This document shows, piece by piece, positions 1 to 64,000 of a stretch of 64,000 nucleotides of DNA (within the stretch, counting starts at the first letter, position 1; each line of letters opens with the position of its first letter). The position numbers and the translations under genes were made by a program. Location: contig NZ_KI421424.1 in assembly GCF_000472285.1 (NCBI RefSeq), positions 4,154 to 68,153 on the forward strand, read 5' to 3'. Under the pieces are notes generated by a model. That model was given only the letters and a program-made list of their open reading frames with translations. It was not told the origin of the DNA and searched no databases. This DNA is from Desulfuromonas sp. TF (GTDB lineage: Bacteria > Desulfobacterota > Desulfuromonadia > Desulfuromonadales > ATBO01).

Positions 1-275
1 TGCTCTTCTCCGGAACTCGCCTCGTAGCGGGTCTCCCGATTGCTGAAATGGCATTCGGCGGCGATCCCGCACTCGGCGAAGAGCTTCAGGGTGCGGTAGA
101 CGGTGGCATAACCGATGGTGGGATGTTTTTTGCGCAGCTTGAGATAGAGTTCTTCGGTTGAGAGATGGTGGGAACCGGCCCTGAGGAACTCATCCAGAAT
201 GATATCCCGCTGCCGGGTCGATTTGAGGCCCTTCTGGGCCAGGTATTCCCTGAAAGCATTCTTGTTTTCAGCCAT
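1..275 (-). CDS. Fur-family metalloregulator, partial (C-terminus outside window)
   Basis: The first 91 residues of a Fur/PerR-type repressor are present; the rest runs off the left edge. The start ATG is at 275. The N-terminal winged helix is recognisable: STRQRDIILDEF, then the recognition helix motif YATVYRTLKLF, then the beginning of the dimerisation/metal domain (CHFSNRETRYE). Such proteins bind DNA when loaded with Fe, Zn or Mn, or sense peroxide. Which subtype this is cannot be decided without the C-terminal metal-binding residues. It is divergent from nothing and lies upstream of no visible partner; the TlpA/CcdA pair lies on the same strand behind its promoter side. Confidence 0.9.
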   Translation of the reverse strand, partial: MAENKNAFREYLAQKGLKSTRQRDIILDEFLRAGSHHLSTEELYLKLRKKHPTIGYATVYRTLKLFAECGIAAECHFSNRETRYEASSGEE

Positions 276-347
276 GACGACCCCCATTGAAATCGAAAAT
301 CAAACTAACAGGCGCACCGCATGATGTCAAGGCCATTCCACGAGGGG

Positions 348-1094
348 CTACACCACCGGGAACCACCGGTAGAGGTAACCGGCCAGTCGGCCGAAAACAT
401 CGAAGAAGAGCATCGCCCCCACGATCATCAGAAGAATGCCGGTGAGTATCTCCATGATTCGGATGTGCTTGCGGAAGCGGTTGAAAAAGGCGAGGAAGGT
501 GTGAAACAACAGGCCCGAGATCAGAAACGGAATGCCCAGTCCCGCGGAATAGACGGTCAACAGTAGAATCCCGCGTCCGACGCCGCCCGTGCTCCCGGCA
601 GCCAGGGCCAGGATGGCTCCGAGAATCGGCCCGATGCAGGGGGTCCATCCGGCGGCAAAGGCGAGTCCGACCAGGAAGGTTCCGATGAATCCGCTCGGCT
701 TACGGTGGATTTGCACCCGCTTCTCGCCCAGTAGAATGCCGAAGTGGAACAGCCCCGACATATGAATGCCGAAGAGAAAGATGAGGACTCCGCCGATTTT
801 CTGGATCCACACCAGGCCTTCGCGCATATGGGTCTGAAATGCCGTAGAAGCGACGCCCGCCACGGCGCCGAGGCTGATGAAAACAGCCGAGAAGCCGGCA
901 ATGAAGGTGAGCGAATGCAGCAGAACCGTCACGCGCACCTTGGTGCTGGGATGGGCCTCCTTGAGCTGGCCGAAGGAGAGGCCGGTGATGTAGGTGATGT
1001 AGGAGGGAATCAGCGGCAGCACGCAGGGAGAGAAAAAGGAGAGTATGCCGGCGGTAAAGGCAATCCAGATGGTGATGTCGGAACCAGAAGACAT
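348..1094 (-). CDS. ccdA: CcdA-like cytochrome c biogenesis / thiol transporter
   Basis: A 248-residue polytopic membrane protein with about six hydrophobic segments. It belongs to the DsbD transmembrane/CcdA family, which passes reducing equivalents from cytoplasmic thioredoxin across the membrane to periplasmic thiol oxidoreductases. The two redox cysteines sit in the expected proline-flanked sites: SPCVLP (about residue 24) and TPCIGP (about residue 153). The start ATG lies 4 nt after the stop of the upstream TlpA-like gene, so the two are probably cotranscribed and the TlpA-like protein is its likely client. The role in haem-ligation thiol reduction for c-type cytochromes is inferred from the family. 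Confidence 0.93.
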   Translation of the reverse strand: MSSGSDITIWIAFTAGILSFFSPCVLPLIPSYITYITGLSFGQLKEAHPSTKVRVTVLLHSLTFIAGFSAVFISLGAVAGVASTAFQTHMREGLVWIQKIGGVLIFLFGIHMSGLFHFGILLGEKRVQIHRKPSGFIGTFLVGLAFAAGWTPCIGPILGAILALAAGSTGGVGRGILLLTVYSAGLGIPFLISGLLFHTFLAFFNRFRKHIRIMEILTGILLMIVGAMLFFDVFGRLAGYLYRWFPVV

Positions 1095-1098
1095 GGAC

Positions 1099-1626
1099 TT
1101 ATTCCTTCACCAGATGCTCGATCCGCTTCAGAAACTCGACGGCGGACCAGTCCCTGGCGCCGAGAAATCTTTCGACAATTCTGCCTTCCTTGTCGAGCAG
1201 GAAGGTTTCCGGAAAACGAAAAACCTGATAGAGGTTCTGCGCCGCGCCCTGGGGGTCAAGGAGCACGGTGAAGTCGTGGGGATGGCTGGAGAGAAAATCC
1301 TCAACGACGTCTTTGTCCTGCTCGGTATTGACCGCCAGCATGACGAAGTCCCTGTTGGAGAAGACTTCATTCAGGCGGTTCATGGCAGGCATCTCCGCCC
1401 GGCAGGGGGGACACCAGGACGCCCAGAAATTGAGAAAGACCACCTTGCCGCGGAACTGCGAGAGCGACACGGCATCCCCATCGAGGGTCTTCAGGGTGAA
1501 ATCGGGAGCTGTCCGGCCCGCTTCGAGACTTCCCGCAGGCGATTCCTGGGGTCGTTCAGACAAGGCAAATGCGGGCACAACAAAAAAAGAAAGAAGCAGT
1601 ACGACAAGAAGAGAACGAAATGCCAT
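1099..1626 (-). CDS. TlpA/ResA-like periplasmic thiol-disulfide oxidoreductase
   Basis: A 175-residue protein when started at ATG 1626, which has GGAAAGG about 8 nt upstream and begins directly with a signal peptide ending PAFA; the longer open frame adds 11 implausible residues. The mature part is a thioredoxin-fold AhpC/TSA-Redoxin domain with the active site WCPPC (Cys72 and Cys75) and the FLNFWASWC core. It probably reduces apocytochrome c or other periplasmic disulfides, supplied with electrons by the CcdA-like protein encoded 4 nt downstream. A catalytic cis-proline is expected near EGRIVERF but was not resolved. Confidence 0.9.
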   Translation of the reverse strand: MAFRSLLVVLLLSFFVVPAFALSERPQESPAGSLEAGRTAPDFTLKTLDGDAVSLSQFRGKVVFLNFWASWCPPCRAEMPAMNRLNEVFSNRDFVMLAVNTEQDKDVVEDFLSSHPHDFTVLLDPQGAAQNLYQVFRFPETFLLDKEGRIVERFLGARDWSAVEFLKRIEHLVKE

Positions 1627-1708
1627 GGCAAAAAACCTTTCCGGCCCCGGAAGAAGCATCAGTGCGGCCGCCCTGCTGTTCTAGTCCGTGACCGCGAAAA
1701 AGTCAAGA

Positions 1709-2107
1709 TCAACTTTTCCCGTCCCCCTCTCCGGCCCAGAGTCGTTCGATCGCATCCATCTCCTCTTCACTGAAACCGAAGTAGTGAGCCAGTTCGTGGA
1801 TGATCGTCTCGCGGATGACCTTGCGAAACGGCTCCCCTGTCTCCCGGACATAGTCCTCCACCGCTCCCTGGTAGATCGTAATGACGTCCGGAAGGCAGCC
1901 GCCGTAGGCGTGGGACCTCTCGGAAAGAGGCAGGCCGCGATAATAACCGAGGAGATCGCGGGGATCATCGAATCCGACCTCCTCCAGGGTTTCGGCATCG
2001 GGCCAGTCCTCCACCTGGAAGGACAGGTTCTCGACCCGGGACAGAAACTCCTCGGGAACGGCGGCGATGGACAGCTCCACCTCTCTTTCGAAATCTTTCC
2101 TGTTCAA
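1709..2107 (-). CDS. Minimal zincin-like metallopeptidase family protein
   Basis: A 132-residue protein with the zinc-binding motif HELAHYFG (His104, Glu105, His108) followed by EEEMDAIE, as in the small zincin_1 (PF06262) metallopeptidase family. There is no signal peptide, so it is probably cytoplasmic. The start is a TTG at 2107 preceded by GGAGG 8 nt upstream; no ATG fits. Substrates of this family are unknown to me. It is followed on the same strand, after a short gap, by nothing co-directional until the TlpA-like gene, and the NtrC-type regulator lies upstream. Confidence 0.85.
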   Translation of the reverse strand: MNRKDFEREVELSIAAVPEEFLSRVENLSFQVEDWPDAETLEEVGFDDPRDLLGYYRGLPLSERSHAYGGCLPDVITIYQGAVEDYVRETGEPFRKVIRETIIHELAHYFGFSEEEMDAIERLWAGEGDGKS

Positions 2108-2147
2108 TATTGACGCCTCCGCAAAAGAACCGTCCTTCGGTCACCTG

Positions 2148-3515
2148 TCACGCGTTACGGGCAATTCCGTATTTCTCCATCCGATAGATCAGGGTATGCC
2201 TGGGGATGCGAAGGAAGGCGGCCGCTCGGGTCTGATTCCAGTCGCAGCGCCGCAGGGCCTCCATGACGGCCTCTTTCTCCAACTCCTCCAGGGGATATCC
2301 GTCATCGGGCAGATTAAGCACTCCGCCTGCCACGGGCCTGGCGCGTCCGGAAATCTTGGGGGGCAGGTCCCGCTCCTCGAGCACTTCGCCCCGCCTCAGG
2401 ATGATCATGCGTTCGACGGCATTTTCCAGCTCCCGCACATTTCCCGGCCAGTCATAGGCCGTCAGGGCCTCCATGGTCCGATCGGCCACCGGGATCCCGG
2501 TCCCTCCGCCGTGTTTGCCAAGAAAGTGCTGCACCAGCAGCGGGATGTCGGCCCGACGCTCCCGCAGCGCCGGCAGATGCACCGGGATGACCGCCAGACG
2601 ATAATAGAGATCCTCCCGGAAGTTTCCGCCGGCCATATCGGCCTCCAGGTCGCGGTTAGTGGCGGCCACCAGCCTGACGTCGATTTTACGGGAGGCGCCC
2701 CCCACCGGCTCGATTTCCCGCTCCTGCAGGGCCCGCAGAAGCTTGGGCTGAAGCTCCAGCGGCAGATCCCCGACCTCGTCGAGGAAGAGGGTGCCGCCGT
2801 CGGCCATTTCGAACTTTCCCTTGCGATCCTTGACGGCGCCGGTAAAAGCCCCCTTGACGTGTCCGAAGAGTTCGCTCTCCAGCAGATCGGCGGGGATGGC
2901 GGCGCAGTTGACCGGGATGAAAGGCTCCTGACGCCGATCGCTGCCGTGATGAATGGCTTTGGCGATGAGCTCCTTGCCGGTCCCGCTTTCACCGGTGATC
3001 AGGACCGTCGCCTCGCTGGCGGCTACCCTGCGCACAATGCCGAAAACCTGCTGCATCTCGTCGGAGATGCCGATGATGTGAGTGAAATCGATCTTCTCCG
3101 TCAACTGCTCACGCAGGCGGACGTTTTCCTCCTTGAGCCCGCAGTAGGAAAACGCCTTGTCGACGGTGAGGCGCAGTTCGTCACGGCTGAAGGGCTTGGT
3201 GAGATAGTCGTGCGCCCCGAGCTTCATCGCTTCGACCGCCTTTTCCACCGTCCCGAAAGCGGTAATAACCACCACCAGGGTTTCGGGCGCCTCCTCTTTG
3301 ATGCGCTTCAGCACCTCATAACCGGAGAGGCCGGGCATCTGGATGTCGGTGATCACCACCGGCGGCTTTTCCAGCTCGAAGAGCCGCAGCCCTTCATGGC
3401 CGTCGGAGGCGGAGATCACCCGGCATCCCGTCTCCTGCAGGGTGTATTCGGTCACCCGGCGCAGGGAATCGTCATCATCGATGATCAGTACGGTTTTAAA
3501 ATCGTCATTTGTCAT
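2148..3515 (-). CDS. NtrC-family sigma-54-dependent response regulator
   Basis: A 455-residue regulator with three domains. The receiver (1-120) has acidic pocket DDDD and phospho-acceptor Asp57 in [10 protein letters not shown]. The AAA+ sigma-54 interaction domain (about 140-380) has Walker A GESGTGKE and the sigma-54 loop GAFTGA. A Fis-type helix-turn-helix closes the protein ([20 protein letters not shown]). The ATG at 3515 is chosen because it begins just ahead of the receiver beta-1 strand; the open frame extends upstream only through a heptamer repeat tract. It lies 64 nt behind a membrane histidine kinase gene, its likely partner. Its target promoter is not visible in the window. Confidence 0.93.
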
Positions 3516-3528
3516 TTGTTGGGGAACC

Positions 3529-3584
3529 GTTGTTTGTTGTCCGTGGTTCGTGGCCCGTTCACTCCTCACTCCTCACGCGTCACC
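3529..3584. repeat. Degenerate heptamer tandem array (8 x 7 nt)
   Basis: Reading the plus strand from 3529 in steps of seven gives GTTGTTT, GTTGTCC, GTGGTTC, GTGGCCC, GTTCACT, CCTCACT, CCTCACG, CGTCACC. The array fills the kinase-regulator gap and ends inside the kinase stop codon. A second short heptamer duplication (GTCATTT twice, 3504-3517) overlaps the regulator start codon. Similar 7-nt-period tracts occur at five other gene boundaries in the window. Confidence 0.75.
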
Positions 3585-4674
3585 GTTTCTCAACCGGCAG
3601 CACCATGGTGAACGTCGTCCCCTCCCCGATGCGGCTGGCCACTTCGATGCGCCCTCCGTGCCCCTGAACGATGCGGTGGGTGATGGCCAGTCCCAGGCCG
3701 GTCCCCTCCTGGCGGGTAGTGAAAAAGGGATTGAAGATTTTCTCGAGGCTCTCCGGCGGAATCCCCTGACCGGTATCGGCGAAGCGGACCTGCACCTCTC
3801 CATCGAGAGGAGTTGTCGCAATGGTGAGAAGGCCGCCGGCAGGCATGGCCTGCAGAGCATTGAGAAGGAGATTGAGACAGGCCTGCTTGAGCTGCTCCCG
3901 GTCACCCGGCACCTTCGGCAGGTCGCCCGGCAGCAGCTCCACCCGCACTCCGCTCTTGACCGTCTGCTGGCGGGTGAGGACGAGAAGTTCCCGGAGCGCC
4001 TCGTTGATATCGACACGGCCGCGCTCTACGGGGGCCGGGCGGGCGAAATCGAGGAAATCCTGCACCACCCGGTTAAGCCGGTCCACCTCCTTGATCAGTA
4101 TGCCGGCGAACTCGTGGCGCCTGTCGGCGGGGTCGATCCCTTCACGAAGGATCTCCGCCGTGCCGCGGATCGAGCCGAGGGGATTGCGGATCTCGTGGGC
4201 CATTCCTGCGGAAAGCTCCCCCAGGGCGGCGAGCCGGTCGGCCCGGCGCAACTGCTCCTCGATCTCCAGGATCAGATCGGCCTGAGCCCTGAGCTTGCCG
4301 TAGCTCTCTTCCAGGTGCTGGGCGGCTTTCTGATAACGGAGCTTCTGTTCGGTCTCGCGCTGGCTGAGAAAACCGGTGAGAAAACCGATCACGTTATAGA
4401 GAAAAATTTCAAGGTACTGTTCGGGACGGGAGGTGGGGTGATGGCCCCACTGGAAGACGACATGCGGCGCAAAGAGAATGGATACGGAAATGGCCGTTCC
4501 CAAACCGCCCCTCAGGGCAAACCAGAGTCCCCCGAGTACGATGGGCACATAGTAGAGGCGGCGGTAGATGTCATGAAAGTGGGCTTTCTGAACCGTCGTC
4601 AGGTAATGCAGGGCCGTGATTCCCAGAACCAGGGCTATCAGGACGGCCAGACGGATGATTTCGTTTCTGCGCAT
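3580..4674 (-). CDS. Membrane sensor histidine kinase
   Basis: A 364-residue kinase. The N-terminal 110 residues form about four membrane segments without a recognisable sensor fold. They are followed by a short coiled coil, a HisKA dimerisation domain with phospho-acceptor His in MAHEIRNPLGSIRG, and a HATPase with N box NLLLNALQA, G1 DTGQGIPPE and G2 GTGLGLAI. It resembles the NtrB/ZraS/AtoS class that partners NtrC-type regulators, and the regulator gene follows on the same strand. Its stop codon lies inside the heptamer repeat array at 3529-3584. Confidence 0.92.
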   Translation of the reverse strand: MRRNEIIRLAVLIALVLGITALHYLTTVQKAHFHDIYRRLYYVPIVLGGLWFALRGGLGTAISVSILFAPHVVFQWGHHPTSRPEQYLEIFLYNVIGFLTGFLSQRETEQKLRYQKAAQHLEESYGKLRAQADLILEIEEQLRRADRLAALGELSAGMAHEIRNPLGSIRGTAEILREGIDPADRRHEFAGILIKEVDRLNRVVQDFLDFARPAPVERGRVDINEALRELLVLTRQQTVKSGVRVELLPGDLPKVPGDREQLKQACLNLLLNALQAMPAGGLLTIATTPLDGEVQVRFADTGQGIPPESLEKIFNPFFTTRQEGTGLGLAITHRIVQGHGGRIEVASRIGEGTTFTMVLPVEKR

Positions 4675-4721
4675 AGCATGTTTTTACTCCATGCCCCCTG
4701 TGAATTCAAGAGTTTTGCAAA

Positions 4722-4752
4722 GAAAAAGCCCCCTCCCGGTTACGAGAGGGGG
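4722..4752 (-). terminator. Intrinsic-type hairpin, minus orientation
   Basis: A 7-bp stem CCCCCTC/GAGGGGG (arms 4729-4735 and 4746-4752) is followed on the minus strand by CTTTTTC. No minus-strand gene precedes it: the AEC transporter to the right is on the plus strand. A second hairpin, CAAAAGCG/CGCTTTTG, lies at 4765-4787. The 4675-4972 intergenic stretch otherwise contains only these hairpins and the palindromic repeat copy at 4867-4919. Confidence 0.6.
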
Positions 4753-4866
4753 AAAATCAGGAGGCAAAAGCGTAATAACCGCTTTTGTTGATTTAACTTT
4801 AACATCCTTTGTGCAGAATGGAAGCGCCGGGAGCAAATCTGTCTCCATCATGGAAAATCATGGAAT

Positions 4867-4919
4867 TAAAATTTGATGGCGTCGCCATCCTCTGAGTTTT
4901 TGCGACGCCATCAAATTTA
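4867..4919. repeat. Short copy of the TGATGGCGTCGC palindromic element
   Basis: A near-perfect 17-18 bp inverted repeat (TTTGATGGCGTCGC against GCGACGCCATCAAA) encloses CATCCTCTGAGTTTTT. The inner segment matches the left end of the full-length copy at 25364-25504. This therefore looks like an internal-deletion derivative that kept both termini. Confidence 0.75.
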
Positions 4920-4972
4920 TGTTGGACAGTGCCGAAGGTGATAAGGTATCTTCGCCCGCAGGAGATTCACCC

Positions 4973-5917
4973 ATGTCCCTCTTCCTGGAAATCATCACGA
5001 TCGTCCTTCCCGTTTTTCTGGTCATCGCCCTGGGCTACCTGCTGAAGCGGCTGGGGCTTATCGACAGCGTTTTTCTCCATCAGACCAACCGACTGGTCTA
5101 CTACATCGCTCTTCCGCTTCTTCTTTTTTACAAGATCGGAACCGCCGATTTCGGGACTTCCTTCAACGGCGCCCTGGTGGTCGGCTCCTCACTGGCCATC
5201 GCCGCCGGTTTCCTTCTCTCCTACGGATACGCCTCCCTGCGCCGCTACCCGCCGGCGGCCCGCGGCACGTTCAGCCAGGGGGCCTTCCGGGGCAATCTCG
5301 CCTATATCGGACTGGCCATCGTCTTCAATGCCTACGGAGAAGAGGGGTTTACCCGGGCGGGGATTCTCATGGGATTCCTGGTTCCTGTTCTCAACTTCCT
5401 GGCGATCCTGGCGCTGCTGCTGCCTCATCGCGGCGGCGACGGAGGCAGAAGTCCCGGTTTCTGGATTCGCCAGATCGCTCTCAATCCCCTGATCGTCGCC
5501 TCCTTCATCGGCATCTTCTGGAGTTTCTTCCAGCTCCCTCTCCCGACCGTTCTCGACCGCACCCTGAATATCGCCACCGGGATGGCCCTTCCTCTGGCCC
5601 TGATCGCCATAGGCGGATCCTTTTCTCTCGCCAAACTCAAAGGAGACATGATCCGGGCGGGCTTTGCCACCGCAATCAAGATCGTCTGGCTGCCGCTGAT
5701 CGCCGCCGCACTCCTGACCGCACTGAACGTGCGCGGCATGGACCTCTCCATCGGAGTCCTCATGGCCGGCACCCCGGCGGCGACCGCTACCTATATCATG
5801 GCCCACGAGATGAAGGGGGATGCCGAACTCGCCGGCTCCATCGTCATGATCTCCACTCTCCTCTCCGTCTTCACCTACACCGCCGCCCTCTTCATCCTGA
5901 GAACACTGGGACTGTGA
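4973..5917 (+). CDS. AEC-family (auxin efflux carrier-like) transporter
   Basis: A 314-residue protein with roughly ten hydrophobic segments in the two-half arrangement of the AEC/malonate carrier family. It opens with FLEIITIVLPVFLVIALGYL and continues with the characteristic GNLAYIGLAIVFNAYG and MAGTPAAT segments. These carriers move organic acids such as malate or malonate; the substrate here cannot be inferred. The ATG at 4973 is chosen over an upstream in-frame ATG at 4919 because it has AGGAG 9 nt upstream, and because the earlier start would lie in a repeat element. Its stop overlaps the start of the glycosyltransferase by 4 nt. Confidence 0.88.
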   Translation: MSLFLEIITIVLPVFLVIALGYLLKRLGLIDSVFLHQTNRLVYYIALPLLLFYKIGTADFGTSFNGALVVGSSLAIAAGFLLSYGYASLRRYPPAARGTFSQGAFRGNLAYIGLAIVFNAYGEEGFTRAGILMGFLVPVLNFLAILALLLPHRGGDGGRSPGFWIRQIALNPLIVASFIGIFWSFFQLPLPTVLDRTLNIATGMALPLALIAIGGSFSLAKLKGDMIRAGFATAIKIVWLPLIAAALLTALNVRGMDLSIGVLMAGTPAATATYIMAHEMKGDAELAGSIVMISTLLSVFTYTAALFILRTLGL

Positions 5918-6921
5918 GCGAGCCGCAGGTTTCGATTCTGATGCCGGTGCGGAACGAAGAACGCTACCTGCCGGCAGCCCTCGCCTCCCTCTTCCGCCAG
6001 AGCCTGAAAAACTGGGAGCTGATTGCGGTGGACGACGGCTCCACGGACGGAACAGCCGGGATTCTCCGGACGGCCGCACGGGCCGACGGCCGGGTGCGGG
6101 TTCTGAGCCGCCCGCCCGCAGGGCTGGTGCCGGCGCTCAATGCCGGACTCTCGTTATGCCGCGCCCCCGTGGTGGCGCGCATGGACGGCGACGATATCTG
6201 CCATCCGCGCCGCCTCGAGCATCAGGTCCATCTGCTGTCCAAAATGCCTGAACTCACCCTGGCAGCCTGCGCCGTGCGTCACTTCCCCCGTCCCGGCCTG
6301 CAGGAGGGGATGAAAGCCTACGAGAAATGGCAGAACGCCCTGCTCGATCACGACGCCATCTGCCGCGACCTCTTCGTCGAATCCCCCTTCGCCCATCCCA
6401 GCGTGGCTTTCCGCAGGAAGACCGTGGAGCGGGTCGGCGGCTATCGCGATAGGGGTTGGGCTGAAGACTACGATCTCTGGCTGCGCCTTGCCGCCGTCGG
6501 CGCCCGCTTCGCCCGGCTGCCCCGTACACTCCTGTATTGGCGCGACCGTCCCGAGCGCCTCACCCGCACCGCCGGGAACTGCACCCTGGAGGCGTTTCGG
6601 GCCTGCAAGGTCCACCACCTCAAGCTGGGCTTTCTGCGGGAAGAAGAAGCTGTCACCCTGTGGGGAGCGGGTCTCGAAGGAAAGGCCTGGCGCAAGGCTT
6701 TGCAGGCCGAAGGGATCACCGTCAGCCGCTGGGCCGAGATCGATCCGCGCAAGATCGGCCAGACCATTCATGGTGCACCGGTCGTCCCCATAGAGAACCT
6801 TAAGCCAGGCCAGGGCAAAATCCTGGTGACTGTAGGCGTCAAAGGGGCCCGCAGTCAGGTGCGGGCATGGGCGGGCGAGGCAGGGCTGGCCGAGGGACGG
6901 GATTTCGTGTGTGTTACGTAA
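5914..6921 (+). CDS. GT2 glycosyltransferase with extra C-terminal domain
   Basis: A 335-residue family 2 glycosyltransferase. The GT-A fold starts immediately (VSILMPVRNEERY), with DDGSTDGT, the metal-binding DGDD and the acceptor-side WAEDYDLWLRL motif. Residues from about 240 to the end (WGAGLEGKAWRKAL and on to the C-terminus) are not part of the usual catalytic core and look like a small nucleotide-fold module. The start is GTG, overlapping the TGA of the preceding transporter gene (GTGA). Sugar donor and acceptor are unknown; there is no polysaccharide locus around it. Confidence 0.87.
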   Translation: MSEPQVSILMPVRNEERYLPAALASLFRQSLKNWELIAVDDGSTDGTAGILRTAARADGRVRVLSRPPAGLVPALNAGLSLCRAPVVARMDGDDICHPRRLEHQVHLLSKMPELTLAACAVRHFPRPGLQEGMKAYEKWQNALLDHDAICRDLFVESPFAHPSVAFRRKTVERVGGYRDRGWAEDYDLWLRLAAVGARFARLPRTLLYWRDRPERLTRTAGNCTLEAFRACKVHHLKLGFLREEEAVTLWGAGLEGKAWRKALQAEGITVSRWAEIDPRKIGQTIHGAPVVPIENLKPGQGKILVTVGVKGARSQVRAWAGEAGLAEGRDFVCVT

Positions 6922-6928
6922 AACCCAA

Positions 6929-6948
6929 GTCTCGGGTCTCGGTCTCGG
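6929..6948. repeat. Short heptamer tandem tract
   Basis: GTCTCGG occurs twice, followed by TCTCGG, in the gap between the glycosyltransferase and the methyltransferase genes. Confidence 0.55.
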
Positions 6949-6977
6949 AACTGATGCCTTCTTTTTCGGAGATTTGC

Positions 6978-7580
6978 ATGTACCCACCATTCACCATCGG
7001 CGCCACCTTCCGCATCGTCCCCCCCGGCACGCCGGCATCGACCGAGGGGCGCATCGACCTGGTCATGGATCGCGGCGCTTTCGGCTCGGGGGAGCACGAA
7101 ACCACCGCCAGTTGCCTGGAAATACTGGCGGAGCTTCCCGAGGTCCGGGGAGCAAGAGTCCTCGACCTGGGGAGCGGCACCGGCATTCTCGCCTTCGCAG
7201 CCCTCAAGCTCGGCGCTGCCCGCGCCGTCTGCGTCGACATCAACCCCCAGGCGGTGGAGACCGCCCGACGTAACGGAGAGCTCAATGGCCTGACCGATCG
7301 TCTCATCCACCGTGCCGGGACACTTGGTTCCGCAGGAGAAGACCCGTTCGACCTGGTGCTGGCCAACATCTACGGCGACATCCTCCTCAATCTGGCAGAG
7401 GACCTGACCAGGCGGGCCCGTCCCGGCGCCCTCCTGCTCCTTTCCGGCATTCTCTGGGAATACAATTTCGAAGTCCGACAGCACTATGAAAGGCTGGGAT
7501 GCGAGATTATCCGCAACCGGATGCTCGAGCAGTTCAGCACGGTGCTGCTGCGCAAAAGAAAACCTGGAAATCATTTATGA
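6978..7580 (+). CDS. Short PrmA-like methyltransferase
   Basis: A 200-residue class I SAM-dependent methyltransferase. Motif I is LDLGSGTGILAFAALKLG, and DLVLANIYGDILL corresponds to the NIL-type catalytic motif of ribosomal protein L11 methyltransferase. The GSGEHETT segment also fits PrmA. It is about 90 residues shorter than canonical PrmA and lacks the N-terminal L11-binding domain, so either a truncated PrmA or a different protein/small-molecule methyltransferase is possible. The ATG at 6978 has CGGAG 7 nt upstream; an in-frame ATG at 6953 is an alternative. Its stop overlaps the pldA start (ATGA). Confidence 0.75.
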   Translation: MYPPFTIGATFRIVPPGTPASTEGRIDLVMDRGAFGSGEHETTASCLEILAELPEVRGARVLDLGSGTGILAFAALKLGAARAVCVDINPQAVETARRNGELNGLTDRLIHRAGTLGSAGEDPFDLVLANIYGDILLNLAEDLTRRARPGALLLLSGILWEYNFEVRQHYERLGCEIIRNRMLEQFSTVLLRKRKPGNHL

Positions 7581-8425
7581 TTCGAAGCCTGTTCATTGCC
7601 TCCCTTGCCCTGCTGATACTGCTGCCGCCGGCTGCTTTCGCCGACCCCCTCAACTCCCCCCGTCCGGCCGCTGGCTCCGGAGAGGAATCGCAATCGACCA
7701 GCGACAAGGGAATCCTCGGGCGCATCGGCAGGGGGTTCAGTATGCACAAAGAAAACTATATTCTCCCGTTGACTTGGGGAAACACTGCCAGGGACGCCGA
7801 GGATGCGGAAGTCAAATTTCAACTCAGCTTCAAGCAGCACTTTGGCCGCGATTTCTTCCTGGCCTACACCCAGAAGTCATTCTGGCGCATTCTTGACAAG
7901 GAGGATTCGCGCCCCTTCCGCGTGACCGACCATAACCCTCAGGTTTTCTACCGCCTGCCTCAGCGTTCGCCCCCTTGGGGGGTCTGGGGGGCCGACCTGG
8001 GCTATGAGCACGAATCGAACGGCGCACGGGAGCCGACCTCGCGCAGTTGGGACCGCCTTTACATCACCCCCTTTGTCGAATACAGCAGACTGCGAACCGA
8101 GCTGAAGCTGTGGCACCGGATTTCCGAAGAGATCAAGGAGGACCCTTTGGACCCCGCCGGAGATGAGAATCCGGATATCGAGGAATTTTACGGCTACGGA
8201 GAGCTGCGCCTTTCCTATGAGACGCTCCGCCGGCACCTGGCCTCGATGATGCTTCGTTGGAACTTTGCCACCGACAAAGGGGGCCTGCAGCTCGATTACA
8301 GCATTCCTACCCGGATCGAAAACCTCTTCTTCCATGCCCAGCTCTGGACCGGCTATGGTGAAAGCCTGATCGATTACAACCGTTCCCTCACCCGCTACGG
8401 CGTCGGCCTGCAGTTCAGGCAATAG
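7577..8425 (+). CDS. pldA: Outer-membrane phospholipase A
   Basis: A 282-residue OMPLA-family protein. It has a signal peptide (MIRSLFIASLALLILL to FAD) and a predicted beta-barrel. The catalytic His-Ser are in YEHESNGAREPTSRSWDR and the last strands carry GYGESLIDYN, as in PldA. It hydrolyses phospholipids that have strayed into the outer leaflet and so helps keep lipid asymmetry. The start overlaps the methyltransferase stop by 4 nt, which indicates translational coupling. The link between the two functions is unexplained. Confidence 0.92.
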   Translation: MIRSLFIASLALLILLPPAAFADPLNSPRPAAGSGEESQSTSDKGILGRIGRGFSMHKENYILPLTWGNTARDAEDAEVKFQLSFKQHFGRDFFLAYTQKSFWRILDKEDSRPFRVTDHNPQVFYRLPQRSPPWGVWGADLGYEHESNGAREPTSRSWDRLYITPFVEYSRLRTELKLWHRISEEIKEDPLDPAGDENPDIEEFYGYGELRLSYETLRRHLASMMLRWNFATDKGGLQLDYSIPTRIENLFFHAQLWTGYGESLIDYNRSLTRYGVGLQFRQ

Positions 8426-8445
8426 ATAGAAGACCCATCCCCCCT

Positions 8446-8473
8446 TTGACAATTACCTGCCGCCAGTTAGAAT
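8446..8473 (+). promoter_or_regulatory. Sigma-70-type promoter for the small Cys protein
   Basis: TTGACA at 8446-8451 and TAGAAT at 8468-8473, spaced 16 nt, end 33 nt before the ATG at 8507. Confidence 0.6.
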
Positions 8474-8506
8474 TGTTGAACGAAACATTTGCTGGAGGGC
8501 TGAACA

Positions 8507-8755
8507 ATGATCGAAATCTCTTTCGAACTCAACGGGCAGAAAGTCGATCCGAAAACGATGGGCGGCGGTCTTCAGAAAGCCATGCTGACCACCATCCGCG
8601 AGGCCCTTGGAGAAAGGGTCGGCCAAGTGGAATGCGAACATCATCATCGTCAGCCGCACATCCTCTGCAAGGGACCGAGCGTGGTCGAACTGTCAATGGA
8701 AGTGTGCGGGTGCTGCGATCAGATCATTGACGCCGTAGAGACTCGGCTGCAGTAA
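8507..8755 (+). CDS. Small conserved-looking cysteine/histidine protein, unknown function
   Basis: An 82-residue protein with a strong ribosome binding site (GGAGGG 7 nt upstream) and its own promoter. It carries CEHHHRQPHILC and CGCCDQ, so four or five cysteines and several histidines that could bind a metal. There is no signal peptide or membrane segment. The N-terminus (IEISFELNGQKV) reads like a small alpha/beta fold. I do not recognise the family. Its neighbours, a phospholipase and an L,D-transpeptidase, act in the envelope and give no direct clue. Confidence 0.8.
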   Translation: MIEISFELNGQKVDPKTMGGGLQKAMLTTIREALGERVGQVECEHHHRQPHILCKGPSVVELSMEVCGCCDQIIDAVETRLQ

Positions 8756-8825
8756 GGCGGCCCCTGGTGGTCGCCCGACAAATCTGTTTCGCCGGACCAA
8801 TAACAGCCGCCACAGAGCGTTGATC

Positions 8826-9743
8826 ATGAGAGGAGGATTCTTCTGCGCATTATGCGCATCCTTCTGCATGCTTCCCTCCCCCCTTTTGTGCTGGTACCCT
8901 CAGTCTCCGGCCGAGGCCTTTCTCCGGGATGAGATTCCGTCCCCGGTCGTCGGCACGGCCGCAACCTCCTCCGTCGAAGAGGGGGACACCCTGACGCAAA
9001 TCGCCCGCGCCAAGGGAGTGGGATACGACGGGCTGGTCCGTGCCAATCCGGGGGTCGATCCCTGGCTTCCCGAGCCGGGACTTCCGCTGCTCCTCCCCTA
9101 CACAAGCATCGTTCCTGGCCCGCTCACCTCTGGAATTACCGTCAACCTGGCGGAAATGAGACTCTATCATCTCTTTCGGGAGAACGGCCGGCTTCGGGTT
9201 CGCATCTACCCGGTGGGCATCGGGATCAGCGGTTGGGAAACTCCGGAAGGCGTTTTCACGATCAGCAACAGGGTCGAAAAGCCCACCTGGATCGTCCCGC
9301 ACGCCATCGGCCTGGAAAGACCGGAGCTGCCCCCAACCGTTCCGCCCGGCCCGGAAAACCCATTGGGGGATTTCTGGCTGGGCCTGTCGCGGCCGGGATA
9401 CGGCATTCATGGCACCAGCGAACCCTTCGGTGTGGGGAGGCGGGTCAGTCATGGATGTCTTCGTCTTTATCCCGAGGACATCCGCGACCTGTTCGAGAGG
9501 GTGGAGATCGGCACGCCGGTGAGGATCATTTACCAGCCGGTCAAGGTGGGTCTGAAGAGAGGAGCTCTGTTCGTGGAGATTCACCACGACTACTCGGATC
9601 GCCTGCCCGACCCTGTTGCGGATGTGAGCAGGCAGATCGGAGAGCTGGGCTGGCGGGGGGAAATCGACTGGAAGACAGTCGGTGAGGAGGTCGAGACGGC
9701 ACGGGGCGTCCCGAGAGTCATATCGCGAGAGGCATTCGAGTGA
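8826..9743 (+). CDS. LysM and YkuD L,D-transpeptidase
   Basis: A 305-residue exported protein. After an N-terminal hydrophobic segment comes a LysM-like module (VEEGDTLTQIARAKG and onwards). The YkuD catalytic domain follows with GYGIHGT and SHGCLRLYPEDI, which hold the catalytic His and Cys. Enzymes of this type form 3-3 peptidoglycan crosslinks or attach lipoproteins to peptidoglycan. An alanine-zipper lipoprotein resembling Lpp is encoded convergently next door and is a plausible client (inference). The ATG at 8826 is preferred over the TTG at 8820. Confidence 0.92.
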   Translation: MRGGFFCALCASFCMLPSPLLCWYPQSPAEAFLRDEIPSPVVGTAATSSVEEGDTLTQIARAKGVGYDGLVRANPGVDPWLPEPGLPLLLPYTSIVPGPLTSGITVNLAEMRLYHLFRENGRLRVRIYPVGIGISGWETPEGVFTISNRVEKPTWIVPHAIGLERPELPPTVPPGPENPLGDFWLGLSRPGYGIHGTSEPFGVGRRVSHGCLRLYPEDIRDLFERVEIGTPVRIIYQPVKVGLKRGALFVEIHHDYSDRLPDPVADVSRQIGELGWRGEIDWKTVGEEVETARGVPRVISREAFE

Positions 9744-9752
9744 CGCAATCGA

Positions 9753-9784
9753 ACGGAGGCTGAATCACTTCAGCCTCCGTTTTC
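9753..9784 (+). terminator. Intrinsic terminator after the L,D-transpeptidase gene
   Basis: AACGGAGGCTGA and TCAGCCTCCGTT form a 12-bp stem around ATCACT, followed by TTT. It sits between two convergent genes. Confidence 0.85.
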
Positions 9785-9795
9785 GACAGCCTCGG

Positions 9796-10125
9796 CTACT
9801 TCCTCAGACCCGTTTCAAAGGCCTTTTCAGCCTTATTGGCCGCGGATTCGGCCCGATCTGCTTCCCCGCCCGCTTTCTGGGCCGCGGATTCAGCCCGATT
9901 CGCCGCTTGTTCGGCCTTGCCCGCCGCCGATTCGGCCCGGCTGGCGGCCTGTTCCGCCCGCTTGGCCGCATCTTCGGCCTTCTGCGCCGATTGCGCGGCA
10001 TCCCGACTTTCCTGTTGAGCCTGGTTCAGCACCTCCCTGTCGGCGGGGGAAAGCTGAGCCGCGCAGCCGGTCAGGACAAACAGACTCAGACCGGCCAACC
10101 CCACTGCCATTTTGCCTTTTCGCAT
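9796..10125 (-). CDS. Alanine-zipper lipoprotein (Lpp/OprI-like)
   Basis: A 109-residue lipoprotein. The signal peptide ends in the lipobox LTGC (Cys21). The mature part is a continuous alanine-rich helix with recurrent AERAAxxA/AESAAxKAE units, ending in a basic GLRK that could be linked to peptidoglycan as in Lpp. The ATG at 10125 is chosen for its AAGGAGGTG ribosome binding site and because the signal peptide begins there. It converges on the L,D-transpeptidase gene and shares the terminator region at 9753-9784. Confidence 0.85.
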   Translation of the reverse strand: MRKGKMAVGLAGLSLFVLTGCAAQLSPADREVLNQAQQESRDAAQSAQKAEDAAKRAEQAASRAESAAGKAEQAANRAESAAQKAGGEADRAESAANKAEKAFETGLRK

Positions 10126-10160
10126 CGCCTCACCTCCTTGGAAATTCATTGTTGTACTCA

Positions 10161-10189
10161 AATAAGAGCAGATTTTGGCGAGCTGTCAA
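10161..10189 (-). promoter_or_regulatory. Promoter for the alanine-zipper lipoprotein
   Basis: On the minus strand TTGACA (10184-10189) is followed after 17 nt by CTTATT (10161-10166). The -10 is poor; the -35 is perfect. Confidence 0.45.
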
Positions 10190-10271
10190 CCGGTTCAGGC
10201 GGAGAGAGCCGATCGGCGGAAACCTGGATGGGCGTTGCAGCGGGATTCGGGAGGAGAGAATTGCGCGGAGT

Positions 10272-10862
10272 TTACTTCGGGCTCAGGAGGTGATCGACGG
10301 CCCGGCGCAGGGCCTGGCCGCGGTGACTGATGCGATTTTTCACGTCAAGGGGCAGTTCGGCCATTGTTTTGCCGTACTCCCGCACCAGAAAGAGGGGGTC
10401 ATAACCGAAGCCCTCTTCACCGCGAGGGGCATCCAGGATGATCCCGGGCACCCGCCCGAAGAAGAGAAGACATTCGTCTTCGGGACGGCACAGGGCCATG
10501 GCACAGTGAAAGGCGGCCCCTCGGCGCTCGCGCGGAACCCCGGCCAGCTCCTCCAGCAGCTTGAGATTGTTCTCCTCATCGGTGGCATCGACCCCGGCGA
10601 AGCGGGCGGAGCGGACACCCGGCTGGCCGCCCAGGGCGTCCACCACCAGCCCCGAATCGTCGGCCAGAGTCAGCCGGCCGGTGAGGCGGGCGACGGTTTC
10701 AGCCTTCTTGCGCGCATTCGCCTCGAAGGTTTCACCGTCCTCTTCGATTTCGGGCAGGTCGGCAAAGGCGTCCAGCCCGAGCACACGGATTCCCGTTTCC
10801 GCCAGCAGACGGCTTATCTCCCGAAGCTTTCCGGCATTGCGGGTAGCCACGACAAGTTCCAT
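10272..10862 (-). CDS. rdgB: RdgB/HAM1 XTP/dITP diphosphatase
   Basis: A 196-residue house-cleaning pyrophosphatase that hydrolyses non-canonical purine triphosphates (dITP, XTP) and so keeps them out of DNA. Family motifs are in place: [13 protein letters not shown] at the N-terminus, [19 protein letters not shown], and SHRGQAL near the C-terminus. It starts 1 nt after the rph stop, and the amidase-rph-rdgB order on the minus strand points to a tightly packed operon. The rph-rdgB pairing is common in bacteria. Confidence 0.96.
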
Positions 10863-10863
10863 A

Positions 10864-11601
10864 TCAAGTGTCCTTCAACGCCTTTTCCTGCAGCGAGGTG
10901 AGTTCTCGGCAGCCGTGCACCGCCAGCTCGCGCAGGGCGTCGAGTTCGGCCCCGGTAAAGGGCTCACCTTCCGCCGTTCCCTGGACTTCGACGAACCGTC
11001 CGGAACTTGTCACGACGAAGTTCATGTCCACGGCAGCATGAAAATCCTCATCGTAATTGAGATCAAGAACCGGGGCGCCGTCGACGATCCCCACACTGAC
11101 CGCGGCGACGCTTTCCTTGAAGGGAACCTCAGGGAGGAGCCCTTTCTCCACCAATCCGCTCAGGGCATCGGCGAGGGCCACATAGGCACCCGTGATGGCG
11201 GCGGTGCGGGTTCCCCCATCGGCCTGAAGGACGTCGCAGTCAATGAGAACAGTCCGTTCCCCCAGGGCTTCGAGATCGACCACGGCCCGCAGCGAACGAC
11301 CGATGAGCCTCTGTATCTCATGAGTGCGCCCACCCACTTTGCCCCGCGTCGACTCCCGGGGCGAGCGGCTGTGGGTGGCCCGGGGAAGCATGGAGTATTC
11401 GGCAGTGACCCATCCCCGCCCTTCCCCGCGCATGAAGGAAGGGACATTTTCCTCAACGGTGGCATTGCACAGGACACGGGTCTCACCGAAGGAAACCAGC
11501 ACCGACCCTTCGGCATAACGGGTGAATCCGCGGCTGAAAGTGACCGTCCGCAATTCTCGGGGAGTGCGGCCGTCAGGGCGTGGTCTTTCCGTCCTTGTCA
11601 T
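10864..11601 (-). CDS. rph: Ribonuclease PH
   Basis: A 245-residue phosphorolytic 3'-5' exoribonuclease that trims tRNA 3' ends. It shows [11 protein letters not shown], the [10 protein letters not shown] and [14 protein letters not shown] segments, and [20 protein letters not shown], all typical of RNase PH. Length matches the family. Its start ATGA overlaps the amidase stop by 4 nt and its stop is 1 nt from rdgB. Confidence 0.97.
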
Positions 11602-12671
11602 TGTCGGGTCTCCTTCCGCTCGTCGGCGAAATTCTTAAGGCCGCTGTAAAGGGCCGTTGCAAGGCGTTCCTGTCCGTCCGGATCCTGCAAGAGGGCCAGA
11701 TCGGCCGAATTGGAAAGATAGCCCAGTTCGGCGAGAACGGAAGGCAGATTTCCCCGTCCCAGGGGCAGGAGCGGAGCCTCCACGATTCCTGCCACTTCCA
11801 GTCCTCCGGCCCGGCAGGCGTCGGCAAGAAACTGCGCCAGGCGCTTGCTTTCGCCTTCCCCCACCGGCGGCGCTTGTCCTTCGAAGACCTCCTCTGGGCG
11901 GACAAAGAAGGTCAATCCGCGGGGAGCGGTGCTGAGGGAAGCTTGTGCGTGGAGGAGGATCAGGGCGTCGACCTCGGGATTGGCGGCAATCTCCAGACGC
12001 TGGCGCATATCCGGAGCGTAATCGCCGTCCCGGCTGAGGTAAACGGGGATACCAAGCTGCATCTTCACGAGTTTCTCCAGGCGTCTGGCAACCCCGAAAG
12101 CCACATCCTTTTCCTTGATGCCTCTGATTCCCAGCGAGCCCGTATCTTGGCCTCCATGGCCGGGGTCGATGGCGACTCCCCGCAGGGCGCCGCCCCCCCC
12201 TTCGGTCTTTTTTCGTACCATAAAGGAGAAGAGCTTGTCGAGGGGGGTCTGGGGTTTGTCGGAAGCCATGGCGGGGGGATCGAGATTGCGGTACCGTACC
12301 GGCGCATCAAGCAGGGACGACAGCCGGGATGTCACGAAATCTTCCGAGACCCTGAGACGGCCGTCGATGAATCGGGGCGGATGGGTCAGGGGAACAAAAC
12401 GCTCCCCCAGCCGCAGATAATGACTGCCGGGAGAGATCACAGCGGTTCCCCTGGAAGTCCGGATCCGGTAGACATGCTCCACCGAATCCCACTGGCCGCC
12501 CAGGTGGAGAACATCAAGGACTTCCTCCACAGGCAGAAATGGGACGCCTTCGTGCAGGTAAACCTCATTGATGGTCACCGACGGCTCATCGTTCAAGGCG
12601 ATCTCCACGGTTGCACCGGCCGGAATTGCCAGGACAAGGAGGAGCAAAACTAACGGGAATAAACGAAACAT
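11598..12671 (-). CDS. N-acetylmuramoyl-L-alanine amidase with N-terminal stalk domain
   Basis: A 357-residue exported amidase. A signal peptide ([19 protein letters not shown]) is followed by a region like the copper-amine-oxidase N-terminal/stalk domain ([17 protein letters not shown]). The C-terminal Amidase_3 domain has zinc ligands in [10 protein letters not shown] and IKEKDVAF, and LLHAQAS where SIHAN is usual; the catalytic Glu is in ELGYLSN. It cuts the amide bond between MurNAc and the stem peptide, probably at division. The ATG at 12671 has TTGAGGTG upstream. It heads the amidase-rph-rdgB operon. Confidence 0.92.
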
Positions 12672-12745
12672 GGTCACCTCAAGACTTAAAACGTCCCGTT
12701 TTATACCCCAGTTTCACCGCAGCTGTCAATGAAGAGGTCGGAAGG

Positions 12746-12792
12746 TTGATGGCGTCGCTTAGCCATCCTCTGAGTTTTTGCGAGTGCATCAA
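12746..12792. repeat. Short copy of the TGATGGCGTCGC palindromic element
   Basis: TTGATGGCGTCGC, then TTAGCCATCCTCTGAGTTT, then a decayed right arm TTGCGAGTGCATCAA. It sits between the DHH phosphoesterase and amidase genes and is again a deletion derivative of the full-length copy at 25364. Confidence 0.65.
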
Positions 12793-12800
12793 GTTCCCGT

Positions 12801-13838
12801 TCAGGAGGACACCAGTTTCTTGCCCCGTTGAGGCTTTTTGTTCAGCACCGTCAGCAGGCGCCTGGTCAGGGTGGCTTCCAGTTCCCTCTGGACGGCTTGC
12901 CCTCCCTGCATCGGCCGGATCTGGCCTCCGGCCATCATGCCGTGTCCTCCGGCCGTGCCCAGACCGTTCACCACCTCCCGGATAACATCTCCCATTTTCG
13001 CCTCCTGGGAGAGGGTACGGATGGAAAGGATTTCTTCCTCGTTGAAACAACCCATGCCCAGAACGTAGCGGATTCCGTCGACGCGGAGGAGGAAATCGGC
13101 AATTTCCGAGACGATATCGGGATTGTCGATGTCGTACAGATTGAACACCAGGACATCTCCGTAGGTCCTGGCGTTGCGAATGGCATTGCTGAAGGAAAGG
13201 AAATATTCCCGCGGCACCTCGGGGTGTGTGATGTCGAAGAGAATGCGGTTATTGGCCAGGGGGAGCAACCGGAGGTAAGCCTCCCGGTCGGAGCGGCACC
13301 ACTCGCGGCCGAGATCCTGGGTTTCCGACTTGATGGCATAGAAGAGAATGGTGGCCAGCTTGGTCCCGAAAGAAACCTCCTGAGTCATGAGGTATTCGAA
13401 GAGGATGGTCGCCGAAGCTCCGTAATCCTCCCGGATATCGACCCAGCGACAGGTGGTGCAGATGTCTCGGCGGGGATGATGATCGATCACCAGATGCACC
13501 GGTCGATCGGCGGGAAAGGAATTGTTCCCTGTTCCAGGCTGGGTGTCGACCATGCAGACCACCTGGAACTCGTCGAGATCCAGGCTGTCAATGGGGACGG
13601 CGGAGATCTCCAGCTTCTGCACCATGACGCGGTTTTCTCCCCGACCGATGATGCCGCCGAAGGCGATGGTGGCGTCCTGGCCGGTCTTGACCAGAAGCAG
13701 GTGGCGCAGAGCGAATGCGGCCGCCAGAGAGTCGGGGTCGGGATTGTCGTGGGCCACGATGAGAATGTGCCCCTTGCCACGCACCCACTCGATGACCTGG
13801 CTGGAAAACTCCTTTGAACGGGCTAAATCCATCGGCAT
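12801..13838 (-). CDS. DHH-family phosphoesterase (NrnA-like)
   Basis: A 345-residue DHH/DHHA1 protein. Motif I is VAHDNPDPDSLAAA, motif II VDTQPGTGN and motif III VIDHHPRR. The C-terminal DHHA1 part includes GLGTAGGHGMMAGG, the usual substrate-binding glycine/histidine run. Relatives are oligoribonucleases/pAp phosphatases (NrnA) or cyclic-dinucleotide phosphodiesterases, and no PAS or GGDEF domains are present. The ATG at 13838 has GAGGTG 6 nt upstream. It may follow the copA gene in one transcript, across a repeat-filled gap. Confidence 0.88.
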   Translation of the reverse strand: MPMDLARSKEFSSQVIEWVRGKGHILIVAHDNPDPDSLAAAFALRHLLLVKTGQDATIAFGGIIGRGENRVMVQKLEISAVPIDSLDLDEFQVVCMVDTQPGTGNNSFPADRPVHLVIDHHPRRDICTTCRWVDIREDYGASATILFEYLMTQEVSFGTKLATILFYAIKSETQDLGREWCRSDREAYLRLLPLANNRILFDITHPEVPREYFLSFSNAIRNARTYGDVLVFNLYDIDNPDIVSEIADFLLRVDGIRYVLGMGCFNEEEILSIRTLSQEAKMGDVIREVVNGLGTAGGHGMMAGGQIRPMQGGQAVQRELEATLTRRLLTVLNKKPQRGKKLVSS

Positions 13839-13859
13839 GGAGATCACCTCGACACTTCG

Positions 13860-13924
13860 GTTGTCAGTTGTCAGTTATCCGTTGTCATTTGGAGGGCGCC
13901 TCACGTCCCATGTCCCACGTCACA
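13860..13924. repeat. Degenerate heptamer tandem array
   Basis: GTTGTCA, GTTGTCA, GTTATCC, GTTGTCA are followed, after a 9-nt break, by CGCCTCA, CGTCCCA, TGTCCCA, CGTCACA. The last unit contains the copA stop codon (13920-13922). It is the same type as the tract at 3529-3584. Confidence 0.75.
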
Positions 13925-16589
13925 GCTTCCGCGCATACCGCTTCAGCAGCAGGCTGTTCGTCACCACCGATACGCTGGAGAACGCCATGGCCAGGCCGGC
14001 GAACTCCGGCTTCAGGACGAGGCCGAGGGCCGGATAAAGCAGGCCGGCGGCGATCGGAATGCCGACCACGTTGTAGAAGAAGGCCCAGAAGAGGTTCTGC
14101 CGGATCTTGCCCAGGGTCCTGCGTCCGAGGCGGATTCCCCGTTCCACGTCGCGGATGTCTCCTTTGACCAGGATGATATCCCCGGTCTCCTTGGCCACGT
14201 CGGTGCCGCTGCCGATGGCGATGCCGATATCAGCCTGGGCGAGGGCCGGGGCATCGTTGATGCCGTCACCGACCATGCCGACCACATATCCCTCATCCTG
14301 ATAGCGGCGCACCACCTGCAGTTTATCGCCGGGAAGGACTTCGGCCTCGACCGCGTCGATCCCGATCTCCTGCGCCACCGCCCGGGCGGCTTCGCGCCGG
14401 TCGCCGGTGATCATGACCGTACGCAGACCGAGCCCGCGCAGCCGGGAGATGGTTTCGGCGCTGCCCTCCTTCAGTGTGTCGGCAAGAGCGACCACCCCGA
14501 GAGGACGGCCCCCGCGGGCGACGAAGACGAGGGACTTGCCGCCGGCCTGGAGACCGTCGATGGAGCCGAAATCTTCAGTCGGGATGTCTTCGCGGTCCAT
14601 CAGACGCACGCTGCCGGCCAGCACCTTGTCCCCCTCGACGGTGCAGATCAGGCCGTGCCCGCCGACTTCCTCGACCGATTCGGCCACGGGCACATCCACC
14701 CCTCGGTCCTTCGCACAACGAACCACCGCCCGTGCGAGGGGATGGTTGCTGGCATTCTCGGCGGCGGCGGCAAGGCGCAGCAGATCCCCTTCTTCAATCC
14801 CTTCGGCAGGGACAAGGTCGGTCACTGAAAACTCGCCGCGGGTCAGCGTCCCGGTCTTGTCGAAGAGCAGAATATCCAGCCGGGAGATATTCTCCAGCAC
14901 CGAGGCCCGCTTGAAAAGGATTCCGGCGGTGAGTCCCACCGAGCTTCCCACCATGATGGCGGTGGGGGTGGCCAGTCCGAGGGCACAGGGGCAGGCGATG
15001 ACCAGGACGGCAATCCCCATCTTAAAGGAAAAGAGAAATTCCTGGCCGGCCCCGAAACGCCAGCCCAGAAAAGTAAAAGCGGCGATGGTCACCACGGCAG
15101 GGACGAACCAGTTGGAAACAGCATCGGCGAGGCGCTGGATGGGGGCCTTATCTCCCTGGGCCTCCTCCACCATGCGCACGATCTGCGCCAGCACCGTTTC
15201 CTCCCCCACTGCTGTGGCCCGCACGACCAGCCGGCCGGTTTTATTGATGGTGGCGCCGGTCACGGCATCCCTGGGCCCCTTTTCCACCGGTACCGACTCG
15301 CCGGTGACCATCGATTCGTCGAGAGCCGATTCGCCGCTTTCAATCTCGCCGTCCACCGGCACCTTTTCCCCGGGGCGCACCACCAGGCGGTCTCCGGTCC
15401 GGACCCGGCTGGTCGGCACTTCCTGCTCTTCGCCGTTCACCAGCAGGGTTGCCCGCTCGGCCTGCATCTGCAGAAGCCGGCGCAGCGCCTGTCCGGCCTT
15501 CCCCTTGGCCCGGGCCTCGAGCCACTTGCCGAAGCGGATGAAAGTGACAAGCATGGCGCTGGTCTCGAAAAAGACCTCGCCGGAGACGCCGAATACTCCG
15601 AAAGCCGCCAGCAGCGAATAGCCGTAGGCGGCGGTGATCCCCATCGCTACCAGCACGTCCATGTTCGCCGAGGCGTTCTTGAGGGATTTCCAGGCTCCGC
15701 GGTAAAAGGTGAGACCGGCGCTGAACTGGACCACCGTGGCCAGGGCAGCGTTGACGTAGAGAGTGGCGGCGCCGAAGGGGTGCCACCACATGAAGGCCAT
15801 GATGGGAAACGAGAGAGCGGCGGAGAAGAGAACCCAGAACAGTTCCCGCCGTGTTTCGCCGCGCTCTTCCTCGGCGCTGCGCTCCTCAAGCGGAGTATAG
15901 CCGGCATCGCGCACGGCATCGAAAATCTCCTCCCGATCGAGACTCTTCGGATCGAACTCGATGGTGCCCGAATCCTCCGCGAAGTTGATCCGGACGGAGC
16001 GCATTCCGGGAAGGGAAGAGAGTTTCTTCTCGATGGTCCCGGCACAGGAGGCGCAGTGCATCCCTTGGATGACGAAGATCAGCTTTCCCTTCTTCTCCCC
16101 TTCCCGGTCTCGAACCCGGTAGCCGAGATCTTCGACCTTTCGGATAATGCCGGCCCTTTCGAGGCGATCGGAATCGAATTCAACCGTAAGCTTTTCGGCG
16201 GCAAGGTTGACCGCCGCCCGGACGATCCCGGGGAGAGAGGCGACCCCCTTTTCTATGGCTCCGGCGCAGTTGGCGCAGGTCATCCCCCCGATGCGCAGGA
16301 CGACCTTCTCCCGGCCCGTCGTCAGAACATCCGAAGCGTCCGGTTCCCTGGCCGGGGTCTCTCTGTCTCCGCCCGTTTCTCCCTCGGGAACGCTGAAGCC
16401 GGCTTTTTCGATGGTGGCCACGATGCGCTCCGGACCGAGGAGCCCGGAGTCGTAGGAGAGGCGGGCCGCCCGATGTTCGAGGGAAACCTCCACCGATCGC
16501 ACCCCTTCCAGGGAGCCTATCGCATCAGTGAGCTTGGCGACGCACTTTCCACAACTCATCCCGCGTACTGGAAGGGAAATCTCCGTCAT
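13920..16589 (-). CDS. copA: Copper-translocating P1B-type ATPase with three HMA domains
   Basis: An 889-residue heavy-metal ATPase. Three N-terminal HMA domains carry GMSCGKC, GMTCANC and GMHCASC. Eight membrane segments include the Cu(I) signature [11 protein letters not shown]. The cytoplasmic domains hold the TGES-like [10 protein letters not shown], phosphorylation motif DKTGTLT, HP locus (NHPLA) and [11 protein letters not shown]. It exports Cu(I) from the cytoplasm to the periplasm. One or two HMA domains are usual in bacteria, so three is on the high side. Its start overlaps the stop of the upstream TPR gene by 4 nt. No CopY/CueR binding site was recognised. Confidence 0.95.
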
Positions 16590-17848
16590 GTCAGCTTTCT
16601 TTTTACCCCGGCCTTCTTGCCGCCGACCATGCGGCGGAATGCAACGGAGTTGCGCACCAGGTCGAAATCGGGATCGAGCCGGGCATCCTCGAGAAAATGT
16701 CCTTCCTGCGCCGCCGCCGCGGCAAGTTCCCGGGCCGCCGCTTCCGCCTTGCCCTGCAGGGCGAAAACGCAGGCGCGGTTATAGCGGGCCAGCGGATAGC
16801 TTTCGGTGCGCTGCAGGATGGCGTCAAAACAGGCGAGGGCTTCGTCCAGGCGGCCCAGATCCATCAGAATGTTTCCCATATTGTTCAGGGTGTAGACCGA
16901 GTCGGGATCCCTGCGCAGGCTTTCCTCAAGCTGGGCAAGGGCGCCTGTCAGGTCTCCCTTCCGGGCCAGAATGGCTCCCCGATAGAAAGGGGGCTCCGGA
17001 CTTGCCGGCTCGAGTCCTTCCAGTTCCTCGAGGAGAGGGAGGGCTTCATCGAAACGGTCCATCTCGACCAGCAGATTCACCTTTTCGATCCCTGCGTCCA
17101 AAGAACGGGGATCGAGTTCGAGAGCCGCGTTGAAATCCTCCAGAGCCTCGTCCAGACGGTCGAGGCGGAAAAGGGACAGGCCGCGGTTATAGCGATACGT
17201 CCCCATTTCGGGCGCCTTGGAGATCGCCCGGCCGTACCAGCTAACCGCTTCTTCATCGCGACCCAGTCCTGCCAGAGCGAAACCCAGCCCGTTGAGGCTG
17301 GCGGCGTCATTGGGAACCATCTCCAGTGCACGGTTGAAACTCTCCATCGCCTCTTCATGGCGCCCCAATCGGTTAAAAGCGTACCCCTTGTTGTAATGGG
17401 CATCGGGAGATTCCGGCATGCGCCGGAGCGCCTCGTCGTACATCGGCAGCGCTTCCTCGGTGCGCCCCAACTCATCGAGAACATTGCCCATATTGACGTA
17501 GGCTTCGGGAAAATCGGGCTGCAGCTCAACAGAGCGGCTGAAGTGCAGCAGGGCGTCCTCGTATTCCTGGACACGATCCAGCAGCACACCGTAGTTGTGG
17601 TGAATCACCCCGTTTTTCGGGTCAAGACGCAGAGCCATCTGGTAGAGGGCCATGGCCTTTTCCACATCCTCGAGGTTGGCGGCGGCTACGGCGCAGATAT
17701 TGATGGCGTCGACGTTCAGAGGATGGGATTCGAGGTATTCCTCGGCCAGGTCGAGGGCGGTTTCGTCTTCGCCCCGATCCAGGGCCATCTGGGCCAGCTC
17801 CAGCCGATCTTCCTCTTCTTCGGGATAGTCTTCGAATTCTTCGTCCAT
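16586..17848 (-). CDS. Tetratricopeptide repeat protein
   Basis: A 420-residue protein made almost entirely of TPR helical pairs; about ten 34-residue units can be counted, for example [20 protein letters not shown] and [18 protein letters not shown]. An acidic N-terminus precedes them. There is no signal peptide or other domain, so it is probably a cytoplasmic scaffold. Its last codons overlap the copA start (ATGA), which suggests translational coupling to the copper ATPase; a role in ATPase assembly or copper delivery is speculation. Confidence 0.9.
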
Positions 17849-17959
17849 ACAGGGCTCCGGATGAGGATGAATTCCGGACGGATAGTCCGGACAGAAACAG
17901 GGAGGCCACTATAGCAGAAAAGCCCTGCCGGCGCATCCTCTTCATTGCTCCGCAGAGAC

Positions 17960-18178
17960 CTACTTTTTCGAAACCCCCGGAGCGCCGGCGGCGCGCAGTT
18001 CAGCCACTGTCTTACCCCGTACTCCCCAGCTCTCGGGCGGCACCTCGTCGATGACGACATGAGTCGATGCGGGATTCTTATCCAGCACTCTGCTCAGCAG
18101 TTCCGTAATCCCTTCGATCAGGGCTTCCTTCTGTTCCGCCGTGGCGCCCGAGGTGATCTTTACGTTGACAAAGGGCAT
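17960..18178 (-). CDS. 4-oxalocrotonate tautomerase family protein
   Basis: A 72-residue tautomerase-fold subunit starting MPFVNVKIT, so Pro1 would be the catalytic base after Met removal. The ATG at 18178 has GAGGAGG 6 nt upstream; the longer open frame is not credible. Length is close to the 60-75 residues usual for 4-OT/DmpI. In organisms without aromatic meta-cleavage pathways the physiological substrate is generally unknown. It stands alone. Confidence 0.85.
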   Translation of the reverse strand: MPFVNVKITSGATAEQKEALIEGITELLSRVLDKNPASTHVVIDEVPPESWGVRGKTVAELRAAGAPGVSKK

Positions 18179-18301
18179 GCTTAATCCTCCTCTTTTGTTG
18201 CATGGAATTTTTCCGCAAACTGTTGGACAATCCCTTTCGTTTCCGGGCACCAGGTTCGGCCGGTTCCCGCAACAAGGTACCGAATTCCATTTTACCTGCT
18301 C

Positions 18302-18517
18302 TCAGGTCCGGTGTGCAATCCGCCACTGAGATTCGCGGTTCTCGCTTCCGTCCAGATGGTGGACAACAAGTTCGGCGGACAATTCCCGGGCCAGCTCGCG
18401 GCCCCGGTTCTCGGCCTCGCCACGGCTTTGAAAATGCCCGGCGTCTTTGGCGGATCCGTCGCGCTTGATCAGCCATCCTCCCCGGGGGTCGGGATGTACA
18501 TGCACGGTTATGGCCAT
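18302..18517 (-). CDS. DUF2188-like small protein
   Basis: A 71-residue protein with the pattern HVHPDPRGGWLIKRDGS, then a helix with SRGEAENRGRELARE, then LVVHHLDGSENRES. This matches the DUF2188 layout of a short beta-hairpin, helix and strand carrying a dG motif. The ribosome binding site is GAAAGGAGG. Function is unknown. It is followed on the same strand by the tautomerase gene about 120 nt away. Confidence 0.78.
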   Translation of the reverse strand: MAITVHVHPDPRGGWLIKRDGSAKDAGHFQSRGEAENRGRELARELSAELVVHHLDGSENRESQWRIAHRT

Positions 18518-18637
18518 GATGAACCTCCTTTCACATCGGCGAATACATCGCCGTTCCTGTCTTCATCATCCAACAAACCGAGGGCGTGTGCAAGAGATGC
18601 GCGAAAACGGAGGATGAGGCGGTCAGAACGTTTTTCA

Positions 18638-19834
18638 TCAGTTCATCAGCGCGCCTCCGAGAGCGCACAGGCCGACCACGATCCAGGGTGTGACCTTCCA
18701 TATCGCCAGGAGGCCGAAAGCGGCCAGCCCCAGGATGAAATCGGTTGAAGAGAGAATGCCGCTGCTCCAGACCGGGATGTACAAGGCGGCCAGAAGCAGG
18801 CCGACGACGGCGGCATTGATCCCGGCCAGGGCGGGGCGCACCATGGGGCGGCGGCGCAGGGCATCCCAGAAGGGCATCATGCCGGTCACCAGCAGAAAGG
18901 AGGGGAGAAAGATGGCTGTCAGACACAGCGCTCCTCCGGCCCAGCCGCCGGGCCCCGCCCCCATGACGGCTCCCAGATAGGCGGAGAAGGTGAACAGGGG
19001 CCCCGGCACCGCCTGGGTCGCGCCGTACCCCGCAAGAAAGAGATCATTTCCCACCCATCCGGGATTGACCACCTCGGCCTGCAGCAGGGGAAGAACCACA
19101 TGGCCGCCTCCGAATACCAGCGCGCCGGAACGGAAGAAACTGTCGAAGAGAATCATCACCTGACTGCCGGTTGCGGCAGCCAGCAGCGGCAGGCCGAACA
19201 GGAGAGAGAAAAAGAGCGCAAGGCTGAAAACAGCAACTTTTTTACCCACAGGCACAAGGTGGGTTTCCGTTGCAACCCCGCCCGAGCCCCTCATCCACAC
19301 CACCCCGCACAGCCCCCCGGCCGCTATGGCGCCGATCTGTCCCCAGACGCCGGGCCATGCCAGAACCAGGGCGGTGGCGGCCAGCGCCATCGTCTTCCGG
19401 GGGCGGTCCGGGCAGAGGCTCTTCGCCATTCCCCAGGCCGCCTGCGCCACCACGGCGACGGCAGCGATCTTGAGCCCGTGCAGCCAGCCGCCGCCGTGAA
19501 CCGCAGCGTCGCCGGCTGCAGTTACTCCGAAGGCGAACAGGATGAGGACGACCGCGGAAGGCAGGGTGAAACCTGTCCAGGCCGCCAGAGCTCCAGGAAA
19601 GCCTGCCTGCGAGAGGCCGACGGCCATGCCGACCTGGCTGCTGGCGGGACCGGGGAGAAACTGGCAGAGGGCCATCAGGTCGGCGTAAGTTTCTTCACGC
19701 AGCAGTCGCCGGCGCACGACGAATTCCTCGCGAAAATAGCCGAGATGAGCCACCGGCCCCCCGAAGGAGGTCAGTCCAAGCTTTAAAAAGACCAGGAATA
19801 CCTGTCCGGCCGAGAGCGTATTCTTCTGCTTCAT
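18638..19834 (-). CDS. chrA: Two-domain chromate transporter family protein
   Basis: A 398-residue membrane protein of the CHR family in the long, two-domain form. The repeated signatures are FLKLGLTSFGGPVAHLGYF in the first half and RSGALVFGGGHVVLPLLQ in the second. Chromate efflux is established for some members; others may carry different oxyanions, so chromate specificity here is assumed from family. No chrB or other resistance gene accompanies it. Confidence 0.9.
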   Translation of the reverse strand: MKQKNTLSAGQVFLVFLKLGLTSFGGPVAHLGYFREEFVVRRRLLREETYADLMALCQFLPGPASSQVGMAVGLSQAGFPGALAAWTGFTLPSAVVLILFAFGVTAAGDAAVHGGGWLHGLKIAAVAVVAQAAWGMAKSLCPDRPRKTMALAATALVLAWPGVWGQIGAIAAGGLCGVVWMRGSGGVATETHLVPVGKKVAVFSLALFFSLLFGLPLLAAATGSQVMILFDSFFRSGALVFGGGHVVLPLLQAEVVNPGWVGNDLFLAGYGATQAVPGPLFTFSAYLGAVMGAGPGGWAGGALCLTAIFLPSFLLVTGMMPFWDALRRRPMVRPALAGINAAVVGLLLAALYIPVWSSGILSSTDFILGLAAFGLLAIWKVTPWIVVGLCALGGALMN

Positions 19835-19894
19835 TTCATCAGGCCCCTGCCGGGATCCGGAATGGATCGATCATCATCGCTGCCGCCGCCATCT

Positions 19895-20839
19895 TCACGG
19901 CAGGTATTGATAGCGGAAAGACGGCGTCAGCATCTCGGCGACGCCGAGTTCAACATTGGAGAGGGCGCGCAGAAGAGGCGCCGAACCGGCATAGATGCTC
20001 TCGGCCAGGGCTCCCGGACGGCGGTAGAGGATCACCCGGGCTTCGCTCACCCCGGCCAGTTTCCGGATCCGGCTTATCGCATCCTCCAGATAGCCGATCC
20101 CGTCAACCAGACCCAGGTCGAGGGCGGCCGCGGCGTCGAACACCCCGCCCTCGGCCACCTTTTCGAGAGAGGCGGGCGAAAGGGAACGATTTTCCCTTAT
20201 AATCTGCAGAAAGCGCTGGTTGAGGCGGTCGACGATCCCCTGCATCACGGCGTTTTCTTCCGGGGTGCCGGAACGCAGCGGCGACCAGAAATCCTTCTTC
20301 GGCCCGCTCTGGACGGTGCCGATCCTCACTCCCCAAGTTTCGAGCATTTCCGAGATGTCGAACCTGAAGCTGATCACCCCCACCCCTCCGACAATGGAGG
20401 TTGAATGGGCCATGATCTCATCGGCCCCCAGCGCGGCGTAGTATCCCCCCGAGAGACCCTTGTCCATGATGCAGGCCACCACCGGAACACCCTTCTCCTT
20501 GCCGAAGGTTTTCACTGCGTGATACAGAATATCGCTGGCCGTCACCGATCCCCCGGGGCTGTCGATGCGAACCACCAGTCCCACGACGTCGCCGTCGGCC
20601 CCGGCCGCATTGAGCTGCTCCTGTAAACGGGGAATCATCGGCGGCTCCTTGCCGAAGCGCTCCAACCCGAGATGATCCATCGAGATGATCCCGGAAATAT
20701 CGATTACGACGATCTTGGCCCGACCCTTTCCCGAGACGACCCGTTCCTCGAGCCCCTTGAGCTCGGAGCCGACGTTTACCTTGACAAAAGCGCAGCCCGA
20801 AAGAGCACTTATCAGCAGGGCCGTCAACACGTACCGCAT
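19895..20839 (-). CDS. sppA: SppA-type signal peptide peptidase (lipoprotein)
   Basis: A 314-residue S49 serine protease of the short form. The N-terminus is a lipoprotein signal with LSGC. The catalytic region has VRIDSPGGSV, the nucleophile Ser in DKGLSGGYYAALGAD, and the expected general-base Lys in QSGPKKDFWSPLR. It degrades signal peptides and small membrane peptides in the envelope. Carrying a lipobox rather than a simple anchor is seen in related Geobacter-type proteins, but I did not verify this. Confidence 0.92.
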   Translation of the reverse strand: MRYVLTALLISALSGCAFVKVNVGSELKGLEERVVSGKGRAKIVVIDISGIISMDHLGLERFGKEPPMIPRLQEQLNAAGADGDVVGLVVRIDSPGGSVTASDILYHAVKTFGKEKGVPVVACIMDKGLSGGYYAALGADEIMAHSTSIVGGVGVISFRFDISEMLETWGVRIGTVQSGPKKDFWSPLRSGTPEENAVMQGIVDRLNQRFLQIIRENRSLSPASLEKVAEGGVFDAAAALDLGLVDGIGYLEDAISRIRKLAGVSEARVILYRRPGALAESIYAGSAPLLRALSNVELGVAEMLTPSFRYQYLP

Positions 20840-20938
20840 ACTCCTCCTTCGCCGCCAGGCGCCTCGACCTTAAACGGCATTGCGATATACTGGATTCGAA
20901 AAGAGCGAAAGATTGCCTGCAAACTCTCGGGGGCCGCG

Positions 20939-21715
20939 ATGGGGAACGTGTCCAACATCCTGAAAGCCTGGCAGCGCCTGCTGGCGATTTTTCTCGTCGC
21001 CCTCTGCTACGGTTATTTCGGAGGTCTTGTCCTGATTTTCCTCTTTGGCGTCGATCCCTTCCAACTGTTCGGCCTCTCGACGGTCGGCTTGCAGCATGTC
21101 GGCTCTCCGGTCATCGCCAGGAGTGCTGAATTGCATATCGATCCGGCGGTCGTCATATTTGCCTTCAATACCCTTGCCACCTTCACCATCGCGTCCCTGC
21201 TGTCAGCCGCGACCCTCCTCAATCCCGATCGCATGGGTGAGTTTCCGGCGAACTTGAGAAAATCGTTTCTCCGGGATCCGACGATCAACCTCTTTTATCC
21301 GATGCAGGAATTCAGGTCGATCCGGCAGAGGCAGCTGCGTCCGATTTTCATCTGGCTCCGCGTCCTTCCGGCCGCGCCCCTGCTCGTACTCGGTCTGATG
21401 GCGGGCGGCATGATGGCCTCCGCCCATGCGGTCATCGGTTCTCTCGAATATGTCGCCGCCCTGCTGATCCCCCATGGCATCTTTGAGGTCTCCGCAATCC
21501 TCCTGGGTGCAGCCCTACCATCATCCGCCTATCTTCTGATCAAAAAAGACCTTGAGGCCGGCGCGACGGAGAAGGCATTCTGTAAAATCACCCGGTTCAG
21601 CCGCTCCCGGGCCATAAAGGCGAGCATGCTGGCCATCGTGCTTCTGCTGGCGGTTGCCAGCGTCATCGAAGCTCACCTCACCGGCACGATCGCGGCCTGG
21701 GTAAGATCATTCTGA
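20939..21715 (+). CDS. SpoIIM/DUF95-like membrane protein
   Basis: A 258-residue protein with about six hydrophobic segments. IPHGIFEVSAILLGAAL is the core motif of the SpoIIM (stage II sporulation protein M) family, which is also common in non-sporulating bacteria. Function outside sporulation is not established. The start ATG at 20939 has only a weak purine-rich upstream stretch; the open frame continues upstream into the sppA promoter side. It is divergent from sppA. Confidence 0.72.
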   Translation: MGNVSNILKAWQRLLAIFLVALCYGYFGGLVLIFLFGVDPFQLFGLSTVGLQHVGSPVIARSAELHIDPAVVIFAFNTLATFTIASLLSAATLLNPDRMGEFPANLRKSFLRDPTINLFYPMQEFRSIRQRQLRPIFIWLRVLPAAPLLVLGLMAGGMMASAHAVIGSLEYVAALLIPHGIFEVSAILLGAALPSSAYLLIKKDLEAGATEKAFCKITRFSRSRAIKASMLAIVLLLAVASVIEAHLTGTIAAWVRSF

Positions 21716-21777
21716 GGCATCGGCCGCTTCGCCTCTATCTTGACTTCTGCACCGCTAAGAACCTATAGTTGCTCTCC

Positions 21778-22479
21778 ATGAGAGATATCTTCATCGCAGA
21801 TGCCCACCTGGTCGATCCCGAAGACCCCAATTACCGAAAGCTGCTGTCTTTTTTCGAGGAACAGAAGGGCCAGATCCGCACCCTTTTTCTGCTCGGCGAT
21901 ATCTTCGAATTCTGGGTGGGATACCGGCATACCGTCTTCGCACCTTATGTGCCACTTCTTGAAGCCCTGCGGCGCTTACGGGAAAGCGGAACCGAGATCG
22001 TCTATGTGGAGGGAAATCACGATTTCCACATGGGTCCCTATTTTGAAGACGTCCTCGGCTGCCGCATTCTTCCGGACGGCGGCCCCATCGATCTGGACGG
22101 CCGAAAGATCTTCATCGGCCACGGCGACCTTGTCAATCCCGACGACCGGGGATACAAAATCCTGCGCCGTTTCCTGCGCAGCCGCACTCTGAGTCGGCTG
22201 AAAAACCTGATTCCGCCCGACTGGGCCTGGGCCATCGCCCGCTGGGCCGGACGCCGGAGCCGCGGAAGCAGTTCCGAACGCCGGGCGCCGGTGGACATGC
22301 TTATGGCGCACGCCCGGAAACTCTTCGCCGAGGGGTACTGCGCCGTGGTGACGGGCCATTTCCATGAACCCTCGCTGACCGAGACGGAAAGCGGAACGAT
22401 GGTGGCCCTCGGCGACTGGATCGAGCGGTATTCCTATGCCGTCTTCGAAAACGGCAGGTTCGAGCTCAGGTCCTACTGA
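21778..22479 (+). CDS. LpxH-like UDP-2,3-diacylglucosamine diphosphatase
   Basis: A 233-residue calcineurin-like metallophosphoesterase with the full metal-binding set: IADAHL, LGDIFEFWVG, VEGNHDFHMG, FIGHGDLV and VTGHFHEP. The FEFWVG segment and length fit LpxH, which makes lipid X in lipid A synthesis. LpxH-type assignment is favoured over a generic phosphoesterase by the NHDFHMGP and GDW contexts. Its stop overlaps the convergent yihY-like gene by 7 nt. Confidence 0.85.
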   Translation: MRDIFIADAHLVDPEDPNYRKLLSFFEEQKGQIRTLFLLGDIFEFWVGYRHTVFAPYVPLLEALRRLRESGTEIVYVEGNHDFHMGPYFEDVLGCRILPDGGPIDLDGRKIFIGHGDLVNPDDRGYKILRRFLRSRTLSRLKNLIPPDWAWAIARWAGRRSRGSSSERRAPVDMLMAHARKLFAEGYCAVVTGHFHEPSLTETESGTMVALGDWIERYSYAVFENGRFELRSY

Positions 22480-23855
22480 TTCTCTCCGTTTTTTCTCTCC
22501 CCCTCCTCTTCCTTCTTCTGCCCGGCCATTTTCGCCACCAGGTCTTCCAGGGTCAGTTCGCCCAGGCTGTCGCGGCCCGCCTGCTCTATCTGCCGTTCGA
22601 GGTCGGTGATGATTTTCCACTCCGGCGTTTTGTACATCCGCGATACGTTGACCCCGTCTTCCTTGAGGGCTTTGACCACGGAGTGCACCTTCATATTTTT
22701 CAGGGCACGGGCGGGTTGGTAGGCGAAGTCATCCTCTCCTACCCGCACTTCGGAGAGAAACCGCAGTCGTACCAGTTCCTCGATCACGCTTCTGGCCAGC
22801 CGCGGAGGCAATCCCTGCCCCTCGGAGATATTCCTCAGGCGCCAGGGTTTCTCCCCGCGGTTGAAAGCCTCGGCCGCCTGAAGCAGGATGGTGAGGGCGA
22901 TCATCTCCCGACTGGCGAAATTGACGGTTTCCCCGCGAATCTCCAGACGAATGTGCCGAAGGTGCTGATAAGCATAGGAGACCTCCATGCCCAGCAGCAC
23001 GATGATCCAGGAGACATAGATCCAGACCATGAAAATGGGCAGGGCGGCCATGGTTCCGTAGATGGCGTTGTAGCGAGCCACCCCGACCTGGAAGAAGAGA
23101 TAGCTCCATTGAGCCAGTTGCCAGAGAGTTCCTCCAAAGATGCCGCCGATCAGTGCCGCCCGAAAATCGACTTTGATATTGGGCATAAAAATGTAGAGAA
23201 AGGTGAAGGCGGCCCACATCGCTATAAAGGGGAGCACCTTGAACAGGAGATAGATCACCTCCCCCACGTAGGCCATCTCCATCAGCGTCTGCACAAAAGC
23301 CTGACTCTCCAGGGTGGTGGTCATGGAGATGGCGACCAGGACGAAAATCGGCCCGAAGATCAGGACCGAGAAATAGTCTGAGAATCGTCGGTAAAGAGAT
23401 CGGGTTTCCTGGACCCCCCAGATCGTGTTGAAGGTCTCCTCGATATTGGAAAGAAGAGCCAGCACCGTCAGCACCAGGGTAATCAGACCGACGGTTCCCA
23501 GGCGGCCCACATTGGTATTGTTGATATAACGGATGATTTCGGTGACGATCTGCTCGGAGCCGATGGCGATCTCCTTGAGGATGATCGGCTCCAGGGTGTT
23601 CTGAACTCCCAGGCCCTTGAGCAGTGAAAACATCAGGGCGAAAACGGGAACGATGGACAGCAGGGTCACATAGGTGAGCGCGGAGGCGCGCAGGATGCAG
23701 CTGTCAGCCTGGAAATCCCGAACGACAAGAATGGCCACCTGGGTCTGCCGCAGAAGGAAGGCGCGGGCGCGGGACAACTCGGCGGGCTCGAACTCCCAGA
23801 CATCCCGGCCCAGGAAATCTTTGGCCTTTTGCAGTTTTTCAGAAAATCGAGACAT
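22473..23855 (-). CDS. YihY/BrkB family membrane protein
   Basis: A 460-residue protein of the YihY/UPF0761 family. About six membrane segments run from residue 40 to 300 and include ALTYVTLLSIVPVFALMF and the family's WLYIYMPN-like FLYIFMPN. A cytoplasmic C-terminal extension of about 150 residues (AAEAFNRGEKPWRLRNISEG onwards) looks like a winged-helix domain. Older names call it ribonuclease BN, which is not supported. Function is unknown. Confidence 0.88.
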   Translation of the reverse strand: MSRFSEKLQKAKDFLGRDVWEFEPAELSRARAFLLRQTQVAILVVRDFQADSCILRASALTYVTLLSIVPVFALMFSLLKGLGVQNTLEPIILKEIAIGSEQIVTEIIRYINNTNVGRLGTVGLITLVLTVLALLSNIEETFNTIWGVQETRSLYRRFSDYFSVLIFGPIFVLVAISMTTTLESQAFVQTLMEMAYVGEVIYLLFKVLPFIAMWAAFTFLYIFMPNIKVDFRAALIGGIFGGTLWQLAQWSYLFFQVGVARYNAIYGTMAALPIFMVWIYVSWIIVLLGMEVSYAYQHLRHIRLEIRGETVNFASREMIALTILLQAAEAFNRGEKPWRLRNISEGQGLPPRLARSVIEELVRLRFLSEVRVGEDDFAYQPARALKNMKVHSVVKALKEDGVNVSRMYKTPEWKIITDLERQIEQAGRDSLGELTLEDLVAKMAGQKKEEEGERKNGENQ

Positions 23856-23942
23856 GATTCCCAGGCAGATGCTGAAAAAAAGAAAGCGGAAGGCGAAACA
23901 GTGAAGGCCCTGGGTTCAATCCCGGAGCCCCGCTATACCAGC

Positions 23943-23979
23943 CATGAAAAAGCCCACCTGAAGTGGGCTTTTTCATGGC
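23943..23979 (-). terminator. Intrinsic terminator after the ytxH-like gene
   Basis: A 16-bp perfect stem, CCATGAAAAAGCCCAC/GTGGGCTTTTTCATGG, with a 5-nt loop and T-rich ends on both strands. It lies just beyond the stop at 23985 of the minus-strand gene and may work in both directions. Confidence 0.85.
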
Positions 23980-23984
23980 AACCT

Positions 23985-24302
23985 TCAGGCCGTCTCCTTG
24001 TGCTTGGAGCGTTCAGCCTCCATCGCTTCCCTGCCCGCCTCTATGGCCGATTTGATGATTTCCTTCTTCTCCGCCAGGACTTCCCGCCCCTCATCGATCG
24101 CCGCCCTGATCCTGGCTTCTGCCTCATCGGCGGATTTTTTTGTTTTCTCCAGCAATTCGTCGCTCATCTCCCTGAACTTGTCCCGAGTCTCCTGTCCGGA
24201 ACGGGGAGCGGTCAACAGGGCCAGACCGCCGCCGATCGCAGCGCCCAGGACGAAAGCCATAAAGATGCTGCCGCAACTGCCGTTTCTGTACTCTTCAGCC
24301 AT
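23985..24302 (-). CDS. YtxH-domain small membrane protein
   Basis: A 105-residue protein with one N-terminal membrane helix (SIFMAFVLGAAIGGGLALLTAP) ending in the YtxH signature APRSGQETR. A long charged amphipathic helix with repeated A/E/K follows. YtxH proteins are general-stress proteins of unknown mechanism. It lies 2 nt downstream of the DUF948-like gene, with which it forms an operon. Confidence 0.88.
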   Translation of the reverse strand: MAEEYRNGSCGSIFMAFVLGAAIGGGLALLTAPRSGQETRDKFREMSDELLEKTKKSADEAEARIRAAIDEGREVLAEKKEIIKSAIEAGREAMEAERSKHKETA

Positions 24303-24304
24303 GA

Positions 24305-24682
24305 TCAGTCTCCTCCTTGTTGTTTTATCTGTTTTAGAAAAACCTTGCTTGCCGACCTGATGCCCAGCCAGAGGCCGGCAGCATTTCCAATATATTTCCC
24401 CAGATCATGATGCAGAAAATCGTTGATCATATGGATCGACTCACCCGTCTCACCCAGCGATTCGAACAAAGTTCCCGCCCTGGCGGATGCCTGATTGAGC
24501 CGCTCTGACGTCTCCCGCAGTTCACGAAGTGCCGGCAGCAGGTCTTTCTGAGCATCGTTCAGGAAGGCGTCGACCCGCTGGGCCGTATTCTTTACCTGGA
24601 TCAGAAGCGGAATGAGAAAGGCGGCAATAAGAAGGAGCAATATCGTAATGATGAGTGCAAGGACATCGACTTGAACTGGCAT
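24305..24682 (-). CDS. DUF948-like membrane protein
   Basis: A 125-residue protein with an N-terminal membrane helix (DVLALIITILLLLIAAFLIP) followed by a coiled-coil stretch (VKNTAQRVDAFLNDAQKDL) as in DUF948. DUF948 and YtxH genes are often adjacent, as here, and the pair is usually stress-associated. Function unknown. The promoter region at 24683-24768 is AT-rich with the palindrome TACAATTGTA. Confidence 0.82.
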   Translation of the reverse strand: MPVQVDVLALIITILLLLIAAFLIPLLIQVKNTAQRVDAFLNDAQKDLLPALRELRETSERLNQASARAGTLFESLGETGESIHMINDFLHHDLGKYIGNAAGLWLGIRSASKVFLKQIKQQGGD

Positions 24683-24768
24683 GGTAACCCTCCGGCAACA
24701 GGCAGTTGAAGAACAGACATTAAGCTAAGTGGAACACAAATAATTTCATTTACAATTGTACATGCGTT

Positions 24769-25296
24769 TTATGGAAGGTCCAGCAGAAGAGCATCGGCGA
24801 GGAGAAATCGTTCTTTGTGCAGCTTTCCGGCAGGAATTTCGGCAAGGAAGAGGGAATTGATGGTGGCCAGGGTGGTATTGAGCACATCCAGATTGATCAC
24901 CGCTGCGTCAGGCAGCGACTTTACCCCCTTAAAGTTCTCGGGACACCAGTCGAGCAGTCGCTTCTTGCCGGTACCAGCGAGGAGGGGAAGCCCGTGAGTG
25001 CGGCAGATGATGGGACGGGCTTCGTAAAGGAGGCAGGCGCCGTCCTGCAACAGCGGACAGATGCCCTCTTCGGGGGCCAGTCGGGCCCGGCTGCGAATCC
25101 GCCCCGTCTCCTCTGCGCCCCGACTGTCCAGCGCCTGTGCCAGGGCGGCCGCTTCGACGGGAAAAAGAGAAAAATGGCGGCAGCAGGCATCGCATCCCTT
25201 TCGACAGGCCAGATGCGTCCTGAATTCCTCCTCTATGCGTTGACAAAGTTCATCGACCCTGGATACCAGGTCGAAATAGTTTCGAAGGGGGTCCAT
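24769..25296 (-). CDS. YkgJ-family cysteine cluster protein
   Basis: A 175-residue protein with the cysteine pattern of the YkgJ (CxxCxxxCC) family: CRKGCDACCRHF near residue 32, then CPLLQDGACLLYEARPIICR, and a final DWCPENF. These cysteines probably bind zinc or an Fe-S cluster. The family has no firmly assigned function. The C-terminal third carries no known motif. Confidence 0.85.
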   Translation of the reverse strand: MDPLRNYFDLVSRVDELCQRIEEEFRTHLACRKGCDACCRHFSLFPVEAAALAQALDSRGAEETGRIRSRARLAPEEGICPLLQDGACLLYEARPIICRTHGLPLLAGTGKKRLLDWCPENFKGVKSLPDAAVINLDVLNTTLATINSLFLAEIPAGKLHKERFLLADALLLDLP

Positions 25297-25330
25297 ATTT
25301 CAGTCCTTTTGGAGAAATCCTACTGCCAGA

Positions 25331-25351
25331 CACACCTCACACCTCACGCCA
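25331..25351. repeat. Short heptamer tandem tract
   Basis: CACACCT, CACACCT, CACGCCA: a 7-nt-period tract 12 nt before the large palindromic element at 25364. Confidence 0.55.
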
Positions 25352-25363
25352 CCGCAACTACCC

Positions 25364-25504
25364 TTGATGCCTTCGCAAAAACTCAGAGGACGGCTAAGCA
25401 AAAAGTTCGTGTGGTTTTTCAGGGGCGAAGGCATACATCAGGTATGTCGAGGTCCTGAAAAAACGCCGTAACGCCGTGGGGCGGACTTTTTGCGACGCCA
25501 TCAC
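25364..25504. repeat. Full-length TGATGGCGTCGC palindromic element
   Basis: A 141-bp element bounded by TTGATGCCTTCGCAAAAA and TTTTTGCGACGCCATCA. Internal inverted segments include GGTTTTTCAGG against CCTGAAAAAACG and CATACATCAGGTATG. It lies between the YkgJ and M16 genes, and its right end covers the M16 stop codon at 25501-25503. There is no coding sequence in it. Shorter or degenerate copies are at 4867, 12746 and 28484. Confidence 0.8.
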
Positions 25505-26928
25505 TCTTCAACTGAGACCGCTTCCACCGGAATCCCCAAGGCTTCCAGCGAATTGTCGAAAGCCGCGCGGTCACCCACCAGTACGATTTTCTGACTCTCC
25601 GGATTCAGATGTTCCCGGGCGACCCGAAGCACGTCCTCCTTCGATACCGCTGCGACACGGTCGCGGAACGATTCCAGGTATCCTTCCGGATACTCGTAGA
25701 AATCGAGCCGCATGATCTGGGTCACCACATCGTGGGTGTCGGTAAAGGCAAAGACAAAGGAGTTGATCAGGCTTTCCCTGGCCAGCTCGAGTTCCGCATC
25801 CGTAACGGGTTCCTCTCTCATTTCGGCCATGATCCGCCGCATGGTCTCCACCACGTCCAGGGTCGAAGAGCTCTTGGTCTCGGCTCCCGCGATGAAGGGT
25901 CCCGGGAGTCGCCGTCCCACCTGATAATAGGAGTAGACAGAGTATGCGAGACCGCGATTGGAACGGATTTCGCGCATGAGTCGCGAGTTGAATCCGCCCC
26001 CGCCGAGGATGTAGTTCATCACCCGCACCGAATGCAGATCGGGATCCGACTTGTCGATGCCCAACTCGCCGATGAGGATGGTCGTCTGCGGCACTGTCTT
26101 GTCCCCTGCCAGCACTTTGGGCTCGCGGGATTTCTGCACCGGAGGGATGGCCTGAGGAGCGAACTCCACGCGCGGCCACCCGCCGAACTGCCGATCCAGA
26201 AGATCCAGAAGGGCTTTCCGGTCAAAATCACCGGAAACGGCGAACCACACATTGTTCGGATGAAAATAGCGCTGATGGAAATCGGTCAGCTCGCCGCGGG
26301 TGATGGAGGAGACGCTTTCCACCGTCGGAGTCCGGCCGAGGGGGTGATCGCCGTATACTGCCCTGGAGAGGGTTCTGGAAGCTATTGAGGAGGGCAGATC
26401 GTTCTGCCTGCGGATGTCTTCGATAATCTGCTTACGGGCCAGCTCCATCCGCTCCGGGGCGAAGCCGGGGCGTCGGAGCAGGTCGGCCACCACCGCCAGT
26501 CCCAGGGGAAGGTCACTGGCCTGTACCGAAAGATCGATTGTGGTTGCATACGTCCCCGTAGCCACGGAAAGATTCGCCGCCTGGCGCTCCAGAATCCGGT
26601 CCAGCTCATCGGGACTGTACCCGCCTGCGCCGCCGGTGCGCAGGGCGGCTGCGAACAGGCTCCCCAAACCGGTCTTTTCCGCGGGCTCGCCGATCGATCC
26701 GGCGCCGACCATGGCGGTCACCTGCACCAGGGGAAGTTCGTGGTCCTCCTTGAGATAGAGGCGAATTCCATTGGGAAGATCGATACGGTCCACCTGCGGC
26801 ACATGGAAGACCAGGGGGTCGAATTCAAGTTGGTCCGGACGAAAAGCCTGAGGCCTGGGGGCGCAGGACGACAAAAAAAGGACGATTACGAAAAGAATAC
26901 AGGGAATCACCGGAATCTTGCGCCGCAT
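25501..26928 (-). CDS. M16 peptidase-like protein, non-catalytic partner (lipoprotein)
   Basis: A 475-residue M16-fold protein with a lipoprotein signal (FLSSC). The HxxEH zinc motif is missing: the equivalent region reads GLGSLFAAALRTGG. It should therefore be the inactive subunit of a heterodimer, as in the mitochondrial alpha-MPP or YmxG-type pairs. The R/Y pair motif of active partners is present near NRGLAYSVYSYY. The active subunit gene lies 2 nt upstream on the same strand. Confidence 0.88.
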   Translation of the reverse strand: MRRKIPVIPCILFVIVLFLSSCAPRPQAFRPDQLEFDPLVFHVPQVDRIDLPNGIRLYLKEDHELPLVQVTAMVGAGSIGEPAEKTGLGSLFAAALRTGGAGGYSPDELDRILERQAANLSVATGTYATTIDLSVQASDLPLGLAVVADLLRRPGFAPERMELARKQIIEDIRRQNDLPSSIASRTLSRAVYGDHPLGRTPTVESVSSITRGELTDFHQRYFHPNNVWFAVSGDFDRKALLDLLDRQFGGWPRVEFAPQAIPPVQKSREPKVLAGDKTVPQTTILIGELGIDKSDPDLHSVRVMNYILGGGGFNSRLMREIRSNRGLAYSVYSYYQVGRRLPGPFIAGAETKSSSTLDVVETMRRIMAEMREEPVTDAELELARESLINSFVFAFTDTHDVVTQIMRLDFYEYPEGYLESFRDRVAAVSKEDVLRVAREHLNPESQKIVLVGDRAAFDNSLEALGIPVEAVSVEE

Positions 26929-26930
26929 GA

Positions 26931-28421
26931 CTATTCACCTTCCTTGCCGAGGGTTATCACGGTGCGCCGGGAGGAATCGAAATAGGTCCGGGCCGCTTCC
27001 ATCACCTCCTCGGCAGTGATCGTGGCGACGATCTCATCGTAGTTCACCACGTAACGCCAGTCACCGGCGACCGTCTGGTAGTAGGTGAGCATCCGCGCCA
27101 ATCCGCCGTTTTCTTTCAGGCTGCGCAGCTGATCGACGCGCAGACGATTTCGCGCCTGCTCCAGTTCTTCGGACGTCACCGGCTCTCTAGCCAGCCGTTC
27201 CAGCTCGGCATAGATCGCCTCCTCCACCTCCCGGGTGGTATGGGGATAGCGGGGCACGGCCGATACGACGAAGAGGTTGGGATAGCGGGAACCGGGAGCG
27301 CCGTAGGTGCCCACCGAGGTGGCCAGCTCGCGCTCCACGACCAGGGAGCGGTAAAGCCGCGAAGTGCGTCCCTGGGAGAGGATGTTGTCGATCAGGTCGA
27401 AAACGTAGTCGTCGCGCTCCGGAAGGGTCGGTTTATGGTAGGCGACGGCAAGCCGCGGCTCGGCGTCGAACACGATGTGGCGGCGCTTTTCGCCCCCCTG
27501 CGGCGGCTCCACCGTGGTGTTCGGCGGCACCGGAGTGCCGGGTGCAATCGATCCGAAGTATTTCCCCACCATCTCGATGGCGTCATCTGTATCAATATCG
27601 CCGACCAGGGCGATAACCGTGTTCACCGGCGCGTAGTACTTATGCAGAAACTCGCGGGTTTCGGCCAGGGATAGATTGTCAATATCTGTGTTCCAGCCGA
27701 TGATCGGGTGCCGATAGGGATGAACCGTGAAGGCATCGGCGATGAGGCTTTCATACAGCTTTCCATCCGGATTGCTTTCATAGGAGCGGCGACGCTCCTC
27801 CATGACCACGTCCCGCTCGGTATAGAACTCGCGCAGGACGGCATTCTTCATCCGGTCCGACTCGATCGCGGCCCAGAGTTCCAGCTTGTTGGCGGGGAGC
27901 GAAATCAGGTAGGTAGTCAGATCCTTGCTGGTGAACGCGTTATAGCCGACTCCGCCGTTTTCGGAGTAGATGCGGGAGAACTCGTCCTTGACGACATATT
28001 TCTTGTGCTCCTGCTGCAGTTCGTAAAGGCGCTGCCGGAGGGCGGCCAGCCGTTCCGGCTCCGCATCCTTGCGGCCCTTGAGAGCATCGAGCGCCGAGCC
28101 GGCCTCCTCAATGGCTTCGAGCAGCGGCTTCTCCTTCTGATAATCGGTGGTGCCGAGAGTTTTGGTCCCCTTGAAGAGCATGTGCTCAAGGAGATGGGCG
28201 ACCCCCCTGTACTCGCTCGTTTCGTCCACCGATCCGACGCCGAAGGTGACATAGGCCGCAAAGGTCGGCGATTCGTGCCGCTCGACAACCAGCAGTTTGA
28301 GACCGTTTTCGAAGGTGTGCTCCCTGACCTTCTCCTCCAGCGGCTGGGCGACGGCGTCCGAAAAGAAGAGGAGAGAGATCGTCAGGGCGGCGGCAAGCCG
28401 CCCGAGAGGTAAACGGAACAT
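26931..28421 (-). CDS. M16 zinc peptidase, catalytic subunit
   Basis: A 496-residue exported peptidase (signal peptide LAAALTISLLFFSDAVAQ). The inverted zinc motif HLLEH is intact in GVAHLLEHMLFKGT, and the distal glutamate region follows in ENGGVGYNAFTS. An about 50-residue charged insertion (EEAGSALDALKGRKDAEPER) separates the zinc motif from the distal ligand. With the downstream lipoprotein subunit it should form a periplasmic peptide-degrading heterodimer. Substrate is unknown. Confidence 0.92.
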   Translation of the reverse strand: MFRLPLGRLAAALTISLLFFSDAVAQPLEEKVREHTFENGLKLLVVERHESPTFAAYVTFGVGSVDETSEYRGVAHLLEHMLFKGTKTLGTTDYQKEKPLLEAIEEAGSALDALKGRKDAEPERLAALRQRLYELQQEHKKYVVKDEFSRIYSENGGVGYNAFTSKDLTTYLISLPANKLELWAAIESDRMKNAVLREFYTERDVVMEERRRSYESNPDGKLYESLIADAFTVHPYRHPIIGWNTDIDNLSLAETREFLHKYYAPVNTVIALVGDIDTDDAIEMVGKYFGSIAPGTPVPPNTTVEPPQGGEKRRHIVFDAEPRLAVAYHKPTLPERDDYVFDLIDNILSQGRTSRLYRSLVVERELATSVGTYGAPGSRYPNLFVVSAVPRYPHTTREVEEAIYAELERLAREPVTSEELEQARNRLRVDQLRSLKENGGLARMLTYYQTVAGDWRYVVNYDEIVATITAEEVMEAARTYFDSSRRTVITLGKEGE

Positions 28422-28483
28422 CTATGGCAACTCCTTATCGGTTGTGGGGTCGAATGATACCCTGCTTTTCAAAACGCACGTAT

Positions 28484-28584
28484 GTTGCTCACAGAAACTC
28501 AGAAGGATGGCTAAGAAAAAATTTCGTCCTGCAAGGCCAGGTGGTTTTTCACGCCGCAGGGCGGACTTTTTGCGACGCCATCAA
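28484..28584. repeat. Partly degenerate copy of the TGATGGCGTCGC element
   Basis: It matches the element at 25364 from ACTCAGAAGGATGGCTAAG through TTCGTCCTGCAAGGC, GGTGGTTTTTC and GGGCGGACTTTTTGCGACG to the right end CCATCAAG. The left terminus is decayed and about 40 bp of the centre is missing. It fills the gap between the M16 and lon genes; 28422-28649 holds no gene. Confidence 0.7.
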
Positions 28585-28649
28585 GTATATACCCTGGCAA
28601 CGCGCCCGGTCGAGAAGAGAATCGGTAAATTTCGACCGGGCGGATTCGA

Positions 28650-31034
28650 TCAGGGGCAATGATCGAAGGAAGGGGCCGAGTGATCGGCAAAAGGCTCTGT
28701 CGGCGTACAGCGCCGGGGCGGGAGAAGAGTTTTATCCACGACTTCCTGCAGACTGGACACAAAATCTATATTCATCTCCTCGCGAATATTCTCCTCGATA
28801 TCCGAGAGGTTTTCCCTGTTTCGTTCAGGGAGCAGGACCGTAGTGACGCCGGCCCGCCTGGCGGCCAGAACTTTTTCCTTGACCCCGCCAATGGGCAGGA
28901 TCCTCCCGGAAAGGGTCAGTTCCCCGGTCATGGCGACGTCCCTGCGAGCCGGGCGCCTCGTAAGCAAGGAGATGAGAGAGAGCGCAATGGTGATTCCAGC
29001 CGAGGGACCGTCCTTGGGAATGGCCCCGGCGGGAACGTGGATGTGGATGTCGCTTTTGGTGAAAAAATCGGGGTCGATTCCGAAGTCTTCGGCGTGAGCC
29101 CGGATGAAGGTCATTGCCGCCTTGGCCGACTCCTGCATCACCTCTCCCAGGCTTCCGGTGAGGGTGAGTTCTTTTTTGCCGGCCATGCGCGACGCCTCGA
29201 CGAAGATGATGTCGCCTCCCGTCTCGGTCCAGGCCAGTCCCGTGACCACCCCGACACTGTCCTCTTCCCCGGCCACATCGGAAAAGTATTTGCGGGACCC
29301 CAGCAGATCTTCCACGTCGGCCGAGGTGATCGCCCGGCGGGCGGTCCTTTCCTGGGCGATTTCCTTGGCGATCTTGCGGCAGATGGAGGCGATCTGCCGC
29401 TCAAGATTGCGCACCCCCGCCTCTCTCGTGTAATCCTTGATGATTTTGAGCACCGCGGGCTCGACAAATTCCAGGGTATGGCCCTCCAGACCGTTCTCCA
29501 CCACCTGCTTGGGGATCAGATACTTGAATGCTATCTGAACCTTCTCCTCGTCGCTGTAACCGGAGAGATGGATAACCTCCATCCGATCCTTGAGGGGATG
29601 GGGAACGGGATCCATGATATTTGCCGTGGTAATGAACATCACCCCGGAAAGATCGAAGGGAACGTCCAGGTAATGATCGGTGAAGGAATAGTTCTGCTCG
29701 GGATCCAGCACTTCGAGAAGAGCGGAGGAAGGATCGCCGCGGAAGTCCTGACCGATCTTGTCCACCTCATCGAGCATGAAGACGGGGTTGTTCGCCTCGA
29801 CCCTGCAGATTTCCTGGATGATTCTCCCCGGCAGGGCGCCGATGTAGGTGCGGCGATGACCTCGGATCTCCGCTTCGTCCTTCATTCCCCCCAGTGAAAT
29901 ACGGATGAATTTGCGACCCATGGCTCGGGCGATGGAGCGCCCCAGAGAGGTTTTCCCGACGCCCGGAGGGCCGACGAAGCAGAGGATCGGTCCCTTGGTC
30001 GTCGTCTTGAGTGAGCGGACCGCGAGATATTCAAGAATCCGCTCCTTGACCTCTTGGAGATTGTAGTGGTCCTCGTCCAGCACCTTCTGGGCCAGGTTGA
30101 TGTCGAGAAGATCTTGCGTTCCGCGACTCCAGGGGACGGTGCAGAGATATTCAAGATAGGTTCGCGCCACGGTGTATTCCGGCGAGGCGGGATTGATCCG
30201 CTCCAGACGACCGAGCTCTTTTTCGGCGATGCTTTTGACATTGTCCGGCATCCCCACTTTTTCTATGCGTTTTCTGAATTCGTTGATCTCGGCCTGACGG
30301 GGATCTTCATCGCCGAGTTCCTCCTGGATCTGCTTCATCTGCTCCCGAAGCAGGTATTCCTTCTGGGTCCGGCCAATGCGCTTGGCCAGGTCGGACTGGA
30401 TTTCCCCCCGCACCTGAAGCTTCTGCACCTCGCTGGTCAGGTGAAGGTAAACCTCCTTCAGCCGTTCAAGCGGGTCAAGTATTTCGAGCAGACGCTGCTG
30501 GTCTCCAACCGGAAGGTTGAGATAAACGGCCACCAGGTCGGCGAGCCGGCCGGCGTCCTCGATCTGGTCGATCATCTTGACCACATCGCCCGGCAGGGGA
30601 CGTCCGTAGGCCAGAGCGATCTTCAGCAGGGCGTTGACGCTCTGGACCAGCGCCTCGGAGACAAGACCGCCGCTGTCCTGCTCTTCCGTCACATTCACCT
30701 TGGCGATGATAAAAGGGGACATCTGGGTGGCAATGACCAGTCGGATGCGTTTGATCCCTTCAACGACGACCTTGCAGCCGCCTTCCGGAAAACGGAACAC
30801 CTGGTTGATGCGGCATACCGTACCCACCTTTGCGAGATCCTGAAAAACCAGCGGCTCGTGGTTCGAGGAGCACATGACAAGGCCAAGCAGATGATCACTG
30901 CGCATGGCTTCTTCTATAAGAGGCATCTCATCCGGCTGGATGAAAAGGGGAAAGACCATATGAGGAAACATCACCTGTTCCCGCATGGGGTAAATCGGAA
31001 GCATCTGCGGTATAGGCTGGTGTCGACCGTTCAT
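28650..31034 (-). CDS. lon: ATP-dependent Lon protease
   Basis: A 794-residue LonA. The N-terminal substrate-binding domain starts [19 protein letters not shown]. The AAA+ module has Walker [12 protein letters not shown] and Walker [12 protein letters not shown]. The C-terminal S16 protease domain has Ser in KDGPSAGI and Lys in [10 protein letters not shown]. It degrades misfolded and regulatory proteins in the cytoplasm. A small coiled-coil protein gene lies 19 nt upstream and shares the promoter at 31368-31395. The N-terminus of the Lon domain and family length are normal. Confidence 0.96.
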
Positions 31035-31053
31035 GAATATCTCCCTTGCTGAT

Positions 31054-31284
31054 TCAGTCGGATTCGGGGTCCACTTCCTGAATTGTCTCGGCCAGAATCT
31101 GGGGAAACTGTTCCGCGAATGAAGGATAGACCGCGCTGAGAAAGGATCTCAAAGCGGCAGTTTCAAGTTTGAGTCTGTCCATCTCTACTCTCAGTTCGAG
31201 AAGACTCTTGTCCGTTTCGGCCCCCGCAAGGCTGAGCTCTTTCTGGAAACGATCAAGCTGTTCTTTCAGAACCTTTTCATTCAT
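31054..31284 (-). CDS. Small coiled-coil protein upstream of lon
   Basis: A 76-residue protein beginning [18 protein letters not shown]. It has a continuous heptad-rich helix ([20 protein letters not shown]) and an acidic C-terminus. The ATG at 31284 has AAGGAAT 7 nt upstream; the longer open frame is not supported. It is the first gene of the lon transcript. I do not recognise the family; an adaptor or a structural role is possible. Confidence 0.7.
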
Positions 31285-31367
31285 CGATATATTCCTTCGG
31301 CCTTGAGGAGTTTGAGCATCCTTTTGCGGAGCGTCCTGCATGCCCTTCATAGACAGGGTTGCAGATA

Positions 31368-31395
31368 AGAATATCAATGGGGCTTGGGGTGTCAA
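31368..31395 (-). promoter_or_regulatory. Sigma-70 promoter for the coiled-coil/lon operon
   Basis: On the minus strand TTGACA (31390-31395), 16-nt spacer, TATTCT (31368-31373). No sigma-32 consensus was recognised. Confidence 0.6.
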
Positions 31396-31409
31396 GATGG
31401 TGTGGGGCT

Positions 31410-31437
31410 TTGACAAAGCATTCTTTAAATGTTTAAC
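31410..31437 (+). promoter_or_regulatory. Possible promoter for pfkA
   Basis: TTGACA (31410-31415) and TTTAAC (31432-31437) with a 16-nt spacer, about 80 nt before the pfkA start. The -10 is weak. Confidence 0.45.
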
Positions 31438-31514
31438 TCTAAGATATTACTGAAAAACAGAGGTTGAGTGCGCAGTCGGTCTTCGCATTGGTCGAATAAA
31501 TTCAGGAGGTGAAA

Positions 31515-32477
31515 GTGAAACGTATCGCGGTGTTGACCAGCGGAGGAGACTGCTCGGGGATGAATGCCGTCATTCGAGCGGTATCCCGGGTGGGTCAGGC
31601 GATGGGAATCGAGGTGCTCGGCATTCGAAAAGGATACAAAGGACTGCTCAACCGCGATTTCGAGACCCTGACCTCGCGCCTGATCAGCAATACCCTCCAG
31701 CGCGGCGGAACCTCCCTGCAGAGCGCCCGCTGCGCCGAAATGCTCGAAGAAGCCGGCCAGAAGAAGGCGGCCGAAATCCTCCAGGGCCTCGGCATCGAAG
31801 GGCTGGTGGTGGTCGGCGGTGACGGCTCCCTCCGCGGAGCGCATTCCCTGCATCGCCATGGGATCAACGTCATCGGCATACCGGCCTCCATCGACAACGA
31901 CATCCCCTTTACCGACATTTCTCTCGGCGTCGACACGGCGCTTAACAACGTCGTCTACGCCGTCGACTGCCTGAAGGATACCGCCTCCAGCCACGACCGC
32001 GCCTTCGTCGTGGAGGTGATGGGGCGCAATTGCGGCTATCTCACCCTGGCCGCGGCGATCACCTGCGGTGCCGAGCACGCGCTGATTCCCGAGGCCGAGT
32101 ATGATATGGAGGCAATCTGCAGGAATCTGCGCAAGCGCTACCTCGAAGGGCGAAGCAATTCGATCATCATGGTAGCCGAGGGAGTGGCCACCGCCCAGAA
32201 GATCGCCGACAGGATCAAGGACTGCGGAGGCTTCGAAACCCGGCTGATGGTCCTCGGCCACTACCAGCGCGGCGGCTCACCCTCCCATTTCGACCGCCTT
32301 CTCGGTTCGCGGTTCGGCGTGGCGGCGGTCGAGTTTCTCAAAGCCGGCCGCGGGGGGGCCATGATCGGCCTCGATCGCGCCTCGCTGCGACTGACGCCCT
32401 TCGACCAGGTGCTCAACAGCGGCAGCCACCCCATCGATCCGGACATGCTGAAGCTGGCCGGAGTGCTGGTCAGTTAA
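31515..32477 (+). CDS. pfkA: 6-phosphofructokinase, ATP-type
   Basis: A 320-residue phosphofructokinase. The nucleotide site reads TSGGDCSGMNAVIRA and VVGGDGSLRGAH; Gly in GGDGS points to ATP rather than pyrophosphate as donor. The catalytic PASIDNDIPFTD has ASID where GTID is usual, and EVMGRNCGYL is present. It commits fructose 6-phosphate to glycolysis. The GTG at 31515 is chosen because AGGAGG ends 5 nt before it; a GTG at 31509 overlaps that site. Confidence 0.93.
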   Translation: MKRIAVLTSGGDCSGMNAVIRAVSRVGQAMGIEVLGIRKGYKGLLNRDFETLTSRLISNTLQRGGTSLQSARCAEMLEEAGQKKAAEILQGLGIEGLVVVGGDGSLRGAHSLHRHGINVIGIPASIDNDIPFTDISLGVDTALNNVVYAVDCLKDTASSHDRAFVVEVMGRNCGYLTLAAAITCGAEHALIPEAEYDMEAICRNLRKRYLEGRSNSIIMVAEGVATAQKIADRIKDCGGFETRLMVLGHYQRGGSPSHFDRLLGSRFGVAAVEFLKAGRGGAMIGLDRASLRLTPFDQVLNSGSHPIDPDMLKLAGVLVS

Positions 32478-32571
32478 TTTGAAGTGACGTCGCCAGCTGA
32501 AATGCCGGCCTGACGGTCGCCACATTCCCGGACCTGATCGTTCACCATCCCAATTCCTAAATGGCGATCTG

Positions 32572-33825
32572 ATGGACGTTTGCCCGAAAAGCCGACCTTT
32601 AGCCAGCCTGTCCTTCGACAATCCGTATGCCCTGCTGGCATTCTTTCTTTCCCCCTCCAACAATGATGCGGCGGCCGGCCCCCTTCTTCAGGCCGCCGAA
32701 CAGAAGAAGATCGACTGGGGAAGTCTGCTGTATAGGGCGAACCTTAATTTCTGCACTCCCCTCTGGTATGTCCGCCTTCGGCAAAAGGGGTTTCTACCCT
32801 TTCTACCCGGCGAGCTGCAGGAATACCTGAACCTCCTTCATCAAGCCAATATCGAGCGCAACGATGCCTTTCGCCTTGCCCTGGAGGAGCTCCTGCGGAC
32901 CTTCCAGGTGCTCGGCATACGGACCCTGCTGCTTAAAGGAGCCGCCACTTTTTGTGATGACCTGTACGAAGACCCGGGGGCTCGGATGATGGGGGATCTC
33001 GACATCCTGATCGAACCTCGGTATTCGGAAAAAGCGCGAGCCGCTCTGCTCCAACTGGGTTATGAGCAACAGGTACGCCGCGAGCAGGACGAGATCGAGG
33101 TTTTCAGCGGCAACCGTCATCATCACCTGCCGCGCTTCAACAAACCGGGGACGCCGGTCGCGGTAGAGATCCATACCAGGACGGCAAGAAGGCAGGACGG
33201 CAGAACGCTGCCGGACGACCTTGCCTGGGAGGGAAGTGAAAAAACGACCTTGGAAGGCGTCGAAGCCGCCATTCTCTCGCCAACCCATCGCCTCCTGCAC
33301 AACACCGTCCACGCACTGGTTCCGCAACGCAATTTCATCCGCTCTTCCATTGCACTGACGCATCTTGCCGAATTTGCTTCCCTGTCCCGCAGATACGAAT
33401 CCCGTCTGGACTGGGAGGAGTGGTTCAGGCGGGGAGCCGGCCAGAAGCTCGGCATGGAGTTCATCGTCTACCTGTCGCTGGCCCACCGGCTGATGGCCCT
33501 GCCCTGGCCCGATTGCGTCCCGAGGCGTTTCACGGCCGGGATACATCTGTTCCGGATCGTGGCCGCGGGAAAACAAGGGGTTGCCGACGGCGAGTCGCCG
33601 TCGGCCGTCAGGGCAAAAATCATCGCCCTGGCCACCAGATTCCTGCTAAGGATTTACTACCGCGTGAAAGAGCCGGCCTGGATGTGGCGCAATCTCTACT
33701 ATGCCCCGGAGGCCGCAAATTTTCCTCTACGAGTTGCGTTTACTTTTCGTAAATGGGCAAGGGGCGGCCTCGGGATTTCTGCCGAGGCAAAAAAACGGGC
33801 GGAGGGAGAGAAGAGACTAAAATAA
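32572..33825 (+). CDS. NTP_transf_5-type nucleotidyltransferase
   Basis: A 417-residue protein of the uncharacterised nucleotidyltransferase family NTP_transf_5 (PF14907). The active-site signature is LLLKGAATF (about 119-127) then GDLDILIE with Asp142 and Asp144, the two acidic metal ligands of the polymerase-beta superfamily. A helical C-terminal half follows (HRLLHNTVHAL, LAHRLMALPW). Members of this family occur beside PqqD- and HprK-like genes in peptide-modification clusters, such as lasso peptides with a phosphorylated or nucleotidylated tail, and such a kinase lies 550 nt downstream. Substrate is inferred, not shown. Confidence 0.85.
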   Translation: MDVCPKSRPLASLSFDNPYALLAFFLSPSNNDAAAGPLLQAAEQKKIDWGSLLYRANLNFCTPLWYVRLRQKGFLPFLPGELQEYLNLLHQANIERNDAFRLALEELLRTFQVLGIRTLLLKGAATFCDDLYEDPGARMMGDLDILIEPRYSEKARAALLQLGYEQQVRREQDEIEVFSGNRHHHLPRFNKPGTPVAVEIHTRTARRQDGRTLPDDLAWEGSEKTTLEGVEAAILSPTHRLLHNTVHALVPQRNFIRSSIALTHLAEFASLSRRYESRLDWEEWFRRGAGQKLGMEFIVYLSLAHRLMALPWPDCVPRRFTAGIHLFRIVAAGKQGVADGESPSAVRAKIIALATRFLLRIYYRVKEPAWMWRNLYYAPEAANFPLRVAFTFRKWARGGLGISAEAKKRAEGEKRLK

Positions 33826-33842
33826 TTCCTTAGAGTAATTAT

Positions 33843-33868
33843 TGACAAAACATCGGGGGGTGATAATC
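33843..33868 (+). promoter_or_regulatory. Promoter candidate ahead of the riboswitch
   Basis: TTGACA at 33843-33848 and ATAATC at 33863-33868, about 14 nt apart. The spacing is short, but TGATAATC has an extended -10 look. It lies just before the aptamer-like sequence. Confidence 0.4.
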
Positions 33869-33878
33869 GTGTAGCAAA

Positions 33879-33968
33879 ACCGGAACCCCGACAAAGCCGA
33901 ACTTCCCATGAGGGAGGGGCGGAAAGCCGCGGATCTTCGATACAGAAGATGGCCGAGCTGCCGAAGGG
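33879..33968 (+). ncRNA. GEMM-like riboswitch aptamer (c-di-GMP-I/cGAMP class)
   Basis: ACAAAGCCGAAC, then a TTCCC/GGGAG hairpin with a GNRA-like loop, then GGGGCGGAAAGCC, align with the conserved GGCAAAC-hairpin-GGGACGCAAAGCC of GEMM-I RNAs. A variable second hairpin (GATCTTC/GAAGATG) is followed by GCCGAGCTGCCGAA, which matches the consensus GCCGGGTTACCGAA at 10 of 14 positions. This is the layout of the c-di-GMP-I class, whose GEMM-Ib variants bind cGAMP in Geobacter. Ligand-deciding bases cannot be assigned by eye. The 5' strand of the basal helix is a poor match. Confidence 0.65.
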
Positions 33969-33999
33969 TGCAAAAGCCCCGTGGTGCGCTCGGTTTTTT
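33953..33999 (+). terminator. Terminator of the riboswitch expression platform
   Basis: CCGAGC (33953-33958) and GCTCGG (33988-33993) close a stem over a GC-rich internal hairpin and are followed by TTTTTT (33994-33999). The 5' arm is also the 3' strand of the aptamer, so aptamer folding and terminator formation exclude each other. Confidence 0.75.
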
Positions 34000-34092
34000 A
34001 ATCGGGTTCGCCAGGGCAGACGGAGTTACAAAATCGAAGATCAGGAATGTATTGTTCTCCGACGTTAACATGGAGAGAGAGGAGGAAAAAAA

Positions 34093-34344
34093 ATGGAAGA
34101 GGAAAAAGGGATTGAAGCAACGGGATTGAAGGATGAAGGACGCAGGGACTTCCTGCGCACCAGCATGTATGCCGCCTATGCCACACCGGTTATCATGGCG
34201 ATGCTGGTCAACAAGGCGAGTGCGGCGAAATCCTGGAACTCGGGATACGGCGAGATCACGGGACCCGCAACGCCGAAACCGCCCGACGGCGGAACGGTCG
34301 GGCCAAACCCGGGAGTCGGCGTGAACAACAATCCGACTCCTTAA
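34093..34344 (+). CDS. Small precursor-like peptide with RRDFLR leader motif
   Basis: An 83-residue protein with a strong GGAGG ribosome binding site. A charged N-terminus leads to RRDFLRTSMYAAYATP (twin Arg17-Arg18), a weakly hydrophobic stretch, and a possible signal-peptidase site at ASAA (42-45). The remaining 38 residues are rich in Gly, Pro, Asn and Thr, ending NNNPTP. It sits between the riboswitch and the PqqD-HprK fusion gene, which suggests a secreted peptide that is modified by the neighbours. No TatABC genes are in the window. Confidence 0.8.
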   Translation: MEEEKGIEATGLKDEGRRDFLRTSMYAAYATPVIMAMLVNKASAAKSWNSGYGEITGPATPKPPDGGTVGPNPGVGVNNNPTP

Positions 34345-34377
34345 CCGTGGACAACAATGCAATGACAGGAGGGTAGG

Positions 34378-35598
34378 GTGAACGGTGCACACTTTCACCA
34401 GGCAGGGGAATCACCGCTCCCCTTACCCTCCGCTTCTGTCCGCTTTTATCCGTTCGCCGGCGGAGGCGTCCTTTTTTTGGAAGGCACTCGCCGGGTATGG
34501 GGCCTGAATACCTCCGCCGCTTTTCTGTGGCGCTCTCTGGAGAATATCCGCCGTGTCGATGAGCTGGCTAGAGCCCTGGCCGAAGAGTTCTCACTCGATG
34601 AGATCACGGCCCTGCGGGATACCGCAGCGAGCCTGGCCTGTTTCGGGAATGAGGGACTGCTGGGCGAAGGAAAGCTGGTCGACCTTCCTGAGGATGACGG
34701 CGAGTGGAAAATCCCTTCCTCTGCCCTCCTCTTGACGGAGCCGGCGAGATGGCCCCTGCGGGAGTTGTTTCAAACGCCCAACCACATCATCGAACTCTGC
34801 AGCCAGGATCCCGGACCGGGGCGAACGTTCGTCGGGTACATGAAACACCTTTCCATGAATCGCAGGGTAAGGGCCGAAACCCGCCTGGCTGTCGTCGGAG
34901 ACGGTGCGAAGAATACTTGGGACATCTACCTGGACGGCCGACGCTTCCTCGAAGGAGCCGCCGAGAATGAGGTCCTCCCCCATCTCTTCACGTTGGTCTT
35001 CGTCCGCACCTGCGCGGCCCTGCCCCACGCGCTGCTGTTTCATGCCGCTGTCATCGGCAGGAAGGAAAAGATGGTACTGTTTCCTGCCGAGGCAGGCAGC
35101 GGCAAGACTACCCTGGCGGCGGCGCTGGCCGCGCGAGGCTGGCGGTTTTTCTCCGACGAACTGGCGGTCCTCGACATCGGGGACCTGCGCGTTGCGCCGT
35201 TTCCAATGCCGATGAGCATCAAGCCGGGCTCGGTGCAGGCTCTGGAACGGTATTATCCCGGGCTCGCCTCGGGTGCCCTTTATCATCGGGCGGACGGCAA
35301 GCACGTGCGCTATCTCTCCCCGCCGCCGGAAAGCCTGACAGGTGTGGGAAACAGTGCCGCTCCCATCGACATCATCGTCTATCCGATCTATCGGGAGGGA
35401 TCGAAGACCCGGCTGGCTCCGCTCACCAAGATTGATGCTCTGCAGAGGCTGGCGGCCACCGGTTCCTCCGACCGGAAATTCCTCTCCGGCGACATCGAGG
35501 CGATGCTTGCCCTTGTAGAACGGACACCCTGTTTTGAGCTCGTCTTCTCGAGCCTTGAAGAGGCACTGGAGTTATTGGAGGAGCTGATTCAAGATTGA
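34378..35598 (+). CDS. PqqD-like domain fused to HprK-related kinase
   Basis: A 406-residue protein. Residues 20-95 are PqqD-like, with VLFLEGTRRVWGLNTSAAFL and the DELARALAEEFS helix, the usual RiPP-leader-binding fold. Residues 160-400 resemble HPr-kinase-related proteins: Walker A PAEAGSGKTT (236-245), the acidic FFSDELAVL and SIKPGSV. Such kinases phosphorylate peptide substrates, as in paeninodin biosynthesis. Fusing recogniser and kinase in one chain suggests it acts on the RRDFLR peptide encoded 33 nt upstream. The start is GTG with AGGAGGG 4 nt before it. Confidence 0.85.
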   Translation: MNGAHFHQAGESPLPLPSASVRFYPFAGGGVLFLEGTRRVWGLNTSAAFLWRSLENIRRVDELARALAEEFSLDEITALRDTAASLACFGNEGLLGEGKLVDLPEDDGEWKIPSSALLLTEPARWPLRELFQTPNHIIELCSQDPGPGRTFVGYMKHLSMNRRVRAETRLAVVGDGAKNTWDIYLDGRRFLEGAAENEVLPHLFTLVFVRTCAALPHALLFHAAVIGRKEKMVLFPAEAGSGKTTLAAALAARGWRFFSDELAVLDIGDLRVAPFPMPMSIKPGSVQALERYYPGLASGALYHRADGKHVRYLSPPPESLTGVGNSAAPIDIIVYPIYREGSKTRLAPLTKIDALQRLAATGSSDRKFLSGDIEAMLALVERTPCFELVFSSLEEALELLEELIQD

Positions 35599-35605
35599 TG
35601 CCGGC

Positions 35606-35790
35606 TAAGGGCATGTCAAGAAATAAGTGAAATACTATGGCGCTCAGATTTAGGTCAGATTTGGCTGAGCTGATTGAGCCAAACCGCAGACGTAGCAAGG
35701 CTACGTTGAGGATTTGGCGATTGAGGCACGGTCAAAGATGGCCTGAAGATGAGATGCCAGATGTGATACTTATTTCCTGACAGGCCCTAA
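35606..35790. mobile_element. 185-bp inverted-repeat miniature element
   Basis: The termini TAAGGGCATGTCAAGAAATA and TATTTCCTGACAGGCCCTAA pair over 23 bp with three mismatches. The centre is a further imperfect palindrome with ACGTAGC/GCTACGT and GCCAAA/TTTGG arms. No ORF is present, so it resembles a MITE or large REP unit. Its right end overlaps the stop codon (35787-35789) of the following kinase gene. Confidence 0.75.
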
Positions 35791-37574
35791 TCAGGGGCAA
35801 ACGGCAGGCTCAGATAGAAAGTACTTCCCTGCCGAGGGGCACTTTCCACCCACACCCTTCCACCATGGGCATGGGCGATTTCCCGGACCAGAGCGAGACC
35901 CAGCCCGGTTCCGGCCGCCCTCCTGCTCTCTTCCAGGCGGTAAAACTGCTCGAAAATTTTCTCTCGCTTCTCCATAGGAATGCCGGGACCCTCATCCCTC
36001 ACCCACACCAGGGCCCGGTCGCCGTCCGCCTGTGCACCGAGGACGATCATGCTCCCGGCAGGGGAGTATTTGACCGCATTGTCGAGAAGATTTGTCAGCG
36101 CCTCCTGGAGCCTGACAGCTTCACCCAGAACCGGGAAGATGTCGGGGACACAGTCGATTTCAATCCGCTGAGGAACCAGGGGATTCCAGAAACGTCCCGC
36201 TACCTCGTGCAGCAAGGGATAGAGCTGTACCGGAGCGGGATTCATCAGACCGAATCCAGCCCGCAACCGCTGCAGGCCGAGCATGTTGTCGATCAGCCGC
36301 TTCAGCCTCCGCCCCTCTTTTTCGATCAGGCCCAGATACTCCCGCTGCTGCTCCGGCGACGTCGGGTTCTCCTTCATGAACTGGGCGAAACCCAGAACGG
36401 CGGTCAGGGGAGTGCGCATCTCATGGCTGACCGCGGAGAAGGCCTCCTCGCGGCTGTTTTCCAGCCGCCTTTGCTCGGTCACGTCGCGCACCACCTCGAC
36501 GCAGGCCATCACCTTGCCGGCGGCATCATGCAGAGGATAAGCTGTGATCTCCAGATGGAGGGGCTCACCCCCTGGGGTCGTCGTTGTAAAGGGGCGGCGA
36601 TGCACCTGCCCGTCGGCGATGCTCTTCTGCGCCTGGCAATCTTCACAGATCTCGTCGCGGTCGGCGTAAACGCGGTAGCAAGGTTCCCCGAGGCGGTGGC
36701 CCCGCCGGCGGATCAGGACTTCATTCTGATAGATGATCCGGAAGTCCAGGTCCTGGACGGTCACCCCGTCGCCCGTGGCCTCCATGATCGCCTCGACTTT
36801 GTTCCGTTCCTCGACCAGGCGGTTCTCGGTCTGCTTCCGCTTGGTGATGTCCCGCGCCACCGTGACGATGAAACGCTCAAGCCCGGCCTGCACCTTGGTC
36901 GCCTTGACCTCCACATCGATGAACATGCCGTCTTTGCGCCGATGCCTCGCCTCGAAAACGGCGACTCCTTCTTTCTCGATGCGGTCCACCATTTTGCGCC
37001 ACGCCAGGGGCGAAACGGGAGCATCCGCGTAGCCGGACGGCAGCATTCCCAGCAGCGCCTCCCGGCTCTGGCCGAGGCTGCTGCAGGCCAGGTCGTTCAC
37101 GTACAGAATCCTCCCGTCCTCCGGGGCGTGGAAAAAGACGGCGTCGCTCAATTGGTCGACGATGTTGCGAAAAACCGGCAGATCTTTTATCCGGGATTCC
37201 GGTTCGGAACATTCGCGGATGAAAGCCACCTTGGCGAAGGCGCCGTCGGAGAGGGGAAGGGGTAAATTAACGACGTGGTACCAGCGTCCATCCGTCGGTT
37301 TCTGGAAAATTCCGCTGGCGCTCTTTCCGGCAAAGACTTCCCGGGGGCACCAGGGGCAGGGTTCGCCGCGACCATGCAGGGCGTGAAAACAAGGTTCGCC
37401 GGTCGCATCGCGACCGAGCATTTCGATGAAACGGCCATTCATGAAGCGGATGCGGAAGTCGGGACCGCCAACGTATATCCATCCGTCCCATGCATTTATG
37501 ATGGCATTCGGGAATCCTTCAACCGAATGGAATTCGAGCCCTTCTCCGGCTTCACCCGGAATGAAGATCGACAT
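35787..37574 (-). CDS. Multi-PAS histidine kinase with Cys-rich PAS domains
   Basis: A 595-residue soluble kinase with three PAS domains ahead of HisKA and HATPase. The first and third PAS regions each have a cysteine pattern: GEPCFHALHGRGEPCPWCP and GEPCYRVYADRDEICEDCQ. These could bind a metal or Fe-S cluster or sense redox. The phospho-acceptor is in AVSHEMRTPLTAVLGF, and G1/G2 are DEGPGIPME and GTGLGLALV. The ATG at 37574 has GGAGGG 6 nt upstream. No cognate regulator is adjacent. Its stop is inside the miniature element. Confidence 0.9.
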   Translation of the reverse strand: MSIFIPGEAGEGLEFHSVEGFPNAIINAWDGWIYVGGPDFRIRFMNGRFIEMLGRDATGEPCFHALHGRGEPCPWCPREVFAGKSASGIFQKPTDGRWYHVVNLPLPLSDGAFAKVAFIRECSEPESRIKDLPVFRNIVDQLSDAVFFHAPEDGRILYVNDLACSSLGQSREALLGMLPSGYADAPVSPLAWRKMVDRIEKEGVAVFEARHRRKDGMFIDVEVKATKVQAGLERFIVTVARDITKRKQTENRLVEERNKVEAIMEATGDGVTVQDLDFRIIYQNEVLIRRRGHRLGEPCYRVYADRDEICEDCQAQKSIADGQVHRRPFTTTTPGGEPLHLEITAYPLHDAAGKVMACVEVVRDVTEQRRLENSREEAFSAVSHEMRTPLTAVLGFAQFMKENPTSPEQQREYLGLIEKEGRRLKRLIDNMLGLQRLRAGFGLMNPAPVQLYPLLHEVAGRFWNPLVPQRIEIDCVPDIFPVLGEAVRLQEALTNLLDNAVKYSPAGSMIVLGAQADGDRALVWVRDEGPGIPMEKREKIFEQFYRLEESRRAAGTGLGLALVREIAHAHGGRVWVESAPRQGSTFYLSLPFAPD

Positions 37575-37723
37575 AATGCCCTCCATGCGGACGATGTATA
37601 GATTTGTTTTTATATAACAGAGCAGAGAAAAATGCTCTAAAAAAGCCTCTGATAACAGTCTTTCCTCTTTGATTAGGTTAGGATTGGCATAAAGCGAATA
37701 TCTGGCGCGGGTGGACTTTCAAG

Positions 37724-37751
37724 TTGACTAAACTAATGAATTATAGATAAT
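37724..37751 (+). promoter_or_regulatory. Promoter for the periplasmic-sensor kinase gene
   Basis: TTGACT (37724-37729) and GATAAT (37746-37751) with a 16-nt spacer, in an AT-rich divergent region. Confidence 0.55.
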
Positions 37752-37829
37752 GTTAATGTGGCGGACGGAGATAATCGCCTAATTCAGTTCCCTGCGGCGC
37801 CGGTGCCGGAAGAAAAGGTTCTTATCCTT

Positions 37830-40091
37830 ATGCGAACCGAACTCCTCCCTCCTTTCGGACGAACCCTCCTGTTGCTCGGTTTATTTCTTCTTTATTCCGC
37901 CTGTCCGGTCTCGGTCTCGGCCCACGCGGGGGAGCATAAGGACGTCCTCATCCTGCATTCCTATCACCCGGGGCTTCCGTGGACCGACAGCATCATGGCG
38001 GGGATGCGTGGAGTCCTGAAGGGTCGGGACGATATTCATCTTCACATCGAATATCTGGACACGCTGCGTTACACGAGCCCGGACTATGCGACCTACATCC
38101 TCGACGCCATTTTCCACTACAAGCTCGAAGAAAGAAGGTTCGACCTGATTCTCCTTTCGGACAATCCGGCACTGTCATTCGTCCTCAAGCACCGCGATGA
38201 CCTCTTTCTCGATACTCCCATCGTTTTTTGCGGAATCAACAATTTTCACCCCTCGATGGTCGCCGGTTTTCCGGAAGTGACCGGAGTCGCCGAGTACCCG
38301 TCCTACCGGGAGACGATCGAGACGGCCTTGCACCTTCATCCGGGTACGACGGAGGTGGTCGTCATCGGCGGTTTCGCCAACATCACCAGCCGGCAAAACC
38401 GCCAGATGATTCAATCCGTACTGACCGAAAACGACTTCCCGGCTGGGTTCACCTTCTGGGACGATATTCCCATTGAGGAATTGACCGACCGGATGGCGGA
38501 ACTTCCGGCCGACACGCTCGTACTCCTCAATGGTTCGGTCGCCCTCCGTTCAGGCAGGATCCTGTCCTATGAAGAGGGGATGCGCGCCCTCCGCGCGGCC
38601 TGTCCCCGCCCCATCTACAGTTTCTGGGACTTCTTTCTCGGGGAAGGAATCGTCGGCGGCAAACTGGTGAACGGCCGCGAGCAGGGAAAGGTTGCCGCCC
38701 GGATGGCTTTGCGTGTTCTGGCGGGAGAAGACCCGGACCGAATTCCCGTGGTTGCCGAGAGCAATCGCTTCATGTTCGATTACCGCGAGCTGAGAAGATT
38801 CTCCCTTTCCATGCGGCGGCTGCCGCCAGGGAGCGTGCTCGTCCACGAACCCTCCCCATTCTACGCCCTCAGCCGGGAGGAGTTGTGGATCATCATCGGC
38901 ATCATGACGGCGCTGACCCTTGTTCTGGGCTTCAGCGTCGTTCTGCTCCGACGGGCCAAGTCGGCCGTGGGGAGGGAGAAAGAGAGGGTCGATCTGCTCC
39001 TCACCTCTACTGCCGAAGCGATCTACGGGCTTGATCTGGAAGGATCGTGCACGTTCTGCAATCCTGCAGCTCTCCGGTTGCTCGGCTACCATGATGAGAG
39101 CGAATTACTGGGAAAACCGATCCACTCCCTTATTCATCACACCCGCGCCGACGGCTCGCCCTATCCGTCGAACGAGTGCCGGATCTCCGAGGTGCTGAGA
39201 AAGGATGTAGCCATCCACGGAGAGGACGAGATTTTATGGCGAGCCGACGGCACCAGCTTTCCGATCGAATACTGGTCCCACCCGATCAAGGGAAAAGAAA
39301 AAATCGGCGCCTTGGTCACTTTCCTCGACATCAGCGACCGCAAGCGGGCCGAAGCGGAAAGGGAGCGGGCGCTCCAGGAGTTGAACGCTTTCGTCTACAC
39401 GGTCTCCCACGACCTGCGCTCACCCCTGACGGCGATCATCGGGTTCTCGGATTTTCTTCTGGAGCAGCAGAAATCGACGCAATTGGATGAGAACGCCAGG
39501 GTGGCCTTGGCGGAAATCCAGAAGCAGGCGGAGCGGATGTCGGCCATGATGGAGGATCTGCTGGAGTTGGCCAGAGTCGGCAAATTGCCCAGGCCGGCTG
39601 AAGCGGTCGATGCCGGAAAAGTGTTGCAGGAAGTTCTCCAGGAATTGGGGAGCCAGATCGCCGACGCCGGCCTGCATATCCGGACCGAACCACTCCCCTC
39701 GGTCCACATACCGCCGACTTTTCTAGCCCAGGTCTTCTCCAACCTGATCGGCAATGCTATCCGATATGCGGGTCCGCAGGGCGGCCCGATCGAAATCGGT
39801 GGGACAAGAATAATGGGAAAGGCGCGCTTTTTCGTACGGGACCACGGACCGGGAGTGCCGGAGAGGGAGCGCGATCGCATCTTCGACGTCTTTTTTCGTG
39901 GCTCCACGGGGGAGAAGATCGCCGGTACCGGCATCGGACTGGCCACGGTGAAAAAGATCGCGCAGTTCTATGCCGGAGCCTCATGGGTCGAGGAGACCCC
40001 CGGCGGCGGGGCTACCTTCTGGGTGGAGTTGGGAGATCGTGAGAGACCCAACCCCCGGGAAAGCCGACCATCCGCCGAACCTTCGCAGTAA
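37830..40091 (+). CDS. Histidine kinase with ABC-substrate-binding-like sensor
   Basis: A 753-residue membrane kinase. A signal/anchor segment is followed by a periplasmic domain of the ABC_sub_bind type (LILHSYHPGLPWTDSIMAGM; PIVFCGINNFHP). Next come a membrane helix near 355-380 (LWIIIGIMTALTLVLGFSVV), a PAS domain (GLDLEGSCTFCNPAALRLLG), HisKA (TVSHDLRSPLTAIIGF) and HATPase (DHGPGVPER, GTGIGLATV). The ligand of the periplasmic part is unknown. The ATG at 37830 is chosen because the signal peptide begins there; a GTG at 37758 is the alternative. Confidence 0.9.
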   Translation: MRTELLPPFGRTLLLLGLFLLYSACPVSVSAHAGEHKDVLILHSYHPGLPWTDSIMAGMRGVLKGRDDIHLHIEYLDTLRYTSPDYATYILDAIFHYKLEERRFDLILLSDNPALSFVLKHRDDLFLDTPIVFCGINNFHPSMVAGFPEVTGVAEYPSYRETIETALHLHPGTTEVVVIGGFANITSRQNRQMIQSVLTENDFPAGFTFWDDIPIEELTDRMAELPADTLVLLNGSVALRSGRILSYEEGMRALRAACPRPIYSFWDFFLGEGIVGGKLVNGREQGKVAARMALRVLAGEDPDRIPVVAESNRFMFDYRELRRFSLSMRRLPPGSVLVHEPSPFYALSREELWIIIGIMTALTLVLGFSVVLLRRAKSAVGREKERVDLLLTSTAEAIYGLDLEGSCTFCNPAALRLLGYHDESELLGKPIHSLIHHTRADGSPYPSNECRISEVLRKDVAIHGEDEILWRADGTSFPIEYWSHPIKGKEKIGALVTFLDISDRKRAEAERERALQELNAFVYTVSHDLRSPLTAIIGFSDFLLEQQKSTQLDENARVALAEIQKQAERMSAMMEDLLELARVGKLPRPAEAVDAGKVLQEVLQELGSQIADAGLHIRTEPLPSVHIPPTFLAQVFSNLIGNAIRYAGPQGGPIEIGGTRIMGKARFFVRDHGPGVPERERDRIFDVFFRGSTGEKIAGTGIGLATVKKIAQFYAGASWVEETPGGGATFWVELGDRERPNPRESRPSAEPSQ

Positions 40092-40131
40092 ACTGCCGGA
40101 CGACAAGCAGAAGAATTGAGAGCCGGTACCT

Positions 40132-40920
40132 TCACTCCAGCGGCGCGCTGTCACCATCATCCTTGAGCCCTACGCCGGTCAACCGATAGTGCCGTGCCCG
40201 CATCATGAGACGTACCAGAGTCTGCGCCGCCTCCTGGTAGCCGAGCCCTTCCGGGCGGATATTGGAAATGCAGTTGCGCTCGGCGTCGGTGCTCCCGACG
40301 CGGGGGGCATAGGTGAGATAGATCCCCAGGCTGTCCGCCGAGGAGAGCCCCGGCCGCTCGCCGATAAGGATGGCCACCTGCTCGGAGGCGAGCACCTCCC
40401 CGATTTCGTCGCCGAGCGCTACCCGCGACTGTTCGGCGACGACGACCGGTGCCAGCCGCCATCCCTGCCCCGTCAGCGACTGCCAGGCGAGCTCGAGGAC
40501 GGCGACGGCATGGCGGTGGATCGCCAGGGGGGAGAGGCCGTCGGCGATGACGAAAGCGGCATCGAAGCCGCTTCCGCCCCCCGTTGCGAACTCCATGAGC
40601 GCCGTCCGTGAGGGTGCGTCGAGCCTGCGCCCGAGGTCGGGGCGCCGCAGGTAGACGGCGCGGCTTGCCGCCTCGCTGTGGACCCGCAGGACTTCATGGC
40701 CGCGCTCCCGCAGAAGACGCTGCACCCCCTCGGCGTCGAAGGCCAGATGCACCGCATCGCGAGCCCGGGCGTGGGCCAGCTGAAACTCCAGGAGCGGGGC
40801 CGTCGGCAGACTGCCGCCGACGCGGCCGAGAGCGATCCGCGCGCCGGTGACCTGCCGCAGCTTTGCCCATGAATCGGCGATGACCAGGGATTCCCGCACC
40901 GGCGCATCCTTGACGCTCAT
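40132..40920 (-). CDS. eutC: Ethanolamine ammonia-lyase small subunit
   Basis: A 262-residue EutC. It starts MSVKDAPVRESLVIADSWAK, and the family segments EFQLAHARARDAVH, LIGERPGLSSADSLGIYLTY and RNCISNIRPEGL are present. With EutB it forms the adenosylcobalamin-dependent lyase that splits ethanolamine to acetaldehyde and ammonia. The ATG at 40920 overlaps the eutB stop by 4 nt; the much longer open frame upstream is antisense-free read-through of eutB in another frame and is not real. Confidence 0.96.
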   Translation of the reverse strand: MSVKDAPVRESLVIADSWAKLRQVTGARIALGRVGGSLPTAPLLEFQLAHARARDAVHLAFDAEGVQRLLRERGHEVLRVHSEAASRAVYLRRPDLGRRLDAPSRTALMEFATGGGSGFDAAFVIADGLSPLAIHRHAVAVLELAWQSLTGQGWRLAPVVVAEQSRVALGDEIGEVLASEQVAILIGERPGLSSADSLGIYLTYAPRVGSTDAERNCISNIRPEGLGYQEAAQTLVRLMMRARHYRLTGVGLKDDGDSAPLE

Positions 40921-42308
40921 CCGTTTCCCTCCGGCAGTAGCTCTTCGAGCAGCCGGTGCTTCTCGCCGACCGGCAGCATTCTCTCTCCGCGCATCACCCC
41001 GATAGCCTCCAGCCAGCTTTCGAATTCGGGGGCGGGCCTGAGACCAAGCACCTGGCGCAGGTAGAGGACATCGTGAAAGGAGGTGCTCTGGTAATGGAGC
41101 ATGATGTCGTCCGCCCCCGGCACCCCCATGAGATAATTGCATCCCGCGACGCCGAGGAGCGTCATCAGGGTATCCATGTCGTCCTGATCGGCCATGGCGT
41201 GATTCGTATAGCAGACGTCGCACCCCATGGGGACGCCCAGCAGCTTGCCGCAGAAGTGGTCCTCCAGGCCGGCGCGGATGATCTGTTTGCCGTCGTAGAG
41301 GTACTCCGGACCTATAAAGCCGACCACGGTGTTCACCAGGAGCGGCTTGAAGTGCCTGGCTACGGCATAGGCGCGGGCCTCGCAGGTCTGCTGGTCGATC
41401 CCGTGGTGGGCACTGGCCGAAAGGGCGCTCCCCTGCCCTGTCTCGAAGTACATCACGTTCTCCCCGACGGTCCCGCGCCGGAGCGACAGCGCCGCCTCCC
41501 GAGCCTCCTCCAGGAGCTTTAGCGAGATGCCGAAGCTGCGGTTGGCAGCCTCGGTGCCGGCGATCGACTGGAAGACCAGATCGACCGGCGCACCGCCCTC
41601 GATGGCGGCGAGGGTCGTGGTGACATGCGCCAGCACGCAGGACTGGGTCGGGATGTCGAAGCGGCGGCGCAGATCGTCGATCATCGCCAGCAGCGTGCAG
41701 ACCTTCTGCAGGCTGTCGGAGGCGGGGTTGACGCCGATCACCGCATCCCCGGCGCCGTAGAGAAGCCCGTCGAGGATGGAGGCGGCGATGCTCCGCGGGT
41801 CGTCCGTCGGATCGTTGGGCTGCAGGCGGACGGAGAGGCGCCCCGGCAGGCCGATGGTGTCGCGGAAGGCGGTGACCACCCGGCACTTTTTCGAGACCAG
41901 GATCAGGTCCTGATTGCGCATCAGCTTGGAAACCGCCGCCGCCATCTCCGGCGTAACCCCTTGGGTGAGGGCGGCAAGGGCCGCGGCGTCCGTGTCATAG
42001 GAGAGCAGCCAGTTGCGGAAATCACCGACGGTGAAGGAACTCACCGCCGCGAAGGCGGCCGAATCGTGGGAATCGAGGATCAGTCGGGTGACGTCGTCCT
42101 CCTCATAGGGGACGAGCGTTTCGGCGAGGAAGGTCTTGAGCGGCACCTCCGCCAGACAGATCTGCGCGGCGACGCGCTCCTCCGTGCTCTGTGCGGCGAT
42201 ACCCGCCAGCTCGTCCCCCGAGCGTGCCGGACTCGCCTTGGCCATCAGGCTCTTCAGGCTGTCGAAGGTATATTGACGATGACCGAGCACCTGCCGGAAA
42301 CGCGGCAT
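40917..42308 (-). CDS. eutB: Ethanolamine ammonia-lyase large subunit
   Basis: A 463-residue EutB of normal length with the TIM-barrel sequence features GDAVIGVNPASDS, DLVFQSIAGTEAANRSFGI and YFETGQGSALSA. It provides the substrate and cobalamin-binding active site. The ATG at 42308 is preceded by AGGAAAGGG. A strong -10 (TATAAT, minus strand, 42355-42360) lies 47 nt upstream. No eut or pdu microcompartment, reactivase (EutA) or transporter gene is nearby; the adjacent genes are sensor kinases. Confidence 0.96.
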   Translation of the reverse strand: MPRFRQVLGHRQYTFDSLKSLMAKASPARSGDELAGIAAQSTEERVAAQICLAEVPLKTFLAETLVPYEEDDVTRLILDSHDSAAFAAVSSFTVGDFRNWLLSYDTDAAALAALTQGVTPEMAAAVSKLMRNQDLILVSKKCRVVTAFRDTIGLPGRLSVRLQPNDPTDDPRSIAASILDGLLYGAGDAVIGVNPASDSLQKVCTLLAMIDDLRRRFDIPTQSCVLAHVTTTLAAIEGGAPVDLVFQSIAGTEAANRSFGISLKLLEEAREAALSLRRGTVGENVMYFETGQGSALSASAHHGIDQQTCEARAYAVARHFKPLLVNTVVGFIGPEYLYDGKQIIRAGLEDHFCGKLLGVPMGCDVCYTNHAMADQDDMDTLMTLLGVAGCNYLMGVPGADDIMLHYQSTSFHDVLYLRQVLGLRPAPEFESWLEAIGVMRGERMLPVGEKHRLLEELLPEGNG

Positions 42309-42441
42309 GGGCACCACCCTTTCCTGAGTTAATATGAAGTCCGGGGATATGAGAATTATACAGCAGGCGCGAGGAATAAAAGGTGGCAGGAGTAATTCGC
42401 CATGAGTCCGGTTGCAGAGCCGATTTTCTAGTTCGACACAC

Positions 42442-44025
42442 CTATTTCCAAATGGGGAGAGTGAAATAAAAGGTACTGCCGACGCCCATGGTGCTTTCGA
42501 CCCAGATTTCCCCCCCCATCTTTTCGACGATCTCCCGTGTCAGGGCCAGACCAATCCCCGTCCCCCCATGCCTTCTGGTGAGCGACGAGTCGAGCTGGGT
42601 GAATTTGCCGAAAATCTTCTCAATCTGGTCCGCCGGAATACCCTCGCCCGTGTCCCTGATTGAAAACAGGATGAACCGGCGCCCGGCCGCTACGGGAGTA
42701 TCGAAAAGGCGGACCGTTACCTCGACACGACCGTGCTCGGTGAACTTCACCGAATTGCCAAGAAGGTTCACCAGCACCTGTCGCAGTCTCCCGTCATCTC
42801 CCTTCACCTGTTCCGGAACGGACTCCTCGACCTTCCACGAAAGATGGAGCCCTTTCTCCAGGGCGTGTAACGAAACAACCTCGACGGCTGTCTTTACCAC
42901 GTCGTTGGTGGAAAAAAACTTGTCCTCAAAGCTCATCATGCCTGCTTCCAGTCGGGAAAAATCAAGCACATCCGCTATGATCCGCAGAAGCGAATCGGCG
43001 GAGCGCTTCGCCATCTCCAGCAGTTTTCTCTCTTCGTCGCCGATCTCCATCTCCAGCACAAGTTTGATCATCCCCAGGGCTCCCGCCAGGGGCGTCCTCA
43101 TCTCGTGGCTCATATTGGCAACAAACGCGCTTTTGGCGATGCTCGCAGCCTCAGCGGCGTCCCTTGCGGCGGCCAGCTGCTGGTTGGCCGTGACAAGATC
43201 GGCCGTCCGTTCCTTGACCACGCTTTCAAGATGTTCGTGATGAGATCTCAGCTCGGCTTCCGCGTTCAGCTTGGCGTCGATCTCAGCCACAAGCTGCGCG
43301 TTCAGTCCTTCGACGGCTTCCTTGGCTTTTTGGAGGCTTTCGATGATCTCCCTGTTTTCGAATCTGAGCAGCAGCGACATCCTGTTGACCGCATAGTTAT
43401 GATTGGATATTCTCCAGAGCAACAGGCCGAACAAAGCGATCATCGCCGCCATGGCGTAATGAAAGCCGTCGTTCATCAGGAAGAAGTGCAGGGTGAGCGG
43501 CACCAGAGCGGGAAGGCTGAATGCCGCATAGGCATTTCTTACCATGGCGAATGTCGACGACGCCCCGGCAGCCATCCCCCCCAGCACGAAAGCGATGAAA
43601 ACCTGGTGGGCCAGAGAAATGTCCGAAAAAGGGAGAAGACTGATGCTCCCCCAGGCGATACCGATGGCGACCAGACCCACAATAAAGCGGTTCGCCCAGA
43701 TTCTGGCCGTTGCCGGATCGAGCTCTACCCTCCGGAACCGGACAACAAGCACCCCTCTGAGGAGGGTGATTATTAACACGGCAGCGAACCAGGGGACGAG
43801 CAAGCTGTAGCGCATCACATCCTTCATGATGAAGAATGTGAGCAGCGAATTCATGACTGTCGCCACAATGCCTATCGGTGCCAGGGCATAGAGCTGCCGG
43901 ACCTGCTCCGTCAAGATCTGCTCCCTGTACAGGTCAGGATGGTCCAGGGGCTTCTCATCCGGGATATATTCACGCCCTTTGCCCAAATTTCTCTCTCTTT
44001 CAGGGGGGTTCGGCCCGCCTGTCAT
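42442..44025 (-). CDS. Membrane histidine kinase with coiled-coil linker
   Basis: A 527-residue kinase. About six membrane segments (residues 45-205, for example IGIVATVMNSLLTFFIM and VFIAFVLGGMAAGASSTF) form an input domain of no recognised family. A long coiled coil follows, then HisKA with FVANMSHEMRTPLAGALG and HATPase with DTGEGIPAD and GTGIGLALTREIV. It ends without a receiver domain; a separate single-domain receiver gene lies 144 nt upstream and is the likely partner. Confidence 0.9.
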   Translation of the reverse strand: MTGGPNPPERERNLGKGREYIPDEKPLDHPDLYREQILTEQVRQLYALAPIGIVATVMNSLLTFFIMKDVMRYSLLVPWFAAVLIITLLRGVLVVRFRRVELDPATARIWANRFIVGLVAIGIAWGSISLLPFSDISLAHQVFIAFVLGGMAAGASSTFAMVRNAYAAFSLPALVPLTLHFFLMNDGFHYAMAAMIALFGLLLWRISNHNYAVNRMSLLLRFENREIIESLQKAKEAVEGLNAQLVAEIDAKLNAEAELRSHHEHLESVVKERTADLVTANQQLAAARDAAEAASIAKSAFVANMSHEMRTPLAGALGMIKLVLEMEIGDEERKLLEMAKRSADSLLRIIADVLDFSRLEAGMMSFEDKFFSTNDVVKTAVEVVSLHALEKGLHLSWKVEESVPEQVKGDDGRLRQVLVNLLGNSVKFTEHGRVEVTVRLFDTPVAAGRRFILFSIRDTGEGIPADQIEKIFGKFTQLDSSLTRRHGGTGIGLALTREIVEKMGGEIWVESTMGVGSTFYFTLPIWK

Positions 44026-44169
44026 CTTTCCAAATAATATCAGCTCTTGAAGGACAATCTCCCCCAGCTCGAAGCACCCGACGGCGAAGGCGAAATAGAA
44101 TGGCGGTTTTAATTGAGGAAACAGAGATGGGAATGTCGTGAGTTGAACGTGAGAAAGCGTCGGGTATCG

Positions 44170-44544
44170 CTATCGCCCTTGCTGTAAATAGTCGTCGACC
44201 AGAGAGAACAGCTGCTCGAAATCGATCGGCTTGGACATGTACTCATCCATTCCGGCGTCGAGACATCTCTTTCTGTCACCGGCCATCGCATAGGCGGTCA
44301 AGGCAATGATTATCGTATGTCCTCCACGTTCGCTTTCCTTCTCCCTGATCTTTCGGGTCGCGCTCAATCCATCCATGACCGGCATCTGGACATCCATCAG
44401 AATGAAATCGTAATCGCTTTCCTCCCACGCCTCCACCGCGCTGAGGCCGTCCCCCACCACGGTGCAGTCTATGCGTTTGCGGGATAGAAGCGTCGACATC
44501 ATCTGGCGCACCGTCGGGTCGTCTTCCGCGATCAGTATCCTCAA
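44170..44544 (-). CDS. Single-domain response regulator
   Basis: A 124-residue CheY-like receiver with EDDP acidic pocket, phospho-acceptor Asp51 in LMDVQMPVMDG, the ALTAYAM Thr/Ala and conserved Lys in YMSKPID. There is no output domain. The start is TTG at 44544 with AGGAGGAG 5 nt upstream; the open frame upstream is not credible. The sequence resembles receivers split off hybrid kinases, which fits the kinase gene immediately downstream. Confidence 0.9.
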   Translation of the reverse strand: MRILIAEDDPTVRQMMSTLLSRKRIDCTVVGDGLSAVEAWEESDYDFILMDVQMPVMDGLSATRKIREKESERGGHTIIIALTAYAMAGDRKRCLDAGMDEYMSKPIDFEQLFSLVDDYLQQGR

Positions 44545-44678
44545 TTGTCTCCTCCTCTGCCGCCCCAAAACAGGGCTAGCTCTAGGATAGCAACGGGGTA
44601 AGGCCAAGTAAAGCCCCCTCCAAACGGCCGCACCCTGCTGCCACAGAATTCCTCGCAGAAACAAAAAAGCATCCCCGC

Positions 44679-44706
44679 TTGACTTGCCGATATCGGCAGA
44701 TATAGT
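44679..44706 (+). promoter_or_regulatory. mraZ promoter with palindromic spacer
   Basis: TTGACT (44679-44684) and TATAGT (44701-44706), 16-nt spacer. The spacer contains a perfect 12-bp palindrome, GCCGATATCGGC (44686-44697), which could be an operator. Confidence 0.65.
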
Positions 44707-44707
44707 T

Positions 44708-44742
44708 GTGGTAATTAGTGGGAGTTGGTGGTTAAACGTGGG
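44708..44742 (+). promoter_or_regulatory. Four MraZ-box repeats at 10-bp spacing
   Basis: GTGGT at 44708, GTGGG at 44718, GTGGT at 44728 and GTGGG at 44738 are spaced exactly 10 bp start to start. MraZ is known to bind direct TGGGN repeats at this spacing ahead of its own gene. They lie directly downstream of the -10, so bound protein would block transcription. Confidence 0.8.
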
Positions 44743-44762
44743 CAAATCTCAGGGAGTAACGG

Positions 44763-45221
44763 GTGGAGTTTTTTGGCGAACACTTCAAATCCCTTGACGA
44801 TAAGGGCCGCGTCAGCATCCCCAGGGAGTTCAGGGACGTGCTGACTCAGGCCGGGGGAGAGGAAGGCCTGGTCGTCACCAAGAACATGGACGGGGGGCTC
44901 ACCGCCTACCCCCCCGAGGAATGGGTCAGGTTCGTCAAGGGACTCGAGCAATGCGCCGGCGGCAAGAAACGCACGGCCCTGAACCGCCTCTACCTCGCCC
45001 CAAAAACAGAGGTCCTTCTCGACAAGCAGGGACGGATCCCGCTGAGCAAGGCCCAGCGCAAGTGGGCCGGCATCGGGGAGGACGACCGGGAGATAGTGGT
45101 AGTCGGCAATTTTCGGCGTATCGATATTTTCAGCCCTGATCGCTACCGCGAGGTAGTGGGGAGCGACGTTGAGCTGATCATGAGGGATGAAGAGTTGATC
45201 AACAACCTTGATCTTCCTTGA
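44763..45221 (+). CDS. mraZ: MraZ transcriptional repressor, orphan copy
   Basis: A 152-residue MraZ with both SpoVT/AbrB-like halves: SLDDKGRVSIPREFRDVL in the first and LDKQGRIPLSKAQRKWAGI in the second. MraZ normally heads the division and cell wall cluster, regulating mraW-ftsL. Here it is followed by a terminator and no mraW, so it is a stand-alone copy. The start is GTG with GGGAG upstream. The four upstream repeats suggest autoregulation. Confidence 0.92.
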   Translation: MEFFGEHFKSLDDKGRVSIPREFRDVLTQAGGEEGLVVTKNMDGGLTAYPPEEWVRFVKGLEQCAGGKKRTALNRLYLAPKTEVLLDKQGRIPLSKAQRKWAGIGEDDREIVVVGNFRRIDIFSPDRYREVVGSDVELIMRDEELINNLDLP

Positions 45222-45234
45222 CGAAAGAGGGATG

Positions 45235-45269
45235 CCCCATCGGTCCGTGATAACGGGCCTTGGGTTTTT
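45235..45269 (+). terminator. Terminator directly after mraZ
   Basis: CCC...GGTCCGT, loop GATA, ACGGGCC...GGG, then TTTTT: a nested stem starting 14 nt after the mraZ stop. Confidence 0.75.
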
Positions 45270-45342
45270 GCAGCTGTGTAGACCACTTGCCACGGTGTGC
45301 CGGGGCAAACAGCGCGCATTCGAATGAAGGGAGGGCTCAACG

Positions 45343-45633
45343 ATGGGAAGTCGTGCAATCCACCACGCCGGAGGGAACATTTCTTTTAACGGGCGAACCT
45401 CGTACCATTCTGATGTTTTCAGGACCCTTGAGCGTTGCAGGTACCACCTGCTCAGGAACGTGATCCCCATCCTCCTGATCGTGGTTGGTACCAGTTGGAT
45501 AACACTGCTGCTGACCGAGCAGATCTACACGGCCAAACTGGCTTGGGAAGAGCGGTCTTCGGTAGCAACGCTGAAGATACAGCAGGGCGCTGCCATAAAT
45601 ACCCAAGAGGCCGGCAAAGCGCAGTCTCTGTAG
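45343..45633 (+). CDS. Small single-pass membrane protein, unknown function
   Basis: A 96-residue open frame with a good ribosome binding site (GGGAGG 9 nt before the ATG). A basic N-terminus is followed by one membrane helix (HLLRNVIPILLIVVGTSWI) and a short charged tail ending GKAQSL. The arrangement, N-in with a single helix and a small exterior tail, recalls FtsL in outline only. Without homologues I cannot tell whether it is real; composition and the ribosome binding site favour it. Confidence 0.5.
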   Translation: MGSRAIHHAGGNISFNGRTSYHSDVFRTLERCRYHLLRNVIPILLIVVGTSWITLLLTEQIYTAKLAWEERSSVATLKIQQGAAINTQEAGKAQSL

Positions 45634-45668
45634 CAGGAACCGCTTCCAACGATGCGCTTCCGTTGGTT

Positions 45669-45729
45669 CAGGGTGGCCCTTTCAGGGTCTTGCCTTGACC
45701 CTAAGGACCAGAAACAAAGGCCACCCCTG
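45669..45729. terminator. Nested hairpin between convergent genes
   Basis: CAGGGTGGCC (45669-45678) pairs with GGCCACCCCTG (45719-45729), enclosing a second stem AGGGTC/GACCCT. It lies between the small membrane gene and the convergent helicase gene, and could terminate both. Confidence 0.55.
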
Positions 45730-45736
45730 TTCCGAG

Positions 45737-48130
45737 CTAAGCTCCCCAGAAATCAGCAATCTCCCTCAGGATGCTGCCGGAAACCAGTTCCGTCGCATCG
45801 GATTCGAACCAGTCGGCCGGCATGGATCGGGTGTAGCCCGGTTCAATGAACCGGCTGTCCATGAGGACAATCAGCCCGCGGTCGGTCTCGGAGCGGATCA
45901 CTCTTCCGGCGGCCTGAATCGCCTTGGCCATGGCGGGTATCACATAGGCGTAATCGAATCCGGCGCCGTACTTCCGCTGATAATATTCCTTCATCTGCTC
46001 TCGTTCGAGATCATAACTGGGCAGCGGCGGCCCGACCACAAAGGCCCCGATGACCATGTCCCCAGCGTAGTCCATCCCCTCGGCGAACGAACCTCCCTGC
46101 ACGGCAAAGACAATCGTGGGATCCTCAGGGTTTCGCAGACTGTCGACGACGGTCTCTACGGCGGAGGCCTTCATCCCCCGTTCCTGCCTCAGCACGGTGA
46201 AGCCTTCAGGGACTCGAAAGAGAGCGGCCACTCTTTCAAGGAAGTCGAAGCTGGGGAGGAACACGAAATAGTTGCCGCGGCGCAATACCGTTATTCGTTC
46301 TACGGCATCGGCGATCCTGGCATAATTGCTTTCGCGGCGGGAGTATCTCGTGGAGATCTGAGGAATGATCAGAAGCTTTCGCTTCTCCGTCGGAAAGGGG
46401 CTTTCGAATTCCGCCGTCCTCACTCTCTCCGCATCCAGACCGGAGAGCCGCACGTAATAATCGAAAGGTTTCAGCGTTGCCGAGAACCCAGCCACCTGCT
46501 CGTATTCCCCATAGCAATCCTTCAGCATGGCAGAGGCATCGCAGCAGCTGATCTTGATTGTGCCGCCGGTCGGATGGGGATGAAAGGTGGTGAAGAACTC
46601 CTGTCTGCCGGGATCGCCGGCGTACTCCAGCATTTCCGTGAACTCAGACCAGTAAAAGCAGAGGCGCAGGACCACATCCTTATTCTTTATCTCCACGTCG
46701 GAGTCGAGGTAGCGGGACAAAAAGGCGCGAAGCCTGGCATCCTGTTCGAGAAAGCAATCTCCCGGCGGATCGATCCGCATCGGCCCTGGTCTTTCACCCT
46801 GGCGGCAGGACTCCACTGCCCGGATGCAGCCGTCTAGAAGCTCCTCCGCCTCGCGCCGGAAGCGGGCCGGGAGGTCGCGGATCTCTTCACGCATCCTCTC
46901 CAGCGTGACGGAGGAGAGGCCCGGAGAGTAATAGTCCATGGCCCGGGCGGGGAGATTATGGGCTTCATCGATCACCAGGCTGGGCTTTCCGGCCTGATCG
47001 ATGCCGAGGTCCGTCACGCGGCCCAGCGCCGAACGCGGAGCGAAGACGTAGTTGTAGTCGCAGATGACGACATCCGCCTCCTGGGCGCCTTCCAGCTGCA
47101 ATTCGAAGGGACAGACCTGGTATTGCTCGCCCAGATCGCGAAAGGTGCGGGCCTTCAGCTTCCTCTTTCGCGCCAGGATCTCGACAAGCTCGTGAGCCTG
47201 GACCTTCGCGTAATAATCACGGGCGTACTCACAGTATTCGGGGCTGCACAGCGGCTCGTCCTTGAAGCAGATTTTGGCTTTTGCCGTGATCGAAAGGGAT
47301 TTGACGAGCGCGCCTGTCCCCTGAAAACGGGTGACCGCGTCCTCGGCAACCGAGTGCTGGCTGTTTTTCGGTGTGACGTAGACCGTTTTCTGCCCCCGGC
47401 TCAGCGCTTCCCGGAGCACGGGATAGAGGACTCCGACGGTTTTCCCGAGCCCGGTAGGGGCTTGGACTAGAACTGGTCTCCCCTCCGTCATTCCCTGCTC
47501 GATCTCCTGCATAAGTTCGACCTGACCGGGTCGCGGGTTCGGGAAGGGAAACATGAAGCGGGACGCGATTTTCCGCCGCCTGGCCGCACGCTTTTTCGCC
47601 CGTCTTGCGTCCACCACGAGCTCGTCGAGACGGGAGTTCAGCCATTGTTCATAAAGGGGGAGATCGAGGGTAACGTCGAGATCTTGGGATTCGCCGCTGC
47701 GGGAGGAGACGAGGTGGAAGGAAAGTGCGGGAGGGACGCCGTGCTCGCGCCAGTAGAAGTATCCGTAGGTCAGAAGCTGCAGGCCATAGGGGTGGTCCAT
47801 CGGGTTGTCAGCGAGCCGGCGTCCAAGCTCCGGGATGTTGAAACCGGATTTGATTTCCTCGATCTTCGGCAGATCGTGCTTGAAGAGACCATCCATCCGG
47901 CCGTCGATCCGGAAGCGATACTCCTCCCGATCGAACAGAGAGCTTATCGCCACTTCGGACTGGTACAGGGGATCGTCCTTCTCCCTCTTCTTCTGCACGC
48001 GGACATGGATCTCCTGCCCATCGGCGGCTGAGCATCCATACCCCGAATGAGCTTCAATGCTTCCGGTACGGGGTACCGGCAGGGCAAAATCGCGCAGAGA
48101 GATCGTGATGAGTTTCGTCGCAGCACTCAC
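45737..48130 (-). CDS. Nuclease-fused Fe-S superfamily 2 helicase (DinG/XPD-like)
   Basis: A 797-residue protein. The N-terminal 110 residues are a Cas4/PD-(D/E)XK-like nuclease (RIDGRMDGLF then KIEEIKSG). Residues 170-750 are a Rad3/DinG-type helicase with Walker A APTGLGKTVG, Fe-S cysteines in ICFKDEPLCSPEYCEYA and VCPFEL, DEAH in VIDEAHNLP, and motifs IV-VI at the C-terminus (VIRSETDRGLIVLMDSR). It should unwind DNA or R-loops 5' to 3', possibly with end processing. The start is GTG overlapping the hypF stop (GTGA). Confidence 0.88.
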   Translation of the reverse strand: MSAATKLITISLRDFALPVPRTGSIEAHSGYGCSAADGQEIHVRVQKKREKDDPLYQSEVAISSLFDREEYRFRIDGRMDGLFKHDLPKIEEIKSGFNIPELGRRLADNPMDHPYGLQLLTYGYFYWREHGVPPALSFHLVSSRSGESQDLDVTLDLPLYEQWLNSRLDELVVDARRAKKRAARRRKIASRFMFPFPNPRPGQVELMQEIEQGMTEGRPVLVQAPTGLGKTVGVLYPVLREALSRGQKTVYVTPKNSQHSVAEDAVTRFQGTGALVKSLSITAKAKICFKDEPLCSPEYCEYARDYYAKVQAHELVEILARKRKLKARTFRDLGEQYQVCPFELQLEGAQEADVVICDYNYVFAPRSALGRVTDLGIDQAGKPSLVIDEAHNLPARAMDYYSPGLSSVTLERMREEIRDLPARFRREAEELLDGCIRAVESCRQGERPGPMRIDPPGDCFLEQDARLRAFLSRYLDSDVEIKNKDVVLRLCFYWSEFTEMLEYAGDPGRQEFFTTFHPHPTGGTIKISCCDASAMLKDCYGEYEQVAGFSATLKPFDYYVRLSGLDAERVRTAEFESPFPTEKRKLLIIPQISTRYSRRESNYARIADAVERITVLRRGNYFVFLPSFDFLERVAALFRVPEGFTVLRQERGMKASAVETVVDSLRNPEDPTIVFAVQGGSFAEGMDYAGDMVIGAFVVGPPLPSYDLEREQMKEYYQRKYGAGFDYAYVIPAMAKAIQAAGRVIRSETDRGLIVLMDSRFIEPGYTRSMPADWFESDATELVSGSILREIADFWGA

Positions 48131-50400
48131 CGGCAGGCATGTCCTGCGATCACCGCCTGTCCGAGGGCCAGGCCGCCGTCGTTGGGGGGAACAAGGGAGT
48201 GGGTGAGCACTTCGAAGCCGGCGCGCCGAAGGATCTGCACGCTCTTTTCCGTGAGATAGCGGTTCTGGAAAACGCCGCCTGAGAGGGCGACGCGGGACAG
48301 GCCGGTGTCGCCGCGCAGGAGCGCGCAGGTCTCGGCGATGACGGCGGCAAGGGTGTTGTGGAAGCGGGCGCTGACCACCCCCGCCGCCACGCCGCCACGC
48401 AGGTCGTCCACGATTGCCCGGATAGCAGCGGCCTGCTCGATGATGTAGCACTCCCCGGCATGGTCGATGTCATAGGGATAGAACCCCGCCTCCCCTTCCC
48501 CCTCGACCGCCATCTCCAGTTCCAGCGCCGCCTGCCCTTCATAGCTGATCCGGCTGCGGATTCCCGCCAGCGCCGCCACGGCATCGAAAAGGCGCCCGCA
48601 GCTCGAGGTAAGAGGGGCGTTGATTCCCTTCTCGATCATCTGCAGCAGCAGCGTGCGTTCCCTTTCGGGAATTTCCTCCACCACCGGCAATTCCGGCAGG
48701 TCTCGACCGTAGGCGAGGTGGAGGTAGCTGAGGGCCATGCGCCAGGGCTCCTTTGTGGCCGCGTCGCCTCCGGGCATCGGCACATAGGCGAAATGCCCCG
48801 CCCGCCGGTATCCGGCGCAATCCCCCATCAGGAACTCACCCCCCCAGATATGGCCGTCGTCGCCGTATCCGATGCCGTCGAAGATGACCCCGATCGCCTC
48901 TCCTTCGGCACCGTGTTCGGCCAGGCAGCTCGCCAGGTGGGCGTGGTGGTGCTGCACCGCCACCCGGCGCACCCCCTCGAGCCCCTCGGCGTAGCGGGTG
49001 GAATGGTAATCGGGATGCAGATCGTGAGCGACGATCCGCGGACGCACCTCGAGGATCCCCTGCAGATGTTCGATCGTCCTTTCGAAGGAGCCGCAAGCTT
49101 CTGCATTCTTCAGGTCGCCGACGTGCTGGCTCAGATAGGCCCGGTTGTCCTGGGTGAGGCAGACGGCGTTCTTGAGCTCCGCCCCCACCGCCAGAACCGA
49201 AGGCTGGTCCTTGGAGAGAAAAACGCCGCGCGGCACAAACCCCCGGGAGCGGCGCAGCAGCAGGGCTTTACCGGCCATCACCCGGGCGATGGAGTCGTCG
49301 GTGCGGGTATGGATGCGCCGGTCGTGGGTGAGGACCGCATCGGCGATGCCCCCGAGGCGTACGACGGCCTCGCCGTCCTCGAAGACGATCGGTTCGTCGG
49401 AGAGGTTGCCGCTGGTCATGACCAAGGCGAGGAAGGAGTCTTTGAGCAGCAGATAATGCAGGGGAGCATAAGGGAGCATCACGCCGAAATAACGGTTTCG
49501 CGGGGCGATAGTCGCCGAGAGAGGATGTCCCGCCCTCTGCCTCAGCAGAACGATGGGGCGCTCGACACCGGAGAGAAGGCGCAGTTCGTCCACCTCGGCA
49601 TGGGCGTACTCGAGAACTTGGGCGCTCGACCAGGACATCAGGGCGAAAGGCTTCTCGTCCCGCGCCTTGCGCCGGCGCAGTTTCCGAACAGCGTCATCGT
49701 TCATCGCATCGACGGCGAGATGATACCCTCCTATCCCCTTGATCGCCACGATCTTCCCCCGGCGCAGCAGTTCGGCCGTCGCCGCAATCGGATCTTCCGC
49801 AGACATCCTTCTCCCCTTCTTGTCGAGAAGAGAGAGGCGGGGACCGCATTCGGGACAAGCGTTGGGCTGGGCGTGGAAGCGGCGCGAGGACGGATCGTCG
49901 TACTCGGCGCGGCAGGCCGGACACAGAGGGAAATCGGCCATGGTGGTGTTGGGACGATCGTAGGGGATCGCCATGACGATGCTGTATCGCGGTCCGCAAT
50001 TGGTGCAATTGATGAAGGGGTAGCGATAACGACGGTTTTGGGGCTCGAACAGTTCGTCGAGGCAGTCGGGGCAGACGAAGGTATCGGGGGAGATCTGGGC
50101 CGTCTTGGCCGCCTCCCCTTCGCTTTTGCGGATGACGAAATCGGTCTCGCCGCTCACCGGGACTCCGGCGACCTCAAATCGGGAGATGGAAGCCAGGGGC
50201 GGAATCTCCTCCCGCAGGGCCCAGAGAAAACGGGCCAGCCTTTTCATTTCCCCTTCCGCCTCCACGGTGACGCCCCGGCTGTCGTTGCGCACCCAACCGG
50301 CAATTCCCCATTTCAGCGCGGTCTGATAGACAAAGGGACGAAAACCGACTCCCTGAACGATTCCTTCGATTTCGATGCGCCTGCGCTGCAGATCGGACAT
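48127..50400 (-). CDS. hypF: [NiFe]-hydrogenase maturation carbamoyltransferase HypF
   Basis: A 757-residue HypF. The acylphosphatase-like domain has GVGFRPFVYQ; two zinc-ribbon repeats carry CPDCLDELF/CTNCGPR and CPACRAEYDD/CPECGP. A YrdC-like domain follows, and the Kae1-like domain has VQHHHAHLASCLAEHG and ALSGGVFQNR. It makes the carbamoyl group used for the cyanide ligands of [NiFe] hydrogenases. No other hyp or hydrogenase gene is in the window. Its stop overlaps the helicase start by 4 nt, an odd coupling. Confidence 0.96.
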   Translation of the reverse strand: MSDLQRRRIEIEGIVQGVGFRPFVYQTALKWGIAGWVRNDSRGVTVEAEGEMKRLARFLWALREEIPPLASISRFEVAGVPVSGETDFVIRKSEGEAAKTAQISPDTFVCPDCLDELFEPQNRRYRYPFINCTNCGPRYSIVMAIPYDRPNTTMADFPLCPACRAEYDDPSSRRFHAQPNACPECGPRLSLLDKKGRRMSAEDPIAATAELLRRGKIVAIKGIGGYHLAVDAMNDDAVRKLRRRKARDEKPFALMSWSSAQVLEYAHAEVDELRLLSGVERPIVLLRQRAGHPLSATIAPRNRYFGVMLPYAPLHYLLLKDSFLALVMTSGNLSDEPIVFEDGEAVVRLGGIADAVLTHDRRIHTRTDDSIARVMAGKALLLRRSRGFVPRGVFLSKDQPSVLAVGAELKNAVCLTQDNRAYLSQHVGDLKNAEACGSFERTIEHLQGILEVRPRIVAHDLHPDYHSTRYAEGLEGVRRVAVQHHHAHLASCLAEHGAEGEAIGVIFDGIGYGDDGHIWGGEFLMGDCAGYRRAGHFAYVPMPGGDAATKEPWRMALSYLHLAYGRDLPELPVVEEIPERERTLLLQMIEKGINAPLTSSCGRLFDAVAALAGIRSRISYEGQAALELEMAVEGEGEAGFYPYDIDHAGECYIIEQAAAIRAIVDDLRGGVAAGVVSARFHNTLAAVIAETCALLRGDTGLSRVALSGGVFQNRYLTEKSVQILRRAGFEVLTHSLVPPNDGGLALGQAVIAGHACR

Positions 50401-50465
50401 TCAACTTCCCAGTTTGAAGAATTTCCCTCTTTTTACCATCACCGGGCAGAGGAGGCAATGAACAT

Positions 50466-50493
50466 CTCGTCCCGCGTCCCTCGTCCCGCGCCT
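50466..50493. repeat. Heptamer tandem tract
   Basis: CTCGTCC, CGCGTCC, CTCGTCC, CGCGCCT: four units at exact 7-nt period, between hypF and the transporter terminator. Confidence 0.65.
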
Positions 50494-50494
50494 C

Positions 50495-50534
50495 AAAAAA
50501 AATGCCCCGCTTCGGAGGAGGCCGGAAGCGGGGC
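50495..50534 (-). terminator. Terminator of the SLC13 transporter gene
   Basis: Stem GCCCCGCTTC/GAAGCGGGGC (50504-50513 and 50525-50534) followed on the minus strand by an eight-T run (50495-50502 as A on plus). Confidence 0.88.
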
Positions 50535-50577
50535 GAAGGGACCCGGAGGGGAAGGGTCCAAAGGGGAATTTTCTATT

Positions 50578-52323
50578 TTACTTTACGACGAGCTGAGCCC
50601 AGGCGGGCACTTCGTTGAGCATCACGCCGAACATGGGAAGCACCAGGAGATAGGTGACGACCACGGTCAGGGCGATGCCGATGATATTGAGCCCGAAGCC
50701 GCTCTTGACCATCTGCGGGATGGTGACATAGCCGGAACCGAAGACAATGGCGTTGGGCGGGGTGGCCACCGGCAGCATGAAGGCGCAGGAAGCGGCGATA
50801 GCGGCCGGGACGATCAGCAACAGAGGGCTCTGGCCGAGGCCGATGGCGACCGCCGAGAGGATCGGCATGACCATGGCCGCGGTGGCGGTATTGGAGGTCA
50901 GCTCCGTCAGGAAGATGATCAGGGTGGTCACGGCAATGACCAGGATCAGGATCGGGGCGTTGCTCAGCAGGCCCACCTGGGATCCGATCCAGTCGGCCAG
51001 CTTGGTATCCTTGAAGCCGGCGGCCATGGCGAGACCGCCGCCGAAGAGGATGAGCACTCCCCAGGGCATTTTGGAGGCCCAATGCCAATCCATGACGAAT
51101 TCATTCTTTTTCAGATTGATCGGAATGAGGAAAAGGACGATGGCCCCGGTCATGGCGATGGCGGCGTCGGTCACCATCTTGGGATCAGGGAAGAGGAAAT
51201 CGATATTCTTGCGGAAAATCCAGGCCAAGGCGGTCAGCAGGAAGACCAGCGCAGTCCATCGTTCGCCGGTGTTCATGGATCCCATCTGCCGCAATTCCCG
51301 ATTAATCATGTCGCGGCCGCCCGGTACTTTCTTCAGTTTCATCGGATTAGCCACCCGGGTCAGCCACAGCCAGCACAGCGGCAGCATCACCAGCACCAGG
51401 GGAACCCCCACTTTCATCCAGACTGCGAAGGTGATCTCGTACCCGTAGGTCTTCTGCAGATATCCGGCCAGAATGGTGTTGGGAGGGGTGCCTATCAGGG
51501 TGGCGATTCCGCCGATGGAGGCGGCATAGGCGATGCCGAGCATGAGGTTGAGGCCGAAGGCGAACTTGTCGGGGGAAAAATCGATCTCCCGGTCGAGACC
51601 TTCCTTCTTACCTTCCTCGATGACGTGCGTGATGATGGCCAGGCCGATAGGCATCATCATGACGGTGGTGGCTGTATTGGAGACGAAAGCGGAGAGTGCG
51701 GCGGTCGCAGCCATGAAGCCGAAGATCAGCCGTCCCGGCGAAAAGCCCACTATTTTGACAATATTCATGGCGATGCGCCGGTGCAGGTTCCAGCGCTGCA
51801 TGGACAGGGCGATGATGAAGCCCCCCATGAAGAGATAGATAAGATGACTGGCGTAGGGAGCCGTGGCCTTGCCTGTGGGCATGATCCCCAGCATAGGGAA
51901 AAGGGCGATCGGCAGGAGGCTCGTCGCCGGAATGGGAATCGATTCGCACATCCACCAGGTAGCCATCAGCATGGCTACGGCCGCCATCTTCTGGGCAATC
52001 GGCTCCATGCCGGCCGGCGTGGGGGCCACCAGCATCAGGGCAAACAGGATGGGGCCCAGGAAAAGACCGATCTGTTGGCGTCTGGTGTATTCCCGGGGCT
52101 CTCCCTCCTCTATTCCCCCAGGACCCGACTGGATGCGGCGGGAGTGCTCCGCCGGCGCCTCCTCAAATTCGTCAGCCAGGTCGACGTCTCGTTCCAGACG
52201 GCCTCTGCTGAACTGGAGGTTTTCTCCCTTGATCTTTTTGAAAAGGGCCTTGGGGCTGAACAGGACGAGGGCCTTGGTCTCATCATGCATTTGCCAGAGA
52301 CGGTTCCAGACTGCTGTCATCAT
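50578..52323 (-). CDS. DASS/SLC13 sodium:anion symporter
   Basis: A 581-residue transporter. An unusually long hydrophilic N-terminus of about 85 residues precedes about 12 membrane segments. Both SNT signatures of the DASS family are present: FVSNTATTVMMMP and LTSNTATAAMVMP. Di- or tricarboxylates such as succinate, fumarate or malate are typical substrates. It has a sigma-54 promoter at 52386-52402 and lies downstream of a kinase/NtrC-type pair on the same strand, an arrangement like dct/DctBD systems. A double ATG (52323/52320) has GGAGAG upstream. Confidence 0.93.
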   Translation of the reverse strand: MMTAVWNRLWQMHDETKALVLFSPKALFKKIKGENLQFSRGRLERDVDLADEFEEAPAEHSRRIQSGPGGIEEGEPREYTRRQQIGLFLGPILFALMLVAPTPAGMEPIAQKMAAVAMLMATWWMCESIPIPATSLLPIALFPMLGIMPTGKATAPYASHLIYLFMGGFIIALSMQRWNLHRRIAMNIVKIVGFSPGRLIFGFMAATAALSAFVSNTATTVMMMPIGLAIITHVIEEGKKEGLDREIDFSPDKFAFGLNLMLGIAYAASIGGIATLIGTPPNTILAGYLQKTYGYEITFAVWMKVGVPLVLVMLPLCWLWLTRVANPMKLKKVPGGRDMINRELRQMGSMNTGERWTALVFLLTALAWIFRKNIDFLFPDPKMVTDAAIAMTGAIVLFLIPINLKKNEFVMDWHWASKMPWGVLILFGGGLAMAAGFKDTKLADWIGSQVGLLSNAPILILVIAVTTLIIFLTELTSNTATAAMVMPILSAVAIGLGQSPLLLIVPAAIAASCAFMLPVATPPNAIVFGSGYVTIPQMVKSGFGLNIIGIALTVVVTYLLVLPMFGVMLNEVPAWAQLVVK

Positions 52324-52385
52324 GATACGTACTCTCCTTCCAATGATGTAAATGAAAACTCAAAATCGACACGCTTTTTTACTTT

Positions 52386-52402
52386 TAGCAACCCGGGTGC
52401 CA
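52386..52402 (-). promoter_or_regulatory. Sigma-54 promoter of the SLC13 transporter
   Basis: On the minus strand TGGCAC-CCGGG-TTGCTA matches the -24/-12 consensus TGGCAC-N5-TTGCW exactly. It ends about 63 nt before the ATG. A CATTG-N6-CAATG palindrome at 52450-52465 and GCCAT-AA-ATGGC at 52592-52603 are candidate upstream activator sites. The rest of 52324-52626 holds the terminator at 52539 and no gene. Confidence 0.85.
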
Positions 52403-52538
52403 ATTCGCCGCTGAACCACGGGGGTCTGCGAGGCTCAATGCGTATACACCATTGGAGTTTCAATGACTTAGAAAAGAATTAAATCGATAGATTTCAAATA
52501 TCGTTATAAAAACCACTGGCCATTGCAGGTGCTCAACG

Positions 52539-52572
52539 CAGAAAAAGCGGCCGGATTTGGCCGCTTTTTCTG
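52539..52572 (-). terminator. Bidirectional terminator after the NtrC-type regulator
   Basis: Perfect stem CAGAAAAAGCGGCC/GGCCGCTTTTTCTG around GGATTT, 55 nt beyond the regulator stop. Confidence 0.85.
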
Positions 52573-52626
52573 GATGGGTCTTTAGGTGTCTGCCATAAAT
52601 GGCTATTTTTGGCCAAAATTCCCGTG

Positions 52627-54015
52627 TCAGCCTTCTCCGGCCACCCCGTACTTTTCCAGTTTATAGCGCAGGGTCCCGCGGGGGACATTGAGCAAACGGG
52701 CCGTTTTGGCCACATTGCCGCCGGTGATCCTTACCGCCTTTTCGATCAGATCCTTTTCAATCTCTCCGATCATTTCTTCAAGCATGATCCCCTCGGGAGG
52801 GATGTCATAGGAACAGGGCGCCTCCCGGCGCGGCGCCTCCCCCCATATTTCGCCGGGCAGAAAGTCCGGTTTGATCACTTCCGCATTGTGCATGATGCAG
52901 ATTCTCTCGACCACGTTCCGAAGCTCGCGGACGTTCCCCGGCCAGTGATAGCGTATAAGCAAGTCGAGGGCGTCGCGGGAAATCTCCCGGATCCGCTTGT
53001 TGAATTCGCGGCTGAAGCGTTTGATGAAATAATCGAGCAGAGGCGGGATATCCTCCCGCCGATCGCGCAGTGGCGAAATATGTATGGGGAAAACATTGAG
53101 GCGGTAATAGAGATCTTCGCGGAAAGTTTTGTCTTCGATCGCCTCTTTCAGGTTTCGGTTGGTCGCGGCGATAACCCGCGCATCGATGTCGATATTACGG
53201 TTGCCCCCGAGGCGCCGGATCTTCCTGTCCTCCAGAACCCTCAAAAGCTTTACCTGAAGATTCATGTCCATTTCCCCGATCTCATCGAGAAAGATGGTCC
53301 CGCCGTTTGATTCCTCGAAAAGACCTATTTTGCGGTTCTTGGCGTCGGTGAAGGCGCCCCGCTCGTGGCCGAAGAGTTCGGTTTCGAGCAGGTTGAAGGG
53401 AAGTGAGCCGCAATTGATTTCGACAAAAGGGCGCTCCTTTCGCGGCGACAGGTTGTGAATGCCCCGGGCAACCAGTTCCTTGCCGGTACCGCTCTCGCCG
53501 GTGATAAGGACGGTCGCCGTCTCATGCTTGGACACTTCCCGAATCTGGCGATACACCTGAAGCAGCGCGGGACTGGAGCCGACCATGTCGGCCGAATCGA
53601 GGAGGTCCTTGTCCTTGGCGTCGCGCCGCAGGTGCCGGACCTCCCTGCGCAGACTCTGGGTTTCAAGGGCAAGCTTGACGATCAGTCGGATGGCGTCCGC
53701 CTTGAAGGGCTTCTTCATGTAGTCGTAAGCCCCCATCTTGAGAGCCTCTACGGCGCTTTCCACCGTCCCGTAACCGGTAATGATGATCACCAGAACCTCG
53801 GGATCGATCTCCTTGAGCTCGCGAAGAACGTCGAGACCGCTTTTGCCGGCCAGATTCAGATCAAGAAGGACCAGGTCCACATCCTCCTCGCTGACTTTTT
53901 TTACGGCTTCGGCGCCGCTCTCCGTCGAAAATGGGCGATAACCGTCCTCCGCCAGAATGCGTTCCAGATTCTCGCGGATAAAGGCTTCATCATCGACGAT
54001 CAATATGTTTACCAT
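52627..54015 (-). CDS. NtrC-family regulator, probable activator of the SLC13 gene
   Basis: A 462-residue regulator. The receiver has phospho-acceptor Asp52 in LLDLNLAGKSG. The AAA+ domain has GESGTGKE and the sigma-54 contact loop GAFTDA. The GAFTDA loop departs from the usual GAFTGA at the fifth residue, a variant known in some activators. The Fis-type HTH is KTARLLNVPRGTLRYKLEKY. It sits between the Cache-domain kinase gene and the transporter gene with the sigma-54 promoter. Confidence 0.93.
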   Translation of the reverse strand: MVNILIVDDEAFIRENLERILAEDGYRPFSTESGAEAVKKVSEEDVDLVLLDLNLAGKSGLDVLRELKEIDPEVLVIIITGYGTVESAVEALKMGAYDYMKKPFKADAIRLIVKLALETQSLRREVRHLRRDAKDKDLLDSADMVGSSPALLQVYRQIREVSKHETATVLITGESGTGKELVARGIHNLSPRKERPFVEINCGSLPFNLLETELFGHERGAFTDAKNRKIGLFEESNGGTIFLDEIGEMDMNLQVKLLRVLEDRKIRRLGGNRNIDIDARVIAATNRNLKEAIEDKTFREDLYYRLNVFPIHISPLRDRREDIPPLLDYFIKRFSREFNKRIREISRDALDLLIRYHWPGNVRELRNVVERICIMHNAEVIKPDFLPGEIWGEAPRREAPCSYDIPPEGIMLEEMIGEIEKDLIEKAVRITGGNVAKTARLLNVPRGTLRYKLEKYGVAGEG

Positions 54016-54267
54016 GGACGCTCCTTGCCGTTCCGGACGGCGGACTCGGCTTCAAAATCACTCACACAGGGACCCTTCATCCCTTGGGAACAGGATCTTT
54101 CGTTTTCGTCGACGATTGAGCTTCGGCGAGCCAAAGAACTCATTAAGGCAAAACGTATACCATATTAGGTGCGCACTTCACCAAAGGCAATAAAAAAATG
54201 GTGGATTTTCGCCACAGATACGGTAAAAGATGCGATCAAAGGGTTAAGAAAGGGGCTGGATCGGCGT

Positions 54268-56775
54268 TTAACCGCCACTTGAAGTCAAGGGAAACAGGAG
54301 GGTGAAGGAACTCCCATGCCCGGGACGGCTTTCAACTTCGATGCGTCCGCCATGCTCAGAGACGATGTTATGAGTGATAGACAGCCCCAGGCCGGTCCCC
54401 TCCCCCTTGCTGGTATAAAAGGGTTCGAAGATCAGAGGAATGCGTTCCGGAGCCATGCCTTCTCCGGTATCCCGAACCATTATCAGGATATTTTCCCCTT
54501 CCTTTCGGGCGGTGACCGTAAGGGTGCCGCCGCTGGGCATGGCCTCGAGGGCATTGGTGAAAAGGTTGAGAAACGCCTGCTTCAATTTGCTTTGATCGAG
54601 CATCAGGGGGGAAAGGTCTTCGGCAATGAGCTCAACCAGTTCGATCCCGCTCTGCTGGCACTGCTTCTTGATAAAAAAGAGACTATCCCCGAGCACGGCG
54701 CCCACATCGCCGGGCTCCAGTTTGATCTGGGGCTGGGAAGCAAAGTTGAGCAATTCACCGACCAGGCGCTCCAGGCGCTCCATCTCCCCCAAGGCCCGGC
54801 GGATCAGCACCTGATCCCCGGTCTGGCCGATGAGTCGGTCATGAAGTTCATCCAGCAACAGACTGATTCCTGTCAAGGGATTGCGGACCTCGTGGGCAAT
54901 CCCGGCGGAGAGCCGCCCCAGGGATGCAAGACGTTCCATTCTTTCCATGCGCTGGCGGAGATTGACCCTTTCGGTGAGATCTTCAACAGCCAGAATGCGT
55001 CCGCCCTCGTCACCGAAGGTCAGGGGAAGAAGCGCAATCCTGAAGGTCAGGTTCTTTTCGTTGCGCTCCAAGTCGACATAACGGCTCCAGTGTCCCTGTT
55101 CTTTCTGAAGGTCGACATCCTCCAGGGCCTGCAGTATTTCGGGCCAGTCGGTGAACAGATCCGAAAGCGGGGCGGAGACGAGGGAGCCATCCAGGCCGAG
55201 GATGCGGCATGCTGGGCCATTGACCGATGTGACATCACCACGGGCATCCAGCGTCAGAATGCCGGTTTCAATATTTTCGACGATCGTCTCCTTGAAATTG
55301 CGCTCCCGGAAGATCTCCTTACGGGAGCGGCGCAGGGCCTCAAAGGTCTTCAGTAGTTTTGCCCGCCGGGAATTGAGTTCTCCGGCCATGGCATTAAAAG
55401 ATTCAGTCAACTGCCCCACCTCGTCATGAGAGGTGACCACCACCCTGGTCGAGAGATTGCCACGGGCCATCTCCCGGGTCCCGATGATGAGCTGCATCAG
55501 AGGTTTAGTAATGCTTCGCGAAAGAAGGTAGGCGGCAAAAAGGACCAGAAAACCTGTCAAGGCGATCAGACCCCATGTCTGCCCGACAAACTGGGTGAAT
55601 TTCTTCCGGATAAGAACCGATGCCTCCAGGGCAGGCCTATGAAAGTTCTCGACCTCCGCGCCGATGGTAATCCCCCCGAAGATACCATGGCGCCGGTAAT
55701 CGCCGCCATGGTAAGGGATAGGAGCAAAGGCCATGATTTTCTGAGAACCGCCGACATTGGTGACATCGACCACCCCGGATCTGCCGGAGAGGACCTCCTC
55801 GGCCACAACCGGGTAATTGGGATGAATAAACCCGGCAAAAGGGAGATTGTAGGGGATGATCCCCTTCTTCACCACTTCCGGCGACGAACTGGAGGTATAG
55901 GGAGGAACCAGCTTACCCCTTCGGTCCAGCCCCCGGATGTCCCAGTATTTTGGATGAGTGATGATCCAGCCTTCGTCATCGAACATGAAGGAATAATTGC
56001 CGCTGTCATAAGAGGGGAAAAGGACGTGATTTTCCGCGGTCGGGATAATGTGCTGGGTAAACTCCATCAGGTGGCGATGATCAAGGGAGAGAACCACGAC
56101 TCCGGAGACTTCCCCGGACCGGTCCCGCACGGGCATGGCGAACCGGACGACTCCGACATAGGAGACGCCCTCCACGGCCAGCTCCGGTGTGGACGCCCCC
56201 TGGAGCTGCTGCTCCTTGTCGACATGCCAGCCGGTGACGTGGGAAACGTACACCTCGCCCGGTGGAAGCTCTCTGGCCTCGATAAAGTAGGTTTCGGTCA
56301 GGTAGGTCGTATTGGCCGGATCCGAGAGATCGCGCAGAGGACCCGCGGCACGGTCGCCGACCACGCGCAGCCGCTCTTTTCCGTCTGCTCCGATGAAAGC
56401 CAGCTCGCTATAAAGGGGAACGGCCTCCCGCACCTCCACAGGAGCATCGTTTGTCCCGTCGCGATACCAGATCTCGCGACGATGATTGCGACTGAAGGCG
56501 AGATACGTCTGCTCTTCCGGAGAGAGCAGGGCCAGTGTGCGCAGATCTTCTTCCGCCGAGCGAAGGAAGGTGCCCACCTCGCCGGCCACCATCTCCGCCC
56601 TGAGTTCCAGGGCGCGTGCAGCCTGCGTGTCGAGAGCTTCGGTCGCACTCTCCCTCAAAAGCGCTTCGACCGAGCGCAGACTCTGGATCGAGTTCAGGGC
56701 GAGCAGAACCAGGGGCGCCAGAGAGAGGACCAGAAAAGCAGTTAGAACTTTTTTATGGAGATTCAGGCGAAACAT
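54268..56775 (-). CDS. Cache-domain histidine kinase
   Basis: An 835-residue membrane kinase. A first membrane helix ([20 protein letters not shown]) is followed by a large periplasmic region of about 350 residues with dCache-type features ([26 protein letters not shown]). A second helix, a HAMP ([20 protein letters not shown]), a PAS ([20 protein letters not shown]), HisKA ([16 protein letters not shown]) and HATPase ([18 protein letters not shown]) follow. Cache kinases commonly sense organic acids, which fits regulation of the SLC13 transporter via the NtrC-type regulator. The 252-nt gap to that regulator has no gene. Confidence 0.92.
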
Positions 56776-56863
56776 GCGTGATTATAGCAGAAAACGAGGC
56801 TGGATTAAAAGCTTAGGAGCGGCGCAGAGATGCTGGGGAAAACCGGGATGGAAAAAGTCTTGA

Positions 56864-57100
56864 TCAAGTTTCGCGTCGGAACTCTTCAAGAATATGCCTT
56901 GAGTTAACGGCCAGGGGCAATAACCGTTGATGCTTATTGAGGACATGATCCAGAGACGGGCCATCATTGATGATCACATCGTCGGAAGTGAAGTAGGTTT
57001 TGGCGACATGACTGCCGTCAGGTCGGCAGAACACCAGGACTTCGTAGTCGCGTCCTGCAATATTGAAGTGGCTTCTGTGAACAAGATTCTCGGTATCCAT
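56864..57100 (-). CDS. Small hypothetical protein
   Basis: A 78-residue frame starting at ATG 57100 (MDTENLVHRSHFNIAGRDYE), with an alternating beta pattern and an alpha C-terminus ending EEFRRET. The open frame extends upstream to a TTG at 57229, giving 121 residues, and the true start is uncertain. The sequence is not a known family to me. It lies just beyond the terminator of the polyprenyl synthase gene. Confidence 0.55.
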   Translation of the reverse strand: MDTENLVHRSHFNIAGRDYEVLVFCRPDGSHVAKTYFTSDDVIINDGPSLDHVLNKHQRLLPLAVNSRHILEEFRRET

Positions 57101-57229
57101 AGCATTTCTCGCTTGGCGGAGCAGAGTGTCCGGTAAATTTTTCCCGTAACCGGAATACACATGAGCAAATTCTGAGCCAACATCATCGCGCGAATCCACA
57201 GTCTTGGAATCCTCTGTTTTCTCACACAA

Positions 57230-57271
57230 AAAAGAATCGCCCCTCCGGCCTGATTCGGGCGAAGGGGCGAT
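57230..57271 (-). terminator. Terminator of the polyprenyl synthase gene
   Basis: ATCGCCCCT/AGGGGCGAT stem (57236-57244, 57263-57271) followed on the minus strand by TTCTTTTTT. Confidence 0.85.
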
Positions 57272-57313
57272 ATAACTAAGCTCGACTAAGTCAAATAACA
57301 GGAAAATTCCAGC

Positions 57314-58282
57314 TTACTTGCGCCGGTCCACCGCATAATCGGCCAAACTGAAAAGGGCCTCTTTTTCAGGTCCATCCGGGAAAACGTCCAGGCGTCTCTT
57401 GGCCATTGTCACCAGTTCCCGGGCGCGCGAGCGGGTATAGTCAATACCCTTGCAGCGTTCTATCAGGTCGATGACATAGGCGAAATCATCAGAAGTCAAC
57501 TCCTCCTTCTCGACGATTTCGGCCACCCTCTTCCGCTCCTCGGCATCGCAATGCCGCAGAGCGTGAATCAGCGGAAGCGTCATCTTGCCCTCCGCCAGAT
57601 CGTGCCCCTTCGCCTTGCCGAATTCGGACTGATCAGCCACATAGTCCAGGGCGTCATCCATAAACTGGAAAGCGATACCGAGTTCCAGTCCGAATTCTGA
57701 AAGCGCCGCTTCCTGCTGCGGAGTCACCTGACCCAGAATGCCGCCGCATTGACAGGCGGCAGCGATCAAGATGGCCGTCTTGTTCCGCACGACTGAGATG
57801 TAGCTGTCCTCATCCAGATCGAGGTCGCAGGTGTTGATGAGTTGAAGAACCTCTCCTTCAGCCATCATGGTGGTGGCGTCGGAGAGGACTTCGAGAATCT
57901 GCAGATTGCCGCCACGGACCATGATGGAGAACGACTTTGCAAAGAGAAAATCGCCCACAAGAACTGAAGCCTCGTTGCCCCAGACGGCATTGGCCGAAGC
58001 ATTCCCCCGCCGCAGTATGGCGCTGTCAACAACGTCGTCATGCAGCAATGTCGCAGTATGGATAAACTCCACGACACTGGCCAGGCCGATGTGATAATCT
58101 CCCCGGTATCCTCCCAGACGGGAACAAAGCAGAAGAAGCATCGGCCGGATACGTTTGCCGCCGCTGGCAAGGACATACTCTCCGACCTTGCGAATCAAGG
58201 CGACTTCAGAGGTCAAGTCCTTTTTAAACTGAGCCTCGACCCTGATCAGATCGTCGTCTAATAATGCCAGGACTTTATCCAT
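57314..58282 (-). CDS. ispB: Polyprenyl (octaprenyl-type) diphosphate synthase
   Basis: A 322-residue trans-prenyltransferase with first Asp-rich motif LLHDDVVDSAILRRG and second FQFMDDALDYVA, plus GGKRIRPM. It makes the isoprenoid chain of menaquinone or ubiquinone. The residues before the first Asp motif (FIHTAT) are not bulky, consistent with a long product, but chain length cannot be read by eye. Its promoter is at 58321-58349 and it stands alone. Confidence 0.93.
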   Translation of the reverse strand: MDKVLALLDDDLIRVEAQFKKDLTSEVALIRKVGEYVLASGGKRIRPMLLLLCSRLGGYRGDYHIGLASVVEFIHTATLLHDDVVDSAILRRGNASANAVWGNEASVLVGDFLFAKSFSIMVRGGNLQILEVLSDATTMMAEGEVLQLINTCDLDLDEDSYISVVRNKTAILIAAACQCGGILGQVTPQQEAALSEFGLELGIAFQFMDDALDYVADQSEFGKAKGHDLAEGKMTLPLIHALRHCDAEERKRVAEIVEKEELTSDDFAYVIDLIERCKGIDYTRSRARELVTMAKRRLDVFPDGPEKEALFSLADYAVDRRK

Positions 58283-58320
58283 CGAAACACAAGTATCCTT
58301 TTAGAGGGAAAATCTATCAC

Positions 58321-58349
58321 ATCCTAAAGATCGGTTGATCTGTTGTCAA
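58321..58349 (-). promoter_or_regulatory. ispB promoter with palindromic spacer
   Basis: Minus strand TTGACA (58344-58349), 17 nt, TAGGAT (58321-58326). The spacer holds the palindrome AGATC-GGTT-GATCT (58328-58341). The rest of 58283-58703 contains a 14-bp direct repeat (AGATTTGCTCAAGC at 58485; AGATTTGCCCAAGC at 58503), the ccoN promoter, and no convincing gene. Confidence 0.65.
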
Positions 58350-58637
58350 AACATTTTTAAGTTGCGGCGCCGGATCTCGCCTTCCCGCATCCGAAGTGAG
58401 GCAACCTTTCACAGGTCTTTCAGACGCCGATTCTTACCTCAGCATCCATTGGGGGCATGATAGAGGAGGGCAGATGAAGTGTCAAGATTTGCTCAAGCGA
58501 GCAGATTTGCCCAAGCTAACAATACTCGTTTTTTATCATCTTCTCTTTTTTTATTTGACAGATGTCGATATGAAAATTATATTTATGACCAAGTTTGTAA
58601 TAAATTGGATCGGATTCATAATTCCTGCTCAGGATTT

Positions 58638-58665
58638 TTGACAGAGCCTTCCATCCATCTATAAT
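58638..58665 (+). promoter_or_regulatory. Sigma-70 promoter of the cbb3 oxidase operon
   Basis: TTGACA (58638-58643) and TATAAT (58660-58665), both perfect, 16-nt spacer, 38 nt before the ccoN start. No FNR-type TTGAT-N4-ATCAA site was found nearby. Confidence 0.8.
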
Positions 58666-58703
58666 TAGTCATTTGGAGATTTCTTTTCGCAAAGGAGGCG
58701 TTC

Positions 58704-60107
58704 ATGGAGAATCCGGCGTACAATAGCGCCATCGTCAAGAGCTTCGTTCACTGGAGCATTCTGTGGGGCCTGGTGGCTATTCTGGTGGGCGTGCTTATTT
58801 CCTTCCAGATGGTCGAGCCCGCCCTCAACTTCCCCCCCTATTTCACTTACGGCCGGCTGCGCCCCGTACATACCAATGCAGGCATTTTCGGCTGGGCTAT
58901 CGGCAGCTTTTTCGCCACCTTCCTTTACATGGTCCAGCGTCTCTGCCGACGCCCCCTCTGGAGCGATCGCCTCGCCCGCTTTCAGCTCTGGTTCTTCAAC
59001 GCCACCATCATTGTCGCCGCAATAACCCTTTTGCTGGGATATTCCACCAGCAAGGAATACCATGAACTCGAGTGGCCGGTGGACATCATGGTCGTCGTCC
59101 TGTGGGTGGCGTTCGCTGTAAACATCATCATGACCATCATGAAGCGACACGAAGAGCAGATGTACATCTCGCTCTGGTTCATGCTCGCCTCCATCGTGGG
59201 AGTGGCCGTCCTTTACCTGGTGAATGCCGCCGAGGTGCCGGTGTCCCTTTTCAAATCCTACTCAGCCTACGCCGGGACCAACGACGCCAACGTTCAATGG
59301 TGGTACGGCCACAATGCCGTGGCCATGGTTCTTACTGCTCCCCCTCTGGCGGTCTTCTACTACTTCCTCCCCAAATCGACGGGGGTCCCCATCTACAGCC
59401 ACCGCCTCGGAATCATCGCCTTCTGGAGCCTGATCTTCATGTATCTCTGGACCGGCGCCCACCATCTGCTGTGGACCCCGGTCCCCGACTGGATTCAGAC
59501 TCTGGCCATGGCCTTCTCGATCATGCTCATCGCCCCCTCCTGGGGTTCGGTCTTCAACGGGTATCTCTCCATGCGGGGACAATGGCACCAGATGCGCGAG
59601 AATTACCTGGTCAAGTTCCTCATCCTCGGCATCACCTTCTACGGCCTCCAGACCCTCCAGGGTCCCCTCCAGGCCGTTCGATCCTTCTCCGCCTTTATCC
59701 ACTACACCGACTGGGTTCCCGGGCACGTCCACATGGGGACCCTCGGCTGGGTTTCGCTGGTCATGTTCGCCGCCATCTACTACCTGGCGCCGCGCATCTA
59801 CAACCGGGAACTCTACAGCATTCCCCTGGCGAACCTGCATTTCTGGCTGGTGCTGGTCGGCCAGCTTCTCTACTCCGTGAGCATGTGGATGGCCGGCGTG
59901 CAGCAGGCCGGCATGTGGCATGCTCTCAATCCGGACGGCAGCCTCTCCTACTCCTTCATGGAGACCCTGATCGAAATGTATCCCTACTGGTGGGCCCGGG
60001 CCATCAGCGGAGTGATCTATCTCGCCGGAGTCGGGATCTTCATCTACAACCTGGCCATGACGGCCCGCAAGGAGGAGCCCCTTTCCTCCACGGCGAAACA
60101 GGCATGA
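58704..60107 (+). CDS. ccoN: cbb3-type cytochrome oxidase subunit I
   Basis: A 467-residue CcoN with about 12 membrane helices. Haem and CuB ligand regions are visible: HTNAGIFGWAIG, WWYGHNAVAMV, WTGAHHLLWTPVP and GHVHMGTLGWV. It reduces oxygen to water with high affinity at the haem b3-CuB site and pumps protons. The AAAGGAGG ribosome binding site is 5 nt before the ATG. It heads the operon with ccoO 16 nt behind. Confidence 0.97.
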   Translation: MENPAYNSAIVKSFVHWSILWGLVAILVGVLISFQMVEPALNFPPYFTYGRLRPVHTNAGIFGWAIGSFFATFLYMVQRLCRRPLWSDRLARFQLWFFNATIIVAAITLLLGYSTSKEYHELEWPVDIMVVVLWVAFAVNIIMTIMKRHEEQMYISLWFMLASIVGVAVLYLVNAAEVPVSLFKSYSAYAGTNDANVQWWYGHNAVAMVLTAPPLAVFYYFLPKSTGVPIYSHRLGIIAFWSLIFMYLWTGAHHLLWTPVPDWIQTLAMAFSIMLIAPSWGSVFNGYLSMRGQWHQMRENYLVKFLILGITFYGLQTLQGPLQAVRSFSAFIHYTDWVPGHVHMGTLGWVSLVMFAAIYYLAPRIYNRELYSIPLANLHFWLVLVGQLLYSVSMWMAGVQQAGMWHALNPDGSLSYSFMETLIEMYPYWWARAISGVIYLAGVGIFIYNLAMTARKEEPLSSTAKQA

Positions 60108-60123
60108 GGGAGGAGGGACGCAC

Positions 60124-60993
60124 ATGATTTTCTGGGAGAAGAAACCCGTTGTTTTTCTGCTGCTGGCGACCGCCGCTATCTCGGTCGGGACCATTGTCAC
60201 CATGGTCCTGCCTTTCGCCTGGGTCAACACCGAGACGGACCGCATCGAATCGGTCACGCCCTATACCCCCCTGGAGCAGGAAGGACGCGACGTTTATATT
60301 CGCGAGGGGTGCAACAACTGTCATACCCAGACGGTCCGTCCGCTGGTAGCCGAAGTGCTTCGATACGGAGATTACTCCAAGTCGGGCGAATTCCTCTACG
60401 ATCGGCCTCATCTCTGGGGCTCGCGGCGCACGGGCCCGGATCTCGCCCGTATCGGCGGCAAATATCCCGACGCCTGGCACGAGCAGCACATGAAAGACCC
60501 CCAGTCGATGGTGCCCAGATCGAACATGCCCGAGTACGGATTTCTGGCGGAAACCGCCATCGACACCGCCTACACCCGGCGCAAGATGAAGGTGCTCGGT
60601 TTCCCCTTCACCGAAGCGCAGATCGAGGACCTGCGGAGCAAAACCGAACTCGACGCCATGATCGCCTATCTGCAGAAGCTGGGCAGCGACATCCCCTGGC
60701 GCGAAGCGGCCCGCGTGGAGATCGTCGGCGAACTGACCAATCCCTTCCAGGGGGATTCCTCGGTCATTCCCGCGGGCCGGTCTCTGTACGAAACGCACTG
60801 CGCCGCCTGCCACGGCGAAGACCTGACCGGGGGGATCGGATCGGACATCAGCGATGTCGACATGTCTGACGCCGACCTCTACGAAATCATCTTCAACGGC
60901 ATCCCCGAAGCCGGCATGCCGGATTTCGCTACCTTGGGCTCCGATCGGGTCTGGAAGCTGGTTTCTTTTGTCAAATCCCAGAAGAGGCACTGA
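60124..60993 (+). CDS. ccoO: CcoO fused to an extra cytochrome c domain
   Basis: A 289-residue protein. Residues 1-205 are CcoO: one membrane anchor, then haem site CNNCHTQTVRPLV and axial-Met region SNMPEYGFL. Residues 210-289 are a second class I cytochrome c domain (CAACHGEDLTGG, with Met in EAGMPDFA). Normal CcoO ends before the second domain. The operon's CcoP is correspondingly single-haem, so the total of three c haems is kept. The electron-transfer path from donor to CcoN is inferred to be unchanged. Confidence 0.93.
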   Translation: MIFWEKKPVVFLLLATAAISVGTIVTMVLPFAWVNTETDRIESVTPYTPLEQEGRDVYIREGCNNCHTQTVRPLVAEVLRYGDYSKSGEFLYDRPHLWGSRRTGPDLARIGGKYPDAWHEQHMKDPQSMVPRSNMPEYGFLAETAIDTAYTRRKMKVLGFPFTEAQIEDLRSKTELDAMIAYLQKLGSDIPWREAARVEIVGELTNPFQGDSSVIPAGRSLYETHCAACHGEDLTGGIGSDISDVDMSDADLYEIIFNGIPEAGMPDFATLGSDRVWKLVSFVKSQKRH

Positions 60994-61133
60994 TGGACTG
61001 GGCTTCGCTGCTCTATCTCGGAATCACCGTCGGACTCTTAATCGTCTTTGCGCTCATCGTGGTGCGTACCTGCAGCCGCAAACGCAAGAACAAGCTGGAA
61101 GAACCCAAACACCGGATGCTCGACGACGAATAA
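60993..61133 (+). CDS. ccoQ: CcoQ-like small subunit
   Basis: A 46-residue protein with one membrane helix (LLYLGITVGLLIVFALIVV) and a basic then acidic tail ending MLDDE, as in CcoQ/FixQ. CcoQ stabilises the assembled complex. Its ATG overlaps the ccoO stop (TGATG), and it fits between ccoO and ccoP as in other cbb3 operons. Confidence 0.88.
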   Translation: MDWASLLYLGITVGLLIVFALIVVRTCSRKRKNKLEEPKHRMLDDE

Positions 61134-61152
61134 TCCTGGGAGGAAACACGCC

Positions 61153-61662
61153 ATGCCGATGCTCGACCAGCATGAACATAAACACGCCGTCCACAATTTC
61201 GACGGGATCATCGAAAACCGGGTGCAATCTCCACCGCCCTATTTTACCGTTCTTTTCTACGGCCTGATCCTCTGGGGGGTCGTCTTCAGCGCCTATTTTC
61301 TTCTTTCGGGCTGGAGTTCCGAAGAGGAATTCCGGCAGGATATGGCGGCTCACCGGGAACAGGCCGCGGCCCGGAGGACCGATCCCGAACAAGGGAAGGT
61401 TCCCGCGGCCATGGCGACAGAGGACGTCTCCGGGAAAGAGCTTTTTGCCGCCCATTGCGCGGCATGCCACGGCGCCGCCGGCGAAGGAGGAATCGGTCCC
61501 GATCTGACCGCCTCCGACTACGCCTACGGCAGCAGCCCCGAGGCGATCCGGACCTCGATCGCCGAGGGACGCCCGGGCGGCATGCCGGGATTCGGGACTC
61601 AGCTCTCCGGCGAGAAGATCGAGGCTCTTGCCGAATTTGTCGTAAGCCTGAAGAAAAAATGA
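61153..61662 (+). CDS. ccoP: CcoP with one haem c domain
   Basis: A 169-residue CcoP. The N-terminal HNFDGIIENR segment and a single membrane helix (FTVLFYGLILWGVVFSAYF) are typical, followed by one cytochrome c domain (CAACHGAAGEGG, Met in GGMPGFG). Usual CcoP has two haem domains; the other seems to be the extra domain on CcoO here. The ATG at 61153 has AGGAAA 9 nt upstream. Confidence 0.93.
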   Translation: MPMLDQHEHKHAVHNFDGIIENRVQSPPPYFTVLFYGLILWGVVFSAYFLLSGWSSEEEFRQDMAAHREQAAARRTDPEQGKVPAAMATEDVSGKELFAAHCAACHGAAGEGGIGPDLTASDYAYGSSPEAIRTSIAEGRPGGMPGFGTQLSGEKIEALAEFVVSLKKK

Positions 61663-61677
61663 CAACCAATCGTGAGG

Positions 61678-61705
61678 CTCACCCCTCACCCCTCATGCCT
61701 TACCT
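61678..61705. repeat. Heptamer tandem tract
   Basis: CTCACCC, CTCACCC, CTCATGC, CTTACCT: a 7-nt-period tract in the ccoP-ccoG gap. Confidence 0.6.
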
Positions 61706-61714
61706 TTTGAGCCC

Positions 61715-62974
61715 ATGCCGCTGACCACTCCCAGACTCACAGGTCCCTGGCGGAGGCGCTTTCAATGGACGGCGACCCTGACGGTCCTGGCGGTCCCCTT
61801 CGTCCGTATAGGCGGCCGCAGCCTGCTGCTCGTCGATCTTCCCTCCCGGACCCTGGAGGCGGGGGGGCGGATCTTTCGCATCGAGGAGCTTTACCTTCTC
61901 CTGCTTCTCTGCCTGGCTCTGGTGCTCTTCTTTCTTCTGGCAACCCTGGTGCTTGGCCGCGTCTGGTGCGGATGGGCCTGCCCCCAGACCACCCTGTCCG
62001 ATGCGGCCGAATGGTGGGGACGCCGGATCGGCCTGCAGGTCACCCCCCGCGACATGCGGGGGCCGGCCGGTCGCAAGGCACTCCTTCATGCCGGATATCT
62101 TTTTCTGGCCCTTCTGGCCGGCGCGAATCTGGTGTGGTATTTTGTCTCGCCCTACGATTTTTTCCCGCGCCTGGCCTTCGGCAGGCTCGGCGCCGCTTCC
62201 TTTGCCTCCTGGATGATCATCACCGGAGCGGTCTATCTCGATCTGGCCCTGCTGCGCCGGCTGCTCTGCCGCGACTTCTGCCCCTACGGCCGCTTCCAGA
62301 GCGCCCTGGTCGACGCGGGCACCCTAAACTTGCGCTTTCACCCCGACGAGGCGCACCGCTGCATCCGCTGCGGCTCGTGCGTCCGCGCCTGTCCCACGGG
62401 GATCGACATTCGCCAGGGCGACCAGGTGGAATGCATCAACTGCGGCCGCTGTCTCGATGCCTGCCGCGAGGTGATGGCCTCTCGCAACCAGCCCGGGATC
62501 ATCCGCTACACATTCGGCCGGGAAGGCAAAGGGGTGTGGGCCATCCTGAACGCGCGCACCCTGCTGGTGGCTGCCCTGTTCACGGCCGTTTCCACATTTA
62601 CGGTGGTGGCAGTGGCTTACCGGCCGACCGCCAGTTTCAAACTGCAGCGCTCCGCCAGCGCTTCCAGCCGCCCCCTTCCTGGAGGGGAACTGGCCACCTT
62701 CTTCACGGCCTATCTCAGCAACCGGGGAGCAGGCGACGAGACCTTCACTCTTTCGGCCCACCGGGACGAGACTGTCCTCGAACTCAAGGGCCCGACACAC
62801 GGCATCACGCTGTCAACCGGCGAGCGTCGGCGGCTCGATTTTGCCGTCGTCTCCCCGGAGCCGCCGGCGGATCAGTCTTTCCCTATCCATTTTTTCGTGA
62901 CCGACTCCCGCGGCAGGGTCGTCGCCCGCGCCGGGGCCACCCTTTCCGCACCGAAGGACATGCCTCATGAATGA
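61715..62974 (+). CDS. ccoG: CcoG/RdxA membrane Fe-S protein
   Basis: A 419-residue CcoG. About five membrane helices include the conserved WCGWACPQTT. Two 4Fe-4S motifs follow: CIRCGSCVRACPTGID and CINCGRCLDACREVM. The C-terminus is the periplasmic Ig-like FixG domain (FFTAYLSNRGAGDETF). CcoG is a cupric reductase that supports CuB delivery to cbb3 oxidase. Its end overlaps the ccoH start by 8 nt. Confidence 0.94.
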   Translation: MPLTTPRLTGPWRRRFQWTATLTVLAVPFVRIGGRSLLLVDLPSRTLEAGGRIFRIEELYLLLLLCLALVLFFLLATLVLGRVWCGWACPQTTLSDAAEWWGRRIGLQVTPRDMRGPAGRKALLHAGYLFLALLAGANLVWYFVSPYDFFPRLAFGRLGAASFASWMIITGAVYLDLALLRRLLCRDFCPYGRFQSALVDAGTLNLRFHPDEAHRCIRCGSCVRACPTGIDIRQGDQVECINCGRCLDACREVMASRNQPGIIRYTFGREGKGVWAILNARTLLVAALFTAVSTFTVVAVAYRPTASFKLQRSASASSRPLPGGELATFFTAYLSNRGAGDETFTLSAHRDETVLELKGPTHGITLSTGERRRLDFAVVSPEPPADQSFPIHFFVTDSRGRVVARAGATLSAPKDMPHE

Positions 62975-63425
62975 CGCTGCAAGGTCCACCCACTGGCCAA
63001 AAGTCATCATCGGCTTGATTCTCTTCTTCCTGCTCCTGACCGGCTGGTCGGTCTACCGGGCGGCAAAGGGAGTCAGCGAGGTGGCCAACCCCCGCTATTA
63101 CAGCCACGGCCTCAAGTACAACGATACCCTGATCGAGCAGGAGGCCGCCGCGGGCCTAGGCTGGCAGGTCGGCATCAGACTGGCCGACGGACGTATGGAA
63201 GTCCGCCTCACCGACCGGGACGGCCGGCCTGTGGTGCAGGCCCAGGCCGAAGTGGCGCTCTACCGGACTGATGCGAAGGAGCAGAGCCTCCTTCACCTTG
63301 CGGAAGAAAGCGCCGGCCTCTATGCCGCGGCCCTTCCGGAGGATCTTTCAGGAAGCCTCAGCGCCCGTCTGCAGATCACCCGCCTGGGCGCAGGACTTTC
63401 CCGCTCCCTCCTTCTGAACCTCTGA
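62967..63425 (+). CDS. ccoH: FixH/CcoH assembly protein
   Basis: A 152-residue protein with an N-terminal membrane helix (VIIGLILFFLLLTGWSVYRA) and a periplasmic Ig-like domain starting NPRYYSHGLKYNDTLI, the FixH signature. It helps assemble the cbb3 oxidase. It overlaps ccoG and is followed 3 nt later by ccoI. Confidence 0.9.
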   Translation: MNDAARSTHWPKVIIGLILFFLLLTGWSVYRAAKGVSEVANPRYYSHGLKYNDTLIEQEAAAGLGWQVGIRLADGRMEVRLTDRDGRPVVQAQAEVALYRTDAKEQSLLHLAEESAGLYAAALPEDLSGSLSARLQITRLGAGLSRSLLLNL

Positions 63426-63428
63426 ATC

Positions 63429-64000
63429 ATGAACGATTCGATCCTGGCCTGCGACCACTGCGAATTGCCCATCCCCCCGGGGGAACTGGTTGCCGACCGT
63501 ATCGGCGACCTTGAGCGCCGCTTCTGCTGCCAGGGGTGCCGCGGCGCTTTCCGCATCATCACCGGCGCCGGAATGGACGATTTCTACCGGCGGCGAAACT
63601 GGCCGGAGCCGGGGCTGCCCGAGGGAGCTTTCGCCGCCGGATACGACGACGCCGCCCTGGCGCCTTTCGTCAGTCAGGGGAAAACGGGGGCCGAGTTTTT
63701 CTTCCTCCTCGAGGGGGTCCGCTGCGCCTCCTGCGTCTGGCTCATCGAACGCATCCTGGCTTCGGTCGCCGGAGTCTCCGACGCCCGCCTCAATTACGGC
63801 ACCCATCGCGCCCGAGTCCGCTTCGACCCGAGCCGGACCACCCCCGCCGCACTGTTCGAGGCGGTGGCCCGGATCGGTTACATTCCCCGCCCCTACACCG
63901 TCGAAGCGCAGCAGACGGCTGCGGAAAACGAGCGGCGCTCGCTTCTCATCCGCTTCGGCACGGCCTTTTTTCTCTCCATGCAGCTGATGGGATACTCGCT
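63429..64000 (+). CDS. ccoI: CcoI/FixI P1B-type ATPase, partial (C-terminus outside window)
   Basis: The first 190 residues are present. An N-terminal Cys-rich metal-binding domain (CDHCELPIPPGE; FCCQGCRGAF) is followed by an HMA domain with CASCVWLIE, and the first membrane helix begins at the edge (FFLSMQLMGYSL). CcoI delivers copper for the cbb3 CuB centre and is distinct from the CopA at 13.9-16.6 kb. The catalytic domain is outside the window. Confidence 0.92.
   Translation, partial: MNDSILACDHCELPIPPGELVADRIGDLERRFCCQGCRGAFRIITGAGMDDFYRRRNWPEPGLPEGAFAAGYDDAALAPFVSQGKTGAEFFFLLEGVRCASCVWLIERILASVAGVSDARLNYGTHRARVRFDPSRTTPAALFEAVARIGYIPRPYTVEAQQTAAENERRSLLIRFGTAFFLSMQLMGYS

Follow-up and report, generated by a model that had tools for sequence, protein, structure and literature searches.

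The mraZ gene of this window (the whole 64-kb stretch of DNA that was analysed) encodes a second MraZ, here called MraZ2, and is not a displaced regulator of the dcw (division) cluster, since the same genome (G000) carries a normal mraZ at that cluster. Together with the next gene, sTM, mraZ2 probably forms an autoregulated two-gene operon outside dcw, in which MraZ2 would repress its own promoter. Few bacterial regulators are as conserved as MraZ. To our knowledge it has been met almost exclusively as the product of the first gene of the division cluster, and we know of no trigger for it. Judged from its sequence, mraZ2 is more than a stray duplicate: it is a paralogue of MraZ that lies away from the division cluster, in a unit of two genes that is conserved, and it looks like a division regulator that has been re-used for a different small module. 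New in mraZ2 are its location, its partner and its patchy distribution; an operator of four boxes had been seen before. The features of the locus are as follows.

44679..44706, + strand: sigma-70-type promoter, TTGACT-16-TATAGT, 10/12 matches to consensus
44685..44698, no strand: perfect 14-bp palindrome TGCCGATATCGGCA within the promoter spacer
44708..44743, + strand: four MraZ boxes, GTGGT, GTGGG, GTGGT and GTGGG, starting at 44708, 44718, 44728 and 44738 (exact 10-bp spacing)
44763..45221, + strand: mraZ2, a 152-aa MraZ paralogue with a GTG start and intact DxKGR/DKQGR motifs in both halves
45236..45269, + strand: terminator-like hairpin (45236-45264) followed by T5 (45265-45269), 14 nt past the mraZ2 stop and before the sTM gene
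45343..45633, + strand: sTM, the conserved mraZ2 partner, a small protein of 96 aa whose N-terminal part is positively charged and which is predicted to span the membrane once (helix at residues 40-58)

Genomic Context

The preliminary description of this DNA saw a stand-alone mraZ without mraW and proposed looking for another mraZ at the dcw cluster of the same genome. One is present, on another contig, in an intact cluster (mraZ-mraW-ftsL-ftsI-murE-murF), and its product shares 45% identity with MraZ2. A rearranged or mis-assembled dcw cluster was rejected on this ground. The related suggestion of a rearranged dcw regulator also fails, as mraW adjoins mraZ at every dcw locus fetched from the order and the extra copy falls in a clade of its own. 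No mraW is found near mraZ2, either at the window locus, as first described, or at its orthologues, whereas the dcw copy has one. The neighbours of mraZ2 are instead a response regulator/histidine kinase pair upstream and, past the sTM gene, a Rad3/DinG-type helicase downstream. These neighbourhoods differ by genome; in G096, for example, rlmN and ndk are found. A response-regulator receiver gene (window 44170-44762) is divergent from the mraZ2 promoter, with the histidine kinase gene beyond it.

Nearly all relatives have a single MraZ per genome. Among 246 genomes of the phylum that are at least 95% complete, only G000 has four MraZ half-matches, equal to two genes. Three half-matches instead of two were observed in G408 and G476, and these genomes may have extra half-MraZ proteins. 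Loss of the dcw mraZ from G135 was not concluded, that draft assembly lacking mraW as well.

Distribution and Phylogeny

MraZ2 is found in 5 of 136 genomes of the order. Its orthologues in G096, G135 and G115 are 66-78% identical to the window protein, and a contig-edge fragment in G097 is 74% identical, so that only four loci are complete, a small number. All other MraZ matches in the 136 genomes have at most 50% identity, and those whose loci were fetched all proved to be dcw copies. A wider search of the class (277 genomes) and of a phylum sample (395) at E<=1e-34 detected no further MraZ2; the extra matches were dcw copies of one family with about 50% identity. In the collection of papers that was searched, none on extra MraZ copies was found.

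In a maximum-likelihood tree of 52 sequences the five MraZ2 proteins form one clade (support 100/96), while the dcw MraZ of G000 groups elsewhere, among the dcw copies. A recent duplication was rejected because of this separate clade and the 45% identity to the dcw MraZ. The dcw MraZ proteins of G115 (L074) and G016 (L021) are long branches nearest the MraZ2 clade, possibly through long-branch attraction or possibly as a hint of the source of MraZ2. The holders of MraZ2 span four families (f1, f8, f17 and f5). Of the genus g41 genomes that were searched, only two carry it. Patchy presence, a single clade and differing neighbours suggest transfer, and the mraZ2-sTM unit has probably moved between families of one order. 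An ancient duplication with many losses could also produce this pattern. Phage or plasmid origin was considered and rejected: matches in a phage collection and in a plasmid tblastn search were all below 40% identity, and a scan of viral contigs yielded no relative.

The MraZ2 Protein

MraZ2 is full-length with both DNA-binding halves intact. A Pfam search matched PF02381 twice (57.3 bits against a cut-off of 23), which places the protein in the family. It falls below the NCBIfam equivalog cut-off for the dcw-cluster repressor MraZ (best 84.6 bits against 168), and with TIGR00242 (73.7 bits, cut-off 98.35) it is likewise outside the equivalog. The AlphaFold model has a mean pLDDT of 94 and resembles solved MraZ structures, including 1n0e and 9r4j, with TM-scores of about 0.67-0.84 at 21-24% identity. 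Residues D12, K14, R16, G90 and R91 are invariant across 42 aligned MraZ proteins, and MraZ2 has the arginine motif in each half. Beside the first DNA-binding motif, D13, R21 and E22 are specific to the MraZ2 clade; dcw copies mostly have P/A, A and R/K there. These three residues would fit a changed box specificity. With dN at 0.16-0.18 and dS either saturated or 1.5, the protein sequence of mraZ2 is under purifying selection.

In two holders of one genus, G096 (L069:4543-4560) and G097 (L072, first 200 bases, - strand), the aligned start position of mraZ2 holds none of ATG, GTG and TTG. FFGE is preceded by ATC or AAC in these genes, and G096 has a TGA just upstream. A rare start codon, a sequence error and the beginning of decay would all look alike here.

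Promoter and Operator

The promoter with its palindromic spacer and the four GTGG boxes at exact 10-bp spacing ahead of mraZ, all named in the preliminary description, are present (44679-44743). The promoter search found one such site where 0.3 was expected. Orthologous promoters combine TTGACA with TATAAT, TATAGT, TAAAGT or TAGAGT. The palindrome TGCCGATATCGGCA is absent from these orthologous promoters, and the 64-kb window contains three perfect 14-bp palindromes; since it is neither conserved nor rare, it is probably incidental.

The operator has GTGK boxes (K = G or T) at 10-bp spacing downstream of the gene's own -10. The first box begins 2 nt past the -10 hexamer, and the run covers the expected transcription start. 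Dinucleotide shuffling of the upstream region, repeated 5000 times, never gave as many as three exact boxes, and three exact GTGG boxes at 10-bp spacing have no second occurrence in the 4.4-Mb genome. The mraZ2 promoters of all five holders (G000, G096, G097, G115 and G135) are built alike: a -35 hexamer, 16-17 bp, a -10 hexamer and, 2-4 nt later, GTGG-type boxes at 10-bp spacing. The G115 run opens with GGGG. That promoter (L071:9071-9131) has about six boxes in 10-bp phase, not four.

The dcw promoters of the order share this geometry, with boxes that are mostly GTGTCAAA, GTGGGGAA or GGCCA-type; those of G000 read GTGTAAAAAA-GTGTAAATTT-GGGCC. GTGG is absent from the dcw operators of G000, G096 and G097, which have boxes of the GTGT type, whereas it accounts for nearly all boxes of the mraZ2 operators. 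GTGG and GTGT boxes occur side by side in the dcw promoter of G115. In Mycoplasma the MraZ boxes follow (AAAGTGKN3)3 (PMC5282649), and those of Burkholderia cenocepacia are four repeats of 7 nt, separated by 3 nt, that lie past the -10 and overlap the start site (PMC7761207). Given these published boxes and the same geometry at dcw promoters, the four-box operator of mraZ2 is, as far as its sequence goes, ordinary in kind, and what sets it apart is nearly uniform GTGG. A cell that holds two MraZ proteins whose boxes apparently differ (GTGG and GTGT) offers a clean natural comparison. The pair could reveal how a MraZ selects its boxes and whether a circuit unrelated to division can be run by such a protein.

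Other targets were sought in the five holder genomes with a strict pattern, GTGK-N6 three times (10-bp spacing), which passes over degenerate or two-box sites. The promoters that it matched were those of mraZ2 and the dcw promoter of G097; three more matches fell within coding genes (G000, G115 and G097). The counts were no higher than those of a reversed control pattern, so that only promoter matches are informative. Further MraZ2 target promoters in G000 were dismissed, as the extra matches lie inside coding genes. The preliminary description had proposed a search for such repeats elsewhere and had considered a second MraZ that regulates other targets. It is a second MraZ, and besides mraZ2 itself sTM is its likely target; beyond this narrow sense, the strict pattern gave no further promoter in the 4.4-Mb genome.

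The Partner Gene sTM

At all four complete mraZ2 loci (G000, G096, G135 and G115) the next gene, about 50-120 bp downstream, is sTM, which encodes a protein of 79-97 aa that has a positively charged N-terminal part and is predicted to have a single membrane helix. The term stand-alone thus holds for mraZ2 with respect to dcw and not with respect to this conserved neighbour. The window copy of the sTM protein is only 23-35% identical to the other three, but the pairings of these proteins (G000 with G096, G135 with G115) mirror the MraZ2 tree. No promoter-like site is found between mraZ2 and sTM in any locus examined, which leaves the mraZ2 promoter as the only visible one for sTM.

The terminator-like hairpin between the two genes was seen as described, 14 nt past the mraZ2 stop (-18.9 kcal/mol, z -3.07). 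Among the mraZ2 loci compared, hairpin and T-run are specific to G000. A hairpin of this kind could cut sTM off from the mraZ2 promoter, which counts against a two-gene operon. It had been taken for the gene's own terminator. The structure exists; however, it is unconserved and the gene behind it has no promoter-like site, so mraZ2 is not isolated by it. Partial termination is probably its effect.

No credible Pfam, NCBIfam or PHROG family match was found for sTM. A profile search detected relatives in 28 genomes, none of them outside the order (of which 136 genomes were covered), and mostly solitary rather than beside mraZ. At 14 loci with solitary sTM genes no MraZ boxes were found within up to 400 bp upstream. 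Four of the solitary genes adjoin hypF (L085, L087, L089 and L094). In the window hypF (48127-50400) is 2.5 kb from sTM in the same convergent orientation, with the helicase gene between, and from these positions the mraZ2-sTM pair may have formed at an ancestral hypF-adjoining place. One genome, G132 (5.5 Mb, contamination 7%), has three copies of the sTM family on contigs C174, C170 and C305.

Proposed Regulation and Alternatives

For repression by MraZ2 the scheme would run as follows. MraZ2 would assemble like other MraZ proteins and bind the four GTGG boxes just past the -10, over the start site. It would most likely repress its own promoter, and MraZ2 and sTM would both be held at a set level, with the hairpin of G000 lowering sTM relative to MraZ2. 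Repression is inferred from the position of the boxes and from MraZ of E. coli and M. genitalium, which acts as a repressor (PMC8475190). Members of the sTM family are also present in genomes of the order that lack mraZ2, so sTM does not need MraZ2. In Neisseria elongata, dcw transcription falls when mraZ is lost and rises when it is overexpressed (PMC9395523). Because MraZ raises dcw expression there, the sign of MraZ2 regulation is uncertain, and MraZ2 might activate its own operon instead. This is unlikely: boxes that start 2 nt past the -10, over the expected start site, normally block RNA polymerase, and the E. coli and M. genitalium proteins repress. A tentative case can be made for cross-regulation, in which MraZ2 and the dcw MraZ each bind the other's boxes, so that sTM is coupled to division-cluster regulation. 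Known MraZ reads GTGK (PMC5282649), so a single protein could read GTGG as well as GTGT, both clades keep the GR motifs without exception, and the mixed boxes of the G115 dcw promoter are consistent with this. The separation of box types in G000, G096 and G097 and the clade-specific D13, R21 and E22, compatible with changed specificity, point the other way.

Other alternatives concern the nature of the unit. It could be a transferable cassette: a MraZ whose box preference has changed would control sTM, and sTM would feed back on MraZ2, for example by membrane tethering. This is rather improbable; if true, it would describe an envelope sensor derived from a division regulator and working independently of the dcw cluster. 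Still less can be said for a mobile pair resembling a toxin-antitoxin system, with an autoregulating antitoxin of AbrB/MraZ fold and sTM as a hydrophobic membrane toxin. The two small adjacent genes, the operator of their own, the patchy distribution and the differing neighbourhoods would suit such a pair, AbrB-type folds are used by antitoxins, and the Pfam label for MraZ is 'putative antitoxin-like'. But sTM matches no toxin family, its solitary relatives without a MraZ partner in many of the 28 genomes are unlike a toxin, and no close relatives were found in phages or plasmids. That mraZ2 is a recent accidental duplicate or a displaced dcw fragment with no role of its own, a thought encouraged by the single MraZ of nearly all relatives, is hardly credible for a protein so distant from its own dcw MraZ, in a separate clade, with a conserved partner and operator and under purifying selection.

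Comparison with Known Systems

Like the dcw MraZ proteins of E. coli, M. genitalium and B. cenocepacia, MraZ2 has the two-half fold and the invariant GR motifs. Its gene likewise has GTG-type boxes at 10-bp spacing just past its own -10, and by analogy autoregulation would be expected. It differs from them in lying outside dcw with no mraW downstream, in coexisting with a dcw MraZ, in forming its own clade and in having the sTM partner. The autoregulated two-gene layout proposed for mraZ2-sTM resembles operons of MazE/AbrB-type antitoxins. These antitoxins and MraZ have a related swapped-hairpin DNA-binding fold. In contrast to them, MraZ has two tandem halves and forms rings, and the sTM partner is no known toxin.

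A regulator outside dcw with MraZ-like GTG direct repeats in its own promoter has been described in Mollicutes, where it is HsdC (PMC5282649). The likeness is drawn on operator and location; HsdC differs by 1 nt in the spacing of its repeats and regulates a restriction-modification operon. Structures released in February 2026 show MraZ of M. genitalium bound to its own promoter and to one with four boxes (PDB 9sz7 and 9r4j). The natural target of that protein is the division gene cluster, and MraZ2 is only 21-23% identical to it. Four boxes are nevertheless present at mraZ2 as well, and the predicted fold of MraZ2 matches those chains.
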